Assembly: GCF_026000575.1 (NCBI RefSeq)
Contig: NZ_AP026910.1
Location: 372,001-436,000, forward strand
Source: Rhodoluna sp. KAS3
Lineage (GTDB): Bacteria; Actinomycetota; Actinomycetes; Actinomycetales; Microbacteriaceae
Length of the DNA stretch: 64,000 bases
Reading direction: 5' to 3'
In this document: piece by piece, positions 1-64,000 of the stretch
Layout: each line of letters starts with the position of its first letter
Position numbering within the stretch: position 1 is the stretch's first letter
Translations under genes and position numbers: made by a program
The notes under the pieces: generated by a model
Database searches by the model: none
Told to the model about the DNA's origin: nothing
The model's input: only the letters and a program-made list of their open reading frames with translations

Positions 1-365
1 CAAAGCTCGCACTTGTCGACGCTTTGACCAAGGGCAAGACCACCGACGAGTCAGTTACTTTGATTCGCCGCGCAGTAATCGGTGCCCGTCGTCGCCGCGT
101 TTCAGTTGTACTTGAGCAGTTTGGCAAGCAAGTTTCTGCTGTTGCCAGCCGCCTGGTCGCAACCGTAACCGTCGCCGCGCCAATCACCGCGGCTCAGCTT
201 GATCGCCTTGAGGGCGTTTTGGCTAAGTCATACGGCCAGAGCCTAAAGCTAAACGTTGAGATTGATCCGACCATTTTGGGTGGTCTCAAAGTTCAGGTAG
301 CCGGCGAAATTCTTGACGGCAGCCTTAGCTCACGTCTTACAGCAGCAAAACTTCAACTCGCGTAA
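1..365 (+). CDS. atpH: ATP synthase F1 subunit delta (5' partial)
   Basis: C-terminal part of the delta subunit, which links the F1 head to the peripheral b stalk of the membrane ATP synthase. The reading frame (first full codon at base 3) is open to the window edge, so the true start lies upstream. The visible ~120 residues include a segment of the form RLVATVTVAAPITAAQLDRL and an ILGGLKVQVAGEILDGSLSSRL ending, broken here by commas only in meaning: the GGL-V-VG-I-DGS-RL pattern is the classic C-terminal signature of delta/OSCP. It is followed 77 bp later by atpA in the same direction, as expected for an atp operon. The identification is secure from context; the missing N-terminus cannot be judged. 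Confidence 0.93.
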   Translation, partial: KLALVDALTKGKTTDESVTLIRRAVIGARRRRVSVVLEQFGKQVSAVASRLVATVTVAAPITAAQLDRLEGVLAKSYGQSLKLNVEIDPTILGGLKVQVAGEILDGSLSSRLTAAKLQLA

Positions 366-413
366 GCGAACAACAAACTTCAGCCGCCTAGGTAGCTGAC
401 GCAACGACCAACC

Positions 414-425
414 GGGGTTCGCCCC
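414..425 (+). other. UUCG-type hairpin in the atpH-atpA spacer
   Basis: GGGG (414-417), loop TTCG and CCCC (422-425) form a compact hairpin between atpH and atpA, 17 bases before the atpA start and just upstream of its AGAGGAACGAG ribosome site. It has no T-run, so it is not a terminator. It could be an mRNA stability or translation-tuning element; function is inferred only. Confidence 0.4.
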
Positions 426-442
426 AGAAGTAGAGGAACGAG

Positions 443-2080
<1,638 letters not shown>

Positions 2081-2130
2081 GCACTTCGCTAAGACAATAA
2101 TCCAACTGACGACAAGAATCTAGGAGAGAC

Positions 2131-3039
2131 ATGGGAGCGCAACTTCGGGTCTATAGGCAGAAAATTAAGTCTGCCCAGACGACCAAGAAGATTACTCGTG
2201 CCATGGAGTTGATCTCTGCCTCACGCATTTACAAAGCTCAGCAGCGTGTAGCAGCATCAACCCCGTATTCACGCGCTGTCACTCGTGCGGTTTCTGCGGT
2301 TGCAACGTATTCAAACATTGCTCACCCGCTGACCACCGAGCCAGAGCGTATCGATCGGGCAGCCGTCGTAATTTTCACCTCAGACCGCGGTCTTGCCGGA
2401 GCGTTTTCATCAAACGTTCTCAAAGAGGCCGAACAGCTTACTAACCTGCTCCAGGAGCAGGGCAAAGAGGTTGTTTACTACCTAGTTGGTCGTAAGGCAG
2501 TAGCTAACTTTGGTTTCCGTCGCCGTACCGCTGTTCAGCAGTGGATCGGTGGCACCGACCTTCCGCAGGTTGATACCGCCAAAGAAATCGCCGACGCGGT
2601 GGTTGCTGCTTTCAACACCGATTACGCAGACGGTGGTGTGGACGAAATCCACCTCGTATCTAACCGATTCATTTCGATGATCGCTCAGGTGCCTGAGGTA
2701 GTTCGTTTGTTGCCGCTTGAGGTTGTCGAGGGTGTTGAAGCACCTGCCGAAAACGAAGTGTTCCCGCTTTACGAGTTCGAACCTGATGCCACCAAGGTGC
2801 TTGACGCCTTGCTGCCGGTTTACGTTGAGAGCCGCATTTTCAACGCCATGCTGCAGTCAGCTGCCTCTGAGCACGCTGCCCGTCAGAAGGCTATGAAGTC
2901 AGCAACCGATAACGCTGACAAGCTCATCAAGAACTACACCCGCCTCAGCAATGCGGCACGTCAGTCAGAAATTACCCAGCAGATTTCCGAAATTGTTGGT
3001 GGTGCAGACGCATTGTCTACCGCCGGCAACGAAGACTAA
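2131..3039 (+). CDS. atpG: ATP synthase F1 subunit gamma
   Basis: Central rotor shaft of the F1 ATPase, coupling proton flow through Fo to conformational change in alpha3beta3. The 302 residues start with a helix containing [20 protein letters not shown] and end with a helix carrying [20 protein letters not shown]-type sequence, the two conserved coiled-coil halves that insert into the hexamer. The middle Rossmann-like domain contains [17 protein letters not shown] at 2131 follows AGGAGAG. It lies 50 bp after atpA and 15 bp before atpD, clearly in the same transcript. Length fits actinobacterial gamma subunits. Confidence 0.97.
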
Positions 3040-4509
<1,470 letters not shown>

Positions 4510-4511
4510 TC

Positions 4512-4772
4512 ATGGCAACTCTGCGCGTTGAACTTGTAGCTGCCGAGAAGGCCGTATGGTCTGGCGAAGCCAAGATGGTTGTTGCTAAGACCGTCGAGGG
4601 TGAGATCGGTTTGCTTCCAGGTCACGAACCAATGCTGGCTATTCTCAGCTCTGGTGAAGTGCGCATCACTCTTGAAGACGGCAACGTCATCAAGGCAAGT
4701 GCTGAAGAGGGTTTCCTTTCGGTTGAGCACAACGTAGTTTCAGTTGTTGCTCGTCATGCCGCATTGATCTAA
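4512..4772 (+). CDS. atpC: ATP synthase F1 subunit epsilon, short form
   Basis: Epsilon subunit of the rotor, contacting gamma and the c-ring. Only 86 residues are present: the N-terminal beta-sandwich domain, with GEIGLLPGHEPMLAIL and a G-V-I-L strand pattern. The C-terminal two-helix domain, which in E. coli (138 residues) and many others inhibits ATP hydrolysis, is absent; the stop codon is followed shortly by the operon terminator, so this is the natural length and not a frame break. The start ATG lies two bases after the atpD stop. Short epsilons are known in some actinobacteria; the consequence here (loss of epsilon inhibition) is inferred. Confidence 0.93.
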   Translation: MATLRVELVAAEKAVWSGEAKMVVAKTVEGEIGLLPGHEPMLAILSSGEVRITLEDGNVIKASAEEGFLSVEHNVVSVVARHAALI

Positions 4773-4795
4773 ATTCTTTCGTAAAGAGTTAACTG

Positions 4796-4825
4796 AAAAA
4801 CCCCACCGAATCGGTGGGGTTTTTC
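4796..4825. terminator. Rho-independent terminator, atp operon / adenosyltransferase
   Basis: CCCCACCG (4801-4808), loop AAT, CGGTGGGG (4812-4819), flanked by five A on the left and a T5 run on the right. The symmetric A/T flanks let it work in both directions, closing atpHAGDC from the left and the minus-strand adenosyltransferase gene from the right. Confidence 0.93.
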
Positions 4826-4834
4826 GCTTAAGGT

Positions 4835-5452
4835 CTAGTTCTCTCGGTTGGCGGCCGGAACCCATTTCACATCGCCGCCGTGATTTAGATTGGCGTACCT
4901 AGCCAGAACAAACAGTAGGTCGCTCAGCCGGTTCAAGTACTTGGCAGCCGCTACATTGATGCCGCCATTGTGCTGGCCACGTTTGGCTGGCTCGGTGCCA
5001 TACGCTTCGATCGCATGCCAGGTGGCACGTTCGGCCCTTCTGACCACAGTTCTCGCCAGGTGAAGGCCGGCCGATAATCCAGTGCCGCCCGGAATGATGA
5101 ACGAGTCTAGTTTGGTGAGCTGTCCGTTGTACTTATCGATGGCCGCCTCGAGTGCGTCGATCCAGAGATTGTTGACCCTCAATGGCTCATATTCGTAGTG
5201 TTCGTTGAGCGGGTTTGACAGATCCGCGCCGAGGTCAAAAAGTTCATTTTGTATCTGTGACAGCAACGCGAGAGTCTCTGCGTCAAACTCATTTTTTGCC
5301 AGGGCCACGGCAACACCGATGGCCGAATTGGCTTCATCCACGTCTGCGTAGGCCTCAATGCGAGGGTCGGTTTTTCTGGTTCTCGAGAAATCACTCAAAC
5401 CCGTCATGCCTTCGTCACCAGTGCGGGTATAAATCTTCGTTAGCTTGACCAT
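4835..5452 (-). CDS. pduO: PduO-type cob(I)alamin adenosyltransferase
   Basis: Transfers the 5'-deoxyadenosyl group of ATP to cob(I)alamin to make adenosylcobalamin, a soluble trimeric enzyme. The N-terminus contains TRTGDEGMTGL (ATP-binding segment) and YADVDEANSAIG, and the C-terminal part has RTVVRRAERATW, all hallmarks of the PduO/Cob(I) family; 205 residues is the family length. A PduO gene next to atpC is a common actinobacterial arrangement. It is transcribed divergently from yaaA, with only 36 bp between start codons. No Shine-Dalgarno precedes the ATG; a TAGACT hexamer six bases upstream suggests a leaderless mRNA. Its presence implies use of B12-dependent enzymes, which are not seen in this window. 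Confidence 0.92.
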   Translation of the reverse strand: MVKLTKIYTRTGDEGMTGLSDFSRTRKTDPRIEAYADVDEANSAIGVAVALAKNEFDAETLALLSQIQNELFDLGADLSNPLNEHYEYEPLRVNNLWIDALEAAIDKYNGQLTKLDSFIIPGGTGLSAGLHLARTVVRRAERATWHAIEAYGTEPAKRGQHNGGINVAAAKYLNRLSDLLFVLARYANLNHGGDVKWVPAANREN

Positions 5453-5458
5453 GCCTCA

Positions 5459-5464
5459 AGTCTA
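5459..5464 (-). promoter_or_regulatory. -10 hexamer of the leaderless adenosyltransferase promoter
   Basis: On the minus strand TAGACT is followed by TGAGGC and then the ATG. The six-base gap places the expected transcription start on the start codon, and there is no ribosome site. The TGAGGC-ATG junction is repeated at ftsK, dapF and pstC. Confidence 0.6.
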
Positions 5465-5476
5465 GGCTCATCGAAA

Positions 5477-5482
5477 TAGGCT
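5477..5482 (+). promoter_or_regulatory. -10 hexamer of the leaderless yaaA promoter
   Basis: TAGGCT, then six bases (ATTGGT), then the ATG of yaaA at 5489. No Shine-Dalgarno is visible, so transcription probably begins at the start codon. Confidence 0.6.
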
Positions 5483-5488
5483 ATTGGT

Positions 5489-6196
5489 ATGTACTTTTTG
5501 CTGCCGCCGTCCGAGACCAAGGCCACTGGTGGTAGCCAATCCTTTGCACTTGAGCAACTCAGTTTTCCTGACCTCATTGAGGCTCGCAAAGCTGTGCTTG
5601 GCGCCTACGGGTCCAGCGAAATCTATGGGGTGCCGGGAATGGCGGCAATAGACCGCTATACCGGAACCTTGTTTTCAGCTGTTCATGGTCGCGGGTTAAA
5701 GGGCACCAGTACGGCGAATAATTCGCTAACAGAAGCCGAGCGTGCGCTGGCTCATGGGGCCGTATTCATTCAGTCTGCGCTGTTTGGCTTGGTCGGGGTA
5801 AACGACGCTCTGCCGGTTTATAAGCTGAATCCGAGTCGCAAGTTGAACGGTCTGGACCTCAAAAAAACCTGGGCAGACGCGCATCTTTCCCTTTGGTCGG
5901 CTTTTGGTTCGGCGCCCATTCTGGATCTAAGGTCCAAGGCGTATGCCGAGTTGGCTCCGATACCTGCCGAAGTTGGCGCCTACTCGGTGGTTGTTTTCGT
6001 GGAAAAGGACAATGGTGTTAGGGAACAGCTCAATCACTTCAACAAGAAAGCCAAAGGGCAGCTGGTTCGAAGTGCGTTGATCGGTCAGGAAATTCCGAAA
6101 ACCATCGATGAGCTCGCTGAACGAGCGAGCCTAGCCGGCCTCAAGCTCGAGGTTTCCGACCGCGTCATCACAGTTGTAACCCGCCAGGCTACTTAG
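5489..6196 (+). CDS. yaaA: YaaA family peroxide-stress protein (UPF0246)
   Basis: YaaA proteins limit damage from hydrogen peroxide, in E. coli by lowering free intracellular iron, and bind DNA in vitro. The 235-residue protein begins with LLPPSETKATGG, the family's hallmark N-terminal motif (LxPPSEtK), and ends with a region resembling the family's conserved helix-hairpin-helix part. E. coli YaaA is ~258 residues, so this is a slightly short member, as in other actinobacteria. Divergent from the adenosyltransferase gene. The 3' end overlaps the convergent 425-residue membrane protein gene by 8 bp. The family call is firm; the role in this organism is inferred. Confidence 0.88.
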   Translation: MYFLLPPSETKATGGSQSFALEQLSFPDLIEARKAVLGAYGSSEIYGVPGMAAIDRYTGTLFSAVHGRGLKGTSTANNSLTEAERALAHGAVFIQSALFGLVGVNDALPVYKLNPSRKLNGLDLKKTWADAHLSLWSAFGSAPILDLRSKAYAELAPIPAEVGAYSVVVFVEKDNGVREQLNHFNKKAKGQLVRSALIGQEIPKTIDELAERASLAGLKLEVSDRVITVVTRQAT

Positions 6197-7466
6197 TTAC
6201 CTCAATCTCAGGTAGCTTTACGAGACCGTCCTCCAGTGCAAACACGGCACCGGCAAAAGCATCTTTTGCGTAGTAGACGTATCCGGGCAGGATCCAAACC
6301 GAGTTGTCTGAAGCCCAAATAGTGACGTTAGCTGATTCTGCAGAATCGATGGCTAGATCCAAAATCTCTGGTTCAAGCGCTGACTCGGGGTCAAGTTCGC
6401 GGGTGTCAATACCATTGGCCATGGGCAACGCAATACCTGAGTTATAAAACTTGTAGGCAACGCCGCCCGAGTAGCGATAATCGGCAAGTCGAGAGACCGC
6501 CGATTGTTGGCTCACGGTGTTGAAGGTTCCCATTTGTTCAAACTCTGCCGCGAAGCCGCTGACGCTGGCCAGTGCTCCAGAGTCAGACCAACTCATCCAC
6601 CACATCTCGGCGGTTGGGCTGCCATTCAAAAACATCGATGCTTCAACAGAAGCACCCCAGGTGTCACGTGGCACCCGAAGCTGATTTCTAGGAAAACTCA
6701 CGCCCGCGGAGGTAAAAATCTGATTCGCCTGTTCCACAAGTTCGGATTCGGTTGGAACCTTGCCTGATTTAATTGGTGTTTCGACAAAGCCAGAGCAATC
6801 CGGGTCAACCTGATCGACTTCGCCATCGCTGGCTACTGGTTCGCAGGATTTCAGAGCTTGAACGTTTGGCCAGGCGCTCGGATCGTTGTACCACCAACTT
6901 CCGTTACCAGACCAGTTCAAGTAAACGTTTGGACCGGAACCATCCTCTGGTCCGAGCACCCAGGTTGGCCATTCTGCCGACGAGTACTGCGATTCTTTTG
7001 GGGTTCCTTCGATCGAGAAGACCCGGCCAAGCATCAATAGGTAATCAGTTGGTGAGCCATTTAGCTTGGCTTTATAGGCCACGCCCTGGCCAGCCTCACT
7101 GCCCAGCGAATCACCGGCTAGATAGTTGTACTGCGTCCACATCATCATGTCGCGCACACCTTGGTCGGCTTCGGTTCCGGGTGCTCCCTTGGCGCCAAGC
7201 ATAGAGCTGCTCTGCGAGTCGCCCACGGATAGCAAGTATTGCGGCTCCCCGGGAGACAGGGTCAATGGAATCGTGATGGCAAGTGCTCCCGCTGCAGCCA
7301 GCGCGGTCAAGATGAACCTCGGTCTAGCGGCGGCATTCATGCGGTGCTTACGCCCAAGCCCATGGGCTTGTGTAGTTGTGGCGTTGTGCAGTACCTCACT
7401 TCCTAGTTCAACTTCGACCACTGGGTCGGCTGCTTTTAGGCGGGCATCCAGATTGTTTTCTCTCAT
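6189..7466 (-). CDS. Membrane-anchored partner of the ECF sigma factor; function unknown
   Basis: I do not recognise a named family. The 425-residue protein has a ~50-residue N-terminal cytoplasmic segment, one membrane helix at about 51-70 (FILTALAAAGALAITIPLTL) and a ~350-residue exported domain with a Cys pair (SC...DC, around 211-223) that could form a disulfide. It lies 24 bp downstream of an ECF sigma gene, and its start is preceded by the same bipartite promoter element as the sigma gene. The topology suits an anti-sigma factor or a sigma-controlled surface sensor, but the short cytoplasmic part has no zinc-binding HxxxCxxC motif. ATG at 7466 has no clear ribosome site. Function inferred from context only. 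Confidence 0.8.
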   Translation of the reverse strand: MRENNLDARLKAADPVVEVELGSEVLHNATTTQAHGLGRKHRMNAAARPRFILTALAAAGALAITIPLTLSPGEPQYLLSVGDSQSSSMLGAKGAPGTEADQGVRDMMMWTQYNYLAGDSLGSEAGQGVAYKAKLNGSPTDYLLMLGRVFSIEGTPKESQYSSAEWPTWVLGPEDGSGPNVYLNWSGNGSWWYNDPSAWPNVQALKSCEPVASDGEVDQVDPDCSGFVETPIKSGKVPTESELVEQANQIFTSAGVSFPRNQLRVPRDTWGASVEASMFLNGSPTAEMWWMSWSDSGALASVSGFAAEFEQMGTFNTVSQQSAVSRLADYRYSGGVAYKFYNSGIALPMANGIDTRELDPESALEPEILDLAIDSAESANVTIWASDNSVWILPGYVYYAKDAFAGAVFALEDGLVKLPEIEVTK

Positions 7467-7470
7467 ATCT

Positions 7471-7501
7471 GGTTTATGTCGCCCGAGTCTCTAATCTTTC
7501 A
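7471..7501 (-). promoter_or_regulatory. Candidate ECF-sigma promoter in front of the partner gene
   Basis: On the minus strand TGAAAGATTAGA, nine bases, GACATAAACC, ending four bases before the ATG of the partner gene. TGAAAG and GACATA are 15 bases apart, a fit to ECF -35/-10 spacing. The -35 part overlaps the last codons and stop of the sigma gene. The same element with identical spacing precedes the sigma gene itself (8005-8035). Confidence 0.65.
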
Positions 7502-7970
7502 CGGCTAGATATTTTGCAAGTTTGGCTCTGGCGCGGTGCAGCTTTGCGCTGGCGGCATTGGCAGAAATACTGAGCGCTCCAGCGGCTTCGCCAACCCCCA
7601 GGCCGTCAAAGGCCACCAACGCAAGCAATGCTCGATCTGAGGCGCTCAGTTTTGCCCATCCGGCCGCTAGATCCGCATCGAATACAGCTAGCGATTCTGC
7701 CGAGGGTGCGTTGTCGGGACTCAGGGTTAGGGTTAGAAACTTCAACGCGGAACTTTGTCGGCGACGAAAATTTGAAACCTGGAAACTCGCAATTTTATAG
7801 AGCCAGGGGAGTTCTTGGCCCAGTGCTACCGAGTCTCGTTTTTGCCAGGCAACCTCAAAAACCATTGCGGCTAAATCCTCAACCTGATCCCGGTCAACGC
7901 GACGCCCCAAGTACCGACTGATTGCCGGTAAATGCTCGCGATACGTCGCGACGAAGTGTTCGGGTGTCAT
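7491..7970 (-). CDS. ECF-type RNA polymerase sigma factor
   Basis: Group 4 (extracytoplasmic function) sigma-70 factor that redirects RNA polymerase to a small regulon. The 159 residues contain region 2 (VEDLAAMVFEVAWQKRDSV, then PWLYKIASFQVSNFRRRQ) and region 4 with a helix-turn-helix (DGLGVGEAAGALSISANAASAKLHRARAKL), and no sigma region 1.1 or 3, the expected ECF plan. It is followed 24 bp later by the membrane partner gene and preceded by ogt. A bipartite element shared with the partner gene lies 34 bp upstream and suggests autoregulation. GAGAG before the ATG may be its ribosome site. Subgroup and stimulus cannot be told from sequence alone. Confidence 0.9.
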   Translation of the reverse strand: MTPEHFVATYREHLPAISRYLGRRVDRDQVEDLAAMVFEVAWQKRDSVALGQELPWLYKIASFQVSNFRRRQSSALKFLTLTLSPDNAPSAESLAVFDADLAAGWAKLSASDRALLALVAFDGLGVGEAAGALSISANAASAKLHRARAKLAKYLAVKD

Positions 7971-8004
7971 GCTGCTCTCGAATCTAGGGCCAGGTGCCTC
8001 AAAG

Positions 8005-8035
8005 GGTTTATGTCTGAATGCTGTCTAATCTTTCA
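8005..8035 (-). promoter_or_regulatory. Candidate autoregulated promoter of the ECF sigma gene
   Basis: Minus strand TGAAAGATTAGA-N9-GACATAAACC, 34 bp upstream of the sigma ATG. 22 of 22 fixed positions and the nine-base gap are identical to the element before the partner gene, while the nine spacer bases differ, which is what a bipartite promoter would show. Confidence 0.65.
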
Positions 8036-8050
8036 AAACTGGTATGTGAG

Positions 8051-8527
8051 CTAACCCCCCCCCTCAAGTTTGAGAAGGGCCAACTTGGTCGGAATTCCAA
8101 GCCCTGGCGTGTACCCAGTAACCTGTCCTGTCGAACCGAGTACCCGATGGCATGGAATTCGAAGCGGAACTGGGTTTGCTGCCACTGCGCCGCCCACGGC
8201 TCGAACCGCTTTTGGGTTTCCGCACAATTGGGCAATCTGCCCGTAGCTAAGCGTCTTGCCAAATTTAATGCTCTCAAGCGCACGCCAAACGGCCTCTTGA
8301 AAAGGGGTTCCTTGCGTGGCAACTTCAAAATCTAGTGTTTTGGACTTGCCGCTGAGGTAGCGCGATATTTGGCGCTCAGCCTTGCGAAGTGTGCTGCTAC
8401 GGCCATTTGCCGGGGCTGGCTCGCCGCCTATTACAAGCCGCACCACCTTTTCGTTTCGTGAGTGAATCGAGATAACGCCAAGCGGAGAGTTAAAAGAAAG
8501 GCTCGCGTCGAAGTTGATGTTTGTCAT
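8051..8527 (-). CDS. ogt: Methylated-DNA-[protein]-cysteine S-methyltransferase
   Basis: Suicidal repair protein that removes methyl groups from O6-methylguanine in DNA. The active-site motif PCHRVLG is present with Cys126 as acceptor, preceded by the conserved [22 protein letters not shown] helix-turn-helix segment; 158 residues is normal for Ogt. The last codons are Gly-Gly-Gly encoded by a run of nine G (minus strand) just before the stop. One base lost there would replace the stop by a 14-15 residue tail reaching to about 8008. It is in the same direction as the sigma gene 80 bp downstream. No named regulator site is visible upstream. Confidence 0.9.
8055..8063. repeat. Homopolymer C9 at the 3' end of ogt
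   Basis: Nine consecutive C on the plus strand (G9 in the coding sense), directly before the ogt stop codon. It is the longest G/C homopolymer I noticed in the window and is a plausible slippage site or a sequencing-uncertain position. Confidence 0.85.
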
Positions 8528-8586
8528 GCCCTAACTTTCGTTCATGCATTCATCGTCATTCGACGCGAGCCAAATTCTGTGGAGAA

Positions 8587-10029
8587 CTACATCGCCCGCC
8601 AGGCTTCATCCAAGCAACCTCGGAGAATCTGTTCGATTTCGTTGAACTGATCCGGCCCGATCGTTAGGGGTGGAGCAAGTTGGACTACTGGGTCGCCACG
8701 GTCATCTGAGCGGCAGTAGAGCCCTTCTTCAAACATGCGGTGTGACAAGATTCCGCGGAGCAACTTCTCGGACTCAGCGTCGTTGAAGGTTTCCTTGGTG
8801 TTCTTGTCTTTCACAAGCTCAATGGCGTAGAAGTAACCTTCGCCTCGAACATCGCCCACAATTGGCAGATCGCGCAGTTTCTCAAGCGTGCGGCGGAATT
8901 CCGGTGCATTCCGACGAACATTTCCGACCAGGTCTTCCTCGTCGAAAATATCTAGGTTCTCCAGTGCAACTGCACAAGAAACTGGGTGGCCACCGTAGGT
9001 GTATCCGTGTGGGAACAGTGTGGTGCCCTGCTTGAATGGCTCAAAGAACTTCTCTGACATGATCAATGCACCGATAGGGGCGTAGGCCGAGGTCATGCCC
9101 TTGGCACAAACCAACATGTCAGGCTCGAAGTCGTAGAGCTCCGAAGCAAACATGGTTCCGATGCGACCGAAACCATCAATGGTTTCATCTGCTACCAAAA
9201 TCACGTCGTACTTATCGCAGATCTCGCGAACCCGCTTGAAGTAGCTCTTCGGCGCTGTGAAACAACCACCAGAGTTTTGGACTGGCTCAAGGAAGAATGC
9301 TGCAACCGTGTCTGGGTCTTCAAACAGAATCATTTCTTCAACTCGGTCGGCTGCCCACTTGGCAAAGTCTTCCTCTGTCTCGAAGTCGTCCTGAGCGCGG
9401 TACCAGTTGGTGTTTGGCACACGGAATGTTGATGGAACAAGTGGCTCAAAGGCCTTTTTCATCGATGGAATACCGGTTAGCGAAAGCGCTCCGTGCGAGG
9501 TGCCGTGGTAGGCAACTGCGCGGGTGAGTACCTTGTGCTTCATCGGCTTGCCCTGAAGTTTGAAGTACTGCTTGGCAAGCTTCCATGCTGTTTCGTTGGC
9601 CTCGCCACCACCGGTCGTGAAGAAGACTCGCGACATGTTCTTTGGTGCGTACGAGAGTAGGCGCTCAGAAAGTTCAATACCTGGTTTGTGAGCGTGAGAC
9701 CAGAGCGGGAAGTAGTCCAACTCCTTCATCTGCTTTGCGGCGGCTTCGGCCAGGCGGTGGCGTCCGTGACCAGCGTTCACCGAGAAAAGGCTGGAAATGC
9801 CATCAAAATACTTTTTGCCATTTTGGTCCCAGAAGTGGTGGCCCTCGGCGTGAGTAATTATCGGAATTTCGCCGTTCTTGGCGAAGTATGGGCTGTGGCG
9901 GGTGAAGTGCAAGAACATGTTGTCCTTGGCGGCCTGCTGCAGCATTTGTGGGGTTGGTTCCTGACCTGCTTTACGCGCGTCAAGGAGAGGGGTGGCGGAT
10001 TCTGCTTTCTTTCGATTCCAGATAGCCAT
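8587..10029 (-). CDS. Class III aminotransferase, probably putrescine/omega-amine:2-oxo acid
   Basis: PLP-dependent fold-type I class III transaminase moving the terminal amino group of a diamine or omega-amino acid to pyruvate or 2-oxoglutarate. The PLP lysine is K310 (VCAKGMTSAYAPIG) and the cofactor-binding Asp is D281 (LVADETIDGFGRIG); a TTGGGEANETAWK motif holds the phosphate. The 480 residues and the HYAPxxF-like N-terminal region match the SpuC/omega-aminotransferase group more than GabT. Divergent from the aldehyde dehydrogenase and next to an Lrp-type regulator and a Pot transporter, so putrescine to 4-aminobutanal is the likely reaction; beta-alanine or another amine is possible. 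Weak ribosome site AAAGAG before the ATG. Confidence 0.88.
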   Translation of the reverse strand: MAIWNRKKAESATPLLDARKAGQEPTPQMLQQAAKDNMFLHFTRHSPYFAKNGEIPIITHAEGHHFWDQNGKKYFDGISSLFSVNAGHGRHRLAEAAAKQMKELDYFPLWSHAHKPGIELSERLLSYAPKNMSRVFFTTGGGEANETAWKLAKQYFKLQGKPMKHKVLTRAVAYHGTSHGALSLTGIPSMKKAFEPLVPSTFRVPNTNWYRAQDDFETEEDFAKWAADRVEEMILFEDPDTVAAFFLEPVQNSGGCFTAPKSYFKRVREICDKYDVILVADETIDGFGRIGTMFASELYDFEPDMLVCAKGMTSAYAPIGALIMSEKFFEPFKQGTTLFPHGYTYGGHPVSCAVALENLDIFDEEDLVGNVRRNAPEFRRTLEKLRDLPIVGDVRGEGYFYAIELVKDKNTKETFNDAESEKLLRGILSHRMFEEGLYCRSDDRGDPVVQLAPPLTIGPDQFNEIEQILRGCLDEAWRAM

Positions 10030-10065
10030 TTGATATCACTCTTTACTATTTGTTTGGCTGGAGAC

Positions 10066-10539
10066 TCATCTGGTTCCCCAGTTGTAAACCTGCTTTTGCA
10101 CCTTCAAATACACGAACGATTCGGTAGAAGTTACTCCGGGCAGAGTCCGGATCTTTGAATTGAGGAGGGCGATGAGTTCATCATCGTTCTCACAGACCAC
10201 CTCAACCAAAATGTCAAAGCTCCCGGCGGTGAGGACCACATAGTCCACCTCGGGCATCGCGGTCAGCTTTTTCGCGATTTCTCTGGTGTCGCCGCCGCAG
10301 CGAACACCGATCATTGCCTGGCGATGAAACCCAAGCTGTTTTGGATCTGTCACGGCCACAATCTGAAGTACGCCAGAATCCGTAAGTTTCTGAACTCGCT
10401 GGCGCGCGGCGGCCTCGCTTAGTCCAACGTTCTTTCCGATTTCGGCATAGGAACGGCGCCCGTCAGTCTGCAGCTGCTCGATGATTGATCGAGAAACGTC
10501 GTCTAGCTGCGTTGAGTTGGTGCGTTGGACTCGTGACAT
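10066..10539 (-). CDS. Lrp/AsnC family transcriptional regulator
   Basis: Feast/famine-type DNA-binding regulator. The 157 residues comprise an N-terminal winged helix-turn-helix (LDDVSRSIIEQLQTDGRRSYAEIGKNVG, then AAARQRVQKL) and a C-terminal RAM ligand-binding domain with VDYVVLTAGSFDILVEVVC and TEsFVYLK-like strands. Lying between, and divergent from, the aminotransferase (same strand, 36 bp downstream) and the aldehyde dehydrogenase, it probably regulates polyamine/GABA catabolism; homologues in this setting respond to amines or amino acids. The 173-bp upstream region shared with the dehydrogenase gene is the likely operator area. The effector is unknown. Confidence 0.9.
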   Translation of the reverse strand: MSRVQRTNSTQLDDVSRSIIEQLQTDGRRSYAEIGKNVGLSEAAARQRVQKLTDSGVLQIVAVTDPKQLGFHRQAMIGVRCGGDTREIAKKLTAMPEVDYVVLTAGSFDILVEVVCENDDELIALLNSKIRTLPGVTSTESFVYLKVQKQVYNWGTR

Positions 10540-10671
10540 ACAACGATTTTGACAGTGAAAAAGCCATTTAGCAAACGAAAACGCGCTCGAGTCGCCATTT
10601 CACGACTGATTTGATAGCCAATTGTGATATTTGCCTTCGGATTCATGATTTTGTCGGTAGCGAATCCTGAT

Positions 10672-10677
10672 TAGAAT
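10672..10677 (+). promoter_or_regulatory. Possible -10 of the aldehyde dehydrogenase promoter
   Basis: TAGAAT lies 35 bp before the ATG, with TTGTCG at 10651-10656 fifteen bases upstream as a possible -35. The spacing is short, so this is tentative. The region 10540-10712 is the only spacer between the divergent regulator and dehydrogenase genes. Confidence 0.35.
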
Positions 10678-10712
10678 CGCAACTGAAGCCCAAACCTCTA
10701 AGGAGAAGACCG

Positions 10713-12149
10713 ATGTCGGTGCGACAACTGAAAAACTTCATCAATGGTGAGTACGTTGATTCAAAGTCTGGGGAAACCAGCGAAGTAATTAACCCGGCCA
10801 CAGGAGAGGCTTATGCTCACGCTCCGGTCTCGTCGGCAGCCGATGTCGATGCTGCGTATCAGGCCGCAGCCAAGGGCTTCGAGGAGTGGAGTCAATTCAC
10901 TCCGAGTGAACGCCAACTAGCCCTGTTCAGAATTGCCGACGCACTCGAAGCCCGTGCTGAAGAGGCTGCCGATGTGGAGTCGGAAAACACCGGAAAACCT
11001 AGAAGCACCCTGGTCGAATACGAGATGGCTCCATCGGTGGACCAGATCCGCTTTTTTGCCGGCGCTGCCAGAAACCTAGAGGGCAAGGCCGCTGCCGAGT
11101 ACGCCCGTGATCACACGTCATGGATTCGGCGTGAGCCTATCGGTGTGATTGGACAGGTCACCCCTTGGAACTATCCACTCAACATGGCTGTATGGAAATT
11201 TGCTCCTGCAATTGCAGCGGGCAACACAGTGGTCATCAAACCTTCAGACACTACTCCAGCATCGACCCTCCTCTTGGCCGAAATTGCCGCAGAGTTTTTG
11301 CCAAAGGGCGTGTTCAACGTGGTTGCTGGCAACCGAGACACCGGTCGCGCCATGATTGAAAATGAAATTCCTCAGATGGTTTCAATTACCGGATCCGTTC
11401 GAGCAGGTATGGAGGTTGCTAAGTCTGCTGCCACCGACCTAAAGCGCGTGCACCTGGAGCTGGGCGGCAAGGCGCCAGTAATAGTTTGTGCAGACGCTGA
11501 TTTGCAGAAGGCGGCTGCACAGATTGCAATCGCTGGATACTTCAACGCAGGTCAGGACTGCACAGCTGCTACCCGCATCTTGGTGCATGAGTCCGTTCAC
11601 GATGAGTTCTTGGCTTTATTGGTAGCCGAAGTAAAGGCAAACGCAATTACTGGCGACCCGAGCCGTGACGACATCCTTTACGGTCCGCTCAACAACGCCG
11701 GTCAGCTTGAGCGCGTTCAAGGCTTTATCGACCGCCTGCCAGACCACGCCAACCTCGAAACTGGCGGGGTCCGTGTTGGCGATCGGGGTTACTTCCTAGA
11801 GGCTGCCGTCTTGTCAGGGCTAAAGCAAAAAGATGAGCACATTCAAAGTGAAATCTTTGGCCCGGTGGTTACCGTTCAGAAGTTTGCTAACGACGATGAG
11901 GCGCTTCGCTGGGCCAACGATGTCAAATACGGTTTGGCATCATCAGTGTGGACCCAGAACCACACCCGTGCCATGCGATTCTCAAAGAGCCTGAACTTTG
12001 GTTGTGTCTGGATCAACACGCACATTCCACTAGCGGCTGAAATGCCACACGGTGGTTTCCGTCACTCGGGCTACGGTAAAGACCTTTCACAGTACGGTTT
12101 TGAGGACTACACGCGCATCAAGCACGTTATGAGTTACATCGGAGACTAG
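10713..12149 (+). CDS. NAD(P)-dependent aldehyde dehydrogenase, likely 4-aminobutanal dehydrogenase
   Basis: Oxidises an omega-aminoaldehyde to the acid, here most likely 4-aminobutanal (gamma-aminobutyraldehyde) to GABA. The catalytic Glu249 (HLELGGKAP) and Cys283 (FNAGQDCTAATR) are present, with VTPWNYPLNMAVWKFAPAIAAGN and SITGSV forming the cofactor site; 478 residues is the family norm. Overall pattern resembles YdcW/PatD enzymes. Strong ribosome site AAGGAG before ATG. It is closed by a terminator at 12192-12229. The neighbours (amine aminotransferase, Pot transporter, GabT) support the substrate; betaine aldehyde is a less likely alternative. Confidence 0.9.
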   Translation: MSVRQLKNFINGEYVDSKSGETSEVINPATGEAYAHAPVSSAADVDAAYQAAAKGFEEWSQFTPSERQLALFRIADALEARAEEAADVESENTGKPRSTLVEYEMAPSVDQIRFFAGAARNLEGKAAAEYARDHTSWIRREPIGVIGQVTPWNYPLNMAVWKFAPAIAAGNTVVIKPSDTTPASTLLLAEIAAEFLPKGVFNVVAGNRDTGRAMIENEIPQMVSITGSVRAGMEVAKSAATDLKRVHLELGGKAPVIVCADADLQKAAAQIAIAGYFNAGQDCTAATRILVHESVHDEFLALLVAEVKANAITGDPSRDDILYGPLNNAGQLERVQGFIDRLPDHANLETGGVRVGDRGYFLEAAVLSGLKQKDEHIQSEIFGPVVTVQKFANDDEALRWANDVKYGLASSVWTQNHTRAMRFSKSLNFGCVWINTHIPLAAEMPHGGFRHSGYGKDLSQYGFEDYTRIKHVMSYIGD

Positions 12150-12191
12150 CGCCATCGGCTTTACGCGGGGGTTTCTCCACAGATTTGACCG

Positions 12192-12229
12192 ATTGGGTCC
12201 AGGCAAGAGCGCTTGGGCCCAATCTTTTT
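12192..12229 (+). terminator. Rho-independent terminator after the aldehyde dehydrogenase
   Basis: ATTGGGTCC (12192-12200) pairs with GGGCCCAAT (12215-12223) with one G-T wobble, followed by CTTTTT. It ends only three bases before the ATG of the FtsK-type gene. Confidence 0.8.
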
Positions 12230-12231
12230 GA

Positions 12232-13248
12232 ATGCAATTCGTGTGGTTAGTGCCTTCAGTCATTCTGGGGCTCGTGGCAGGTGCCACCACCGGCGCTTGG
12301 CACATGCTGGCATTGGCCCTGCTGTCGCTAATTATTTTTCCCTTGGCCGCCCGAGGTCGACGAAGCCGTGACATCGATCTTTCAAAGCCCATCGAGATTG
12401 TTGATGGCTTGGTCTACATCGGGGAAAGACAGCTGCCGCGCTGGCAGATCTTTTGGAAGCAGGAGTGGCACGACGCCCTGTACCGGAAACTCAAGCCGGA
12501 ATTACAAACTCGCAGAACAATTGCTCGGCTGACAGCGGCACACCAGTGGCTAGAACCGACACCCGGGGGTTTCACTATCGGAGCCACTGAATCAGGTGAG
12601 CCTGTCACCTTGAGGTTAGATGGGGCCGAAGCCCATCTCCTAGTTATCGGAGCAACCGGATCGGGTAAAAGTATTTTGCTCAGGCAGCTTGTTTCTGGTG
12701 CCCTCGCATCGCCCGAGGCACTGGACGGGCGGTATCAGTTTTGGCTCCTGGATTTCAAAGGGGGAGCAGCCTTTGCTGGCTATAGCACCAGTCCGGCTGT
12801 TCAGCGATACGTCACGGACATCGATGACCACGACTCAGTTGAGCTCTGGAGGCAGGTGGGGGTTGAATTGAGCCGGCGTGAGAAAGCACTGGCGCGGGGT
12901 GAGGCACTTGAGAATCAACTCTTTATTGTCATTGACGAGTTGGCTGAGGTGTTCTTGCGCTCGCCGAATGCGCAGCCGGCCCTAAGCAGCCTGCTGGCAC
13001 GCGGTCGTTCTCTCGGCATGCACCTTATCGCCGCTTCTCAGGCGCTCACCGGTGTATCGCAGGCCATGCTTGCCAACTTCGGTCTCCGCATCCTTCTCGG
13101 GCGCGCCGACCCGGTGTCTCAATCGCAGTTGGGGTTTAGGTCCGGCACCGACAGGCCGGAGTTGCCCTCGGGTTGGCTCTCTGGCCAGGTGAACTTCAGT
13201 TCAAATGTTTCCACCAGGTTTATTTTTTCTGCGGCACCCCTGCTCTGA
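12232..13248 (+). CDS. Stand-alone FtsK/SpoIIIE-type ATPase with two membrane helices
   Basis: RecA-like motor ATPase of the FtsK/SpoIIIE/EccC superfamily, role unknown. The 338-residue protein has a hydrophobic hairpin at about 4-40, a linker, Walker A GATGSGKS (140-147), Walker B FIVIDE (231-236) and the GRSLGMHLIAASQ motif (258-270) typical of FtsK/EccC domains. It lacks the long linker and gamma domain of true FtsK, which is encoded separately at 49030. TGA in frame lies directly before the ATG, so 12232 is the earliest start, yet it has no Shine-Dalgarno or -10 hexamer and sits right after a terminator; Met25 (12304) is an alternative. No WXG100 or conjugation partners are nearby. DNA pumping or substrate export is speculation. 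Confidence 0.8.
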   Translation: MQFVWLVPSVILGLVAGATTGAWHMLALALLSLIIFPLAARGRRSRDIDLSKPIEIVDGLVYIGERQLPRWQIFWKQEWHDALYRKLKPELQTRRTIARLTAAHQWLEPTPGGFTIGATESGEPVTLRLDGAEAHLLVIGATGSGKSILLRQLVSGALASPEALDGRYQFWLLDFKGGAAFAGYSTSPAVQRYVTDIDDHDSVELWRQVGVELSRREKALARGEALENQLFIVIDELAEVFLRSPNAQPALSSLLARGRSLGMHLIAASQALTGVSQAMLANFGLRILLGRADPVSQSQLGFRSGTDRPELPSGWLSGQVNFSSNVSTRFIFSAAPLL

Positions 13249-13351
13249 TTTCACGCGCGCCAGACTTTATGGCAGTATTTGAATGAAAGCGCGACTTTGC
13301 GCCTTTGGTTGTGTTAGTTGGGCCAATGAAGGCCCCTCTTGTTTAGGAGTC

Positions 13352-14560
13352 ATGGCAATGAATAAGCCTCTTCCGGAAGACCCAATGATTGGCGAGCTGG
13401 TTGCAAATGCTCGACGTCACCAAATCACCCGACGCGCAGCTTTGGCTGGCGCAGGTGCAACCGCAGCGGCAATCACACTTGCTGCATGTGCACCCGGAGG
13501 TTCAACCGAAACCGGCCTAACTCCTGCCGAGGACCTTTCTGAGTCTGAAAAGGTAATTACCTGGGATAACTGGGCTGCATACCTTGACGGTGAAGAAGAC
13601 GCCAGCTACCCAACGCTGAAGGCTTTTGAAGCTGAAACCGGAATCAAGGTTTACTACGACCCTGAGGCCATCGTCGGAAACAACGAGTACTACGGCCAGG
13701 CTGAGAAGCAGTTGCTTGCAGGGCAGGACATCGGCGCCGACACCATGTGTCTTACCGACTGGCAGAATGCGTTCCTGATCGAGTCAGGTCTGGTTCAAAA
13801 GCTAAACCTTGCGAACATTCCTAACCACTCGAACATGAATGCTTCAGTGGCCTCGCCAACTTTTGACTCTGGCCGCGAGTACAGCATGCCTTGGATGTCA
13901 TTTATGACCGGTATTGCTTACAACAAAACCCTTTACAAGGAACTAACCGGAAAAGACGCACCGACTTCGGTGGCTGACCTGTGGCAGCCAGCGCTCAAGG
14001 GCCGTGTGGTCATGCTGAGCGAGTACCGTGAGGCTGTAGGTCTGATCCTGATTTCTCAGGGCATCGACATTGCTAATGTCACTGAAGACCAGTACATGGA
14101 TGCTGTTGACCTGGTTGCCAAGCAGGTAGCCGATGGCCAAATCAACACCAAGGGCCAGGGTTACATCGAGTCATTCGATCAAAAGAACGCTGTGGCCGGT
14201 TTGGTGTGGTCTGGTGACCTTGAGTGGGGCGACGAGTACGGCTTTGTGATGGACCCGAACGGTGCCACGCTAAACACCGACTCGTTCACTGTTCCGATGG
14301 GTGCTCAGCACAAGACCAACGTTGAGAAGCTAATCAACTACTACTACGACCCAGAGGTTTCGGCTCAGGTAATTCTCGGTGGTGTGGTTTACGCACCACC
14401 GGTTGCCGGAACCAAGGAAATCGTTGCCGCAGCAGATCCAGATCTAGCCAACAACCCGCTAATCTTCCCTGATGCCAGCAAGCTTCAAACATTCAGAACT
14501 TTGTCTTACGCAGAGCACTCAGCGTTCAACGAAGCTTTCAACTCAGCTACTGGCGTTTAG
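13352..14560 (+). CDS. potD: Polyamine ABC transporter substrate-binding lipoprotein (PotD-like)
   Basis: Extracellular solute-binding protein delivering putrescine or spermidine to the PotABC permease. With the start at 13352 (after TTTAGGAG) it has 402 residues: a twin-arginine-type leader (RRHQITRRAALAGAGATAAAI split around R27-R28), then lipobox LAAC with Cys46, so it is a Tat-exported lipoprotein. The mature part reads VITWDNWAAYLDGEEDASYPTLKAFEAETGI-like, the usual PotD/PotF opening in which the W-x-Y segment contacts the polyamine. A longer start at 13283 lacks a ribosome site and would misplace the signal. First gene of potDABC. Substrate is inferred from neighbours. Confidence 0.9.
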   Translation: MAMNKPLPEDPMIGELVANARRHQITRRAALAGAGATAAAITLAACAPGGSTETGLTPAEDLSESEKVITWDNWAAYLDGEEDASYPTLKAFEAETGIKVYYDPEAIVGNNEYYGQAEKQLLAGQDIGADTMCLTDWQNAFLIESGLVQKLNLANIPNHSNMNASVASPTFDSGREYSMPWMSFMTGIAYNKTLYKELTGKDAPTSVADLWQPALKGRVVMLSEYREAVGLILISQGIDIANVTEDQYMDAVDLVAKQVADGQINTKGQGYIESFDQKNAVAGLVWSGDLEWGDEYGFVMDPNGATLNTDSFTVPMGAQHKTNVEKLINYYYDPEVSAQVILGGVVYAPPVAGTKEIVAAADPDLANNPLIFPDASKLQTFRTLSYAEHSAFNEAFNSATGV

Positions 14561-14572
14561 GCAGGTTGGTGA

Positions 14573-15697
14573 GTGAACCAGAACTCTAATTTTTCCGGCG
14601 CAGATCTTGACCTGGTAGGAATCCGAAAGGAATTCCCTGGTTTTACTGCGATTGAAGACCTTGATCTTCACATTCCAGCCGGTCAATTTTTTGCTCTGCT
14701 AGGCCCGTCAGGTTGCGGTAAAACCACGACCCTGCGGCTAGTTGCCGGCCTCGATGAACCTACTACCGGAAAGATTCTTCTGGGCGGCAAGGACATCACT
14801 GATTCCAAGCCGCACGAGCGCCCGATTAACACTGTTTTCCAGAGTTACGCGCTCTTCCCACACATGTCAGTGCTCGAAAACGTGGCCTTTGGTCTTCGTC
14901 AGCGCAAAGTTGCCGATCCCTTGGCTAAGGCTCAAGAAGCACTGACTCTGGTTCAACTTCAGCACCTGGCAAACCGCAAGCCTCAACAGCTTTCGGGTGG
15001 TCAGCAGCAGCGTGTAGCACTTGCTCGCGCACTGGTAAACCGCCCATCGCTGTTGTTGCTGGACGAACCTCTGGGTGCACTTGACCTAAAGCTTCGTCGC
15101 GAAATGCAGATTGAGCTCAAGGCAATTCAAGTTGAGGTTGGCCTTACGTTCTTGCATGTGACTCACGACCAGGAAGAAGCCATGGACATGGCTGACACCG
15201 TGGCAGTTATGAACAAGGGCAGAATTGAGCAGATGGGTGCTCCTGAGGCACTATACGACCGCCCAAAAACTGTTTTTGTCTCGAAGTTCCTGGGTCAGTC
15301 GAATCTTTTCGTTGGCGATGTTGTCGAAGAAAATGCCAACGCCGTCAGTATCAATGTTGCCGGCAACAAAATCTCAGTGCCAAAGGCTCGTGCTGAAAAG
15401 CACTCGGGCAAAATCGCCATCGGTGTTCGCCCAGAGAAGGCGTTCTTCCATGAGGAGCAGCCGACTTTGGATGCCGGTCATAACCTGATCGGCCCGGGCG
15501 AGATCATTGACATTCGATTCACCGGTGTGAGTAACCAGTATTTGATTGACATCCCAAACATCGGTGAAGTCACAGTTTTTGCTCAAAACATAGGCAAGAG
15601 CCCAGTGACTGAAGTCGGGGCCAAGGTTTGGGTTAGCTGGAAGGTAGAGCACAGTTTTGGGCTCGGCGACCTGCCAGAGAACCACGCCGGAGCATAG
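14573..15697 (+). CDS. potA: Polyamine ABC transporter ATP-binding protein
   Basis: Cytoplasmic ATPase of the polyamine importer. Walker A GPSGCGKT is at residues 44-51, the ABC signature LSGGQQQ at 140-146, Walker B LLLLDEP at 160-166 and the H-loop in VTHDQEEAMDMAD; the region after ~240 forms a TOBE regulatory domain, as in PotA/CysA-type ATPases. 374 residues is typical. GTG start at 14573, 12 bp after potD, ending 2 bp before potB. Operon position and TOBE domain place it in the Pot/Opp-independent CUT1-like family; polyamine specificity comes from PotD and context. Confidence 0.93.
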   Translation: MNQNSNFSGADLDLVGIRKEFPGFTAIEDLDLHIPAGQFFALLGPSGCGKTTTLRLVAGLDEPTTGKILLGGKDITDSKPHERPINTVFQSYALFPHMSVLENVAFGLRQRKVADPLAKAQEALTLVQLQHLANRKPQQLSGGQQQRVALARALVNRPSLLLLDEPLGALDLKLRREMQIELKAIQVEVGLTFLHVTHDQEEAMDMADTVAVMNKGRIEQMGAPEALYDRPKTVFVSKFLGQSNLFVGDVVEENANAVSINVAGNKISVPKARAEKHSGKIAIGVRPEKAFFHEEQPTLDAGHNLIGPGEIIDIRFTGVSNQYLIDIPNIGEVTVFAQNIGKSPVTEVGAKVWVSWKVEHSFGLGDLPENHAGA

Positions 15698-15699
15698 CC

Positions 15700-16623
15700 G
15701 TGGCGTTTGGAGCATTTGCGCACTCAACCAGCGATGTTAAGCACGCTGACACCGAACGCAAATCATCACGTGTTGCCTGGGTCCTATTGGCTCCGGGTTT
15801 GGCCTACCTAGCCCTATTCTTTCTAGCCCCGCTGTTCTCACTGATCGCTGTTTCGCTCGGCAGCATTGAGGCCGTTAGCTTGGCTGATCAGGGGTTCAAG
15901 TACGGTTTCAACATTCAGAACTTCGCGCCGTTGGCAACCGACTACCTGCCACACGTCTTGCGGTCGTTCTCGTACGCACTGATGGCGACCATCGCGGCGC
16001 TGCTGATTAGTTATCCGCTCGCTTACTTCATCGGTGTAAAACTGCGCAACCGCCCGTTGCTGCAGAGAATGCTGGTGACTCTGGTGATTGCGCCGTTCTT
16101 CATCAGTTTCTTGCTTCGCACACTGGCCTGGTCTCAAATTTTCTCTAACGAGTCTTGGATCGTAAAGACTCTTCAGGACCTAAGTTGGTTGGCTCCTGAT
16201 CAGTACATCATCGGCACCCCGTTTGCTGTTGTTTTTGGTCTGACCTACAACTTCATTCCGTTTATGACTCTGCCGCTGTACACCACACTTGAAAAGCTTG
16301 ATGTTCGGCTGCTCGAGGCTGGAGGAGACCTTTACGCCAGCCCAAGCAAGGTATTTGCCAAGGTGACTTTGCCGCTTTCTATGCCGGGAATCATCTCAGG
16401 CACGCTGCTCACTTTCATTCCTATGGCTGGTGACTACGTAAACGCCAGCAAGAACTTCCTCGGCTCGGCTCAAACTCAGATGCTCGGAAACGTGATCGAG
16501 TCCAAGTACATCAGTGAGCACAACATGCCAATCGCATCGGCGCTATCGGTGGCACTGATGGCGGTAATCCTGGTGATTGTGGGCGTCTACGTAAAGCGCA
16601 CCGGAAGCGAGGACCTGCTTTGA
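15700..16623 (+). CDS. potB: Polyamine ABC transporter permease PotB
   Basis: First inner-membrane permease of the importer. The 307-residue protein has six or so hydrophobic segments (first at ~25-50: VLLAPGLAYLALFFLAPLFSL), and the EAA loop EAGGDLYASPSKVFAKVTLPLSMPGI that couples to PotA. GTG start two bases after potA, so translation is probably coupled. The stop TGA overlaps the TTG start of potC. Standard PotB length is ~280-300; nothing is missing. Confidence 0.92.
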   Translation: MAFGAFAHSTSDVKHADTERKSSRVAWVLLAPGLAYLALFFLAPLFSLIAVSLGSIEAVSLADQGFKYGFNIQNFAPLATDYLPHVLRSFSYALMATIAALLISYPLAYFIGVKLRNRPLLQRMLVTLVIAPFFISFLLRTLAWSQIFSNESWIVKTLQDLSWLAPDQYIIGTPFAVVFGLTYNFIPFMTLPLYTTLEKLDVRLLEAGGDLYASPSKVFAKVTLPLSMPGIISGTLLTFIPMAGDYVNASKNFLGSAQTQMLGNVIESKYISEHNMPIASALSVALMAVILVIVGVYVKRTGSEDLL

Positions 16624-17426
16624 AAACAAATAAGCTCAAAGGCCTTGTCCTGCCTTTCTACGCCATTGTCGCTTTTGTATTTCTACTCACACCGATTGCC
16701 TACACCGTAGCCTTCTCGTTCAACGACAGCACAAAATCCAATGCGCAGTGGCAGGGTTTTACACTGGACAACTGGCTCAAGGTTTGTGAGCGTCAGGGCG
16801 TTTGTGAGGCAGTCGGCAGCTCGATTCTTATCGGTGTGGTTTCAACCGCCATTGCAACGGTGCTCGGCACCATGATCGCTATCGCGTTGGTCCGCTATAA
16901 GTTCAAGGGTCGCAAATGGGTGAGTCTCGGCCTATTCTTGCCGATGGCCACACCTGAGGTTGTCATGGCTTCAGGTCTGGCAGCTGAGTTCTTCAACATC
17001 GGTTTGGGTCAGGGATACACCACCATCATTCTTGCCCACGTAATGTTCTGTCTGTCTTTTGTGGTGGTGACGGTAAAGGCTCGTGTTCAAACTCTCGACC
17101 CGGCGCTTGAAGAGGCTGGGCGCGACTTGTACGGCAGTCCGAGTGCTGTTTTCCGAAAGATCACCCTCCCTCTGCTCATGCCTGGTATCGCTGCAGCTGC
17201 ACTGCTGTCATTTGCCCTGAGTTTTGATGACTTCATCATCACTTACTTCAACGGTGGCCAAGCTGTGACTACGTTCCCAATCTTTATTTACGCCGCGGCA
17301 ACCCGCGGTGTGCCAGCCGAGGCAAACGTGATTGGTTCAGCGGTGTTCTTCTTGGCCATTGCCATTGTGCTGATTGTTCAGATCAGGGGAGCGGTCAAGG
17401 CAAGACTCCTAAAGAAGGTTAAGTAA
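16620..17426 (+). CDS. potC: Polyamine ABC transporter permease PotC
   Basis: Second permease subunit. The 268 residues include six predicted membrane segments and the EAA motif EAGRDLYGSPSAVFRKITLPLLMPGI. The likely start is a TTG overlapping the potB stop (TTGA), a rare start choice supported by the N-terminal sequence KTNKLKGLVLPFYAIVAF, which matches the normal beginning of PotC, and by the absence of another good start. It is followed by a bidirectional terminator separating it from convergent gabT. Confidence 0.92.
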   Translation: MKTNKLKGLVLPFYAIVAFVFLLTPIAYTVAFSFNDSTKSNAQWQGFTLDNWLKVCERQGVCEAVGSSILIGVVSTAIATVLGTMIAIALVRYKFKGRKWVSLGLFLPMATPEVVMASGLAAEFFNIGLGQGYTTIILAHVMFCLSFVVVTVKARVQTLDPALEEAGRDLYGSPSAVFRKITLPLLMPGIAAAALLSFALSFDDFIITYFNGGQAVTTFPIFIYAAATRGVPAEANVIGSAVFFLAIAIVLIVQIRGAVKARLLKKVK

Positions 17427-17448
17427 CGCATCGCAAAGTTTTAGGCAT

Positions 17449-17476
17449 AAAAAATCCCCCGACCAATCTGGCCGGG
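17449..17476. terminator. Bidirectional terminator between potC and gabT
   Basis: AAAAAATCCCCCGACC and GGCCGGGGGATTTTTT form a 16-base stem with one mismatch around a short AATCT loop region. A-run on the left and T-run on the right allow termination of both potDABC and the convergent gabT. Confidence 0.93.
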
Positions 17477-17491
17477 GGATTTTTTCGACTT

Positions 17492-18826
17492 TTACAGAGC
17501 TGCTAGTCCAGCTTCTAGAACGTCCATAGCATCGTTCAGCAAGGCATCCGAGATTGCCAATGGTGGCAGGAAGCGGATTACGTTGTAGTAGGTTCCAGCG
17601 TTCAAAATCAGCACACCATTGCTGTGGCAGTGCTTTACCAGGGCATCAACCGCTGCCTTATTAGGGTTTAGCGTTCCAGGCTCGATGAACTCAATAGCCA
17701 TCATTGCTCCGTGACCACGGATGTCTCCGATCACCGGATACTTAGCCTTCATCGCCTCGAGGCGTTCACGAATCACCAGCTCGATTGCTGCGGCGCGTTC
17801 GATAACACCACCGGCTTCAATCTGCTTGAGCACGGCTACCGCTGCAGCTGCTGCAACTGGGTTTCCGCCGAAGGTGCCGCCAAGACCGCCAGGGTGTGAA
17901 GCGTCCATGATTTCTGCGCGACCAGTAACAGCCGAGATCGGCATGCCGCCGGCAATACCCTTGGCGATTGTGAATAGGTCAGGCTCAAAGCCCTCTTCCC
18001 ACTCGCTGGCAAACCACTTACCGGTTCTAGCCACACCAGACTGAACTTCATCGGCGACTACGACTACACCGTTGGCTCGTGCCCACTGGCTCAAGGTGCG
18101 AAGGAAGCCTGGCGCCGGCACGATAAAGCCGCCCTCGCCCTGAATTGGCTCGATAACAATGGCCGCTAGGTCTTCGACGCCAACACGCTTTTCGATGTAG
18201 TTGATAGCGCGCTGCGCAGCTTCCTCACCGGTCATACCCTGTGGGTCGCGGAAAGGGTAAGACATAGGCACGTGCTGAATGCTGGCTGCGGTTGGGCCAA
18301 AACCGTTTCCGTATGGAGCAGCCTTGAAGTTCATCGAGAAAGTGAGGTTGGTGCGGCCGTGGTAGGCGTGGTCGAAAACCACAATGCCGTTCTTGCGGGT
18401 TGCCTTTCGGGCAATCTTTACCGCGTTTTCCACTGCCTCAGCACCAGAGTTGAACAGGACTGACTTCTTCTTGAAGTTACCCGGGGTGTACTTGTTCAAG
18501 AACTCGCAAACCTCAACGTAGTTCTCGTACGGTGTGAGGGTGAACAGAGTGTGGGTGAGTTTGGCAACCTGGTCTTGAACCGCCGCCACAACTGCCGGGT
18601 TGGTGTGTCCAATAGTGGTAACACCGATGCCTGAACCAAGATCAATCAGCTGGTTGCCATCTGCATCGACAACGATTGCACCGTGTGCCGCCTCGATGTA
18701 AATCGGCAGTGCTGCACCGGCTCCAGCCGAAACAGCTTCAAGCCTTCTCGCGTGCAAAGCTTGTGACTTTGGGCCAGGGATTGACGTGACTACTTTGCGC
18801 TCTTGCGCGACTGGGAACTCGCTCAT
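17492..18826 (-). CDS. gabT: 4-aminobutyrate--2-oxoglutarate aminotransferase
   Basis: Converts GABA and 2-oxoglutarate to succinate semialdehyde and glutamate. A class III PLP transaminase of 444 residues with PLP lysine K289 (FTIAKGIAGGMPISA), cofactor Asp259 (VVVADEVQSGVARTGK) and the NSGAEAVENAVKIAR phosphate-binding helix; IEPIQGEGGFIVP is characteristic of GabT. It is convergent with potDABC and completes the visible putrescine-to-succinate-semialdehyde route; a succinate semialdehyde dehydrogenase is not in this window. A TAGACT hexamer seven bases before the ATG and no ribosome site suggest a leaderless transcript. Confidence 0.94.
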   Translation of the reverse strand: MSEFPVAQERKVVTSIPGPKSQALHARRLEAVSAGAGAALPIYIEAAHGAIVVDADGNQLIDLGSGIGVTTIGHTNPAVVAAVQDQVAKLTHTLFTLTPYENYVEVCEFLNKYTPGNFKKKSVLFNSGAEAVENAVKIARKATRKNGIVVFDHAYHGRTNLTFSMNFKAAPYGNGFGPTAASIQHVPMSYPFRDPQGMTGEEAAQRAINYIEKRVGVEDLAAIVIEPIQGEGGFIVPAPGFLRTLSQWARANGVVVVADEVQSGVARTGKWFASEWEEGFEPDLFTIAKGIAGGMPISAVTGRAEIMDASHPGGLGGTFGGNPVAAAAAVAVLKQIEAGGVIERAAAIELVIRERLEAMKAKYPVIGDIRGHGAMMAIEFIEPGTLNPNKAAVDALVKHCHSNGVLILNAGTYYNVIRFLPPLAISDALLNDAMDVLEAGLAAL

Positions 18827-18833
18827 ATCTAAA

Positions 18834-18839
18834 AGTCTA
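18834..18839 (-). promoter_or_regulatory. -10 hexamer of the leaderless gabT promoter
   Basis: Minus-strand TAGACT followed by seven bases and the gabT ATG; no Shine-Dalgarno. Confidence 0.5.
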
Positions 18840-18901
18840 AGCCTCCTAAACCGTCAAGTCCTCCCCAACGCCAAACTCGCTGGTAGTGGCAAGATGGACT
18901 T

Positions 18902-19987
18902 ATGCGTCGCGTAATTATTTTGGGCTCAACCGGTTCAATCGGCACCCAAGCCCTTGAGGTAGTAGCAGCCAACCCTGACCGATTTGAGGTTGTGGGTTTG
19001 GCTGCCGGAACCAACCGAGAACTGCTTGCCGAGCAGGCATCGAAGTTTGGGGTGAAACACGCGGTTTTGGGTGCTGAAGATGCCACAAAGTTGGTGTTGG
19101 ACACCGAGGCCGACGTCGTGATCAATGGCATAACAGGTTCAATTGGTCTGGCGCCAACTTTAGCTACCTTGAACAGCGGCAAAACCCTTGCTCTGGCAAA
19201 TAAAGAATCTCTGATAGTCGGCGGTCGGTTGGTTACCGCTGCAGCAAAACCAGGTCAGATTGTTCCAGTTGATAGCGAGCACTCTGCGCTGGCCCAGTGC
19301 CTGATGTCTGGAAAGCACTCTGAAGTGCAGAAGTTAATCTTGACCGCATCTGGAGGCCCATTTAGAGGTTGGACTCGCGAGGCTCTAGATGAAGTGACGC
19401 CGGAGCAGGCTCTGGCACACCCAACCTGGGTCATGGGCAAGGTGGTGACCACCAATTCGGCAACTTTGGTCAACAAGGGGCTCGAGTTGATTGAAGCGCA
19501 CCTGCTCTTTGATATTCCATTTGACCGAATTGCGGTAACCGTTCACCCACAATCGGTGGTTCACTCCATGGTCGAATTCATCGATGGTTCGGTGTTGGCA
19601 CAGTGTTCGCCACCAAACATGAAGCTTCCGATTGCCTTGGGTATGTCCTGGCCGGATCGCGTACCGAATGTTGCACCAGCGTGCGACTGGACTAAAGCAG
19701 CGACCTGGAATTTCGAGCCGCTCAATGAATCTGTGTTTGGTGCGGTCAAGCTAGCCCGTCAGGTGGGTCAAGCCGGCCTAACCTATCCAGCCGTTTATAA
19801 CGCTGCCAACGAAGAAGCCGTCGAAGCTTTTCATGAACGACGGATTGGATTCAACCAAATCGTAGATCTGATCAAGCGCGTTGTTGATGCGCACGAACCA
19901 GAAAAAGAACTTTCACTTGAGGGAGTTTTGGCAGCTGAAAAATGGGCTCGCGACCGAGCACAGGCATCGATGGTCACCGCGTGCTAA
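18902..19987 (+). CDS. dxr: 1-deoxy-D-xylulose 5-phosphate reductoisomerase
   Basis: Second step of the MEP isoprenoid pathway: DXP plus NADPH gives 2-C-methyl-erythritol 4-phosphate. The NADPH-binding start [17 protein letters not shown], the metal/substrate motif [12 protein letters not shown] and [13 protein letters not shown] are all present. At 361 residues it is shorter than the E. coli enzyme (398) but has the C-terminal helical domain. It lies 50 bp upstream of rseP and close to ispG, another MEP gene, the standard actinobacterial order. The ATG has no clear ribosome site (GATGGACTT precedes it). Confidence 0.96.
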
Positions 19988-20025
19988 GCATGGGCTCCAC
20001 TCAGAAAATTGTCAGAGACCACCGA

Positions 20026-20031
20026 TAGGTT
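20026..20031 (+). promoter_or_regulatory. -10 hexamer of a leaderless rseP promoter
   Basis: TAGGTT, six bases (CTAAAC), then the GTG start at 20038 with no Shine-Dalgarno. Confidence 0.55.
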
Positions 20032-20037
20032 CTAAAC

Positions 20038-21366
20038 GTGACTGAAACTCTCTGGTACGTAGGCGGAATTCTCTTCATCGCGATTGGAATTGCGGTTTCA
20101 ATCGGTCTGCACGAAATCGGCCATCTCGTTCCAGCCAAAAAGTTTGGTGTCAAAGTTCCCACCTATGCGATTGGCTTTGGCCCAACGCTGTTCAAGTTTC
20201 GCCGCGGAGAAACCGAGTACGCGCTAAAACTCATCCCGCTTGGTGGTTTCATCACCATGATCGGCATGTATCCGCCGGCTAAAAAGGCTGCCAAACCTTT
20301 GCCTGCTGGCAAAAAGCTCGGGTTCTTTGCCGACATGATCAGTCAGGCTAGGTCTGCCCACAACGAGCACGAGACCCCAGCAGACGCAAACCGCAAGTTT
20401 TACCAGCTGCCGGTCGGCAAGCGAATGGTAATCATGTTTGGTGGTCCATTCATGAACCTACTTTTGGGCCTCGGCCTATTTGCCTTCGTTCTGGGTGTCA
20501 TGGGTGTTCCGCAACGAACAAATGTCATCGCTCAGGTCTCACCCTGCATCGCCACGACCGTCATGCAGGTAACTGACTGTGATCCTGTCGCCGACCCGTC
20601 GCCGGCGGTAGCAGCTGGCCTTCAAATCTCAGATGAAATTGTTGCCGTGAATGGCAAAACGGGAGACGACGCAGCAGTTTTGATTCAGGCTTTGCCTGCC
20701 GGGGTTCCAGCCATTTTTACCGTGCTTAGAGACGGCAAAAACGTCGACCTAAACCTAACCCCAATCGTTGCTCTGCGTCCGGTCATTGATTCCAAAACCG
20801 GTCAGGTGCAACTCGATGAGTCCGGTGACCCAGTGCTGCAAGAGCGCACGGTCATTGGTGTGGTTTTTGCTAACCAGAGGGTTCAGCAAGGTCCTGGATA
20901 CATCGCAGAGCAGTCTCTAGCAGCGGTTTCCCAAGTGGGAACAATGATTTTGACCTTGCCCCAGCAAATGGTTCAGGTTTTTGATGCCACCTTTGGCGGC
21001 GGTGAGCGCAATCCAGCCGGTGCCGTCTCGGTAGTTGGCATCGGTCAGTTAGCCGGAGAGGTTGCAGCGACTGACAGCGCTGACATCACCGACAAACTGG
21101 CAACCGGGTTGATGATTATTGCCTCCCTGAACTTTGCCCTATTCGCTTTCAACATGCTGCCGCTATTGCCGCTTGATGGTGGCCACATTGCCGGTGGGGT
21201 ATACGAGGCGGCTAAGCGCGGTATTTACAGGCTCCGAGGAAAGCCAGATCCTGGTCCGGCAGATACGGCTTTGCTTATGCCGGCAACCTGGTTTGTCGTC
21301 ATACTTTTGATGGCTATGAGCGTGTTGCTAATCCTGGCCGACCTAATCAATCCAATCGCCTTCTAA
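20038..21366 (+). CDS. rseP: Site-2 membrane metalloprotease (M50, RseP/Rip1-like)
   Basis: Intramembrane zinc protease that cleaves single-pass membrane proteins such as anti-sigma factors after a first cut. HEIGH (residues 25-29) gives two zinc ligands and the catalytic Glu, a PDZ domain occupies roughly 180-260, and NMLPLLPLDGGHI near residue 380 supplies the third ligand; the C-terminus is hydrophobic. 442 residues is typical for actinobacterial Rip1. GTG start. It sits between dxr and ispG as usual in this phylum. The membrane partner of the ECF sigma factor at 6189 would be a conceivable substrate, but nothing in sequence shows it. Confidence 0.94.
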   Translation: MTETLWYVGGILFIAIGIAVSIGLHEIGHLVPAKKFGVKVPTYAIGFGPTLFKFRRGETEYALKLIPLGGFITMIGMYPPAKKAAKPLPAGKKLGFFADMISQARSAHNEHETPADANRKFYQLPVGKRMVIMFGGPFMNLLLGLGLFAFVLGVMGVPQRTNVIAQVSPCIATTVMQVTDCDPVADPSPAVAAGLQISDEIVAVNGKTGDDAAVLIQALPAGVPAIFTVLRDGKNVDLNLTPIVALRPVIDSKTGQVQLDESGDPVLQERTVIGVVFANQRVQQGPGYIAEQSLAAVSQVGTMILTLPQQMVQVFDATFGGGERNPAGAVSVVGIGQLAGEVAATDSADITDKLATGLMIIASLNFALFAFNMLPLLPLDGGHIAGGVYEAAKRGIYRLRGKPDPGPADTALLMPATWFVVILLMAMSVLLILADLINPIAF

Positions 21367-21406
21367 ACGCTGTTTATGATTAGAGCAACCTGAAAGAGAG
21401 TTTTCT

Positions 21407-22567
21407 GTGGCTGCAATCAACCTTGGTCTTCCAAATACTCCTCCGCCAACCATTTCTCCGCGTCGCAAGAGTCGCCAGATTATGGTCGGCAAAGTGGCAG
21501 TTGGCGGCGATGCACCAGTGTCAGTGCAGTCAATGTGCACCACTCCAACGACTGATGTCAACGCAACTCTCCAGCAAATTGCTGAGCTAACCGCATCGGG
21601 TTGTGACATCGTTCGTGTTGCTGTACCCAGCCAGGACGACGCCGATCGACTTGCCCTGATTGCTCGCAAGTCTCAAATTCCAGTCATTGCCGACATTCAC
21701 TTTCAGCCAAAATACGTTTTTCAAGCTATCGACGCAGGTTGTGGCGCGGTTCGAGTAAACCCGGGCAATATTCGTCAGTTTGATGACAAGGTCGGCGAAA
21801 TCGCCAAGGCAGCTAAAGATGCTGGAGTTTCCATCCGTATCGGTGTGAACGCAGGCTCCCTCGACCCTCGTTTGCTGGAAAAATACGGCAAGGCAACCGC
21901 CGAGGCACTTGTTGAGTCTGCCGTCTGGGAGGCAAGCCTCTTCGAGGAACACGATTTCCACGACTTCAAAATTTCGGTAAAACACAATGACCCGGTGGTC
22001 ATGGTTAAGGCGTACGAAATGTTGGCTGAGCGAGGCGACTGGCCATTGCACCTCGGTGTAACCGAGGCTGGTCCGGCATTCCAAGGCACAATCAAGTCTT
22101 CGGTGGCATTTGGTGCCCTGCTATCGCGCGGAATCGGAGACACCATCCGAGTCTCGCTATCTGCACCTCCGGTTGAAGAGATCAAAGTTGGCTCGCAAAT
22201 ACTCGAGTCACTGAACCTTCGCCCAAGAAAGCTTGAAATCGTAAGTTGCCCAAGCTGTGGGCGTGCTCAGGTCGATGTTTACACTTTGGCCAATGAGGTC
22301 ACTGCTGGGCTCGAGAAGCTAACGGTTCCATTGCGCGTTGCAGTTATGGGTTGTGTCGTGAATGGTCCCGGAGAAGCACGTGAGGCCGACTTGGGCGTTG
22401 CTTCTGGCAATGGCAAGGGGCAGATCTTCGTCAAGGGTGAGGTCATCAAGACTGTGCCTGAGAGCGAAATCGTGGCGACCCTAATCGAAGAGGCCAATCG
22501 AATGGCCGCTGAGATGGACCCAACCCTTGTGGGCAGCCCGCAGGTGCTGGTAGCCAAAAAGGACTAA
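21407..22567 (+). CDS. ispG: 4-hydroxy-3-methylbut-2-en-1-yl diphosphate synthase (IspG/GcpE)
   Basis: [4Fe-4S] enzyme of the MEP pathway converting MEcPP to HMBPP. The cluster cysteines lie in SCPSCGRAQ and [12 protein letters not shown]; the TIM-barrel part contains [13 protein letters not shown] and [10 protein letters not shown]. 386 residues is a standard bacterial length. GTG start at 21407 with GAAAGAGAG upstream as ribosome site. It follows rseP by 40 bp and belongs with dxr functionally. No anomaly. Confidence 0.96.
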
Positions 22568-22600
22568 CCAAAACAATTGCTTCAAGAAGGGGAGCTGGCA

Positions 22601-23722
22601 ATGGCGCTAGCAATGACTCCGCCGATGGGCTGGAACTCGTGGAATGTTGGGCTGGATTCCAACGATTATCCCGACTTCACAAATTTGACTGAAAAGTCGG
22701 TTCTAGAGCAAGCCCGAGCTATGGTCGATCGGGGTCTGCTTGCCGCCGGTTATGAGTATTTTGTGCTCGATGACGGATACCAAAATGCGCGGCGTGATTA
22801 CCGTGGTCGTCTTCAAGGGCATGCATTGCGGTTTCGAAATGGCATCCCGTCGCTGGTCGAACAAGTCAAAGGGCTGGGGCTGAAATTCGGCATTTATTCA
22901 GTTCCGGGTTCCCTGACCTGCGCTCAGCAGTACAACGACTATGTTGCCGATGGGCTTGGCTCACTCGACAAAGAACGTATCGATGCTGAGGCTTTTGCTG
23001 AGTGGGGCATCGATTACCTAAAGTACGACTGGTGTCGGGCTCACTTGAACGATGGGCTGCTCGCGAAAGAGACATTTTCAAAAATGGCCGTCGAACTCGC
23101 TCGAACCGGCCGTGAAATTATGTACTCAATTTCTGAATACGGCCTTTTCAAGCCCCACGAGTGGGCGCCGGAATTCACTCAAATGTGGCGCACTACCGAC
23201 GACTTGTTCGCAAATTGGGATTCGATCCTGCGAACCATTGACCTTCAGGTTGACTTGTATCCGCACTCGAGACCAGGGGCTTGGAACGACCCCGACATGC
23301 TGCAAATCGGAAACCATGGTCTCACCGCGGCAGAAAATCGATCTCACTTCTACGTTTGGGCAATCCTGAACGCGCCGCTCATGATCGGTACTGATTTGGT
23401 CCGCATGCCTGAGTCTGTCCGTGAGCTACTGGTCAACCCCGGAGTTATCGAAGTTGACCAAGACTGGGGTGGCCAGCAGGGGCGTCGGGTTTGGCAGGGC
23501 GATGAAGCAGAGATTTGGGCAAAACCAATGTCGGATGGTTCCCTGGCGGCAGCGCTCCTAAACCGAGGTGATCGAACTTTCACGTTCGAGGTAAACGCCG
23601 AAAGCCTTGGACGCGACTTCAGTTCAGCCGTCGACGTTCCTTCCGCCTCGGATCTTGGCATTAGCGGTTCAGCAACCTTGGAGGTTGGCGCCCACGACAC
23701 GATGCTGATTCGAGTTCGGTAG
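22601..23722 (+). CDS. Glycoside hydrolase family 27 (alpha-galactosidase-like)
   Basis: Probable retaining alpha-galactosidase (or alpha-N-acetylgalactosaminidase). The start MALAMTPPMGWNSWN carries the GH27 signature; the nucleophile is Asp143 in YLKYDWC and the acid/base lies in WRTTDD (Asp200/201). The C-terminal ~85 residues form the usual beta-sandwich. No signal peptide is seen, so it should act on imported sugars in the cytoplasm. I chose ATG 22601 because AAGGGGAG sits just upstream; 22577 would add eight residues. The gene is wedged between ispG and proS, where no sugar genes are expected, and no sugar transporter is nearby. Exact substrate not determinable. Confidence 0.9.
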   Translation: MALAMTPPMGWNSWNVGLDSNDYPDFTNLTEKSVLEQARAMVDRGLLAAGYEYFVLDDGYQNARRDYRGRLQGHALRFRNGIPSLVEQVKGLGLKFGIYSVPGSLTCAQQYNDYVADGLGSLDKERIDAEAFAEWGIDYLKYDWCRAHLNDGLLAKETFSKMAVELARTGREIMYSISEYGLFKPHEWAPEFTQMWRTTDDLFANWDSILRTIDLQVDLYPHSRPGAWNDPDMLQIGNHGLTAAENRSHFYVWAILNAPLMIGTDLVRMPESVRELLVNPGVIEVDQDWGGQQGRRVWQGDEAEIWAKPMSDGSLAAALLNRGDRTFTFEVNAESLGRDFSSAVDVPSASDLGISGSATLEVGAHDTMLIRVR

Positions 23723-23730
23723 GGTCGCGA

Positions 23731-23736
23731 TAACAT
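23731..23736 (+). promoter_or_regulatory. -10 hexamer of a leaderless proS promoter
   Basis: TAACAT followed by seven bases and the proS ATG at 23744; no ribosome site, only 21 bp from the previous gene. Confidence 0.45.
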
Positions 23737-23743
23737 TGACCCC

Positions 23744-25507
23744 ATGCCTATTCGTCTTTCCTCGCTATTCCTGCGCACATTGCGCGAAGACCCATCTGAA
23801 GCTGATGTAGCTGGTCACAAACTGCTTTTGCGTGCCGGATACATCCGTCGCGCTGGTGCCGGCCTGTACACCTGGCTACCTCTGGGATTAGCGGTTAAGG
23901 CCAAGATCGAGCAGGTTGTCCGTGAAGAGATGGCAAACGCCGGTGCTCAGGAAGTGTTTTTCCCAGCCCTGCTGCCTCGCGAGCCGTTCGAGGCCACCGG
24001 GCGATGGACCGAGTATGGCGACAACCTTTTCCGTTTGCAGGACCGCAAGAAGAGCGATTACCTACTTGCTCCGACGCATGAGGAGATGTTCACCCTGTTG
24101 GTGAAAGATCTTTACTCCAGCTATAAAGACCTGCCAACCTGCCTGTACCAGATTCAGAACAAGTACCGCGATGAAGCTCGCCCTCGTGCCGGTTTGCTGC
24201 GCGGTCGTGAATTTGTGATGAAAGACGCCTACAGCTTTGACATCGACGATGAGGGTTTGAAGAAGTCTTATCAGGCGCAAAGAGATGCCTACGAGCGCAT
24301 TTTTACCCGCCTTGGCGTTGAATACGCGATTGTCAAGGCCGATGCCGGAGCCATGGGTGGTTCAGCATCTGAGGAATTCTTGTCGCCGAGCCCGATTGGT
24401 GAAGACACGTTTGTGCGCTCGCCAGGTGGTTACGCTGCAAACGTGGAGGCCGTTGCAACGGTGGCGCCTCCGGCCATCCCAATCGAAGGCCAGCCAGCCG
24501 CGAAGCAGGTAGAAACGCCTGGAGCCACCAACATCAAGCGAGTGGTTGAATTTGCCAACCAAAATGTTCAGCGCGTTGACGGCGTTGCGTGGTCTGCCGC
24601 GCACACCCTCAAGAACAACGTCATGGCCTTGGTCTCTCCTGAAGGAAAGCGTTCTCTAGTTGTTGTTGGCCTGCCTGGTGACCGCGAGGTTGATGCCAAG
24701 CGCGCCGAGGCAGCTTTTGCTCCAAACGAGGTCGAGCAGGCAAATGAAGATGACTTTGCCAAGCACCCAGAGCTCATCAAGGGGTTCATCGGACCGGTAA
24801 AGGGGGGCCAGGCAGTCCTTGGATTGAACGGCTCGAGCGGAATTCGATACCTGCTTGACCCACGTGTGGTCGATGGCAGTGCCTGGATTTCTGGCGCCAA
24901 CGAAAAAGATCAGCACATCTTTGATTTGGTCAAAGGCCGAGACTTTGAGGCTGACGGCGTTGTTGACATCGCTGAAGTTCGCGCTGGCGATCCAGCTCCC
25001 GACGGTTCGGGTCCTCTGGAGTTGGCCCGAGGTATTGAAATCGGTCACGTATTTCAGCTGGGTCGCAAGTATGCAGAGGCGCTTGGTCTTCAGGTGCTTG
25101 ACGAGAACGGCAAGTTGGTCACGGTAACTATGGGTTCCTACGGAATCGGTGTTACTCGACTAGTTGCCGTTTTGGCCGAGGCAAACCACGACGATAAGGG
25201 TCTCATTTGGCCTGCTGCGGCTGCCCCAGCCGATATCTATGTTGTTGCTGCTGGCAAGGATGAAGCAATCTACGCGGCAGCCGAGAAGCTGGCGGCAGAG
25301 CTTGAAGCCAAGGGTAAATCGGTGATTCTCGACGACCGCCAAAAAGTCAGCCCAGGCGTTAAGTTTGGCGACGCAGAGCTTATCGGTGTGCCAACAATTG
25401 TGATTGTTGGCAAGGGTCTTGAGAACGGAGAGGTCGACCTCTGGGATAGACGCTCGGGAGAGCGCCGCCCAGTCAAGGTAGACTTGGCCGTAGCGGAACT
25501 CATCTAG
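23744..25507 (+). CDS. proS: Prolyl-tRNA synthetase
   Basis: Charges tRNA-Pro with proline. The 587-residue protein is of the bacterial type: class II motif 1 in the N-terminal catalytic part ([26 protein letters not shown]), motif 2 ([25 protein letters not shown]), an editing insertion of about 170 residues between motifs 2 and 3, motif 3 ([16 protein letters not shown]) and a C-terminal anticodon-binding domain. ATG at 23744. Downstream nusA starts 57 bp later without rimP or another gene between, in contrast with many relatives. Confidence 0.96.
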
Positions 25508-25564
25508 TCCATTTTTGACTGGTTCCACAAACTGACAACTAACTAGCGGCCCGGGAGGCATCTC

Positions 25565-26545
25565 ATGGATATCGATTTGAGAGTATTGAAAGTTCTCGAG
25601 CGCGAAGCAGAAATTCCTTTTGCCGAACTGGTCGAAATTATCGAAGCAGCAATTTTGGCTGCGTACCACAAGCACGTTGGAAACAGCGATGAAGCTCGCG
25701 CCGAGCTAAACAAAACCACCGGTCACGTAAACATTTACGCGCCCATTGTGGATGAAGAAGGCACCAAGACCGGTGAAGAAGAAGTAACTCCAGAGAACTT
25801 CGGTCGCGTGGCGGCATATGCGGCCAAGCAGGTTATTGCCAGCCGTCTGCGCAACATCAGCGATGAAAACCTGTTGGGCGAGTTCAAGGGTAAAGAGGGT
25901 GACATCGTCGCCGGTGTTATTCAGCAGGGCCAGAAGCCGTACATGGTTTACGTTGACCTCGGCAGCATCGAGGCCATCATGCCCCCGGAGGAGCAGGTTC
26001 CAGGTGAGGACTACTCGCACGGTAAGCGCATCCGCGTTTATGTGACAGCGGTCAACAAGGGAACCCGCGGCGGACCGATGGTTACCGTTTCTCGTACCCA
26101 CCCGAGTTTGGTTCGCAAATTGTTCGCAATGGAAGTTCCTGAGATCGCCAGTGGTGTAGTCGAGATTGTTTCTTTGGCTCGCGAGGCCGGCCACCGCACC
26201 AAGATTGCCGTTCGCGCGCACGAAGCGGGTGTAAACGCCAAGGGTTCATGCATCGGTGAATTGGGCCAGCGAGTGCGAGCTGTCCAGAACGAACTGAATG
26301 ACGAAAAGATTGACATCGTTGATTACAGCGATGACCTGCCAGCTTTTGTAGCCCAGGCTCTATCTCCAGCCAAGGTTTCCAGCGCTTTCACGCTTGATGC
26401 CGCAACAAAGTCGGTTCGCGTGTTGGTTCCTGACTTCCAGTTGTCTTTGGCAATTGGAAAAGAGGGCCAGAATGCCCGTTTGGCAGCTAAGTTGACTGGA
26501 GCCAAGATCGACATTCAGCCTGACAGCATCCTCGAGGGCGAGTAG
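25565..26545 (+). CDS. nusA: Transcription termination/antitermination factor NusA
   Basis: RNA polymerase-associated factor affecting pausing, termination and antitermination. The 326 residues comprise the N-terminal polymerase-binding domain, an S1 domain (about 105-180, GDIVAGVIQQGQKPYMVYVDLGS), then KH1 and KH2 (GHRTKIAVRAHEAGVNAKGSCIGELGQRV; LAIGKEGQNARLAAKLTGAKIDI). It lacks the acidic C-terminal repeats of E. coli NusA, normal for actinobacteria. Start ATG follows GGGAGG. It heads nusA-ylxR-infB-rbfA-truB. Confidence 0.96.
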   Translation: MDIDLRVLKVLEREAEIPFAELVEIIEAAILAAYHKHVGNSDEARAELNKTTGHVNIYAPIVDEEGTKTGEEEVTPENFGRVAAYAAKQVIASRLRNISDENLLGEFKGKEGDIVAGVIQQGQKPYMVYVDLGSIEAIMPPEEQVPGEDYSHGKRIRVYVTAVNKGTRGGPMVTVSRTHPSLVRKLFAMEVPEIASGVVEIVSLAREAGHRTKIAVRAHEAGVNAKGSCIGELGQRVRAVQNELNDEKIDIVDYSDDLPAFVAQALSPAKVSSAFTLDAATKSVRVLVPDFQLSLAIGKEGQNARLAAKLTGAKIDIQPDSILEGE

Positions 26546-26576
26546 CTCTAGGCGGATTGCCTTGCCAGGGGTTAGA

Positions 26577-26843
26577 ATGGAACGTACCTGCGTTGGTTGC
26601 CGCCAACGCTCCCAGCGTGCAGACCTCCTTCGAGTCGTTGAAAAATCAGGTTTCTTGATCTTTGACAACCAGAAGAATTTGCCCGGTCGGGGAGCATGGC
26701 TTCACCCAGTTTCGGAATGTTTAGAGTTGGCTATTTCTCGGAAATCGTTTATCCGGGCGTTGAAACTCAAAAAACAGGTCGAGACATCAGGTCTGAATTT
26801 CACTAAAGAACAGGCAGAAACGATGTTGGCAAAAAATGAGTAG
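26577..26843 (+). CDS. ylxR: YlxR family RNA-binding protein (DUF448)
   Basis: Small basic protein always found between nusA and infB; B. subtilis/C. difficile homologues have been linked to RNA binding and RNase P regulation. The sequence contains RTCVGCRQRSQRADLLRVV and PGRGAWLHP, the family signatures. From the preferred ATG at 26577 it is 88 residues; an alternative ATG at 26562 adds five. Start choice is uncertain because no clear ribosome site precedes either. It lies 31 bp after nusA. Confidence 0.9.
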   Translation: MERTCVGCRQRSQRADLLRVVEKSGFLIFDNQKNLPGRGAWLHPVSECLELAISRKSFIRALKLKKQVETSGLNFTKEQAETMLAKNE

Positions 26844-26878
26844 CTCGAAATGAGTACCCAACAGCTTTAACGGCCTGC

Positions 26879-26904
26879 CCTGTCTAGGGGAGGCCCCAGA
26901 CAGG
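26879..26904 (+). promoter_or_regulatory. Hairpin overlapping the infB ribosome site
   Basis: CCTGTCT (26879-26885) pairs with AGACAGG (26898-26904), and inside it GGGG (26887-26890) with CCCC (26894-26897) around an AGG loop. The right arm contains the first bases of the infB Shine-Dalgarno AGGAG (26902-26906), so folding should reduce ribosome access. No T-run follows, so it is not a terminator. Confidence 0.6.
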
Positions 26905-26914
26905 AGAAACAAAA

Positions 26915-29617
26915 GTGGCGCTACCACGCGTGTACGACATTGCTAAAGAACTTGGAATCGATTCCAAGGTTGCTTTGGCCAAGCTCGCTGAACTCGGAGA
27001 GTTCGTAAAGAGCGGTTCATCAACTATTGCCCCGCCGGTTGCTAAGAAGCTTCGCGAGGCATTCCCAGACGCAAAACCAAAGGCTGAGGCCCCTAAGGCA
27101 GCTCCAAAGGCTGCTGCCCCTGCTAGCCCTGCAGCACCTGCTGCCCCGACTCCGGCAGCAATGACTCCGGCCGCTCCGGCGGCTCCTGCTCCAGCCGCTC
27201 CAGCAGCTACACCAGCAGTTGCTCCGACAGCAAGTCCGGCAGCGCCGACTCCAGCTGCAGTTGCTCCGGCGGCTCCAGAGGCGGCTCCAGCGGCCCCGAG
27301 CCCAGCCACTCCTGGAATTCCTCGTCCAGGCAACAACCCTTTCGCAGCAAGCCAGGGCATGGGTATTCCGCGCCCGGTTGCTCGCCCAGGTAACAATCCG
27401 TTTTCTCCATCGCAGGGAATGGGTCGCCCAGGTGGCCCACGTCCGGCAGGTGGCGCAGGCCGCCCTGGTGGCGCCGGCGGTCCTCGTCCGGCAGGGTCCG
27501 GCGCACCTCGTCCAGGTGGCGCAGGTGGAGCAGGTCGTCCAGGTGGTTTTGCACCACGTCCTGCTGGTGCTGGTTTTGCTCGTCCAGGTGGTGCACCGGG
27601 TGCAGCTCCGGGAGCCGGTGGATTCTCTCGTCCGGGTGGTGGCCCAGGCGCAGGCCGTGGTCGCGGCGTAGGCGGCGGAACCGCGGGTGCATTCGGTAAG
27701 GGTGGAGCACGCGGACAGAGCAAGGCTCGTAAGTCAAAGCGCGCGAAACGCGAAGAGTTCGAACAGCGTAACAACGCACCATCTCTTGGTGGCGCGATTG
27801 TTCCACGCGGAGACGGCACCACTGTTTTGCGTCTTCGCCGCGGCTCATCAATCCAGGACTTCGCCGACAAGATTGACACCACAGCAGGTCAGCTGATCAC
27901 TGTGCTATTTGCCCTTGGTCAAATGGCAACTGCAACTGCTTCCCTTGACGAAGAGACCTTCCAGATCCTCGGTGAAGAGCTTGGCTACAAGATCGAGGTT
28001 GTGTCACCAGAGGACGAAGAGCGCGAGCTATTCGAAGGCTTTGGTCTTGACGTGTCAACCGACTACGACGACGATGAGGCTGACCTTATTGCTCGTCCGC
28101 CAGTTGTCACCGTTATGGGTCACGTTGACCACGGTAAGACTCGTTTGCTGGACAGCATTCGTAACTCAAACGTCATTGCGGGCGAGGCCGGCGGAATCAC
28201 CCAGCACATCGGTGCCTACCAGGTACACGTTGAGCACGAGGGCATTGATCGCGCAATTACCTTCATTGACACCCCAGGTCACGAGGCGTTTACCGCTATG
28301 CGTGCCCGTGGTGCTCAGGTAACCGACGTCGCAATCTTGGTTGTCGCAGCGGATGACGGTGTTATGCCTCAGACCATCGAAGCGTTGAACCACGCTCAGT
28401 CTGCTGGTGTTCCAATCGTGGTCGCAGTGAACAAGACCGATAAAGAGAGCGCTAACCCAGCCAAGATTCGCCAGCAGTTGACCGAGTTCAACTTGGTTGC
28501 TGAAGAATACGGTGGCGACGTTATGTTCGTCGATGTCTCTGCTCTAACCGGCAAGGGCATCAAGGATCTTCTAGACGCTGTTCTACTTACTGCAGACGCT
28601 GCGCTCGACATGCGCGCAAACCCAAACAAGGATGCTCGCGGTGTTGCCATCGAAGCTAACCTTGACAAGGGTCGCGGATCAGTAGCCACAGTTCTTATCC
28701 AGTCAGGTACTTTGCGTGTTGGTGACTCAATCGTTGCCGGTGCTGCACACGGTCGTGTGCGTGCCATGTTCGATGAGAACGGCGTGGCGGTTGCCGCTGC
28801 CGAGCCAAGTCGTCCAGTGCAGGTTCTGGGTCTACAGTCAGTGCCTCGAGCCGGTGACACCTTTGTGGTTACCGAAGATGAGCGTCAGGCCCGCCAAATC
28901 GCTGAAAAGCGCGAGGCTGCCGACCGCAATGCTCTTTTGGCCAAGACTCGCAAGCGTGTCAGTCTTGAAGACTTCACCAAGGCTCTTGAAGACGGCAAGG
29001 TTGAGGCTCTTAACCTCATCATCAAGGGTGACGTTTCTGGTGCTGTTGAAGCACTTGAAGACTCATTGCTCAAGATTGAGGTTGACGATTCAGTTCAGTT
29101 GCGCATCATTCACCGCGGTGTTGGTGCAATTACCGAGTCAGACGTCAACCTGGCCACCGTTGACAGCGCGATCATCATCGGCTTCAACGTCAAGCCAGAC
29201 AACAAGGCCAAAGAGCGCGCCGACCGCGAGGGCGTCGACATTCGTCAGTACTCAGTTATTTATGCTGCGCTTGACGACATTGAGAAGGCACTCAAGGGCA
29301 TGCTCAAGCCAGAGTACGAAGAGTTCCAGTTGGGTACCGCAGAGGTCCGCGAACTGTTCAAGTCTTCAAAGGTCGGAACCATTGCTGGTTCGATCGTCCG
29401 CTCTGGTTCAATCCGTCGAAACAGCTCGGCACGCGTCTTGCGTGCGGGCAAGGTCATCGCGGATAACCTCAAGATTGACTCGCTAAAGCGATTCAAGGAC
29501 GATGCAACCGAGGTCAAGACTGACTTCGAGTGTGGTATCGGACTGAACGGCTTCAACGAACTCGAGCTCGAAGACATCATCGAGACCTTCGAGATGCGTG
29601 AAAAGCCTCGAGTTTAG
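26915..29617 (+). CDS. infB: Translation initiation factor IF-2
   Basis: GTPase that delivers fMet-tRNA to the 30S subunit. The 900 residues begin with the IF2N fold ([25 protein letters not shown]), then a low-complexity linker: Ala/Pro-rich at ~55-135 and Gly/Pro/Arg-rich at ~137-260, then basic residues, a second IF2N, and the G domain with P-loop GHVDHGKT (402-409), DTPGHEAF and NKTD, followed by domains II-IV. GTG start at 26915 after CAGGAG, part of which is in a hairpin. 10 bp before rbfA. A near-duplicate RPGNNPFxxSQGMG lies at 137-150 and 157-170. Confidence 0.97.
27323..27424 (+). repeat. Internal repeat in the IF-2 linker
   Basis: The peptide RPGNNPFxxSQGMG occurs twice, 20 residues apart (residues 137-150 and 157-170), within the disordered Gly/Pro/Arg linker. 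It is a coding repeat of a fast-evolving region. Confidence 0.7.
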
Positions 29618-29626
29618 GTCTAGAAC

Positions 29627-30067
29627 ATGGCAGATGTTGCACGCGCTAGAAAGCTAGCGGAACGCATCAAGGTTTTGGTGGCAGAGGCGCTAGAGCGCGC
29701 CGTTAAGGACCCAGATTTGGGCTTTGTCACCATTACCGACGTCAAAGTTACTCCTGACCTTCAGCACTCAACCATCTTCTTCACGGTTTATGGAACACCT
29801 GCTGAAAAGGCTCGTAGCGCTGAAATCATCGAAAAGAATCGTGGCGTAATTCGTCGCGAGGTCGGGCGTCAGCTCTCAATTCGGTTGGTTCCAACCATCG
29901 AATTCGTAGCCGATGAAATTCCTGAAACCGCTGCACACATGAATGATTTGTTGGCAGCGGCCAAAGCCCGCGATGAAGAAGTGGCCAAATTGGCCGCAGA
30001 TGCTCACTGGGCTGGCGAAGAGAACCCATATAAAGAACCTCGACAGATTGAAGAGGACGAAGACTAA
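29627..30067 (+). CDS. rbfA: 30S ribosome-binding factor A
   Basis: Assists late 30S maturation and cold adaptation by binding near helix 1 of 16S rRNA. The 146-residue protein has the KH-like fold with RARKLAERIKVLVAEALERAVKDPDLGFVTITDVKVTPDL-type sequence (family signature in its first 50 residues) and an acidic C-terminal tail. ATG at 29627, ten bases after infB; it ends exactly one base before truB begins. Length and position are ordinary. Confidence 0.95.
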   Translation: MADVARARKLAERIKVLVAEALERAVKDPDLGFVTITDVKVTPDLQHSTIFFTVYGTPAEKARSAEIIEKNRGVIRREVGRQLSIRLVPTIEFVADEIPETAAHMNDLLAAAKARDEEVAKLAADAHWAGEENPYKEPRQIEEDED

Positions 30068-30976
30068 ATGTCTTCTGGCCTCGTCCTGATCGACAAGCCT
30101 TCGGGCTGGACCAGTCACGACGTTGTTGCCCGCCTAAGAAAATTGGCGGGCACTCGTCGGGTTGGCCACGCCGGCACTCTTGATCCAATGGCAACCGGTT
30201 TGTTGCTGATCGGGGTTAATTCGGCAACGAAACTGCTCACCTTTTTAGTCGGTGAAGACAAAACCTACTTCGCGACAATCCGACTCGGTGCCTCGACTAT
30301 CACTGACGACAAAGAATCTGAAAACCTGTTTGTGGCAGACCCGGATGACTTGCGAGCGCTCACTAAAGAAGCCATCGAGTCGGCGTTAGTGAATTTGCGC
30401 GGAGAAATTCAGCAGGTGCCGAGTTCGGTGAGCGCTATCAAGGTAAACGGTGAGCGTGCCTATGCCAAGGTCCGCTCTGGCGATGAAGTGAAGCTCGCCG
30501 CCAGGCCCGTCACGATTCACAGATTCGAAATTCTTGGAGAGCCTCGCATCGAAGAGGTTGAGGGCCAAGCGTTCATCGACATCGATGTTGTCGTGGACTG
30601 CAGCTCGGGCACATACATCCGGGCACTGGCACGGGATTTGGGCGAAGCTCTCAAAGTCGGCGGCCACCTAACCGCGCTTCGACGAACCAAAATTGGTAGT
30701 TACAACATCTCGCAAGCCCAAGTTCTCGAGGGGCTGAACCCCGAAACCCTGCAGATTCTCGACATCTCTCAGGCTGCCGCCCAGCAATTCAAGTCGCGCG
30801 CGCTTTCACAGCAAGACGTTATAGACCTGAGGCATGGCAAGCGGCTCAAAGCTGTTGACGAGGGCCCCGAACCGATTGCAGCATTCGACGAGCGCGGAAA
30901 ACTCGTTTCCATGCTCACGAAGTCCGGTCGAGATCTCAAATCGCTTGTAGTTTTTCCGGAGGGTTCAAATGATTGA
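30068..30976 (+). CDS. truB: tRNA pseudouridine(55) synthase
   Basis: Makes pseudouridine 55 in the T loop of tRNAs. The catalytic Asp39 lies in GHAGTLDPMATGLL; the start LVLIDKPSGWTSHDVV and the SGTYIRALARDLGEALKVGGHLTALRRTKIG segment are typical. 302 residues with a PUA-like C-terminal end. It directly abuts rbfA, and its last 8 bp overlap the following small membrane protein gene. In many bacteria ribF follows truB; here a phosphate-transport block lies between them. Confidence 0.96.
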   Translation: MSSGLVLIDKPSGWTSHDVVARLRKLAGTRRVGHAGTLDPMATGLLLIGVNSATKLLTFLVGEDKTYFATIRLGASTITDDKESENLFVADPDDLRALTKEAIESALVNLRGEIQQVPSSVSAIKVNGERAYAKVRSGDEVKLAARPVTIHRFEILGEPRIEEVEGQAFIDIDVVVDCSSGTYIRALARDLGEALKVGGHLTALRRTKIGSYNISQAQVLEGLNPETLQILDISQAAAQQFKSRALSQQDVIDLRHGKRLKAVDEGPEPIAAFDERGKLVSMLTKSGRDLKSLVVFPEGSND

Positions 30977-31331
30977 TTGGTTTTATTCGGTCTCGTTGGC
31001 TGTCAGCGTTGTTTCAGGCATCTGGGCGGTGGCTCTAGGGTTGTTCAAGCGCAAGCCAAGCCTGTTTAGTTTGGTGCCGCTGGCGCTTGTACAGGTGCTT
31101 CTAGTGATTCAGTTGGCAATTTCAATTTCACTGGTGGTCTTGGGGGAGCGGGCCAAGCAGGACACCGTGGAATTCTTTGCCTATTTGATCGTGGCTCTCA
31201 TGGTGCCACTGGCTGCCGGATTCTGGGCCTTGATTGAGCGCAGCAAGTGGTCAACCGTTGTCATCGGGGTCGGTGCCCTGACTGTTGCCGTGATGCTGGT
31301 TCGCATGCAGCAAATTTGGCTGGGCTACTAG
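30969..31331 (+). CDS. Small integral membrane protein, unknown function
   Basis: I do not recognise a named family. The 120-residue protein is almost wholly hydrophobic with about four predicted membrane segments (near 5-25, 33-58, 66-88, 95-115), the loops carrying Lys/Arg. It starts inside truB (8-bp overlap, ribosome site GGAGG within truB), so it is translationally coupled to the truB operon. Similar small proteins after truB occur in Microbacteriaceae, to my recollection. It contains no catalytic motif. Confidence 0.8.
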   Translation: MIDWFYSVSLAVSVVSGIWAVALGLFKRKPSLFSLVPLALVQVLLVIQLAISISLVVLGERAKQDTVEFFAYLIVALMVPLAAGFWALIERSKWSTVVIGVGALTVAVMLVRMQQIWLGY

Positions 31332-31368
31332 CCCTCCAGCCATTGGCGCATCGATAACGGCAATTTAA

Positions 31369-31424
31369 CCTTCCGTTTACTCCTCGAACAGGTTGCATTC
31401 ACTCGGCCTATCGATGATTGAGGC
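31369..31424 (+). promoter_or_regulatory. pstC upstream region with GTTTACT motif
   Basis: CTTCCGTTTACT at 31370-31381, then AACAGGTTGCATTCACT and, just before the ATG, GATGAT-TGAGGC. A GTTTACT also occurs upstream of pstS (34296-34302), so a shared phosphate-response site is possible. The TGAGGC-ATG junction matches leaderless genes in this window, though GATGAT is a weak -10. Confidence 0.35.
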
Positions 31425-32402
31425 ATGTCCCAGCAGTCAAACCTTAAAATTCCGGAGCGCCGTAAGCTCAACACCGCGCCGACCAGTCTTGGCGACAAAA
31501 TCTTCTTTCGAGTGGCTTCCGGTGCCGCAAACTTTTCGATTGTCCTAGTTGGCCTAATTCTGGTTTTTCTCCTGTGGCAGTCTTTGCCGGCCCTCCAGGG
31601 CCAAGGCATCGACTTCATCTTTGGTTCTAACTGGGATGCCGCCGCAGAGACACCGGTTTTCCAAATCGGTCCAATGCTCTGGGGTTCGTTTCTGATTTCC
31701 TTTCTCGGCGTCATCCTGGCAGTGCCGATGGCCATAGCGATTGCCTATTTCATCGAATTTATGGCTTCCAAAGCTGTTGGTCGTGTGGCAACAACTTTGA
31801 TTGATCTGTTGGCAGCCTTGCCTTCTGTGGTTTTGGGCCTTTGGGGTTTTGCAGTCTTTACGCCGGTAGCGGCCGGTTGGGCAGAGTCATTGAACAAGGC
31901 TTTTGGATGGTTCCCGCTCTTTGCCTCAGACGGCGCAGGTTTTCTAGCTTCGCCATTTATCGCGGGCTGGATTGTTGCCATCATGATCGTTCCGATCATC
32001 GCCTCAATCTCTCGCGAAATTTTTAGCCAGATCGACCGCGATTTGATCAACGCAGCCAAAGGTTTGGGTGGCGGTTCTTACACGATTTTCAAAAAAGTAA
32101 TCCTGCCAACAGCCTCGGGCGGTGTGGTCGGTGGCGTCCTGTTGGGACTGGGGCGCGCGCTTGGCGAAACCGTGGCAATTTTCTACGTGCTAAACCTCGT
32201 CTTCGAAATCAACTGGTACGAGATTCTTCAGCAGCGCGGAGGATCAATCGCATCCAACATCCTTGCGCGATTTGGTGAAGCGGGCCCAGCCGAGATCAGC
32301 GCTCTGATGGCATCGGGATTGGTTTTGTTCGTGATGACCCTGATTATCAATTCCATCGCGGCTTGGGTGGTCGCAAAGGCTCAGCCTTGGAGGAAGAACT
32401 AA
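31425..32402 (+). CDS. pstC: Phosphate ABC transporter permease PstC
   Basis: Inner-membrane permease of the high-affinity phosphate importer. The 325-residue protein has a ~30-residue polar N-terminus then six membrane segments, with the cytoplasmic EAA-like loop DLINAAKGLGGGSYTIFKKVILPTASGGV and LGRALGETVAIFYVL. The ATG follows TTGAGGC without a true Shine-Dalgarno. Its TAA overlaps the pstA ATG by one base, so translation is coupled. First gene of pstCAB. Confidence 0.94.
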   Translation: MSQQSNLKIPERRKLNTAPTSLGDKIFFRVASGAANFSIVLVGLILVFLLWQSLPALQGQGIDFIFGSNWDAAAETPVFQIGPMLWGSFLISFLGVILAVPMAIAIAYFIEFMASKAVGRVATTLIDLLAALPSVVLGLWGFAVFTPVAAGWAESLNKAFGWFPLFASDGAGFLASPFIAGWIVAIMIVPIIASISREIFSQIDRDLINAAKGLGGGSYTIFKKVILPTASGGVVGGVLLGLGRALGETVAIFYVLNLVFEINWYEILQQRGGSIASNILARFGEAGPAEISALMASGLVLFVMTLIINSIAAWVVAKAQPWRKN

Positions 32403-33490
32403 TGACGAATTACGTACCTGAGGCACTTCCTAGACCGGCTAACGCAGCACCCTGGGCAAAGGTTGATCCCAAAAATACGCTGAGAATTGCGCTGGCCTCG
32501 ATTTTGCCGGCAGCAACGGCAGGTCTATTGGCTATCGCTTTCGGTTGGCAGTTTGAGTTCACGCTCTTGGCCGTATTTTTGCCTCTTCAACTTGTAGCGG
32601 GGCTTTGGCTCGGTACCGTAACCGCCGGAAAACGCGGTCGCGGAGATGCTCTCCTCGTAATCTTCACGGTATTTTTCTCAGCTCTAGTCCTGGTACTTCT
32701 AATGTCAGTTCTGTGGTCGGTTGTTTCAAACGGTGCAGCAGCTATGAGTTGGCAGTTCTTTACCCAGAACAACGTTTATGTGTCGGCAAACACTTCGCTT
32801 GAGTATGGCGGCGTGGGGCACTCAATCCTCGGTACCGTCCTGATTGTCGGGCTTGCAACAGTGGTCACGGTTCCTCTTGGTATCTTGATTGCTGTTTATC
32901 TGACGGAAACCCGTGGCAAAACTCGCGGACTGATTCGCACGCTAATTCAGGCGATGTCAGGATTGCCTTCCGTGGTTTCAGGCTTGTTCGTTTACGCAGC
33001 CTTCATCGTCACCGGCATTACTCAGTACGCCGGCTGGGCAGGCTCGCTTGCGTTGCTGCCCCTGATGCTACCTACGGTGAGCCGCATCGCAGAAGAGTCT
33101 CTAAGACTGGTGCCAGCAGACCTAAGAAGCGCTGCAGTGGGCCTTGGTGCGCCTAACTACCGAGCTTTTCTTCAGGTCGTTATGCCGGCAGCAAAGAGCG
33201 GCTTAGTGACCGCAATTCTTCTGGGCATTGCCCGAATCATCGGTGAAACTGCACCACTTGTCCTCACAACATTCGCTGCAGCTACGACCTCGGTAAACAT
33301 CTTCAACGGTCCAATGTCGACCCTTCCTACATATCTTTACGGATTCATCTCTGACCCTTCAATCCAGAGTGCGCAGCGCGCTTGGGGTGCCGCCTTGGTC
33401 ATGTTGATTCTGGTGGGCGTCCTATTTACAGCTGCCCGAGTGATGACTCGCTCACGGGTCGGCAAAAAAACAAAAAAGAATGGAAAGTAA
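32402..33490 (+). CDS. pstA: Phosphate ABC transporter permease PstA
   Basis: Second permease of the phosphate importer. From the ATG at 32402, overlapping the pstC stop (TAATG), it has 362 residues: extra hydrophobic segments at ~35-110, then the conserved permease core with [33 protein letters not shown] (EAA loop) and [20 protein letters not shown] longer start at 32363 has no support. GGAAGAACT before the ATG contains a ribosome site. Two bases separate its stop from the pstB ATG. Confidence 0.93.
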
Positions 33491-33492
33491 TC

Positions 33493-34281
33493 ATGGCTTC
33501 TGAAATTCTGAACGACACTGTTCTGTACTCAAAGGATGTCAACGTCTGGTTCGGCGATCGCCACGTTCTAAGTAACGTAAATCTAGAGTTTCCAACCAAC
33601 CAGGTAACGGCGCTGATTGGCCCGTCGGGTTGCGGCAAGTCAACTTTCCTTCGCACTCTAAACCGCATGCACGAGCTGATCCCGTCAGCGGGCTTTGCCG
33701 GAGAGATTTTTCTTGATGGCGAGGACATCTATGCCGACAAGGTTGATCCGGTTAGTGTTCGCCTCAAAGTAGGTATGGTCTTCCAAAAACCAAACCCGTT
33801 CCCAACCATGTCAATCCGAGACAACATTTTGTCGGGCCTCAGACTTTCTGGCCGCAAGATTGAGGCTGGCGATGAGCTGGTCGAAACCTCACTTCGTCGC
33901 GCATCGATTTGGAACGAAGTTAAGGACCGTCTCGGCGATGCAGCTGTCTCACTGTCAGGTGGTCAGCAGCAGCGTCTATGCATCGCCCGATCCCTCGCGA
34001 TGAACCCAGAAGTTCTCTTGATGGATGAGCCATGTTCGGCTCTGGACCCAGGTTCAACCCGTCGCATCGAGGAAACCATTCAGGAGCTTTCCGAGTCAAT
34101 GACAATCGTCATTGTTACCCACAACATGCAGCAGGCTCAGCGAGTATCGGACCAAACCGCGTTCTTTCTATCTGAAGACGGTCGCCCAGGTCACGTGGTT
34201 GAGTTTGGCAAAACCGAGAGTGTTTTCAATCAGCCAATCGACCCGCGGACCAACGATTACGTAAACGGGCACTTCGGCTAG
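33493..34281 (+). CDS. pstB: Phosphate ABC transporter ATP-binding protein PstB
   Basis: ATPase that powers phosphate import. Start at 33493 (ATG two bases after pstA, with GGAAAG upstream) gives 262 residues; Walker A GPSGCGKS at 43-50, Q-loop [13 protein letters not shown], signature [16 protein letters not shown], Walker [15 protein letters not shown]-loop VTHNMQQA. The FQKPNPFP segment is specific for PstB. The upstream in-frame ATG at 33382 lies inside pstA and is not credible. It is followed by an intergenic inverted repeat and pstS. No phoU gene is next to it, unlike many pst operons. Confidence 0.95.
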
Positions 34282-34295
34282 AGCGTTAAGGGACT

Positions 34296-34347
34296 GTTTA
34301 CTTTCCCTTCCGCTGCCTGCCACCAAGTGAACAAACTTCGTTCACTT
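34296..34347 (+). promoter_or_regulatory. pstS upstream regulatory region with inverted repeat
   Basis: GTTTACT at 34296-34302 and, further on, a perfect 8-bp inverted repeat AAGTGAAC (34325-34332) / GTTCACTT (34340-34347) with a seven-base gap. GTTCAC-type units are typical of actinobacterial PHO boxes, so PhoP/PhoB-type control of pstS is likely; the regulator genes are not in the window. Confidence 0.5.
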
Positions 34348-34406
34348 CCGCTCTCCAAACTGTGATTAGTCGGAAACCCGGCCAACGATCTCAAAAGGAG
34401 AAACTC

Positions 34407-35432
34407 ATGTTTCGCAAGGCAACTGGCGCTCTAGCCGCCATCGCTCTAGTGGCCTCTCTAGCCACTGCTTCTGCTCCTGCAACCGCAGCCGGAGTATCAA
34501 TCACCGGTGAAGGTTCATCTTTCGCTGGAACCGCACTTATCGCAGCCCAGAGCAAGTTCAACGCCAAGGGCGGCGCCCAGGTTAACTACACCAAGTCATC
34601 TTCAAGCAAGGGACGCGCAAACGTTGCTGCCGGAACCGTTGACTTCGGTGCTTCAGACATCACTTACGTTGCTGCTGGCGCAACTGCTCCTGCCAACACT
34701 GTCTTGACCCCACTACTTGGTGGTCCAATCGCTATCGTTTACAACCTGCCTTCAGTTGGTAAGGGTCTGCGCCTTGACCCAGCAACCTTGGGTGCAATCT
34801 TCTCTGGTCGCATCACCATGTGGAACCACGCAAACATCAAGAAGCTGAACCCAACCAAGTCATTGCCTGCAAAGGCAATCTCAGTTCGCTTCCGCGCAGC
34901 TGGCTCAGGCACCACCGCAAACTTGACCCAGTACCTAGCCGGTAACAAGGTCACCGGTTGGACTGCAAACAACGGTGACTTCACCAAGGCTTCAGGCGCA
35001 GCGTCTGTCGTTGGTGTTTCAGTGCCGTCATCAGCTGACATGGTTACCGCTGTAGACAACACCTCTTACACCATCGGTTACGTTGACCTAGCTGATGCTG
35101 CTGGCAAGGGCCTTGTTTACGCCTCAATCAAGAACCCAGCCGGTCAGTACGTTCTTCCTACCGCAACTGCTGCTAAGTCATTCTTGGCTGCACAGACCGT
35201 ACCTACCGATGGCTCAGTAAAGATCAACTTCTTGAAGAAGATCAGCGGTGCCTACAACCTAAGTGCTTTTGCTTACGGCATCGCGTCATCAAACTACGCT
35301 GACGCATCGAAGGGTGCCGCAGTCAAGGCGTTCTTCACGTACGTAGTAAGCAACGCAGTTCCTACCGGTTACGTTGCCCTATCAGGTGCAGCCAAGACCG
35401 CTGCTCTAAAGCAGATTGCAAAAATCAAGTAA
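34407..35432 (+). CDS. pstS: Phosphate-binding protein PstS (secreted form)
   Basis: Extracellular phosphate-binding protein feeding PstCAB. ATG at 34407 follows AAAGGAG; 341 residues with a Sec signal peptide (cleavage near ATA-AGV, residues ~26-29) and no lipobox Cys, so no lipid anchor is predicted. Phosphate-contact motifs GEGSSFAGT, GSGTTANLTQYL and VDFGASDI are present, with LDPATLGAIFSGRITMWNH. A hairpin after the stop separates it from a second PstS-like gene. Codons look strongly biased, as for an abundant protein. How it stays at the cell without an anchor is unclear. Confidence 0.92.
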   Translation: MFRKATGALAAIALVASLATASAPATAAGVSITGEGSSFAGTALIAAQSKFNAKGGAQVNYTKSSSSKGRANVAAGTVDFGASDITYVAAGATAPANTVLTPLLGGPIAIVYNLPSVGKGLRLDPATLGAIFSGRITMWNHANIKKLNPTKSLPAKAISVRFRAAGSGTTANLTQYLAGNKVTGWTANNGDFTKASGAASVVGVSVPSSADMVTAVDNTSYTIGYVDLADAAGKGLVYASIKNPAGQYVLPTATAAKSFLAAQTVPTDGSVKINFLKKISGAYNLSAFAYGIASSNYADASKGAAVKAFFTYVVSNAVPTGYVALSGAAKTAALKQIAKIK

Positions 35433-35454
35433 TAACTAGATTCAAAGTAGATGG

Positions 35455-35491
35455 TTTTGGGGAGCGCGGCAGAAGTCGCTGCTCCCCAAAA
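35455..35491 (+). other. Stable intergenic hairpin between the two PstS genes
   Basis: TTTTGGGGAGC (35455-35465) pairs perfectly with GCTCCCCAAAA (35481-35491), with a further GCG/CGC pair inside. No T-run follows on the plus strand, so it is more likely a 3'-protective or attenuating hairpin that keeps pstS mRNA high relative to the next gene than a full terminator. Confidence 0.65.
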
Positions 35492-35517
35492 TCACTTAAC
35501 AAAATAAGGAATTCAGG

Positions 35518-36576
35518 ATGTTCGGAAAACTTGCCGCATTAGCCATCACTGGCGTTTTGGTTGCATCGCTATCAGGCTGCACCCCACCAATGCCTCCAGA
35601 GATTCTGTCCGCACTGGCTGAGCAAGAATTCACCTGTGTCGAGGGAACATCCGTGATTTCGGTACCGGCATCAACCACCGATATGGCGCCGGGCTGGCAG
35701 TTTGCTGCCGGGGATGCCTGCCCAGGTATGAATTTCGAAATCCAATATGACGATGCTTCATCGGCGGATTTGGTTTTTAGCACATCGAATTTGGATCCTT
35801 CGCTTTGTAAAAGCGCAGTAGAGGTTCCATTTGCAGTAGATGCTGGCGTTCTGGTTTACCAGCACTCAGACGGCAACATGTTCAACTTCTCACCAGCTTT
35901 GATTGCAAAGATTTTCTCGGGCGAAATTTCTGATTGGTCTGACCCTGCCATTGCCGAAGCGAACATGGGCGCTGTTTATATGGCTGGCCCAATCACTTTT
36001 CTCGACCGAGCCTACGGTCCGGCTCTCGAATCATTCAATAGCTGGATGAAACGCCTAGTGCCTGATTTCAATTCAGAGCGCATCCAAAGCGGGCCAGCTA
36101 TCTCGGCTGCCGACCTATTCCTCGAAGAAGGGCAGATCGCTATAGTCTCGAACTCCGTAGCGATGGAGCTTGGTCTGATGCCGGCCGGTGTGATTAACGG
36201 CCCAGACTCCTCTGTCGATGTGATTTATCCTGACACCGGTTCAATTGGCTCTGCAGCAACGCAGTTTGACATCGCCACTGAACCAAATCGCCTAACCGTT
36301 GCCTACAACAGCGCCAACCCTGCTTTGCCTGCACCCGGTGCAGAGGTTGCGCAACCACCGTATGAAGCTGTTTACACAGCACCTTTGCACATTTGTGGCG
36401 AGGCATCTTTGGCCAAGAGGGCAGCAGCACGATTTATTCTTCGTCAGGACCAGCAGGGTGCAATGGCGGCTACCTATTTTGTTCCGATCACAGAATCCAT
36501 CCGCGTGTCAGCTCTTGCTGTGGTCTCCGAGGGTTTGACTCTGCCGTCATTTGATCCCGAGGACTACACCGGCTAA
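35518..36576 (+). CDS. Second PstS-like phosphate-binding lipoprotein
   Basis: Solute-binding protein of 352 residues with a lipoprotein signal (LAALAITGVLVASLSGC, Cys21) so it is membrane-anchored. The PstS core is recognisable in FNFSPALIAKIFSGEISDWSDPAI, and a GPAISAADLFL segment, but the glycine-rich phosphate motif GSGT is not obvious, and two extra Cys pairs (around 40/63 and 86) occur. It follows the secreted PstS after a hairpin and has its own ribosome site (AAGGAATT). It may bind a different oxyanion, act as a sensor, or be a low-affinity PstS. Function is inferred from family resemblance. Confidence 0.8.
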   Translation: MFGKLAALAITGVLVASLSGCTPPMPPEILSALAEQEFTCVEGTSVISVPASTTDMAPGWQFAAGDACPGMNFEIQYDDASSADLVFSTSNLDPSLCKSAVEVPFAVDAGVLVYQHSDGNMFNFSPALIAKIFSGEISDWSDPAIAEANMGAVYMAGPITFLDRAYGPALESFNSWMKRLVPDFNSERIQSGPAISAADLFLEEGQIAIVSNSVAMELGLMPAGVINGPDSSVDVIYPDTGSIGSAATQFDIATEPNRLTVAYNSANPALPAPGAEVAQPPYEAVYTAPLHICGEASLAKRAAARFILRQDQQGAMAATYFVPITESIRVSALAVVSEGLTLPSFDPEDYTG

Positions 36577-36594
36577 TTACCTTTGCCTGCTTGT

Positions 36595-36600
36595 TAGGCT
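36595..36600 (+). promoter_or_regulatory. -10 hexamer before the small membrane protein gene
   Basis: TAGGCT, seven bases, then ATG at 36608; no ribosome site, so a leaderless transcript covering this gene and ribF is likely. Confidence 0.5.
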
Positions 36601-36607
36601 GGTAGCT

Positions 36608-36997
36608 ATGCCAAAAGCGACCAAATCCCTCGGAATCGGAAGATTACTTATCGCCGTGTACGGCGTTTTCGCAGTATCCTCATCAGCTCGGGCGATCTAT
36701 CAATTGGCGCGAGAATTTGACCAAGCTCCGCTGGCCTACAGTTTGTCTGCTCTTGCGGCCGTGGTTTACATTTTGGCAACCATCGCCCTTGCGAGACCTT
36801 CGCTGCGTACCTTGGCGTTCATCGCCGTCAGCTTCGAGCTCGTCGGTGTAATTGCAGTTGGCGTGCTCAGCTATCTGCAGCCTGAGCTTTTTGCACACCC
36901 TTCGGTTTGGTCAAAATTTGGCCAGGGATACGGCTTCGTGCCGCTGGTCTTGCCGTTCTTGGGTCTGCTCTGGCTTAGAAAGCAGTCTGCAAAGTAA
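36608..36997 (+). CDS. Small membrane protein upstream of ribF, unknown function
   Basis: 129 residues with about four membrane segments (near 9-27, 38-62, 68-90, 105-122) and a basic N-terminus MPKATKSLG. No catalytic motif and no family I can name. The ATG at 36608 is preferred over 36551 because the latter lies inside the preceding gene and a TAGGCT -10 sits just before 36608. The stop overlaps the ribF ATG by one base, so it is in the ribF operon. It could be a transport-related accessory, but the sequence does not say. Confidence 0.78.
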   Translation: MPKATKSLGIGRLLIAVYGVFAVSSSARAIYQLAREFDQAPLAYSLSALAAVVYILATIALARPSLRTLAFIAVSFELVGVIAVGVLSYLQPELFAHPSVWSKFGQGYGFVPLVLPFLGLLWLRKQSAK

Positions 36998-37926
36998 TGC
37001 TCGCCATCGAAAAAATTTCAGATCTGCCTAGCGGATTTGCCGAAACTGCCGTCACCATCGGAAAGTTTGACGGAATTCACCTGGGTCATAAAAAACTGCT
37101 TAGCAATTTGGTGGCCGCCGCCGACGAGCACATGTTGGCCAGCGTTGTGGTTACTTTTGATCGCCACCCAGATGCCCTGTTCAAGCCAGAATCGGCCAAG
37201 TTACCACTTATCGGCCCTGGGCAAAAACTGGTGCACCTTGAAGAATCTGGCGTGGATGCTGTTCTTACTCTTCCCTTTGACCATGAATTCGCAGCCTTGT
37301 CGGCGCGCGATTTTGTACAGCAAATTTTGGTTGACGGATTACACGCTCGTCTGGTTTTAGTCGGCGAGGATTTTCGGTTTGGTGCCGGGGGAGCCGGCAC
37401 GCCTGAGACTCTCAAGGTTTTGGGGGCCGAATTCGGTTTCGTGGTTCGAGTCATTGGCAGTGCAAACATCGATGGCGTAAAAGTTTCAACCACACGCATC
37501 CGTGAACTCCTAGACCAGGGTGACGTGACCAAAGCTGCTGAGCTGCTTGGTCGCAATCACTACAGCGCGGGTGTCATCGAACACGGATTGAAAATCGGTC
37601 GCACCATCGGATTCCCGACAGCAAACATGACTCGCGAGTGCGAGGGCTATTTGCCGCTCGATGGTGTTTACGCAGGGTGGTTGTATGCCGACGGCGAGAA
37701 GTATCCGGCTGCCCACTCGGTTGGAATCAATGAGACTTTTCAGGCAGTGCCGCGATTGGTCGAGTCTCATGTAATTGACCGGCTCGACCTAGATCTTTAC
37801 GACAAGTTTGTAGTCCTTGAGTTCGTTGCTTTCATAAGACCCGCAGCTAAGTTTGATGGCGTTGAGGCGCTAGTCGAAGAAATTCACCGCGACCTCGATA
37901 AGTGCCGCGAGATCCTAGAAATCTAG
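36997..37926 (+). CDS. ribF: Bifunctional riboflavin kinase/FAD synthetase
   Basis: Phosphorylates riboflavin to FMN and adenylates it to FAD. The N-terminal FAD-synthetase domain (nucleotidyltransferase) shows TIGKFDGIHLGHKKLL and VTFDRHPDALFKP; the C-terminal riboflavin kinase domain shows GRTIGFPTANMTRECEGYLPLDGVYAGWL. 309 residues is the bacterial norm. Start ATG overlaps the stop of the preceding gene (TAATG). No FMN riboswitch is seen upstream. In many actinobacteria ribF is next to truB; here they are about 6 kb apart. Confidence 0.95.
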   Translation: MLAIEKISDLPSGFAETAVTIGKFDGIHLGHKKLLSNLVAAADEHMLASVVVTFDRHPDALFKPESAKLPLIGPGQKLVHLEESGVDAVLTLPFDHEFAALSARDFVQQILVDGLHARLVLVGEDFRFGAGGAGTPETLKVLGAEFGFVVRVIGSANIDGVKVSTTRIRELLDQGDVTKAAELLGRNHYSAGVIEHGLKIGRTIGFPTANMTRECEGYLPLDGVYAGWLYADGEKYPAAHSVGINETFQAVPRLVESHVIDRLDLDLYDKFVVLEFVAFIRPAAKFDGVEALVEEIHRDLDKCREILEI

Positions 37927-38022
37927 TAAGTATTCTCAGTTAACGCTCGGGGCATTCACAGGCAACGTCCAGTGGATTTTCGGGATACGCCCATTTTCGA
38001 TTGAAAGTCTCTATTTGCAATC

Positions 38023-38041
38023 GGCATCAGGATTTGATGCC
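38023..38041. promoter_or_regulatory. Inverted repeat upstream of the 38074 gene
   Basis: GGCATCA (38023-38029), five bases, TGATGCC (38035-38041): a perfect 7-bp dyad 32 bp before the start codon. No T-run follows, so it looks like an operator or a leader hairpin rather than a terminator. Confidence 0.5.
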
Positions 38042-38073
38042 TTGCTATCTAGGACCATCGAAAGGAGCCAGAA

Positions 38074-38472
38074 ATGGCCAAGCAAGAGAACGTAGAACCA
38101 GAACTAAATCCCGAATCACAAGAAAACCTCGATTCAGTCAACCCTTACGAAGAAGAGCCGAAGGCGTCGTCAAGTCGCACCGCTTGGCTAAAGTCACGTG
38201 GCGCAAAGATAGCTGCCATGGCAGTCGGTGGGTCCTTGGCTCTTGGTGCAGCCTTCGTCGGCGGTGTCGTCGCGGCCAACACTGTCTCTCCTAAAGGCAT
38301 TGCTGCTGATGAGTTTGGTAACCACGGGCCGCTGGAGCCGTTTGCCGAGGGTCAGCGTCCACCACGTGGACCGGAAGGTGATCGACCACAGCGCGGTGGG
38401 GATCGCGACTTCCAAGTTGATCCGGGAGCAACCACCGATTCTTCGGAGAACGGCACTTCAGAAACCCCGTAG
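38074..38472 (+). CDS. Single-pass membrane protein with acidic and Gly/Pro/Arg-rich tails, unknown
   Basis: 132 residues, no family recognised. An acidic N-terminal ~35 residues (many Glu/Asn/Pro), one membrane helix at about 45-69 (KIAAMAVGGSLALGAAFVGG), then a disordered outside segment rich in Gly, Pro, Arg and Asp ending in Thr/Ser/Glu. ATG 38074 follows GAAAGGAG, a strong ribosome site. Low-complexity composition suggests a flexible surface or envelope protein, but no role can be assigned. An inverted repeat upstream may control it. 88 bp before the DUF805 gene. Confidence 0.75.
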   Translation: MAKQENVEPELNPESQENLDSVNPYEEEPKASSSRTAWLKSRGAKIAAMAVGGSLALGAAFVGGVVAANTVSPKGIAADEFGNHGPLEPFAEGQRPPRGPEGDRPQRGGDRDFQVDPGATTDSSENGTSETP

Positions 38473-38560
38473 TGGCGCCACGTGCATAACCAGTGCAATC
38501 CCTCAATCAGCCATCGTCGATTGGGGGATTGTGCTTACACTGGAACAAACAAGGAGACTC

Positions 38561-39007
38561 ATGACATTTGCCGGCGCTATCAAAGTTTGCCTGACTAAAT
38601 TTGCCGATTTCCGCGGGGTAGCTACTCGCCGCGAGTACTGGTATTTCGTGCTCTTCACCGTGCTGGTCAGTCTGGTTCTCAGCACAGTAGATGGACTGAT
38701 CTTCCCGCCGGTGACTACAGCTCAGGATGCATTCCTTGCTTCACTTGAGGCCAACCCAGAAACCCTCGACGCATCGTTGCTAAATGCGGCTCTCATGGAG
38801 AGTTGGAATGCAACGCCAATCAGTAACTTCGTCGGCTTCATTCTCGGCATTCCGTTGCTGGCAGCTCTGGTAAGACGCATGCGCGATGCGGGCTTCAGCG
38901 CCTGGTGGATGCTCCTTTCATGGGTTCCGCTACTAACTTTCATCTTCTCGTTGTTGCCAACCAAAACCGCAGAGCAGGGCAATACCAGGATTAGGACTGG
39001 CAACTAA
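38561..39007 (+). CDS. DUF805 family membrane protein
   Basis: Integral membrane protein of 148 residues with the DUF805 hallmarks: an N-terminal FADFRGVATRREYWYFVLF segment and LVRRMRDAGFSAWWMLLSWVPL, with about three to four membrane helices. Members are widespread (YhaH-like) and of unknown function. ATG 38561 follows AAGGAG; an open frame extends upstream to 38228 but overlaps the previous gene and is not coding. The predicted stop precedes the rpsO promoter region. Confidence 0.87.
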   Translation: MTFAGAIKVCLTKFADFRGVATRREYWYFVLFTVLVSLVLSTVDGLIFPPVTTAQDAFLASLEANPETLDASLLNAALMESWNATPISNFVGFILGIPLLAALVRRMRDAGFSAWWMLLSWVPLLTFIFSLLPTKTAEQGNTRIRTGN

Positions 39008-39060
39008 CCCGCTTTTCAGCTAGGCTTGTCAGGTTGCCGTGTATCGGCCGCGGATCAAGA

Positions 39061-39091
39061 GCGCCAAAACATTGGGTTTTGTGCACCGCGC
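39061..39091 (+). promoter_or_regulatory. Structured rpsO leader (candidate S15 autoregulatory element)
   Basis: CAAAAC (39065-39070) pairs with GTTTTG (39076-39081), and outer GCGC (39061-39064) with GCGC (39088-39091), leaving a six-base bulge TGCACC. S15 is known to repress its own mRNA through leader structures in several bacteria; here the role is an inference from a hairpin 25-50 bp before the rpsO start. Confidence 0.4.
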
Positions 39092-39115
39092 AGTAAGTAG
39101 AAGAGGACCATTCAA

Positions 39116-39385
39116 ATGGCACTAGACGCAGCAGTGAAAACTGCAATCATCAACGAGTACGCAACTCACCCAGGCGACACTGGTTCTCCAGAGGTTCAGG
39201 TTGCTGTGCTAACCAAGCGCATCAAGGACCTAACTGAGCACCTAAAGGAGCACAAGCACGACCACCACTCACGCCGTGGTCTGTTAATCCTTGTTGGTCA
39301 GCGCCGCCGCCTACTCGGCTACCTACAGGGTGTCGACATTGCTCGCTACCGTGCACTAATCGAGCGCCTAGGACTTCGTCGCTAA
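39116..39385 (+). CDS. rpsO: 30S ribosomal protein S15
   Basis: Primary 16S rRNA-binding protein of the central domain. The 89 residues include the [21 protein letters not shown] helix that contacts helix 22 and the HDHHSRRG motif. ATG follows AGAGGA. It precedes pnp, as in many bacteria, but a terminator and a 250-bp leader separate them. Length and motifs are standard. Confidence 0.97.
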
Positions 39386-39422
39386 TTTGCCTCCGGCAAA
39401 CTGTCGCTAGCTAAAACTTTTG

Positions 39423-39451
39423 AAACCGCCTTCCTACGGGAGGGCGGTTTT
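39423..39451 (+). terminator. Rho-independent terminator after rpsO
   Basis: AAACCGCCTTCC (39423-39434) pairs with GGAGGGCGGTTT with one wobble around a TAC-based loop, followed by TTGTTT. It should end most rpsO transcripts. Confidence 0.85.
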
Positions 39452-39702
39452 GTTTAACCTGACATTCACCCAGTACCTAGGTAATTCAGCGGTCTGCTGG
39501 TAACCTTGCAAGTGAGCATCGCAGCAGGTTTGCTGGTCTCCGGTTGTGGATCTTGAGAGTTGAACTTCAAGGTTTTCTACTGCAGACCAGGGCATCCCTC
39601 CAATGTGGGCAAGTTAACTTGCCGCGAACGCTCACGCGCGCCGCCAAAAATAGCCAATTTCGGCCATGGCGGATGCGCAAAGAGGATAAAAGAGGAGGGA
39701 CC
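39452..39702 (+). promoter_or_regulatory. Gene-free pnp leader with palindrome and hairpin
   Basis: No gene is credible in this stretch; the frame open from 39544 into pnp has no ribosome site and no family similarity I can see. It holds a perfect 16-bp palindrome GGCAAGTTAACTTGCC (39608-39623) and a longer hairpin with CCGCCA (39641-39646) pairing with TGGCGG (39667-39672) plus an inner GCC/GGC. A pnp promoter must lie in it. Structured pnp leaders are autoregulated in E. coli (RNase III plus PNPase); the same here is an inference. Confidence 0.55.
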
Positions 39703-41919
39703 ATGGAAGGTCCAGAAATCAAAGCAACAGAAGCAGTAATCGACAACGGTAAGTACGGCAAGCGCGTTATTCGCTTCGAAACCGGTCGTCTAGCACAGCA
39801 GGCACAGGGTGCTGCAGCTGTTTACATCGATGAAGAAACCATGCTGTTCTCGGCTACCACTGCAAGCAAGCAGCCAAAAGACCAGTTTGACTTCTTCCCA
39901 CTAACCATTGACGTTGAAGAGCGCATGTATGCGGCAGGCCGCATTCCAGGAAGCTTCTTCCGTCGCGAAGGTCGCCCATCAACCGAGGCAATCCTTGCCT
40001 GCCGTTTGATCGACCGCCCACTACGCCCATCATTCGTTGATGGTCTGCGTAACGAAATTCAGGTTGTAGTAACCGTTATGGCAATCGAGCCAGACGAGCT
40101 TTACGACGTAGTAGCTATCAACGCTGCCTCAATGTCTACTCAGCTTGCAGGCTTGCCATTCTCTGGTCCTATCGGTGGTGTGCGAGTTGCACTTATCGAC
40201 GGCCAGTGGGTTGCATTCCCTAAGCACTCACAGCTTGAGCGCGCAGTTTTCAATATGGTTGTTGCTGGTCGCGTACTAGTTGAGAACGGCGTCGAAGACG
40301 TTGCAATCATGATGGTTGAGGCCGAGGCTTCAGAAAACGCCATGGACCTAATTGCTGCTGGCGCGAAGGCTCCATCAGAGGACGTTGTTGCTGAGGGTCT
40401 TGAGGCTGCCAAGCCGTTCATCAAGGCTCTAGTAAAGGCTCAGGCTGACCTAGCTGCTGTTGCTGCAAAGCCAACCGCTGACTACCCAACCTTCTTGCCA
40501 TACACCGATGAGGTATTTGCTGCCGTTGAGGCTGCTGCAGGTGCCGAGTTGGCCAAGGTCTACCAGATTGCCGACAAGGTTGAGCGCCAGGATGCAGACG
40601 ATGCACTCAAGGCCGCCACCAAGGAGAAGCTAGAGGCTTCACTTGACGAGGCACAGATGGCTCAGTTCTCGGCTGCCTACAAGTCAGTAACCAAGAAGAT
40701 CATGCGTACCCGCGTTCTAAAAGAGGGAATCCGCATCGATGGCCGTGGCCTGCGCGACATCCGTAACCTAGACGCAGAGGTAGCAGTTATTCCTCGCGTT
40801 CACGGTTCAGCAATCTTCCAGCGTGGAGAGACCCAGATCCTGGGTGTAACCACCTTGAACATGCTGAAGATGGAGCAGCAGATTGACTCGCTAAGCCCAG
40901 TCACTTCAAAGCGCTACATGCACAACTACAACTTCCCACCATATTCAACCGGTGAAGTTGGTCGTGTAGGTACTCCAAAGCGTCGCGAAATTGGCCACGG
41001 TGCTCTTGCCGAGCGTGCGTTGGTTCCGGTTCTTCCAAAGCGTGAAGACTTCCCATACGCAATCCGTCAGGTTTCTGAGGCCCTTGGCTCAAACGGTTCA
41101 ACCTCAATGGGTTCTGTCTGTGCATCTACCCTTGCCTTGCTAAACGCAGGTGTGCCTCTTCGTGCACCAGTTGCTGGTATCGCCATGGGTCTAATCTCAG
41201 ACACCGTAGATGGCAAGGTTCAGTACGCTGCGCTTACCGACATCCTTGGTGCAGAAGACGCCCTTGGTGACATGGACTTCAAGGTTGCCGGTACTCGTGA
41301 TTTCGTAACTGCTATTCAGCTTGACACCAAGCTGGACGGTATTCCTGCCTCAGTTCTAGGTGGCGCACTTACTCAGGCACGTGAGGCTCGTCTTCACATC
41401 CTGGACGTAATGGGCCAGGCAATTTCTGAGCCAGACGAGATGGCTCCAACCGCTCCACGCGTTATCGCAGTGAAGATTCCGGTTGACAAGATTGGTGAAG
41501 TCATCGGTCCAAAGGGCAAGATGATCAACCAGATCCAAGAGGACACCGGCGCAGACATCTCAATCGAGGATGACGGTACCGTTTACATTGGCGCAACCGA
41601 TGGCCCTTCAGCTGAGGCTGCTAAGGCTGCGGTTAACGCGATTGCAAACCCACACGTCCCTGAGATTGGCGAGCGCTTCCTTGGAACTGTTGTGAAGCTA
41701 GCTACCTTCGGTGCTTTCGTTTCACTGGTTCCAGGCAAGGATGGCCTATTGCACATCTCTGAGCTAAAGAAGCTAGCTGGCAAGCGCGTTGAGAACGTCG
41801 AGGACGTTCTTGAGGTTGGCCAGAAGCTACAGGTTGAAATCACCAAGATCGATGACCGAGGCAAGCTTTCACTTGCTCCAGTTGTTGAGGGTGAAGACGC
41901 CTCAGCAGACGAAGAGTAA
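39703..41919 (+). CDS. pnp: Polyribonucleotide nucleotidyltransferase (PNPase)
   Basis: Phosphorolytic 3'-5' exoribonuclease and RNA-tailing enzyme. Starting at 39703 (ATG after AGAGGAGGG) it has 738 residues: two RNase PH domains (first with [28 protein letters not shown], second with [13 protein letters not shown] and [25 protein letters not shown]), a helical linker, KH ([34 protein letters not shown]) and S1 domain ([26 protein letters not shown]). A long upstream start would add 53 unlike residues and has no ribosome site. 41 bp before the M16 peptidase gene. Confidence 0.97.
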
Positions 41920-41960
41920 TAACCCCTAGCCCCACAACTACAGAAAGCTTCTGGTCACCC

Positions 41961-43295
41961 ATGAGTGAAATCATTTTTCCACTAGACCAGAGCGATCTAT
42001 CGTTCACCGCTTCGGGAGGTAGTTCGGTTCGCCGCTCTATCCTCCCAAGCGGTGTTCGCGTTTTAACCGAACACATTCCGGGTTCGCAGAGTGTCGCTGT
42101 ATCTTTCTCGGTCGCAGTTGGTTCTCGTGACGAGACTAACGGGCACTTTGGCTCGACCCACTTTTTGGAGCACCTGCTCTTCAAGGGAACTAAAAAACGT
42201 ACCGCTCTAGACATCGCAGTGGCCTTTGATTCGGTCGGCGGATCATCAAATGCCTCAACCGGCAAAGAGCACACCAGCTACTACGCTCGTGTGCAAGATA
42301 AAGCTCTGCCAATTGCCGTTGATGTAATCGCCGATATGCTTACCTCCTCGCTCATCGATCCAAAAGAGTTTGAGAATGAACGCACCGTCATTCTTGAAGA
42401 GCTTGCGATGAATGACGATGACCCACAGGATGTGGCGCACGAACTTTTCAGCGAGGCCGTCCTCGGTGACCATCCGCTCGGGCGCCCTATCGGGGGTACC
42501 CAAGAAACCATCAACTCGGTCACTCGTGAGGCTGTTTGGGCGCACTACCAGGCAAATTATCGGCCTCAGGATCTAGTCATTGCTGCTGCTGGTGGTGTTG
42601 ATCATGCAAACCTAATCCAGTTGGTTGAAACCGCTTTGGTTGACGCTGGCTGGGATCTCGATGCTAAGGCTGCACCGGTTGAACGCAGGCTGCTGCACCC
42701 TGCCGAAATTACCCGTGGAACGGCTCTGAAGGTTGTTCACCGCCCAATTCAGCAGGCCAACATCCTGTTGGGTATGCAAGGTCTGGTAGCAGATGATGAG
42801 CGCCGGTATGCCATGGGCATTCTCAACACAGTTTTAGGCGGGGGAATGAGCTCACGTATGTTCCAGGAGATTCGCGAAAAGCGTGGCCTGGCCTACTCGG
42901 TTTATTCGTTCAACACCGGATACTCGGATGCTGCCTACTTTGGGCTCTACGCAGGTTGCTCACCAGCGAAAAGCACTGAGGTAACCCGGCTAATGATTGA
43001 AGAGCTTGAAAAGATTGCCAATGAGGGCATCCGCCAAGACGAGCTCACTCTTGCCCAGGGAAACATTTCTGGCGGATTGGCGCTCAAGTATGAGAGCACC
43101 ATGGCAAGAATGAATCGCCTTATTAGCGCCGAAGTCATCAATGGAGAGTTTTTTGACCTAGATGATTCACTTGAGCACGTTCATGCCGTAACGCTCCAGC
43201 AGGTGCAGTCTTTGGCCGCTGATCTTGCAGGTCGTGAGCGCTCTATCGTTGCGGTTGGCGACATTTCTGAGTCAACCTTCGAAGAGTTTCTTTAG
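41961..43295 (+). CDS. M16 family zinc peptidase (mitochondrial-processing-peptidase-like)
   Basis: Inverzincin peptidase that degrades short peptides. The inverted zinc motif HFLEH (residues 67-71) with ERTVILEELAMNDDDP providing the third ligand is complete, and the C-terminal non-catalytic half with GGGMSSRMFQEIREKRGLAYSVYSF is typical. 444 residues. It follows pnp by 41 bp and precedes dapB by 9 bp, the standard pnp-mpp-dapB order of Gram-positives. ATG at 41961 has only a weak ribosome site. Substrate unknown. Confidence 0.92.
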   Translation: MSEIIFPLDQSDLSFTASGGSSVRRSILPSGVRVLTEHIPGSQSVAVSFSVAVGSRDETNGHFGSTHFLEHLLFKGTKKRTALDIAVAFDSVGGSSNASTGKEHTSYYARVQDKALPIAVDVIADMLTSSLIDPKEFENERTVILEELAMNDDDPQDVAHELFSEAVLGDHPLGRPIGGTQETINSVTREAVWAHYQANYRPQDLVIAAAGGVDHANLIQLVETALVDAGWDLDAKAAPVERRLLHPAEITRGTALKVVHRPIQQANILLGMQGLVADDERRYAMGILNTVLGGGMSSRMFQEIREKRGLAYSVYSFNTGYSDAAYFGLYAGCSPAKSTEVTRLMIEELEKIANEGIRQDELTLAQGNISGGLALKYESTMARMNRLISAEVINGEFFDLDDSLEHVHAVTLQQVQSLAADLAGRERSIVAVGDISESTFEEFL

Positions 43296-43304
43296 GATTG
43301 AATT

Positions 43305-44045
43305 GTGACTATCAAAGTAGCCGTTGTCGGCGCCACCGGAAGAATGGGCAAACTTGCCCTAGACCTCATTGATGCTTCTCAGCACACCACCCTCCACGCA
43401 GCTCTGGACTCTAAGAGTGAGCTAAAGGAGGTCCTGGGCGCTGATGTTATTTTCGAGGTCACTCGTCTTGAGGTAAGTGAATCAGTGGTTGACTTTGCGG
43501 TCCGTCACGGAATGAAAGTTGTAGTCGGAACCAGTGGTTGGTCGGCGGCAAAACTTGGCGAACTTGAGGCCAAGTTAGCAGCACACCCGGATTCAGGCGT
43601 TGTGGTAATTCCAAACTTCTCAATCGGGTCAATGTTGGCCAGTTCGTTTGCAGCTCAGGCCGCTAAATTCTTTGAGTCAATTGAGATCGTGGAGGCTCAC
43701 CACGCTGGGAAGATAGATTCCCCTTCTGGCACAGCGGTTCGAACCGCTGAAATGATTCAGGAAGCCCGAGCTGGCCTGACCCAGCCGCTGATTCCAGGTG
43801 TGGGTCAAACCGCCCGTGGTGAGGTTGTTGCCGGAGTGCCAATCCACAGCCTGCGCCTTGCCGGCGTTGCTGCTAAGCAAGATGTTTATTTCGGTGGTGT
43901 TAGTGAACTGCTAACCATCAGCCACGAGACCACTGCGGTCAACGCGTATTCTCACGGAATTCTGTTGAGCTTGCGGGTTGCTGCTCAAACCACCGGGCTC
44001 AAGGTTGGCCTGCAATCGGTCGTTGACGCTTCGGCTCAACTTTAG
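43305..44045 (+). CDS. dapB: 4-hydroxy-tetrahydrodipicolinate reductase
   Basis: Reduces the DapA product towards meso-diaminopimelate/lysine using NAD(P)H. The nucleotide motif VAVVGATGRMGKLALDL, the active-site segment HHAGKIDSPSGTA (His132, His133, Lys136) and VVGTSGWS are present. 246 residues is the norm for actinobacteria. GTG start 9 bp after the M16 peptidase gene. The partner dapA is 2.2 kb downstream and dapF at 57795, so the pathway genes are scattered. Confidence 0.95.
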   Translation: MTIKVAVVGATGRMGKLALDLIDASQHTTLHAALDSKSELKEVLGADVIFEVTRLEVSESVVDFAVRHGMKVVVGTSGWSAAKLGELEAKLAAHPDSGVVVIPNFSIGSMLASSFAAQAAKFFESIEIVEAHHAGKIDSPSGTAVRTAEMIQEARAGLTQPLIPGVGQTARGEVVAGVPIHSLRLAGVAAKQDVYFGGVSELLTISHETTAVNAYSHGILLSLRVAAQTTGLKVGLQSVVDASAQL

Positions 44046-44057
44046 AACGGCACACCG

Positions 44058-44510
44058 ATGAAAATCAGCGCTAAATTTGGCGCCTTGTTCATGTCTGCGC
44101 TTCTAATGGTCTACGTGCTTTTACTGGGGCAAACCGGATTGCTGTTACTCCAAGAGGAGGAGCCAATTGCAATTGCCATGGGCGCGCTCATCCTGGTGTT
44201 TCCGCTTTTTGGAGCCTGGGCAATCGTAAAAGAACTGACTTTCGGTCTGAAAGTTGAGCAGCTGTCCAAACAAATCCTGAGCGAAGGCGCTTGGCCTAAT
44301 TTTGATCTTGAGCTGCGCCCTAGTGGGCGAGCAGTACCTGAATCGGCCTCAAAAATGTTTGATCACTACAAAGCCATTGTTGAAGCCGAACCAAACGATT
44401 TTCACAATTGGTTCAACTTGGGCATTGCCTACAATGCAGCCGGTGATCGCCGACGAGCACGTCAGGCGCTTCTAAAGGCTCTTGAGCTGGCCAAGCTCAA
44501 TCAGAGCTAA
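44058..44510 (+). CDS. Membrane protein with a C-terminal TPR unit, unknown function
   Basis: 150 residues: two membrane segments near 6-30 and 37-58, then a cytoplasmic or external region ending in a tetratricopeptide-like unit NWFNLGIAYNAAGDRRRARQALLKALELAK. No family named with certainty. The conserved companion position after dapB is known in Microbacteriaceae as a hypothetical membrane protein, to my recollection. It overlaps convergent DUF4395 by 4 bp at the 3' end. TPR suggests protein-protein contact, but no partner is evident. Confidence 0.8.
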   Translation: MKISAKFGALFMSALLMVYVLLLGQTGLLLLQEEEPIAIAMGALILVFPLFGAWAIVKELTFGLKVEQLSKQILSEGAWPNFDLELRPSGRAVPESASKMFDHYKAIVEAEPNDFHNWFNLGIAYNAAGDRRRARQALLKALELAKLNQS

Positions 44511-44974
44511 AACTTGCGAATAAGGCCGATGCGCTGAAGACCAACATAGATCTGGCAGCCAAGGCAAAATGCAAACGCAGCATTCAAGAACGCTGCAACA
44601 AAGGCCATCCCTGCAAAAATCGCAATAGCGTTTGGCACACCAGCAAGGTGCAGAACAACACCCAGGCCAGCAACCAATAGGCCAACCAGTTGAGCAAATT
44701 TTGGCGGACGTGGGTCTTCAAGCTCTTTCGGTGCAGCCAAGCGTGGGCGCACAAACTTCTTGAAGATAAGGCCGAATGGGTGCTTGCTGTTTCCGAAAAT
44801 TGCCCCGATCGCGAAGAGGCCGGTTGCAACCAGCAAAAGAACGAATGCGGTGTCAAGAGTTGCTCCATCGAGTGCCAAGAACACAGTGGTCAGCAACAGC
44901 GCTGAGGTAATTGCGGCACCAAATCGAGGGCCTCTAGGGTCAATGCCGGCTGGGGTTTTCTTTGATTCGCTCAT
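44507..44974 (-). CDS. DUF4395 family membrane protein
   Basis: 155-residue membrane protein with four predicted helices (around 17-34, 37-57, 91-108, 113-140), a DPRGPRFGAAITSALLL start and PRPPKFAQLVGLLVAGLGVVLHL, matching DUF4395. It contains a C-terminal FCLGCQIYVGL, a CxxC pair facing the membrane. The start ATG overlaps the stop of the thioredoxin gene by one base (TAATG), so the two are co-translated. DUF4395 proteins often pair with membrane thioredoxins, suggesting electron transfer across the membrane, which is an inference. Confidence 0.85.
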   Translation of the reverse strand: MSESKKTPAGIDPRGPRFGAAITSALLLTTVFLALDGATLDTAFVLLLVATGLFAIGAIFGNSKHPFGLIFKKFVRPRLAAPKELEDPRPPKFAQLVGLLVAGLGVVLHLAGVPNAIAIFAGMAFVAAFLNAAFAFCLGCQIYVGLQRIGLIRKF

Positions 44975-45417
44975 TAGATTTCGAAGTTTCCTAGTTCGTC
45001 TTGGATGGTTTGAGGTTTTACAGCGCCGGCAATTCTTGAGGTCACGCGCCCCTTGGCATCTAGCACCAGGGTGGTTGGGGTCTGCAAAATGTTGAATTTG
45101 TTGGCTAGGTCAAGCCGGTCAGTGATGTCGACTTCGATGTGCAAAACATCGTCATGAATCTTCTCCAGCTCACCGTAAAGTCGTGCAGTTTGCTTGCACA
45201 TGGTGCAGAACTCACTCGAGAACTGCAAAAAGGTTGCCTTTTTGCCAAATTTGGTGACCGGCAGCCCGTTTTTGATGGCGCCAAGTTCGGCTAGGTCGAT
45301 GACTTCGCCGCCCGAAACCGCCTTTGCTCGACCGGTGCGAGCACGCCAAATTAGTCCGGCAGCGGTCGCAGCAGCTAGCAGCGCCACAACGATGATCACT
45401 TTGGTCTCAAAAGGCAT
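44974..45417 (-). CDS. Membrane-anchored thioredoxin-fold protein
   Basis: 147-residue protein with an N-terminal membrane helix (~6-25) and a thioredoxin fold. The redox motif is CTMC (Cys71-Cys74) in FLQFSSEFCTMCKQTARLYGEL rather than CGPC, with a conserved cis-Pro region (TPTTLVLDAKG). Such proteins reduce or oxidise envelope disulfides or supply electrons. It is upstream of and overlaps the DUF4395 gene. The ATG has no ribosome site; TAACCT six bases upstream suggests a leaderless transcript. Redox direction cannot be inferred. Confidence 0.88.
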   Translation of the reverse strand: MPFETKVIIVVALLAAATAAGLIWRARTGRAKAVSGGEVIDLAELGAIKNGLPVTKFGKKATFLQFSSEFCTMCKQTARLYGELEKIHDDVLHIEVDITDRLDLANKFNILQTPTTLVLDAKGRVTSRIAGAVKPQTIQDELGNFEI

Positions 45418-45423
45418 GAAACA

Positions 45424-45429
45424 AGGTTA
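45424..45429 (-). promoter_or_regulatory. -10 hexamer of the leaderless thioredoxin/DUF4395 promoter
   Basis: Minus-strand TAACCT, then six bases (TGTTTC) and the ATG of the thioredoxin gene; no ribosome site. Confidence 0.5.
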
Positions 45430-45519
45430 AGGTCCTTCGACGAGCCCTGCCTAATTGTGAAGATTTGTTTCCTAAAGAACTGCCGCGTAACCCTTCAACG
45501 GTGAAAGTCCCGTAACCGG

Positions 45520-45525
45520 TAGGCT
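45520..45525 (+). promoter_or_regulatory. -10 hexamer of the leaderless thyX promoter
   Basis: TAGGCT, six bases (TATGGG), then the GTG start of thyX at 45532; no ribosome site. Confidence 0.6.
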
Positions 45526-45531
45526 TATGGG

Positions 45532-46266
45532 GTGTCAGATATCATTTTCCGCAGCGACGTAACTGTCGAACTAGTCCGTGCCAACGCAGCCGACTCCGAT
45601 GTCCTTTTTGCAGCGCGTGTTTCAACTCAGGGTGAGCAAACCCTAGAGGCCGCTGCTGCTCAGACCGACGCGGCTGATGATGAAAAGCGCTCCAAGGGCC
45701 TCATCAACTACCTAATGCGCGACCGCCACGGTTCGCCTTTTGAGCACAACTCGATGACTTTCTATGTCCAAGCGCCAATCTTTGTGTTCCGCGAATTCAT
45801 GCGTCACCGTATCGCCAGTTACAACGAAGAATCTGGCCGTTACAAGGAGCTAAGCCCAGTTTTCTACGTACCGGGTCCAGACCGTAACCTCATCCAGGTT
45901 GGTAAAGCCGGGGCCTACGAATTTTTGCCGGGCACTGCCGAGCAAACCGCTTTGGTTGAGCAAGAGGCTCGCACAACATCGCAGAATGCCTACGAGTCTT
46001 ACCAGCGCATGCTAGAAGCCGGTGTAGCTCGCGAGGTTGCGCGTATTGTGCTCCCGCTAAACATCTACTCGAGCATGTATGTGACCATGAATGCCCGTGC
46101 CTTGATGAACTTCTTGAGTCTTCGCACCAAGCGTGAGGGAACTCACTTTCCGTCATTCCCACAGCGTGAAATTGAAATGTGCGCCGAGAAGATGGAAGAC
46201 GAGTTTGCCAAGCTCATGCCTTACACCTACGAGGCATTCAACGCCAACGGTCGAGTAGCACCGTAG
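45532..46266 (+). CDS. thyX: FAD-dependent thymidylate synthase
   Basis: Makes dTMP from dUMP using methylene-tetrahydrofolate and NADPH via FAD. The ThyX signature RHRIASYNEESGRY is complete at residues 91-104, with SPFEHNSMTFYVQAPIFVFREFMRH and NIYSSMYVTMNARALMNFLSLRT. 244 residues fits the actinobacterial type. GTG start with a -10 hexamer six bases upstream. It lies 21 bp before dapA. The window has no thyA; ThyX probably is the sole enzyme, an inference. Confidence 0.96.
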   Translation: MSDIIFRSDVTVELVRANAADSDVLFAARVSTQGEQTLEAAAAQTDAADDEKRSKGLINYLMRDRHGSPFEHNSMTFYVQAPIFVFREFMRHRIASYNEESGRYKELSPVFYVPGPDRNLIQVGKAGAYEFLPGTAEQTALVEQEARTTSQNAYESYQRMLEAGVAREVARIVLPLNIYSSMYVTMNARALMNFLSLRTKREGTHFPSFPQREIEMCAEKMEDEFAKLMPYTYEAFNANGRVAP

Positions 46267-46287
46267 TTATTTCGAAAGGCTCAGCCA

Positions 46288-47268
46288 ATGTCTAAAGAAC
46301 AAAAAAACCTATTTGGTCAGGTTCTTGTCGCGCTCGTCACACCGATGACCGCCGAGGGTGAAGTTGACTGGGCAGCCACCGAAAAGCACATTGACTACGT
46401 AATCTCGAACGGCGCTGACGGTGTCGTCGTAACCGGCACTACCGGTGAAACCAGCACGCTTACTGACGCTGAGAAGATCAAGCTAGTTGAGGTTGGCAAG
46501 TCGGTTTCGGGCGGCCGCGCCAAAATCATCACCGGTGGTGGCTCTAACGAGACCGCACATGCCATGCAGCTTTACAAGGCTTCTGAAAAAGCCGGTGCCG
46601 ACGGCGTAATGATCGTCACTCCTTACTACAACAAGCCGACCCAGGCCGGTGTGCTCACTCACTTCCGCATGATTGCTGACTCAACCGACCTTCCGGTAAT
46701 CCTTTACGACATTCCCGGTCGTGCCGGTATTGCCATCTCGCATGACACCTTTTTGCGTGCGGCAAAACACCCAAACATCATGGCGGTCAAAGATGCCAAG
46801 GGAGACCTCGCACAGGCATCTCGAATCATGAACGAAACCGGCTTGCTGTACTTCTCAGGTGATGATTCAAACGTTTTGCCTCACCTCTCCATTGGTGCGA
46901 CCGGCCTCATCGGTGTAACAGCAAACGTAGCCCCAGCTGCGTACCGCGCCATGATCGACGCAACCAACAACAATGACTTCCACGCAGCACTCAAGGTTCA
47001 CAACAGCCTCGAGCCGCTTCAGCGTGCGCTAATGACTAACGTTCCGGGCACAGTGGCAGCCAAATACGTGCTGCACGCACTTGGTTTGATTTCCAGCCCG
47101 CGAGTCCGTTTGCCATTGGTTGGCCCTGAAGATGCCGAAGCTGCACGCATCGAAGATGGCATCGACATTGTCGGCGACATCGTTGGCCTAAGTTTTGAGA
47201 ATTTCCGTCCAGACCGCAACGCAGCAGCCGGTGGTGCTCTGCCAAAGGTGGCTGGCACTACGCGCTAA
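46288..47268 (+). CDS. dapA: 4-hydroxy-tetrahydrodipicolinate synthase
   Basis: Condenses pyruvate with aspartate semialdehyde in lysine/diaminopimelate synthesis. The Schiff-base Lys168 (IMAVKDAKGD) and Tyr140 (VILYDIPGRAG) are present with TGTTGETSTLT. 326 residues includes a C-terminal extension (~30 residues beyond the usual 295), normal in actinobacteria. ATG follows GAAAGG. Between thyX and rnj; dapB is upstream at 43305, a standard actinobacterial layout. Confidence 0.95.
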   Translation: MSKEQKNLFGQVLVALVTPMTAEGEVDWAATEKHIDYVISNGADGVVVTGTTGETSTLTDAEKIKLVEVGKSVSGGRAKIITGGGSNETAHAMQLYKASEKAGADGVMIVTPYYNKPTQAGVLTHFRMIADSTDLPVILYDIPGRAGIAISHDTFLRAAKHPNIMAVKDAKGDLAQASRIMNETGLLYFSGDDSNVLPHLSIGATGLIGVTANVAPAAYRAMIDATNNNDFHAALKVHNSLEPLQRALMTNVPGTVAAKYVLHALGLISSPRVRLPLVGPEDAEAARIEDGIDIVGDIVGLSFENFRPDRNAAAGGALPKVAGTTR

Positions 47269-47292
47269 AAGCGCCTTTAGAAAAGAGAACCA

Positions 47293-48969
47293 GTGGTTCA
47301 AGTACTACCTGCTCCAGCTCCACTCAAACCAGGCGTGATGCGCATCATCCCGCTCGGCGGAATCGGTGAAATTGGTCGAAACATGACCGTGTTCGAGATC
47401 GATTCGAAAATTCTGATTGTTGACTGCGGTGTGCTCTTCCCTGAAGAGCACCAACCGGGTATTGATGTCATTCTGCCGGACTTTGGCTATCTAAAAGACC
47501 GAATGGATGACGTCGTTGGTATCTTCCTAACCCACGGCCACGAGGACCACATCGGCGGTGTTCCATATCTGCTCCGCATGAAGCCGGATGTGCCGCTACT
47601 GGGTTCGGCGCTAACGCTGGCATTTGTTGAGGCCAAACTCAAAGAACACAAAATCACCCCATACTCAATGGTGGTTGCTGAGGGTCGCCGCGAAAAGCTC
47701 GCTGGTTTTGACCTTGAATTCATTGCGGTGAACCACTCGATTCCAGATGCCCTTGCCGTTGTGATTCGGTCCGTTGCCGGGTCGATTTTGCACACAGGTG
47801 ACTTCAAGATGGACCAATTGCCACTTGATGGTCGCCTCACCGACCTACGTGCTTTTGCGCGCGTTGGTGAAGAAGGCCTCGACCTCTTCATGAGCGATTC
47901 AACCAATGCCGATGTTCCAGGGTTTACTCCGCTCGAAAAGGAAATCGGACCGGTAATTGAGAGCGTGATTGCACGTTCCAAGAAGCGCGTGATTGTTGCC
48001 TCGTTTTCAAGCCACGTTCATCGCGTTCAGCAGGTTGTGGATGCAGCTAAGGCCAATAACCGCAAGGTAGCCCTAGTTGGCCGGTCGATGGTCCGCAACA
48101 TGCAAATCGCCATCCAGATGGGCTACCTGAACGCTGAAACCGAAGATTTTGTTGACCTCAAGCAGGCTGCCAACATGGCTCCGGATCAGGTCGTTTACAT
48201 GTCAACCGGCTCGCAGGGTGAGCCAATGGCAGTCCTGGCGCGAATGGCTAATCTTGAGCACGACATTGAAATTGCTGAGGGTGACACCGTCATTCTTGCC
48301 AGCTCGTTGATTCCCGGAAACGAGAATGCCGTTTATCGCGTTATTGACGGGCTGACCAAGCTGGGCGCCAACGTTGTTCACAAAGGCAATGCCAAGGTTC
48401 ACGTTTCTGGCCACGCTGCGGCGGGGGAGCTGCTCTACTGCTACAACATCTTGAAGCCCAAGAATGTCATGCCCGTGCACGGCGAGTACCGTCACCTAAT
48501 TGCCAACGGCAAGTTGGCGGAACAGACCGGAGTTCCACACGAGCGTGTGCTGATCACAGAGGATGGCTGGGTTATCGATCTAGCGGACGGTGTGGCCGAG
48601 GTCGTCGGCGCAGTCGAATGTGGTCTGCTATTTGTTGACGGAAAAACCGTTGGCAAGATCACCGAAGATGACCTGCACGACCGCCGTGTGCTCGCCGAAG
48701 AAGGTTTCATCTCCATCTTCTGTGTCATCGATGCCGAGACCGGTCGGGTCAAAGTCGGTCCAGAAATCCGTGCCCGTGCATTTGCTGAAGATGACCATGT
48801 GTTTGATGACGTCAAGCCGCTGATTTCCAAGGCTCTCGCAGAGGCAGCCGGCCAGGGAGTTCGCGATACCTACGCTCTACAGCAGGTAATTCGCCGAACC
48901 ATTGGAACTTGGGTTAATCGTGCTCACCGCCGCCGACCAATGATCATTCCGGTGGTTATTGAGGGCTAG
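47293..48969 (+). CDS. rnj: Ribonuclease J
   Basis: 5'-3' exo- and endoribonuclease of the metallo-beta-lactamase (beta-CASP) family. The zinc motif HGHEDH is at residues 81-86, with HSIPDALAVVI, the beta-CASP segment SSHVHRVQQVVDAAK and VSGHAAAGEL. 558 residues, a typical RNase J1 length. GTG start after AAAAGAGAACC. It follows dapA by 24 bp, the normal actinobacterial dapA-rnj pairing. Together with PNPase it represents the degradation machinery of the window. Confidence 0.95.
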   Translation: MVQVLPAPAPLKPGVMRIIPLGGIGEIGRNMTVFEIDSKILIVDCGVLFPEEHQPGIDVILPDFGYLKDRMDDVVGIFLTHGHEDHIGGVPYLLRMKPDVPLLGSALTLAFVEAKLKEHKITPYSMVVAEGRREKLAGFDLEFIAVNHSIPDALAVVIRSVAGSILHTGDFKMDQLPLDGRLTDLRAFARVGEEGLDLFMSDSTNADVPGFTPLEKEIGPVIESVIARSKKRVIVASFSSHVHRVQQVVDAAKANNRKVALVGRSMVRNMQIAIQMGYLNAETEDFVDLKQAANMAPDQVVYMSTGSQGEPMAVLARMANLEHDIEIAEGDTVILASSLIPGNENAVYRVIDGLTKLGANVVHKGNAKVHVSGHAAAGELLYCYNILKPKNVMPVHGEYRHLIANGKLAEQTGVPHERVLITEDGWVIDLADGVAEVVGAVECGLLFVDGKTVGKITEDDLHDRRVLAEEGFISIFCVIDAETGRVKVGPEIRARAFAEDDHVFDDVKPLISKALAEAAGQGVRDTYALQQVIRRTIGTWVNRAHRRRPMIIPVVIEG

Positions 48970-49017
48970 CCCCTGGGCGCAAAGCCGTGCCTAAGCGGTT
49001 CTGTCCTTCGCGGCTGT

Positions 49018-49023
49018 TAGTTT
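49018..49023 (+). promoter_or_regulatory. -10 hexamer of the leaderless ftsK promoter
   Basis: TAGTTT followed by TGAGGC and the ATG of ftsK at 49030; no ribosome site at proper spacing. TGAGGC-ATG is repeated at three other genes here. Confidence 0.55.
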
Positions 49024-49029
49024 TGAGGC

Positions 49030-51684
49030 ATGGCTACACGCAAACCGACTTCTGCCCGCAAACCGGCGCCTCGAGCGCCACGACCTCGCGCATCTCAGGC
49101 ACCAACGCGCGGTTCAGGTTTCGGACAGATTTTGGCTGCGATTTACATGGGTTTGGCTCACACCGTGGGTGGGGCAGCCCGAGCCTTGAGCCCTGACAAA
49201 ATTGCCAAAGAAGACCGCCGTGACGGTCTGCCGTTTTTCCTGTTTTTGCTGGGCATCAGCGGTGCTCTGCTTAGCTGGGTTTTGGTCAAGCAAGACTGGG
49301 CCATTGGTCTTCACGTATGGACTTTTGGCGCCCTATTTGGCCGGGTAGCTTTTGCGCTGCCGGTAGTTTTGGTGGTGTTTGCCCTGTACCTAATGCGGTA
49401 CCCGGCCACAATCAAAGACAACGGTCGCATCGGCATTGGCCTGTTCCTTTTCATAGTTTCAATTTCAGGATTTTTCCACGTGTTCGGATCTCAGCCGGAC
49501 CCTTCTGACGGCGAGTGGCAATTGGCCTTTGCCGGCGGAATCTTCGGTTGGCTTATCTCCGTTCCATTTTTGAGCACAATCACCATCTGGGGTGCTGTCC
49601 CTGTTCTGATTGCCTTCACCTTCGGTTCGCTACTGATCATGACTAAAACCGCTCCGAATCGGATCCCTGAGCGCTTCCGCGAACTATCCGTGTACCTATT
49701 CGGAGAGTCAAAAACCGCCGGCGCAGAATCTCAGGCAGTTGAAGAAATCCCTGATGCTTTCGACGGCACTCGAGTGCCTTGGTGGCGCCGCGGCAAGTCT
49801 GACGATGAACCAGCATTCGATACCCCGTTGGTGCCAGATGTTTCCTCGGTCGTCGAGCCAGATGACTTTGATGGCCTGTTTGGTGTGACCTCGATTCAAC
49901 CGATTCCTTCGGTAGATTCGATCGATGCAACGCAACCTATCGAGCTGCCGAAAGCGCCGATGTTTGTCCAGCCTGCCGCCGCCCAAACACCAGTGGGTAC
50001 CCCATCCCCGGCAATTGCTGGTCGCGCCAGTCGGCCTTATGTTTTGCCAACCCTAAACTTCTTGGCACCAGGTACCCCACCTAAGGCCAAGTCGGCAGCA
50101 AATGACCAAATCGTTGCGGCTATCACAAGTGTTTTCCGTGAGTTTGGCGTCGAGGCTGCAGTCGTTGGTTTCCAGCGTGGCCCTACTGTAACGCGATACG
50201 AGGTCGAGCTTGCCCCGGGCGTCAAGGTTGAAGCCGTGACTCGTTTGGCAAGCAACATTTCCTATGCGGTTGCCAGCAACGAGGTTCGAATTCTGGCTCC
50301 AATTCCGGGCAAGTCACTTATCGGCATCGAGATTCCGAACACCGACCGCGAGACTGTTTCGCTCGGTGATGTTCTACGGTCCGAGGTCGCTGCCAAGAGT
50401 CTTCACCCGCTAACTATCGGAATTGGTAAAGACGTCGAAGGTGGTTTTGTAATTGCCAACCTTGCCAAAATGCCGCACCTTTTGGTGGCTGGTGCAACCG
50501 GTGCGGGTAAGTCAAGCTTCGTAAACTCAATGATCACTTCGATTCTCATGCGCGCTAAACCGGCCGAGGTCAGAATGGTTCTAATCGACCCTAAGCGTGT
50601 CGAGTTAGCCGCCTATCAGGGTGTGCCACACCTGATTACCCCGATCATCACTAACGCAAAAAAAGCAGCTGAAGCTCTTCAGTGGGTCGTCAAAGAAATG
50701 GACATGCGTTATGACGACTTGGCCAGCTTTGGTTTCAAACACATCGATGATTTCAACCGAGCGGTTGTCGCCGGGGAAGTCAATGTTCCTGAAGGCAGCA
50801 AGCGGGTCCTGCAGCCTTACCCATACTTGTTGGTAGTTGTGGATGAGCTAGCCGACCTCATGATTGTTGCGCCGCGAGACGTTGAGGACTCTATCGTTCG
50901 CATCACTCAGTTGGCTCGCGCCTCTGGAATCCACCTGGTTTTGGCAACGCAGCGACCATCGGTTGACGTCGTTACCGGACTCATCAAAGCCAACGTGCCA
51001 AGCCGTTTGGCATTCTCTGTGACCTCGCTCACCGACTCACGGGTAATCCTTGACCAACCGGGCGCTGAGAAGCTTATCGGTCAGGGTGACGCACTGTTCT
51101 CGCCAATGGGAACCAACAAGCCAATCCGTGTTCAAGGTGCATGGCTTGCCGAATCAGAGCTTGCCAAGATCGTTGAACATGTCAAGCAGCAAATGGAGCC
51201 CGAGTACCGCCAAGATGTTCAAGAGGCGGCCGTATCCAAGGTCGTCGATGCAGACATTGGCGATGACCTCGATGTATTGCTTCAAGCCGCTGAGCTAATC
51301 ATCAACTCCCAGTTCGGATCCACATCGATGCTGCAGCGCAAACTGAGAGTTGGTTTTGCTAAGGCTGGGCGACTTATGGACCTTCTCGAGTCGCGCCAAA
51401 TTGTTGGCCCATCCGAAGGGTCTAAGGCCCGCGACGTACTGGTTAAGCCAGAGGATTTGCCTATGGTGTTGGCTCAGCTGCGGGGAGAGCCCGGCTCCAC
51501 TGCAACTCCGCAGGTTCAGCAGGCCGCTGCGCTAATTGACTTTCCAGACGAGCCAGTTGGCACCATGGCGGCTGGGGAATTTGATGACTTCATCCCTCGG
51601 GCGAATGTAGATCGCTCAATCATCACTACCGGTGATGAAGACGATGGCGACGAAGATGCGTGGCAATTGACAGGTCGAAACTAA
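49030..51684 (+). CDS. ftsK: DNA translocase FtsK
   Basis: Septal motor that pumps and resolves chromosome ends during division. The 884 residues comprise a basic N-terminus, four membrane helices (~60-205), a proline-rich linker (~230-340), the alpha/beta motor with Walker A GATGAGKS (488-495) and Walker [14 protein letters not shown], and a C-terminal gamma winged helix ([38 protein letters not shown]) that reads KOPS. The stop overlaps the pgsA ATG (TAATG). Length is somewhat longer than minimal FtsK. A second FtsK-type ATPase lies at 12232 but is much shorter. Confidence 0.96.
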
Positions 51685-52253
51685 TGATTGAAAAAAACGC
51701 CAAATCGATTTTTAACCTGCCAAACATCATCACGATGGCTCGCATCCTGGCGGTTCCGTTCTTCATCTGGTCACTGATGGCCGTTGCTGATCCGGCCAGC
51801 TCAATGCGCTGGGTCTCCACGGGTATTTTCATCCTGATTATGGCCAGTGACGGTATCGATGGCGCGATTGCTCGAAAGCGCGGACTGGTCACCAACCTGG
51901 GCAAACTGCTGGATCCAATCGCAGATAAAGCCCTGCTCGGGGGAGCGCTGATTACCCTTTCGGTGCTCAACGAAGTCTCGTGGTGGGTGACCATCGTGAT
52001 TTTGACTCGTGAACTCGGCATCACCGCCTATCGATTTGTAGTGATCAAAAAGCGCGTGGTTCCAGCTTCGGCCGGCGGCAAGCTTAAGACGATCTTCCAG
52101 GGCACCATGGTTGGTTTTGTGGTTTCACCATTTCAGGGTTACTTCGGCGAATGGTATGACTGGCTTGAAAACTCATTGGTTGCAATAGCCGTTGCACTAA
52201 CTGTTTGGACTGGCCTCCAGTACCTAATCGCAGCCTCCAGAGTCAAGCGGTAA
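51684..52253 (+). CDS. pgsA: CDP-diacylglycerol--glycerol-3-phosphate 3-phosphatidyltransferase
   Basis: Membrane enzyme making phosphatidylglycerophosphate. The CDP-alcohol phosphotransferase motif is complete: Asp59-Gly60...Arg64, Gly73, Asp77 and Asp81 (DGAIARKRG...GKLLDPIADK). 189 residues with several membrane helices. The start is ATG 51684, overlapping the ftsK stop; an upstream start inside ftsK is rejected. Its stop TAA overlaps the cinA ATG by one base, so ftsK-pgsA-cinA is a coupled operon. Confidence 0.94.
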   Translation: MIEKNAKSIFNLPNIITMARILAVPFFIWSLMAVADPASSMRWVSTGIFILIMASDGIDGAIARKRGLVTNLGKLLDPIADKALLGGALITLSVLNEVSWWVTIVILTRELGITAYRFVVIKKRVVPASAGGKLKTIFQGTMVGFVVSPFQGYFGEWYDWLENSLVAIAVALTVWTGLQYLIAASRVKR

Positions 52254-52756
52254 TGAACCACGTTGCAGCGCTCGAGCTGATCGAGGCTCTTCGCGACCGG
52301 GGGTTCAAACTGGCGCTAGCAGAATCCATCACCGGCGGTGCCCTCGCAGCCGAGTTGGTTTCGGTGCCCGGTGCCTCAAAAGTGCTGGCCGGTTCTGTGG
52401 TGGCCTACGACACCAAGCTAAAACGTGACCTGCTGGCGGTCCCTGCCAGCCTCCTCGAGCAACACGGCGCAGTTCACCCCGATGTTGCGGTGGCCATGGC
52501 CGAGGGGGCTCAACACCTAATGAGCAAGGCCATCGATGAGTTGCCGAGCAATGTGGTTGGGCTCGCTACCACCGGCGTTGCCGGGCCAGATCAACAGGAT
52601 GGCGTATCCGTCGGCACCGCATTCATCGCGGTAACCGGGCTCGGAGCTCCGGAATCGACAGTTTTTGAACATCGATTCCTTGGAGATCGCAATGAGATTC
52701 GCAGTCAATGCGTAGCAGCCTCAATCGAGCACCTGCTGGATCTGCTTCGTCAATAG
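52253..52756 (+). CDS. cinA: CinA C-terminal-domain protein (nicotinamide-nucleotide amidase type)
   Basis: PncC-like amidohydrolase acting on NMN in pyridine nucleotide recycling. Only the CinA C-terminal domain is present (167 residues): LAESITGGALAAELVSVPGASKVLAGSVVAYDTKLKRDLLAV and VGLATTGVAGPDQQDGVSVGTAFIAV. This stand-alone type is usual downstream of pgsA in actinobacteria. ATG overlaps the pgsA stop. The gene order pgsA-cinA-clgR-recA is conserved in the phylum. Substrate inferred from the family. Confidence 0.93.
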   Translation: MNHVAALELIEALRDRGFKLALAESITGGALAAELVSVPGASKVLAGSVVAYDTKLKRDLLAVPASLLEQHGAVHPDVAVAMAEGAQHLMSKAIDELPSNVVGLATTGVAGPDQQDGVSVGTAFIAVTGLGAPESTVFEHRFLGDRNEIRSQCVAASIEHLLDLLRQ

Positions 52757-52760
52757 GCAG

Positions 52761-52791
52761 GAACAAAACAGCCCCAGGGCTGGTTCTCTTT
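52761..52791 (+). terminator. Probable terminator after cinA
   Basis: GAAC-AAAA-CAGCC, loop CCAG, GGCTG-GTTC (52761-52786) followed by TCTTT. The T-run is short, so efficiency may be partial; clgR transcription would mostly start anew. Confidence 0.55.
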
Positions 52792-52848
52792 CAAGTAACA
52801 CTCAGGTAAATCTCAGGCGTTCGGTTTATCGTTACTCTGAGGCAACGG

Positions 52849-52861
52849 GTAGGTTATTTAC
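52849..52861 (+). promoter_or_regulatory. clgR promoter element GTAGGTTATTTAC
   Basis: Twelve of 13 bases are identical to a sequence before recA (53557-53569). It includes TAGGTT, a common -10 form in this window, and lies ~14 bp before the clgR start. The upstream spacer also has two CTCAGG units. A shared stress promoter of clgR and recA is possible. Confidence 0.4.
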
Positions 52862-52874
52862 AAAGGAGGCACAA

Positions 52875-53183
52875 ATGGTTCTAGTTCGTCAAGAAATCGG
52901 AGACGTGCTTCGCGACTTTCGTTTGCAGAAGGGTCGAACCCTTCGCCAGGTCGCAGGGCGCGCTAGCGTGGCTTTGGGCTATCTAAGCGAGGTAGAGAGA
53001 GGGCAGAAAGAGGCTTCTTCTGAGATCCTCGCTTCTGTCGCTGAGGCACTAGATGTCCCAATCTCGCAGATCATGCGTGAGGTTAGTGACCGCCTTGCTT
53101 TGCTTGAGGGAGTCACCATCCCTGACACAATTCCGGCAGAGTTTGTAACTAACTACGATTCCGCCCTTGCTGGAGCTCGCTAG
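52875..53183 (+). CDS. clgR: XRE/Cro-type regulator ClgR
   Basis: Transcription activator of clp protease and stress genes in actinobacteria. The 102-residue protein contains a helix-turn-helix (LRDFRLQKGRTLRQVAGRASVALGYLSEVERGQKEASSEILASVAEALDV, positions ~9-60) and a short C-terminal tail with the typical hydrophobic end. Strong ribosome site AAAGGAGG before the ATG. It sits between cinA and DUF3046/recA as in other actinobacteria, which supports the ClgR name. ClgR in relatives autoregulates and can also act on recA. Confidence 0.9.
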   Translation: MVLVRQEIGDVLRDFRLQKGRTLRQVAGRASVALGYLSEVERGQKEASSEILASVAEALDVPISQIMREVSDRLALLEGVTIPDTIPAEFVTNYDSALAGAR

Positions 53184-53202
53184 CTCCAACAACAAATGAC
53201 TC

Positions 53203-53233
53203 TGAAAGACCTCCGGCATTGTCGGGGGTCTTT
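53203..53233 (+). terminator. Rho-independent terminator after clgR
   Basis: GAAAGACC-T-CCG (53203-53214) and CGG-G-GGTCTTTC pair with a small bulge around GCATTGT. T-rich sequence follows within the stem. It separates clgR from the DUF3046 gene. Confidence 0.75.
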
Positions 53234-53254
53234 CTGCATATCTCAAAGCTTGGG

Positions 53255-53260
53255 TAGGGT
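53255..53260 (+). promoter_or_regulatory. -10 hexamer of the leaderless DUF3046 gene
   Basis: TAGGGT, six bases (CGTAGG), then the GTG start at 53267; no ribosome site at suitable distance. Confidence 0.5.
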
Positions 53261-53266
53261 CGTAGG

Positions 53267-53494
53267 GTGCGCTTGAGTGAATTTCGTGAATACATGACCG
53301 ATGAATTTGGTCGCGGCTACGCGCTGGTCGTGGCAGAGGATCTAGTTATCGGTGAATTGGGCGATCTAACCGCCAACCAAGCGCTGGCCAAGGGTGCGGC
53401 ACCCAAAGAGGTGTGGCTCGCTGTCTGCCACGCTGCTGGTGTGCCAAAAGAGCGGTGGCATGGGGCTGCCAAAGACAAGCCAAAAGTTCGCTGA
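53267..53494 (+). CDS. DUF3046 family protein
   Basis: Actinobacteria-specific 75-residue protein of unknown function, always upstream of recA in this phylum. Family pattern: LSEFREYMTDEFGRGYALVVAEDLVIGELGDLTANQALAKGA and WHGAAK-like C-terminus. GTG start at 53267 with a -10 hexamer six bases before it. It has no membrane helix or catalytic motif. Whether it affects recA is unknown; recA has its own 215-bp upstream region with an SOS box. Confidence 0.88.
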   Translation: MRLSEFREYMTDEFGRGYALVVAEDLVIGELGDLTANQALAKGAAPKEVWLAVCHAAGVPKERWHGAAKDKPKVR

Positions 53495-53535
53495 ACAAAA
53501 ACCCGAAGAAACGACACGCCAAATAAATTAACTAT

Positions 53536-53549
53536 CGAAATCTTGTTCG
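53536..53549. promoter_or_regulatory. SOS box (LexA site) upstream of recA
   Basis: CGAAA-TCTT-GTTCG differs at one base from the actinobacterial consensus CGAAC-N4-GTTCG, and is embedded in a TCGAA/TTCGA dyad (53535-53550). It lies 160 bp before the recA start, directly upstream of the element GTAGGTTATTAAC (53557-53569) that may contain the promoter. Repression of recA by LexA follows from the family. Confidence 0.75.
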
Positions 53550-53556
53550 AATGCGT

Positions 53557-53569
53557 GTAGGTTATTAAC
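53557..53569 (+). promoter_or_regulatory. recA promoter element GTAGGTTATTAAC
   Basis: Shares 12 of 13 bases with the clgR element at 52849-52861. TAGGTT would serve as -10; no convincing -35 precedes it. It implies a leader of roughly 130 bases before recA. Confidence 0.4.
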
Positions 53570-53709
53570 AACGGGTTTTGCGGTGCAGTTTTCAACAATT
53601 TGATTCGGTTTTTCAGCAATGTCAGACCGGCAAAATAAAGTCGGATTTTAGAAATCAAAACCACCTGAAGTTCATCAGCAACGGCGATTAGCCAGAATCA
53701 GAGGACCAA

Positions 53710-54783
53710 ATGCCATCACCATCAGATCGCGAAAAGGCACTAGACACTGCTCTTGCCCAGATTGACCGTCAGTTCGGTAAAGGCTCAGTTATGCGCCTTG
53801 GTTCAGATGATCGAGCACCAGTTGAGGTAATCCCAACCGGCTCAATCGCTCTGGACGTAGCCCTGGGTACCGGTGGCCTGCCAAAGGGTCGCATCGTTGA
53901 GATTTACGGCCCAGAGTCTTCAGGTAAAACCACCGTTGCACTGCACGCAATTGCTAACGCCCAGCGCAACGGAGGAATCGCTGCTTTCATCGATGCTGAG
54001 CACGCGCTCGACCCTGAGTACGCAAAGGCCCTTGGTGTTGACACCGATGCACTGTTGGTTAGCCAGCCAGACACCGGTGAGCAGGCTCTAGAAATTGCCG
54101 ACATGCTGATTCGTTCGGGCTCAATCGACATCATTGTTATCGACTCTGTTGCAGCACTTGTACCACGTGCCGAGATCGAGGGTGAAATGGGAGACTCACA
54201 CGTCGGTCTGCAGGCGCGTTTGATGTCGCAGGCACTGCGCAAGCTGACCGGTGCTTTGAACAGCACCGGCACCACCATGATCTTCATCAACCAGCTCCGC
54301 GAGAAAATCGGTGTGTTCTTCGGAAGCCCTGAAACCACCGCAGGTGGTAAGGCGCTAAAGTTCTACGCTTCGGTCCGCTTGGACATCCGCAGAATTGAGA
54401 CCCTCAAGGACGGCACTGAGGCTGTCGGAAACCGTACTCGCGTCAAGGTCGTAAAGAACAAGATGGCAGCGCCGTTCAAGCAGGCAGAATTCGACATCAT
54501 TTACGGAATTGGTATTTCTCGCGAGGGAAGCCTGATCGACTTCGGTGTCGAACAAGAGATTGTGAAGAAGTCAGGTGCCTGGTACACCTACGAGGGTGAA
54601 CAGCTTGGTCAGGGTAAAGAGAATGCCCGTAAGTACCTCATCGAAAACGGCAAGGTTGCCGACGAGATTGAGAAGAAAATCAAGACCAAGCTAGGCATCG
54701 GTGTACCGCGCGCGGTTGCCGATTTGCCGGCCGAATCCACTCCAGACGCTTCAACCAAAGCAAAGGCTGCCAACGCAGGCTAA
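53710..54783 (+). CDS. recA: Recombinase RecA
   Basis: DNA strand-exchange ATPase and coprotease for LexA. Walker A GPESSGKT is at residues 67-74; [57 protein letters not shown] and [23 protein letters not shown] are intact. No intein is present, unlike some mycobacteria. 357 residues with an Ala/Lys-rich C-terminal tail. ATG 53710 after AGAGGACC. recX follows 2 bp later. An SOS box lies upstream. Confidence 0.98.
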
Positions 54784-54785
54784 GA

Positions 54786-55367
54786 ATGGTTTACCAACGA
54801 GGTCGGTCCAAACGCGTCAAATCAGGCTCTGAGGAGTCTTTTGAGGCGAATGAGGGCCGGCCTCGCCCAGTTAAAGACAAGCCACAGCCAAGCCCAGAGC
54901 GGCTTGAGCAGCGAGCCCGAAATGTCCTTCTTTACCAACTTGCCAAGAGTGCAAAGTCCAAGCATCAGCTTCGTGAAATTCTTGAAAAGCGCGAAATTCC
55001 GACTGAAATCGCTGAGCCGATCCTCGAGCGTTTCACCGAAGTTGGCCTAATTGATGATCAAGCGTTTGCGGCTACTTTGGTTTCAAGCCGGCGAGCATTC
55101 CGCGGGTTATCCAAGTCCGCAATTCGCCAGGAGCTAAAAACCAAGGGGGTCGAGGCTCAAGTCATCGAAACGGCGCTTGAGACAGTTTCCTCCGAAGACG
55201 AACTCCAGTCGGCACAAGAACTTGCTCTCAAAAGGTTCAACCAAATGGCTCACCTTGATAAAGCAACGAGAGACCGGCGTCTGGCGGGTTTCCTTCAGCG
55301 CAAAGGGTATTCCAGCTCGATCACCTTCGCGGCTATCCGCTGGGCCGAGAGCCAAGAGCTAAAATAG
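54786..55367 (+). CDS. recX: Regulatory protein RecX
   Basis: Inhibitor of RecA filaments. The 193-residue protein has a charged, unstructured first ~35 residues and three tandem three-helix repeats ([47 protein letters not shown] and two more), the normal RecX fold. The ATG is 2 bp after the recA stop, so it is made by coupling or read-through. Length is a little longer than E. coli RecX (166). Its stop is 7 bp before miaB. Confidence 0.92.
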
Positions 55368-55374
55368 TCACCTA

Positions 55375-56856
55375 ATGACAAATGCAACCCGCACCTACGA
55401 AGTGCGCACTTACGGCTGCCAGATGAACGTTCACGATTCTGAACGTCTAACTGGGCTTCTTGAGGGCGCTGGCTATGAGCCAGTCGAGTCTGGTTTGGCC
55501 GACATCATCGTTTTCAACACGTGTGCCGTGCGTGAAAATGCCGATAACAAGCTCTATGGCAATTTGGGTATGCTCGGCGAAATTAAGCGTGAAACCCCGG
55601 GAATGCAAATTGCCGTGGGCGGTTGTCTGGCTCAAAAAGACCGCGAGACCATCATTAAGCGCGCGCCTTGGGTTGACGTCGTATTCGGAACCCACAACAT
55701 CGGCTCTCTCCCGGCGCTACTCGAGCGAGCCCGCCACAACCAAGAGGCCCAGGTCGAAATCCTTGAGGCACTGGAAACTTTTCCTAGCGATTTGCCAACC
55801 AAGCGAGACTCAACCTACGCGGGCTGGGTTTCGATCTCGGTGGGTTGTAATAACACCTGCACCTTCTGCATCGTTCCGAGCCTCAGAGGCAAAGAGAAAG
55901 ACCGCCGTCCTGGCGATGTCCTTGCCGAGGTTCAAGCACTGGTAGATGACGGTGCCGTCGAGGTCACGCTTCTCGGCCAGAACGTAAACACCTATGGTGT
56001 TGAGTTTGGTGACAAGGGAGCGTTTGCCAAGTTGTTGCGCGCCTGCGGCGAGATCAAGGGCCTTGAGCGGGTGCGTTTTACCAGCCCTCATCCCGCAGCT
56101 TTCACCGATGACGTCATCGAGGCCATGGCCGAGACTCCTAACGTCATGCCGTCCCTTCACATGCCACTCCAGTCTGGCAGCGACAAGGTTCTCAAGGACA
56201 TGCGTCGCAGCTATCGCAGCGATAAATACCTGGGCATCATCGAGCGGGTTCGCAATTTGATTCCGGATGCTGCCATCACAACCGACATCATCGTCGGATT
56301 TCCTGGTGAAACGGAAGAAGACTTCCAAGAAACCATGCGGGTTGTAGCAGAGTCTCGCTTCAGTGCGTCATACACGTTCCAATACTCCAAGCGCCCTGGC
56401 ACGCCAGCCGCCGATCTTCCTGACCAATTACCTAAGGCAGTTGTGCAAGAGCGATACGAGCGCCTAATGGCTTTGGTTAATGATGTTGCGTTGAAAGAAA
56501 ATCAACTCCAAATTGGTCGAACCGTTGAAATCTTGGTTGCCAACAACGAGGGTCGTAAGGATGAAGCCACTAACCGAATGAGCGGTCGCGCCCGGGATAA
56601 TCGTCTGGTGCACTTTGAGATTCCTGAGGGAGCCGAGCGTCCACGTCCTGGAGACATGGTTACCGCACGCATCACGGACGCTGCTCCTTACCACCTGCTA
56701 GCTGACGACCTAAGTGCCTACAGCGTCAGGCGGACAACCGCGGGTGATGCATGGGACCGTGCTGAGGCTGCGAGCTGTTCCGTTCCGGCTACCTCCACTG
56801 GCGGAGCTGCCCAGTCGGTTTCACTTGGCTTACCAACACTAAAAAAGCCGGAATGA
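55375..56856 (+). CDS. miaB: tRNA-2-methylthio-N6-dimethylallyladenosine synthase
   Basis: Radical-SAM methylthiotransferase that modifies A37 of tRNAs. N-terminal UPF0004 cysteines Cys15, Cys50 and Cys84 bind the auxiliary [4Fe-4S] cluster; the radical-SAM CxxxCxxC is Cys158-Cys162-Cys165 (CNNTCTFC). A TRAM domain occupies ~380-450. 493 residues; the C-terminal ~30 residues are Ala/Ser rich. ATG at 55375. The 3' end overlaps the miaA start by four bases (ATGA), so the two tRNA37-modifying enzymes are coupled. Confidence 0.95.
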
Positions 56857-57785
56857 AGCCCAAACTAATTGCTGTAGTTGGCCCTACCGGAAGCGGCAAG
56901 TCCAACCTCGCGATTGAAATTGCTAAACATGTTTTGTCCCACGGGGGCCGAGCAGAGATTATCAACGCCGATTCAATGCAGTTTTATCGAGGCATGGACA
57001 TTGGTACTGCAAAACTTTCCGTCGAGGAACGTCAAGGAATCACTCACCACCTTTTTGACTGGCTTGAGATCACGGATGAGTCCACCGCAGCCGAGTATCA
57101 AGCCGTAGCGCGGCCATTAATCGAGGAGCTTCAGACCCAGGGTGTGGTTCCGATTTTGGTCGGTGGTTCAATGCTTTACGTTGCCGCCGTTTTGAATAAT
57201 TTTGAGTTTCCGGCCCGCGATGCACAGCTCAGGGCCCAACTTGAGGTCGATCTTGAGCAAGTCGGTCCGCACGAGTTGCATCGAAGGCTGGCTGCTATTG
57301 ATCCGGTGGCTGCCGGCAGAATCACCCCAGAAAACGGCCGCCGAACTGTGCGTGCTCTTGAGATCGTCACACTTACTGGTCAGCCGTTTGCGGCCGCATT
57401 ACCCGATGAGATCGTCGACTGGCAGCCTGTGCTCGAAATAGGTACCAATGGGCCGCGAGAGGACCTCAGGGCGCGGCTGGAGGCCCGAGTGCACCAAATG
57501 TGGGAAAACGGTTTGCTGAACGAGGTTGAGAGCCTTATTCCGCTCGGAGTTCGAAACGGTAAAACTTCATCCAGGGCAATTGGCTACGCGCAGGCACTAA
57601 ACCAAATTGATGGCTTGATGAGTGAAGAAGAGGCAATCGCCGACACCGTGCGTTTGACCCAAAAATATGCCAGACGCCAGATGTCTTGGTTCCGTCGCGA
57701 TCCACGAATCAACTGGCTTGATTACCAAGACCTGCAGTTTCAGAGTAAGGCCCTGCAGCTGGTTACCAATTGGCTTGACCTTTAG
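56853..57785 (+). CDS. miaA: tRNA dimethylallyltransferase
   Basis: Transfers the isopentenyl group to A37 of tRNA, the step before MiaB. P-loop GPTGSGKS is at residues 10-17, with [18 protein letters not shown] and [11 protein letters not shown]. 310 residues is typical. ATG overlaps miaB end. The last codon (TTTAG) contains the -10 hexamer TAGGCT of dapF. It uses DMAPP, made by the MEP pathway of which dxr and ispG are in this window. Confidence 0.95.
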
Positions 57786-57788
57786 GCT
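57783..57788 (+). promoter_or_regulatory. -10 hexamer of the leaderless dapF promoter
   Basis: TAGGCT, overlapping the miaA stop codon, then TGAGGC and the dapF ATG at 57795; no ribosome site at proper spacing. Confidence 0.6.
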
Positions 57789-57794
57789 TGAGGC

Positions 57795-58679
57795 ATGGCT
57801 AATTTGATAAATTTCACCAAAGGGCACGGCACGGGCAACGACTTTGTGCTGTTTCTCGACCCTGATGGAGAGGTCAAACTCACTGCTGCGCAGATTGCCA
57901 AGATTTGTGATCGCCACTTCGGCATTGGAGCCGACGGTCTCATCCGAGTGATTAAGTCTACGGCGCTACCCGAAGGTGCTGCTGTGCTTGATGAAGAGCC
58001 AAATGCCACCTGGTTCATGGATTACTACAACGCAGATGGCTCGACTGCGGAAATGTGCGGCAACGGAACCCGTGTCTTTGCTCGGTATCTGACCGAAAAG
58101 GGATTGATCGAACTTCACGATGGTGAAACCTTGTCAATCGGCACGCGCGCAGGGGTTAAGGATCTTCAGCGCAACATGGCTGGTTTTGCTATCGACATGG
58201 GTCGCTGGAAGCTCGAGGGGGAGAGCCTAGTCAAGGCTTCAAACCTAGAGGTATCGCGCCCAGGCCAGGGGATTAACCTCGGAAACCCACACATTGTCGT
58301 TGCGTTAGCCGAGGCCGAGGAGCTGGCCAACCTAGACCTAACTCGCAAGCCTGCAATTGAGCCGGAGCCTGTCAAGGGTGCGAATGTGGAATTTGTTGTT
58401 CCATCTGACCCAATGGTCAAAGACGGGGTTGGCAGCATCCAGATGCGCGTTTACGAGCGTGGCGTTGGTGAAACGCTGTCTTGTGGAACCGGGATTGTGG
58501 CTGCCGCTTTGGCTACTCGGCACTGGGCCGGCGCAGGTGCACCGAATCAGTGGACAGTGCGAGTGCCTGGCGGAACTTTGGGTGTGCGCATGTTCGCAGC
58601 CGAAGACGGCGAGCACGTTGGTCTCAGCGGTGCCGCTGAACTGGTTTATGACGGCCAGATCGACATCAGCATTCTTTAG
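57795..58679 (+). CDS. dapF: Diaminopimelate epimerase
   Basis: Interconverts LL- and meso-diaminopimelate, needed for peptidoglycan and lysine. The two catalytic cysteines are Cys88 (MCGNGTR) and Cys230 (LSCGTGI), with [14 protein letters not shown] at the start. 294 residues is normal. It follows miaA by 9 bp but probably has its own leaderless promoter. The 3' end is near a 21-bp tandem repeat and the convergent methyltransferase gene. Confidence 0.95.
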
Positions 58680-58694
58680 GTTGGGGTGTCCCTA

Positions 58695-58736
58695 GAGACC
58701 TAAGCGCGGTTCTTGGAGACCTAAGCGCGGTTCTTG
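58695..58736. repeat. Perfect 21-bp tandem duplication at the end of the methyltransferase gene
   Basis: A 21-bp unit beginning GAGACCTAAGC and ending TTCTTG occurs twice in direct contact (58695-58715 and 58716-58736). On the minus strand each unit reads Lys-Asn-Arg-Ala-stop, so the second copy holds the real stop codon of the methyltransferase and the first is downstream, outside the coding region. Confidence 0.95.
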
Positions 58737-59332
58737 ACCCGCAAAACTCTGAATGATTTGGCTGTTTCGACTCGGATAGTCGAGAAGCCTTCGGGTAGTT
58801 CCACCTCAAGCCATCGATGCAGTGAATCAGCACCCAAATTCTTTTGAACCACGAGGTATCCCTCGGCACCAGCGCTCAAACGTGGCAGCCAGGTCAGCAA
58901 GATTTCGTGAAGGATATCCTTGCCAACCCGAATTGGTGGGTTTGACCAGATTCCGCTGAAGGCGAGATCCTTCGGCACGTCCTCTGGCTTGCAAGTTTTG
59001 ATATTGGTAAGACCAAGTTTGGCGGCGTTGGCCGCAGTGAGTTCCAATGAACGCTCGTTGACGTCCACCGCCCAGATTGTGGCTTTGGGTGAGCGAACCG
59101 CAAGCGATAGGGCAATCGGCCCCCAACCGCAACCAATGTCAAGAATGTTTCCGCTCGGCGGAGCTTCATCCAAGTGCTGTAACAGTATTTGCGTACCCTG
59201 ATCGATGTGGTCTGGGCTGAAAATACCACCTGCAGTGGTCACCGTTACCGCGCGACCATCAATGGTTACCTGAATTTGCTTGGGCTTGAAATTGCTGCCT
59301 GGGGTTTCCGAAAAGTAGTGTTCAGAAGCCAT
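58721..59332 (-). CDS. RsmC/RlmG-type class I SAM-dependent methyltransferase
   Basis: Probable N2-guanine rRNA methyltransferase. The SAM-binding motif GNILDIGCGWGPIALSLAV and the catalytic NPP motif GIWSNPPIRVGKD are present. The chosen start (59332, MASEHYFSETPG) gives 203 residues, corresponding to the catalytic C-terminal half of E. coli RsmC; the longer frame to 59422 overlaps hflX and lacks the typical beginning. TACTGT seven bases before the ATG and no ribosome site suggest a leaderless mRNA, divergent from hflX with 42 bp between starts. Which rRNA base is modified is unknown. Confidence 0.88.
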   Translation of the reverse strand: MASEHYFSETPGSNFKPKQIQVTIDGRAVTVTTAGGIFSPDHIDQGTQILLQHLDEAPPSGNILDIGCGWGPIALSLAVRSPKATIWAVDVNERSLELTAANAAKLGLTNIKTCKPEDVPKDLAFSGIWSNPPIRVGKDILHEILLTWLPRLSAGAEGYLVVQKNLGADSLHRWLEVELPEGFSTIRVETAKSFRVLRVKNRA

Positions 59333-59339
59333 AGTGGAA

Positions 59340-59345
59340 ACAGTA
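59340..59345 (-). promoter_or_regulatory. -10 hexamer of the leaderless methyltransferase promoter
   Basis: Minus-strand TACTGT, seven bases, then the ATG at 59332; no ribosome site. Confidence 0.45.
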
Positions 59346-59361
59346 ATACAGATAGGCAAAC

Positions 59362-59367
59362 TAGTGT
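59362..59367 (+). promoter_or_regulatory. -10 hexamer of the hflX promoter
   Basis: TAGTGT, seven bases (TAGTTGC), then the GTG start at 59375; no ribosome site. It lies within the 42-bp divergent spacer. Confidence 0.45.
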
Positions 59368-59374
59368 TAGTTGC

Positions 59375-60889
59375 GTGGACGACGAGCTTTTTGCTGAAGA
59401 TGATCAACCAACTTTCACTCATGGCACCTCACGGGGTGATGAGGTCGTAGAACGCATCCTGCGCCGCGGTGAGCGTGCGGCTGCGCTGGGTGCCGAAGAG
59501 ACCCACAATTTCAATTCTTATGACGGCGATCAGTCCGAGCGCGAGGATCGATCTGCTCTGCGACGGGTTGCCGGTCTTTCCACCGAACTCGAAGACATCA
59601 CGGATGTGGAGTACCGACAGCTCCGCCTCGAAAAAGTAATCCTGATCGGCCTTTGGGGTGAAAACACGCTGCTAGATGCTGAAAATTCGCTTCGCGAGCT
59701 TGCAGCGCTCGCCGAAACTGCAGGTGCAACGGTTCTTGACGGTCTCCTGCAGCGACGTGCCCACCCAGACCCTGCCACCTATCTGGGAAAGGGTAAGGCG
59801 CAGGAACTCAAACAGCTCGTTGCCGCGGCTGGGGCAGACACTGTCATCGCCGACACTGAGTTAGCACCAAGTCAGCGACGTGCACTCGAAGACGTAGTCA
59901 ATGCCAAGGTGATTGATCGGACCGCAGTTATTCTCGACATCTTTGCCCAGCACGCCAAGAGCCGCGAGGGTAAAGCTCAGGTAGAACTTGCTCAGCTTGA
60001 GTACCTACTGCCGCGCCTTCGAGGCTGGGGTGAGTCGATGTCGCGTCAGGCCGGCGGTCAGGCTGCCGGTGGTGTTGGTATGGGTTCACGCGGACCCGGC
60101 GAAACCAAGATTGAGCTCGATCGTCGAAGAATCAATACCCGGATGGCCAAACTTCGCAAGCAAATTATTGCGATGAAGCCAGCGCGCGAAACCAAACGGG
60201 CTAATCGCAAAAAGAATGCCGTGCCAGCCGTGGCAATCGCCGGCTACACCAACGCGGGTAAGTCATCATTACTCAACCGCATGACCCAGGCCGGCGTTTT
60301 GGTTCAGAACGCACTGTTTGCAACCCTTGACCCAACCGTCCGTAAGGCAAAAACTCCCGACGGCCGCGACTTTACTTTCGCCGACACAGTGGGCTTTGTT
60401 CGCAACCTGCCTCACCAACTTGTTGAAGCCTTCAGGTCCACCCTTGAAGAAATCGCAGATAGCGACCTGATCGTTCACGTTGTTGATGCCTCGCACCCCG
60501 ATCCAGCCGGGCAAATCGCCACGGTGCGTGACGTTATTGGTGAGGTCGGGGCCCGAGGAATTCCGGAACTTATCGTCTTCAACAAGATCGACCTAGCTGA
60601 TGAAACTCAGCGCATGGCTCTACGCGGGATGGAGCCTGCCTCGATCGGGGTTTCTGCTCGTACCGGTGAAGGAATTGTAGAGCTCATGCAGGTCATCGCC
60701 GACTTGCTGCCTGAGCCAAATGTGGAGATTGCCGTTTTGATTCCATACAACCGGGGTGATTTGGTGTCCAAGCTGCACCTGAATAGTCGAATCATGATGC
60801 TTGACTATCGCGAAGGTGGCACTTTTGTGCGGGCAATGGTTAAGCCAGAAACGGCAGCCGAACTTGCCGACTACCGTTTGGTGATTTGA
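59375..60889 (+). CDS. hflX: GTPase HflX
   Basis: Ribosome-associated GTPase that rescues or splits stalled 70S ribosomes under stress. The start at GTG 59375 gives 504 residues, normal for actinobacteria; a longer frame to 59189 would overlap the divergent gene and has no supported start. The N-terminal HflX domain contains LLQRRAHPDPATYLGKGKAQEL and the glycine-rich GPGETKIELDRRRI, then a linker helix and the G domain with GYTNAGKSSLL (290-297) and DTVGFVRNLPHQLVEAFRSTLEE. It precedes convergent lexA by 17 bp. Confidence 0.94.
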   Translation: MDDELFAEDDQPTFTHGTSRGDEVVERILRRGERAAALGAEETHNFNSYDGDQSEREDRSALRRVAGLSTELEDITDVEYRQLRLEKVILIGLWGENTLLDAENSLRELAALAETAGATVLDGLLQRRAHPDPATYLGKGKAQELKQLVAAAGADTVIADTELAPSQRRALEDVVNAKVIDRTAVILDIFAQHAKSREGKAQVELAQLEYLLPRLRGWGESMSRQAGGQAAGGVGMGSRGPGETKIELDRRRINTRMAKLRKQIIAMKPARETKRANRKKNAVPAVAIAGYTNAGKSSLLNRMTQAGVLVQNALFATLDPTVRKAKTPDGRDFTFADTVGFVRNLPHQLVEAFRSTLEEIADSDLIVHVVDASHPDPAGQIATVRDVIGEVGARGIPELIVFNKIDLADETQRMALRGMEPASIGVSARTGEGIVELMQVIADLLPEPNVEIAVLIPYNRGDLVSKLHLNSRIMMLDYREGGTFVRAMVKPETAAELADYRLVI

Positions 60890-60906
60890 GGTTTTTGGGC
60901 TGCGGC

Positions 60907-61578
60907 CTAGACCGAGCGGAGAACCGCAACAACTTTGCCCATAATTACGGCATGGTCGCCAAGAATTGGTGCAAATTCTGAGTTCCTAGGCAACAGCCAA
61001 GTGTGGCCGTCCTGCTGCTTGAAGGTCTTTACTGTGGCCTCGTCCTCTAGCAGGGCCGCAACGATGTCTCCGTTTTCGGCATTCTGCTGTTGGCGCACAA
61101 CTACCCAGTCGCCATCGCAAATGGCTGCGTCAATCATCGACTCGCCTTTAACTTTCAATAGGAACAAATCTCCCTTTCCGACTAGCTGTCGGGGGAGGGG
61201 GAAAATCTCCTCAACGTTCTGCTCGGCGGTGATTGCGGTACCAGCCGCAATTTGACCGACCATCGGAACCATGGCCGCATCGCCGATCGGGGTTGCGTTT
61301 TCGCTGCTTTCGGAGCTTTGGCCCTCCCAGCCCGGCAGCTCGATCAAAACGTCAATTGTGCGAGGGCGCTTGGGGTCTCGGCTGATGTAGCCGGCAAGTT
61401 CAAGTTGATTCAACTGGTGACTAACGCTGGCAGGCGAGGCCAGCCCAACTTCTTCACCGATTTCGCGCATGCTTGGCACGTAACCACGTTCAGCCTTTGA
61501 TCGTTGAATAGCCTGCAGAATTCTCTCCTGCATTGGGCTCAAGCTGGATGCACGTCTCGTGGAGCGCTTTTCTTCCAT
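60907..61578 (-). CDS. lexA: LexA repressor
   Basis: SOS transcription repressor that cleaves itself when RecA filaments form. From ATG 61578 (after AAAGG) it has 223 residues: helix-turn-helix domain (about 15-75), flexible linker, then the S24 peptidase domain with scissile Ala112-Gly113 and the catalytic Ser147 (GESMID) and Lys184 (ATVKTF). An alternative start at 61602 adds eight residues. Divergent from the LysM protein gene across a 197-bp spacer with one good and two weak SOS boxes; LexA autoregulation is therefore likely. Convergent with hflX. Confidence 0.96.
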
Positions 61579-61628
61579 CGCCAGGCCTTTCGTGATTGTC
61601 ATGGGTACCTGTTTGAATCTAGAACTAT

Positions 61629-61672
61629 CGAAAGAGTATTCGTAAAACAGGTATAAATCAAACACATTTTCG
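61629..61672. promoter_or_regulatory. Two weak SOS-like boxes in front of lexA
   Basis: CGAAA-GAGT-ATTCG (61629-61642) and CAAAC-ACAT-TTTCG (61659-61672) each keep eight of ten consensus half-site bases. They lie 51-94 bp upstream of the lexA start and may give weaker, autoregulatory LexA binding. Confidence 0.5.
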
Positions 61673-61690
61673 AATAAAACAAATTTTTCT

Positions 61691-61745
61691 TGACAAATTG
61701 TCGGTAGTTATTTGTATTCTTGTTCTAAAGCGAACAACTGTTCGA
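61691..61745 (+). promoter_or_regulatory. Promoter with SOS box for the LysM protein gene
   Basis: TTGACA (61691-61696), 17 bases, TGTATT (61714-61719) fit a sigma-70 promoter, and a perfect SOS box CGAAC-AACT-GTTCG follows at 61732-61745, near the expected transcription start, so LexA would block transcription. A ribosome site GAGAGG precedes the ATG. Confidence 0.8.
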
Positions 61746-61775
61746 AACAAAGGTTTCAATTGAGAGGTGTTTCAG

Positions 61776-62135
61776 ATGTCTAGCTACACACCAACCACTC
61801 GCATGGTCCGTCCAACCGTTCGTGTTGAGAACCAGGTCAAGTTGAGCACTGCTGGTCGACGCTTTGTTAGAAGCGCAATCATCCTTGCGGTTGCAACTGC
61901 GGGCTTCATCGCAACTGCCAACGGTTTCGGCGCCAGTAACGCCAACGCAAACTCATCAGCAGCTCAAGTCTCGTTCCAGTACGTAACCGTTTCTGCCGGC
62001 CAAGACCTGTGGAGCATGGCTGAGAAGCTTGCTCCAAACCGTGACCCTCGCGACTGGATTGTGGACGTTGTGAACCTAAACGGCCTCGGAACCACCGAGG
62101 TACAGCCAGGGCAAAAGATCGCGCTTCCTAACTAG
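61776..62135 (+). CDS. LysM-domain envelope protein, SOS-induced cell-division inhibitor type
   Basis: 119-residue protein with a basic N-terminus, one membrane helix (~31-50) and a C-terminal LysM domain (~69-118: YVTVSAGQDLWSMAEKLAPN...PGQKIALPN) that binds peptidoglycan outside the membrane. Divergent from lexA with a perfect SOS box, it matches the position and architecture of M. tuberculosis Rv2719c/ChiZ and C. glutamicum DivS, which block division after DNA damage. The start at 61776 follows GAGAGG. No catalytic domain is seen. The division-inhibitor role is inferred by synteny, not shown. Confidence 0.85.
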   Translation: MSSYTPTTRMVRPTVRVENQVKLSTAGRRFVRSAIILAVATAGFIATANGFGASNANANSSAAQVSFQYVTVSAGQDLWSMAEKLAPNRDPRDWIVDVVNLNGLGTTEVQPGQKIALPN

Positions 62136-62166
62136 TCGTTCCGAGGTACTCGGCACCGCCCTCCGG

Positions 62167-62172
62167 TAACCT
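62167..62172 (+). promoter_or_regulatory. -10 hexamer of the leaderless hisC promoter
   Basis: TAACCT, six bases (AGTCGG), then the GTG start of hisC at 62179; no ribosome site. Confidence 0.5.
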
Positions 62173-62178
62173 AGTCGG

Positions 62179-63270
62179 GTGGCTAATCTAGAAGACCTTC
62201 CCCTACGCAGTGACCTACAAGGGCGCAAACCCTACGGTGCACCTCAACTTTCCGTTCCTGTTGCGCTAAACGTAAACGAGAACACACACCGTATTCCCGA
62301 AGACGTCGCGGTCGACATCATCGGCCGTCTGGCCGCAGCGGTTTTAGACATCAACCGCTATCCAGATCGTGAATTCACTTCACTTCGTCAGGCATTAGCC
62401 GATTACCTTGACGCTGACCTAGCTGTCGAAAACATTTGGGCTGCTAACGGTTCAAACGAGGTCCTCCAGCACATCTTCCAAGCCTTCGGTGGCCCCGGCC
62501 GCAAGGCCCTCGGTTTCAATCCGACTTACTCGATGTACGGCCTAATCGCTCAGGGAACGGGAACCGATTACGTCGATTACCCGCGTCTTGATCGCTACGA
62601 GCTGACTCCCGAGCACATTCGTAGTGCAATCCTCGCTGAGCGTCCGAACATCGTCATGCTGTGTTCACCAAACAACCCAACCGGTACGCCCCTCAGTCTG
62701 AGTTGCGTTGAGGCTGCTTATGACGCTGTCTCGGAGGCAACTGGCGGCATCGTTGTGGTTGACGAAGCCTATGCCGAATTTGGCGGAGTCACCGAGGTTA
62801 GCGCTGTAAGCCTCTTGCCTGGTCGTGAACGGCTCCTAATCAGCCGAACCATGTCAAAGGCTTTCGCGTTTGCCGGTGCCCGAGTGGGGTACCTCGCTGC
62901 AGACCCGGCTGTCGTGGATGCCCTACGGCTTGTGCGACTGCCGTATCACCTGAGCGCATTTACTCAGGCAGCTGCTGAAGGAGCCCTGGCTCACTCTGAA
63001 ACAATGCTGGCCACCGTTGACGACATTCGATACCAGCGCGACCGAATCGTCATCGAGCTGAAGGATATGGGGCTAGATCCATTCCGATCCGACGCCAATT
63101 TTGTGTTATTCGGAGGGCTCGAGGACTCGAATGCTGTTTTTGAAGCGCTCTTGGCCAAGGGTGTCCTAATTCGCAACGTTGGCATTCCAGGAACCCTTCG
63201 AGTATCTGCAGGTACTGAGGCAGAGACAACGTCCTTTCTGGAGGCACTGCGCGAAGTCCTAGCAAAGTAG
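62179..63270 (+). CDS. hisC: Histidinol-phosphate aminotransferase
   Basis: PLP transaminase (fold type I) making histidinol phosphate. The PLP lysine is Lys227 (ISRTMSKAFAFAGARVGY), with the ring-contacting Asp195 and Tyr198 (VVVDEAYAEF) and SPNNPTGTP; NVNENTHRIPEDV is typical of HisC. 363 residues. GTG start. It starts a his gene group (hisC, hisB, hisH). Followed by hisB 51 bp later. Aromatic-aminotransferase activity can occur in this family, but synteny supports HisC. Confidence 0.95.
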   Translation: MANLEDLPLRSDLQGRKPYGAPQLSVPVALNVNENTHRIPEDVAVDIIGRLAAAVLDINRYPDREFTSLRQALADYLDADLAVENIWAANGSNEVLQHIFQAFGGPGRKALGFNPTYSMYGLIAQGTGTDYVDYPRLDRYELTPEHIRSAILAERPNIVMLCSPNNPTGTPLSLSCVEAAYDAVSEATGGIVVVDEAYAEFGGVTEVSAVSLLPGRERLLISRTMSKAFAFAGARVGYLAADPAVVDALRLVRLPYHLSAFTQAAAEGALAHSETMLATVDDIRYQRDRIVIELKDMGLDPFRSDANFVLFGGLEDSNAVFEALLAKGVLIRNVGIPGTLRVSAGTEAETTSFLEALREVLAK

Positions 63271-63321
63271 CAATTCGCTAGACTTAGATAATTCGAAAAT
63301 CGCTTTGCGAAAGGTAAAACT

Positions 63322-63921
63322 ATGAGCCGGTCTGCATCATTGCAGCGCAGCACCTCAGAGTCTTCAATTGAGTTGACGCTCAACCTTGATGGCACTGGTC
63401 GCGCGGACATCTCGACTTCTGTCCCGTTCTTTGACCACCTGCTAACCGCATTTGCAAAGCACTCACTGGTCGACCTTTCGGTCCGCGCCACCGGAGATAC
63501 ACATATCGATGTGCACCACACAGTTGAGGACACCGCGATTGTTTTGGGTCAGGCGATTCGTCAGGCTCTGGGCGACAAGGCTGGTATCGGACGCTACGGC
63601 GACGCGACCGTCCCGCTAGATGACGCACTTGCTCGCGCTGTTGTTGATGTTTCAGGCCGCCCTTACCTCGTTCACACCGGTGAGCCTGCAGGATTTGAAT
63701 TTCACCTAATTGGTGGGCACTTCACTGGTTCGATGATTCGCCACGTTTTTGAAGCCATTTCGCTAAATGCGGGCATCACGGTGCACGTGACTGTTCTTGA
63801 CGGCCGCGATCCGCACCACATCGCCGAAGCTGAGTTCAAGGCGTTTGCTCGTGCATTCCGTAAGGCCGTTGAAAACGACGCACGTGTAGTCGGCATTCCT
63901 TCTACCAAGGGTGCTTTGTGA
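63322..63921 (+). CDS. hisB: Imidazoleglycerol-phosphate dehydratase
   Basis: Dehydrates imidazole glycerol phosphate in histidine synthesis. The Mn-binding motifs [14 protein letters not shown] and the second H-H-x-x-E motif [21 protein letters not shown] are complete, with [14 protein letters not shown]. 199 residues, the monofunctional type. ATG follows AAAGGTAAAACT. The stop overlaps the GTG start of hisH (GTGA), so they are coupled. Confidence 0.96.
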
Positions 63922-64000
63922 TTGCACCCCGCGTAGTCGTTTTAGATTACGGCAGCGGTAACGTCCACTCAGTGGCCCAGGCTCTAGAGGTAGCTGGCGC
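63918..64000 (+). CDS. hisH: Imidazole glycerol phosphate synthase subunit HisH (3' partial)
   Basis: Only the first ~27 residues lie in the window: [20 protein letters not shown], the N-terminus of the glutaminase subunit that supplies ammonia to HisF. GTG start overlaps the hisB stop. The catalytic Cys is further downstream, outside the window. Gene order and the DYGSGN start make the call secure. Confidence 0.9.

Follow-up and report, generated by a model that had tools for sequence, protein, structure and literature searches.

A repeated bipartite element as the probable promoter of an ECF-type sigma factor gene and of its membrane partner gene in Rhodoluna

An identical bipartite element precedes the gene for an ECF-type sigma factor and the adjoining gene for a membrane protein on the minus strand of a 64,000-nucleotide stretch of the Rhodoluna sp. 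KAS3 genome (the window). We consider it probable that its two copies serve as promoters within a single small autoregulatory circuit, and both are very likely recognised by the adjacent sigma factor. The computational analysis supports the sites themselves, their conservation in relatives, their fixed geometry, the co-variation of the copies within genomes, and the finding of no third strong site in the genome.

The element, TGAAAGATTAGA-N9-GACATAAACC, was located at 8005-8035 (5' of the sigma gene) and at 7471-7501 (5' of the partner gene), on the minus strand in both cases. In the sigma-gene promoter, the -35 part TGAAAGATTAGA lies at 8024-8035, the spacer at 8015-8023, and the -10 part GACATAAACC at 8005-8014; the corresponding positions in the partner-gene promoter are 7490-7501, 7481-7489, and 7471-7480. 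An exact-match search of the whole genome (1,338,021 bases, one contig) returned these two sites only, both at the sigma/partner locus, which bears out the earlier note on the sequence, position, and strand of the element. The backwards control pattern gave no match. With up to 3 mismatches allowed, the window contained 2 matches, compared to 0.00 expected from 100 shuffles. Among the 12-N9-10 words on both strands of the window, two were repeated, namely the promoter motif and one palindrome that matches itself on the opposite strand. Only 1 of the 9 spacer bases and 16 of the 60 bases in the 30-base flanks on either side agree between the copies, and a recent duplication of the element was therefore ruled out, in line with what had been claimed before. 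The distance between TGAAAG and GACATA is 15 bases, also as claimed, and the -35 part of the downstream copy does overlap the last codons of the sigma gene (GTG-AAA-GAT-TAG, i.e., Val-Lys-Asp-stop of 7491-7970).

The two window sites scored E 0.001 (sigma gene) and E 1.9e-4 (partner gene) with the promoter profile R1, both sites having been part of the alignment from which this profile was built. The consensus of 39 chosen sites was TGAAAGATT-N10-GCGACATAAAC. The boxes typical of ECF promoters (AAC at -35 and CGT at -10) were found neither in the two window copies nor in this 39-site consensus, all of which carry TGAAAGATT and GACATAA. The GAAAG/GACATA boxes, set against the AAC/CGT class, thus agree with the previous placement of the motif outside the usual GGAAC/CGTC class. 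A run of nine G, a possible slippage site, is present at window 8055-8063, at the very end of ogt and just upstream of the sigma promoter.

The sigma gene (7491..7970, minus strand) encodes an ECF-type sigma factor of 159 aa. Both Pfam matches exceeded their cut-offs (Sigma70_r4_2, 29.4 bits against 25.7; Sigma70_r2, 24.1 bits against 24), the NCBIfam sigma70-ECF match (38.3) was below its cut-off of 42.9, and profile A2 matched solved ECF sigma factors with a best E value of 3e-14. Regions 2 and 4 are present, as in ECF (group 4) sigma factors, and the 159-aa protein contains little beyond them, the Pfam stretches covering residues 10-73 and 106-151. Based on the alignment and on the -35 comparison described below, the stretch of residues 129-146 (7533..7586, minus strand) was taken to hold the recognition helix of region 4.2, in line with the general role of region 4. 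No description of a named ECF group for this sigma factor was found in the open-licence literature searched. Sigma region 2 was detected at four places in the genome, i.e., in the window's gene and in three others. As read from translations, one of these others resembles the SigH/SigR type, and another (L185, 1288-2793) is an unusual sigma factor of 501 aa, in which the sigma regions are followed by a membrane segment and then by a long outer portion. The streamlined Microbacteriaceae member Pontimonas salivibrio has a reported complement of only two sigma factors (PMC6106888).

The partner gene (6189..7466, minus strand) is an ORF for a 425-aa single-pass membrane protein and putative anti-sigma sensor, modelled with a mean pLDDT of 80.1. 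Its cytoplasmic stretch (residues 1-50; 7317..7466, minus strand) was delimited with alignment A3 and contains two predicted helices, 6-13 and 23-31, of low to middling confidence (pLDDT about 46-72). It is followed by a probable membrane segment (residues 51-71; 7254..7316, minus strand), recognised by eye as a hydrophobic stretch of low model confidence, and by the ectodomain (residues 100-425; 6192..7169, minus strand). In two predicted models, the ectodomain fold is loosely like the solved structures of YycI, YycH, and YpeB. The window's partner matched no Pfam family, and Pfam and NCBIfam searches with 44 partner relatives gave only repeat families and isolated stray matches. The anti-sigma families of Pfam and NCBIfam, whose ASDI domains diverge strongly, were found neither in the window's partner nor in the 44 partners. 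Residues 1-50 contain no cysteine; the class I ASDI is a domain of ~100 aa, often with Hx3Cx2C. None of the 44 partners matched the YycI or YycH families at E 0.01, and membership of these families by sequence was thus not found. The match of the partner to NCBIfam CU044_5270 was weak (E 0.03; 14.1 bits, the cut-off being 100), and no mention of CU044_5270 was found in the open-licence literature searched. Comparison of the partner profile with solved structures gave no convincing sequence relative (best E 0.21, 5wox), and a search of titles and abstracts in the open-licence literature found no pairing of an anti-sigma factor with YycI. An N-terminal ADP motif (RL-AADPAA-like) was seen by eye in partners of both the Microbacteriaceae type and the Cellulomonadaceae type. 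On balance, we lean towards the view that the partner is an anti-sigma factor and envelope sensor.

The sigma factor was matched in 33 of 59 related genomes (E 0.001). At E 1e-12, the gene was present in 33 of 67 genus genomes, many of them incomplete, and in 13 of the 22 near-complete ones; at E 1e-25, it was matched in 45 of 149 family genomes (20 of these at E 1e-45 or better). The loci compared below are the best 80 of 242, minus the incomplete L129, L131, and L133 and plus the window, giving 78; the window's genome and its near copy G059 were counted separately. The named loci among these 80 belong to Microcella, Cryobacterium, Salinibacterium, Homoserinibacter, Aquiluna, Rhodoluna, and further Microbacteriaceae, and also to Cellulomonas, Isoptericola, Sanguibacter, and Actinotalea. 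Within the genus, 13 genomes, counting that of the window, have sequence past the partner gene, and in 9 of them the next gene is yaaA-like (judged by eye from the start M-FLLPPSE-K). At several loci, ogt- or tag-like genes lie on the near side and the ATP synthase operon on the far side. In the window, the neighbouring ogt, yaaA, and adenosyltransferase genes were assigned by Pfam. This shared gene neighbourhood indicates that the locus is mostly resident and not a recent arrival. A terminator-like palindrome, GAAAAACCCC...GGGGTTTTTC, lies at window 4795-4825 between the genes for the ATP synthase epsilon subunit and the adenosyltransferase. In one genome (G001, locus L036), two sigma-partner pairs stand in tandem (sigma genes at 5415-5891 and 7747-8229), the second pair having no clear promoter copy by eye.

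Comparison of related genomes, a check suggested in the earlier note, showed each site again in its corresponding position. The junction copy, which precedes the partner gene, exceeded the 99% shuffle threshold in 64 of the 78 loci, the copy upstream of the sigma gene in 38 (with 40 under it), and both copies in 31, but these counts lean upwards because the profile had been built and improved on the very loci to which it was then applied, with thresholds from shuffles, and they include two matches judged wrong (L088 upstream, overlapping another element, and L078 junction, in the wrong place). Among the 14 sub-threshold junctions, we observed by eye a spacer one base longer in L092, L098, L104, and L119 and a changed -10 in L096, L102, L109, L113, L115, and L121; the changed -10 of L096 reads TACGTAACC before the sigma gene and GACGTTACT before the partner gene. 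Since the sigma copy was under the threshold in 40 of 78 loci, autoregulation is not universal. Another element, (A/G)AACGT(T/C)GGG, stands before the sigma gene in 18 of 41 loci (the 40 with no GACATA copy there, plus L088), namely in L063, L065, L067, L070, L073, L079, L082, L083, L087, L088, L095, L098, L101, L111, L114, L116, L123, and L124. In all 18, an ATG is 45 or 46 nt from the start of the element, and CAGACTG-like bases lie just 5' of it. This element is perhaps a different promoter, giving a leaderless sigma message from the putative ATG.

At the partner gene, the geometry is fixed with respect to the start codon. The ATG at 7466 is the 9th base past GACATA, and the -10 ACAT begins 13 nt 5' of the partner ATG in 67 of 70 loci. 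The exceptions are L118, with 14 nt, and L064 and L075, in which the -10 was missed by the search word. The 8 loci left out of this count (L132, L134-L140; Cellulomonas, Isoptericola, Sanguibacter, Actinotalea, and one kindred bin) have their partner start elsewhere. Because the motif had played a part in the choice of this ATG, we recounted with the first ATG of the frame, and this motif-blind rule gave the 13-nt distance in 62 of 70 loci. The gap from the sigma stop to the partner ATG ranges from 7 to 117 nt in the 58 loci tallied; it is 7 nt in 21 of these, where the sigma stop codon is part of the -10 (e.g., GACATAA, GACATAG). A Shine-Dalgarno word of 4 bases was found in 9 of 70 partner leaders and longer words in none; words of 4-6 bases precede 30 of 69 sigma genes. 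With the -10-to-ATG distance fixed while the gap between the genes varies, the partner message is probably leaderless. We hold this prediction with considerable confidence, and from the fixed distance in relatives transcription is expected to start on the partner ATG or immediately 5' of it (7464..7468, minus strand).

The two copies were then compared with each other within genomes (n = 31). The -35 boxes of the same genome shared 7.52 of 9 bases, compared to 6.09 after permutation, and none of 20000 permutations was as high. The values were 6.87 compared to 6.45 for the -10 boxes (32/20000 as high) and 4.00 compared to 3.34 of 12 for the spacers (121/20000 as high). After removal of near copies and Cellulomonas-type loci, the remaining 20 loci gave 0/20000 for the -35 boxes, 2839/20000 for the -10 boxes, and 496/20000 for the spacers. 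The loss of the -10 signal in this subset and the slight likeness of the spacers indicate that base composition or kinship contributes. Among the boxes, the -35 co-variation is the firm signal. It has a possible counterpart in the sigma factor, where 10 of the 78 loci have Q at position 142 (A142 in the window, codon 7545-7547, minus strand). C as the fourth -35 base and Q at position 142 were paired consistently in 75 of 76 loci, with L086 as the exception; for this comparison, the -35 was set by eye in L078, L092, L098, L104, L115, and L119, and L071 and L136 were dropped. Each of the two traits changed about three times on the tree, and a comparison by independent pairs was not significant, so that the link between residue 142 and the fourth -35 base is suggestive.

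The earlier note regarded random scatter of the motif over the genome as evidence against its reading. Such scatter was not found, as profile R1 (39 sites, including both copies) returned at E below 0.1 only the two known sites and no third one in the genome, though weak or diverged targets could escape it; the next matches were an antisense site in proB (E 0.11) and one at E 4.8. Over 67 genus genomes, R1 gave 21 matches at E 0.1 under stricter filters, of which 19 fell at the sigma locus, in 12 genomes, and the other 2 outside it (E 0.04 and 0.08), in a scan that is not sensitive, since 21 of the 33 sigma-bearing genomes gave no match at the locus. The two matches elsewhere are at about chance level for so many genomes. 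The exact core TGAAAGAT-N13-GACATA occurred 12 times in 199 family genomes, with none for the backwards control: 10 occurrences were at the locus, with the sigma gene adjoining (L171-L180), and 2 inside proB (in the window's genome and its near copy). The core was present in 7 of the 199 genomes, and neither it nor R1 amounts to a census. The looser pattern TGWMAGATT-N12-GACATAA with up to 3 mismatches was found at 18 places in the genome, including the two known sites, compared to 5 for the backwards control. Among the 8 of the 16 other places that were read (the rest all with 3 mismatches), none lies directly 5' of a gene on the same strand. By gene names taken from translations, four are antisense in proB, aspS, lnt, and one more ORF, one crosses the start of pheS in antisense, two lie in sense within der and thrS, and one is in the 16S rRNA region.

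The earlier proposal that the sigma factor probably drives itself and its partner from separate promoters is thus supported computationally by the Pfam regions, the recurrence in relatives, the -35 co-variation, and the suggestive residue 142 link. In the proposed mechanism, the ECF-type sigma factor (7491-7970) would recognise TGAAAGATT-N12-GACATAA and initiate transcription ~30 nt 5' of its own ATG, and a second start, on the partner ATG or no more than a few nt from it, would give a leaderless partner message. As the partner promoter reaches into the 3' end of the sigma gene, the levels of the two proteins could be set separately. Release of the sigma factor would then yield more of both proteins and close the loop again. 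That the element consists of ordinary housekeeping (sigma-70) promoters or is a chance repeat is scarcely credible. Two copies alone might coincide in one genome, but 0.00 were expected in shuffles, which led us to drop chance, and the sites are kept in relatives. The housekeeping promoter was dropped because a sigma-70 consensus scan of 5400-8700 was blank at both places (1 site elsewhere, 1.5 expected). It is also improbable that another alternative sigma factor or a DNA-binding regulator reads the element, with the adjacent sigma gene as a target only. The genome does encode three further proteins with sigma region 2, and many relatives have no copy before the sigma gene. However, the two copies vary together in the -35, which also follows, if only roughly, the recognition helix of the adjacent sigma factor, and outside the locus the motif was found only at the antisense site in proB.

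A somewhat stronger, though still rather unlikely, alternative accepts the promoters as described and makes the partner a co-activator or effector protein of the envelope, whose amount is tuned by the sigma factor. The partner gene is served by a separate promoter, and the protein matches no known anti-sigma family; YycI and YycH act on a histidine kinase and are not known to act on a sigma factor. With no further strong target in the genome, such a partner may be the only output. Against this stand the N-terminal ADP motif, which is shared by both partner types as expected of a sigma-binding stretch, and the general picture in PMC8103513, where membrane-anchored anti-sigma factors are the most widespread control of ECF sigma factors. 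Our preferred reading of the partner as an anti-sigma sensor can be taken further, tentatively, to a closed circuit in which the sigma factor serves two promoters, its own and the one of a single membrane protein; the surface protein would then be both sensor and sole output, with a leaderless message and a promoter in the end of the sigma gene. Equally speculative is the extension of this closed circuit by which the promoter often runs through the sigma stop codon and the layout is kept across the Microbacteriaceae.

Several known systems are comparable. According to PMC3426412, ECF41 sigma factors have a cognate bipartite promoter 5' of the sigma gene and of its neighbour, and these are the only detectable targets reported. 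The locus described here is like this account of ECF41 in having a promoter before both genes and few or no other targets, and the ECF41 -35 TGTCACA resembles the GTCAG/GTCAC variant of our Q142 loci. In contrast to ECF41, for which the same source gives a large C-terminal extension, a CGTC -10, and an oxidoreductase-type neighbour, our sigma factor has 159 aa and no extension, a GACATA -10, and a membrane-protein partner. PMC8103513 gives AAC/CGT as the usual ECF boxes and describes sigma and anti-sigma genes as typically co-transcribed. As in the ECF/membrane anti-sigma systems of that paper, our sigma gene adjoins a membrane partner gene and is predicted to be autoregulated; it differs from them in the GAAAG/GACATA boxes and in the partner promoter within the end of the sigma gene. 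Class II anti-sigma factors (CnrY) bind sigma regions 4 and 2 with two short helices, according to PMC7406223. The short cytoplasmic part of our partner, with its two predicted helices, is similar to CnrY as portrayed there by prediction and with no sequence link, and the ectodomain is different. The Bacillus proteins YycI, YycH, and YpeB are loosely similar to our partner in its predicted ectodomain fold, but none of the 44 partners matched any of their Pfam families, and the neighbour in our case is a sigma factor. Todor and others (PNAS 2020) reportedly derived ECF promoter specificity from autoregulated promoters and found that self-promoters shift with recognition residues; here, two promoters of one genome were compared with each other. 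Taken together, the promoter class, layout, and ectodomain differ from the known systems, which makes this a variant of a known circuit type.

The analysis defines a promoter class open to experiment (GAAAG/GACATA, plus the variants GTCAG and GCAAG) for a set of ECF-type sigma factors with no match to a named ECF group in the literature searched. The natural -35 variants offer a way to ask how region 4.2 reads the -35, and the locus lends itself to the study of a partner gene that is separated from its sigma gene and has a probably leaderless message. The sigma gene occurs in only 33 of 67 genus genomes, so that genomes with and without it can be set side by side. The targets of this sigma factor, in a small genome encoding four sigma-type proteins, may be little beyond itself and its neighbour.
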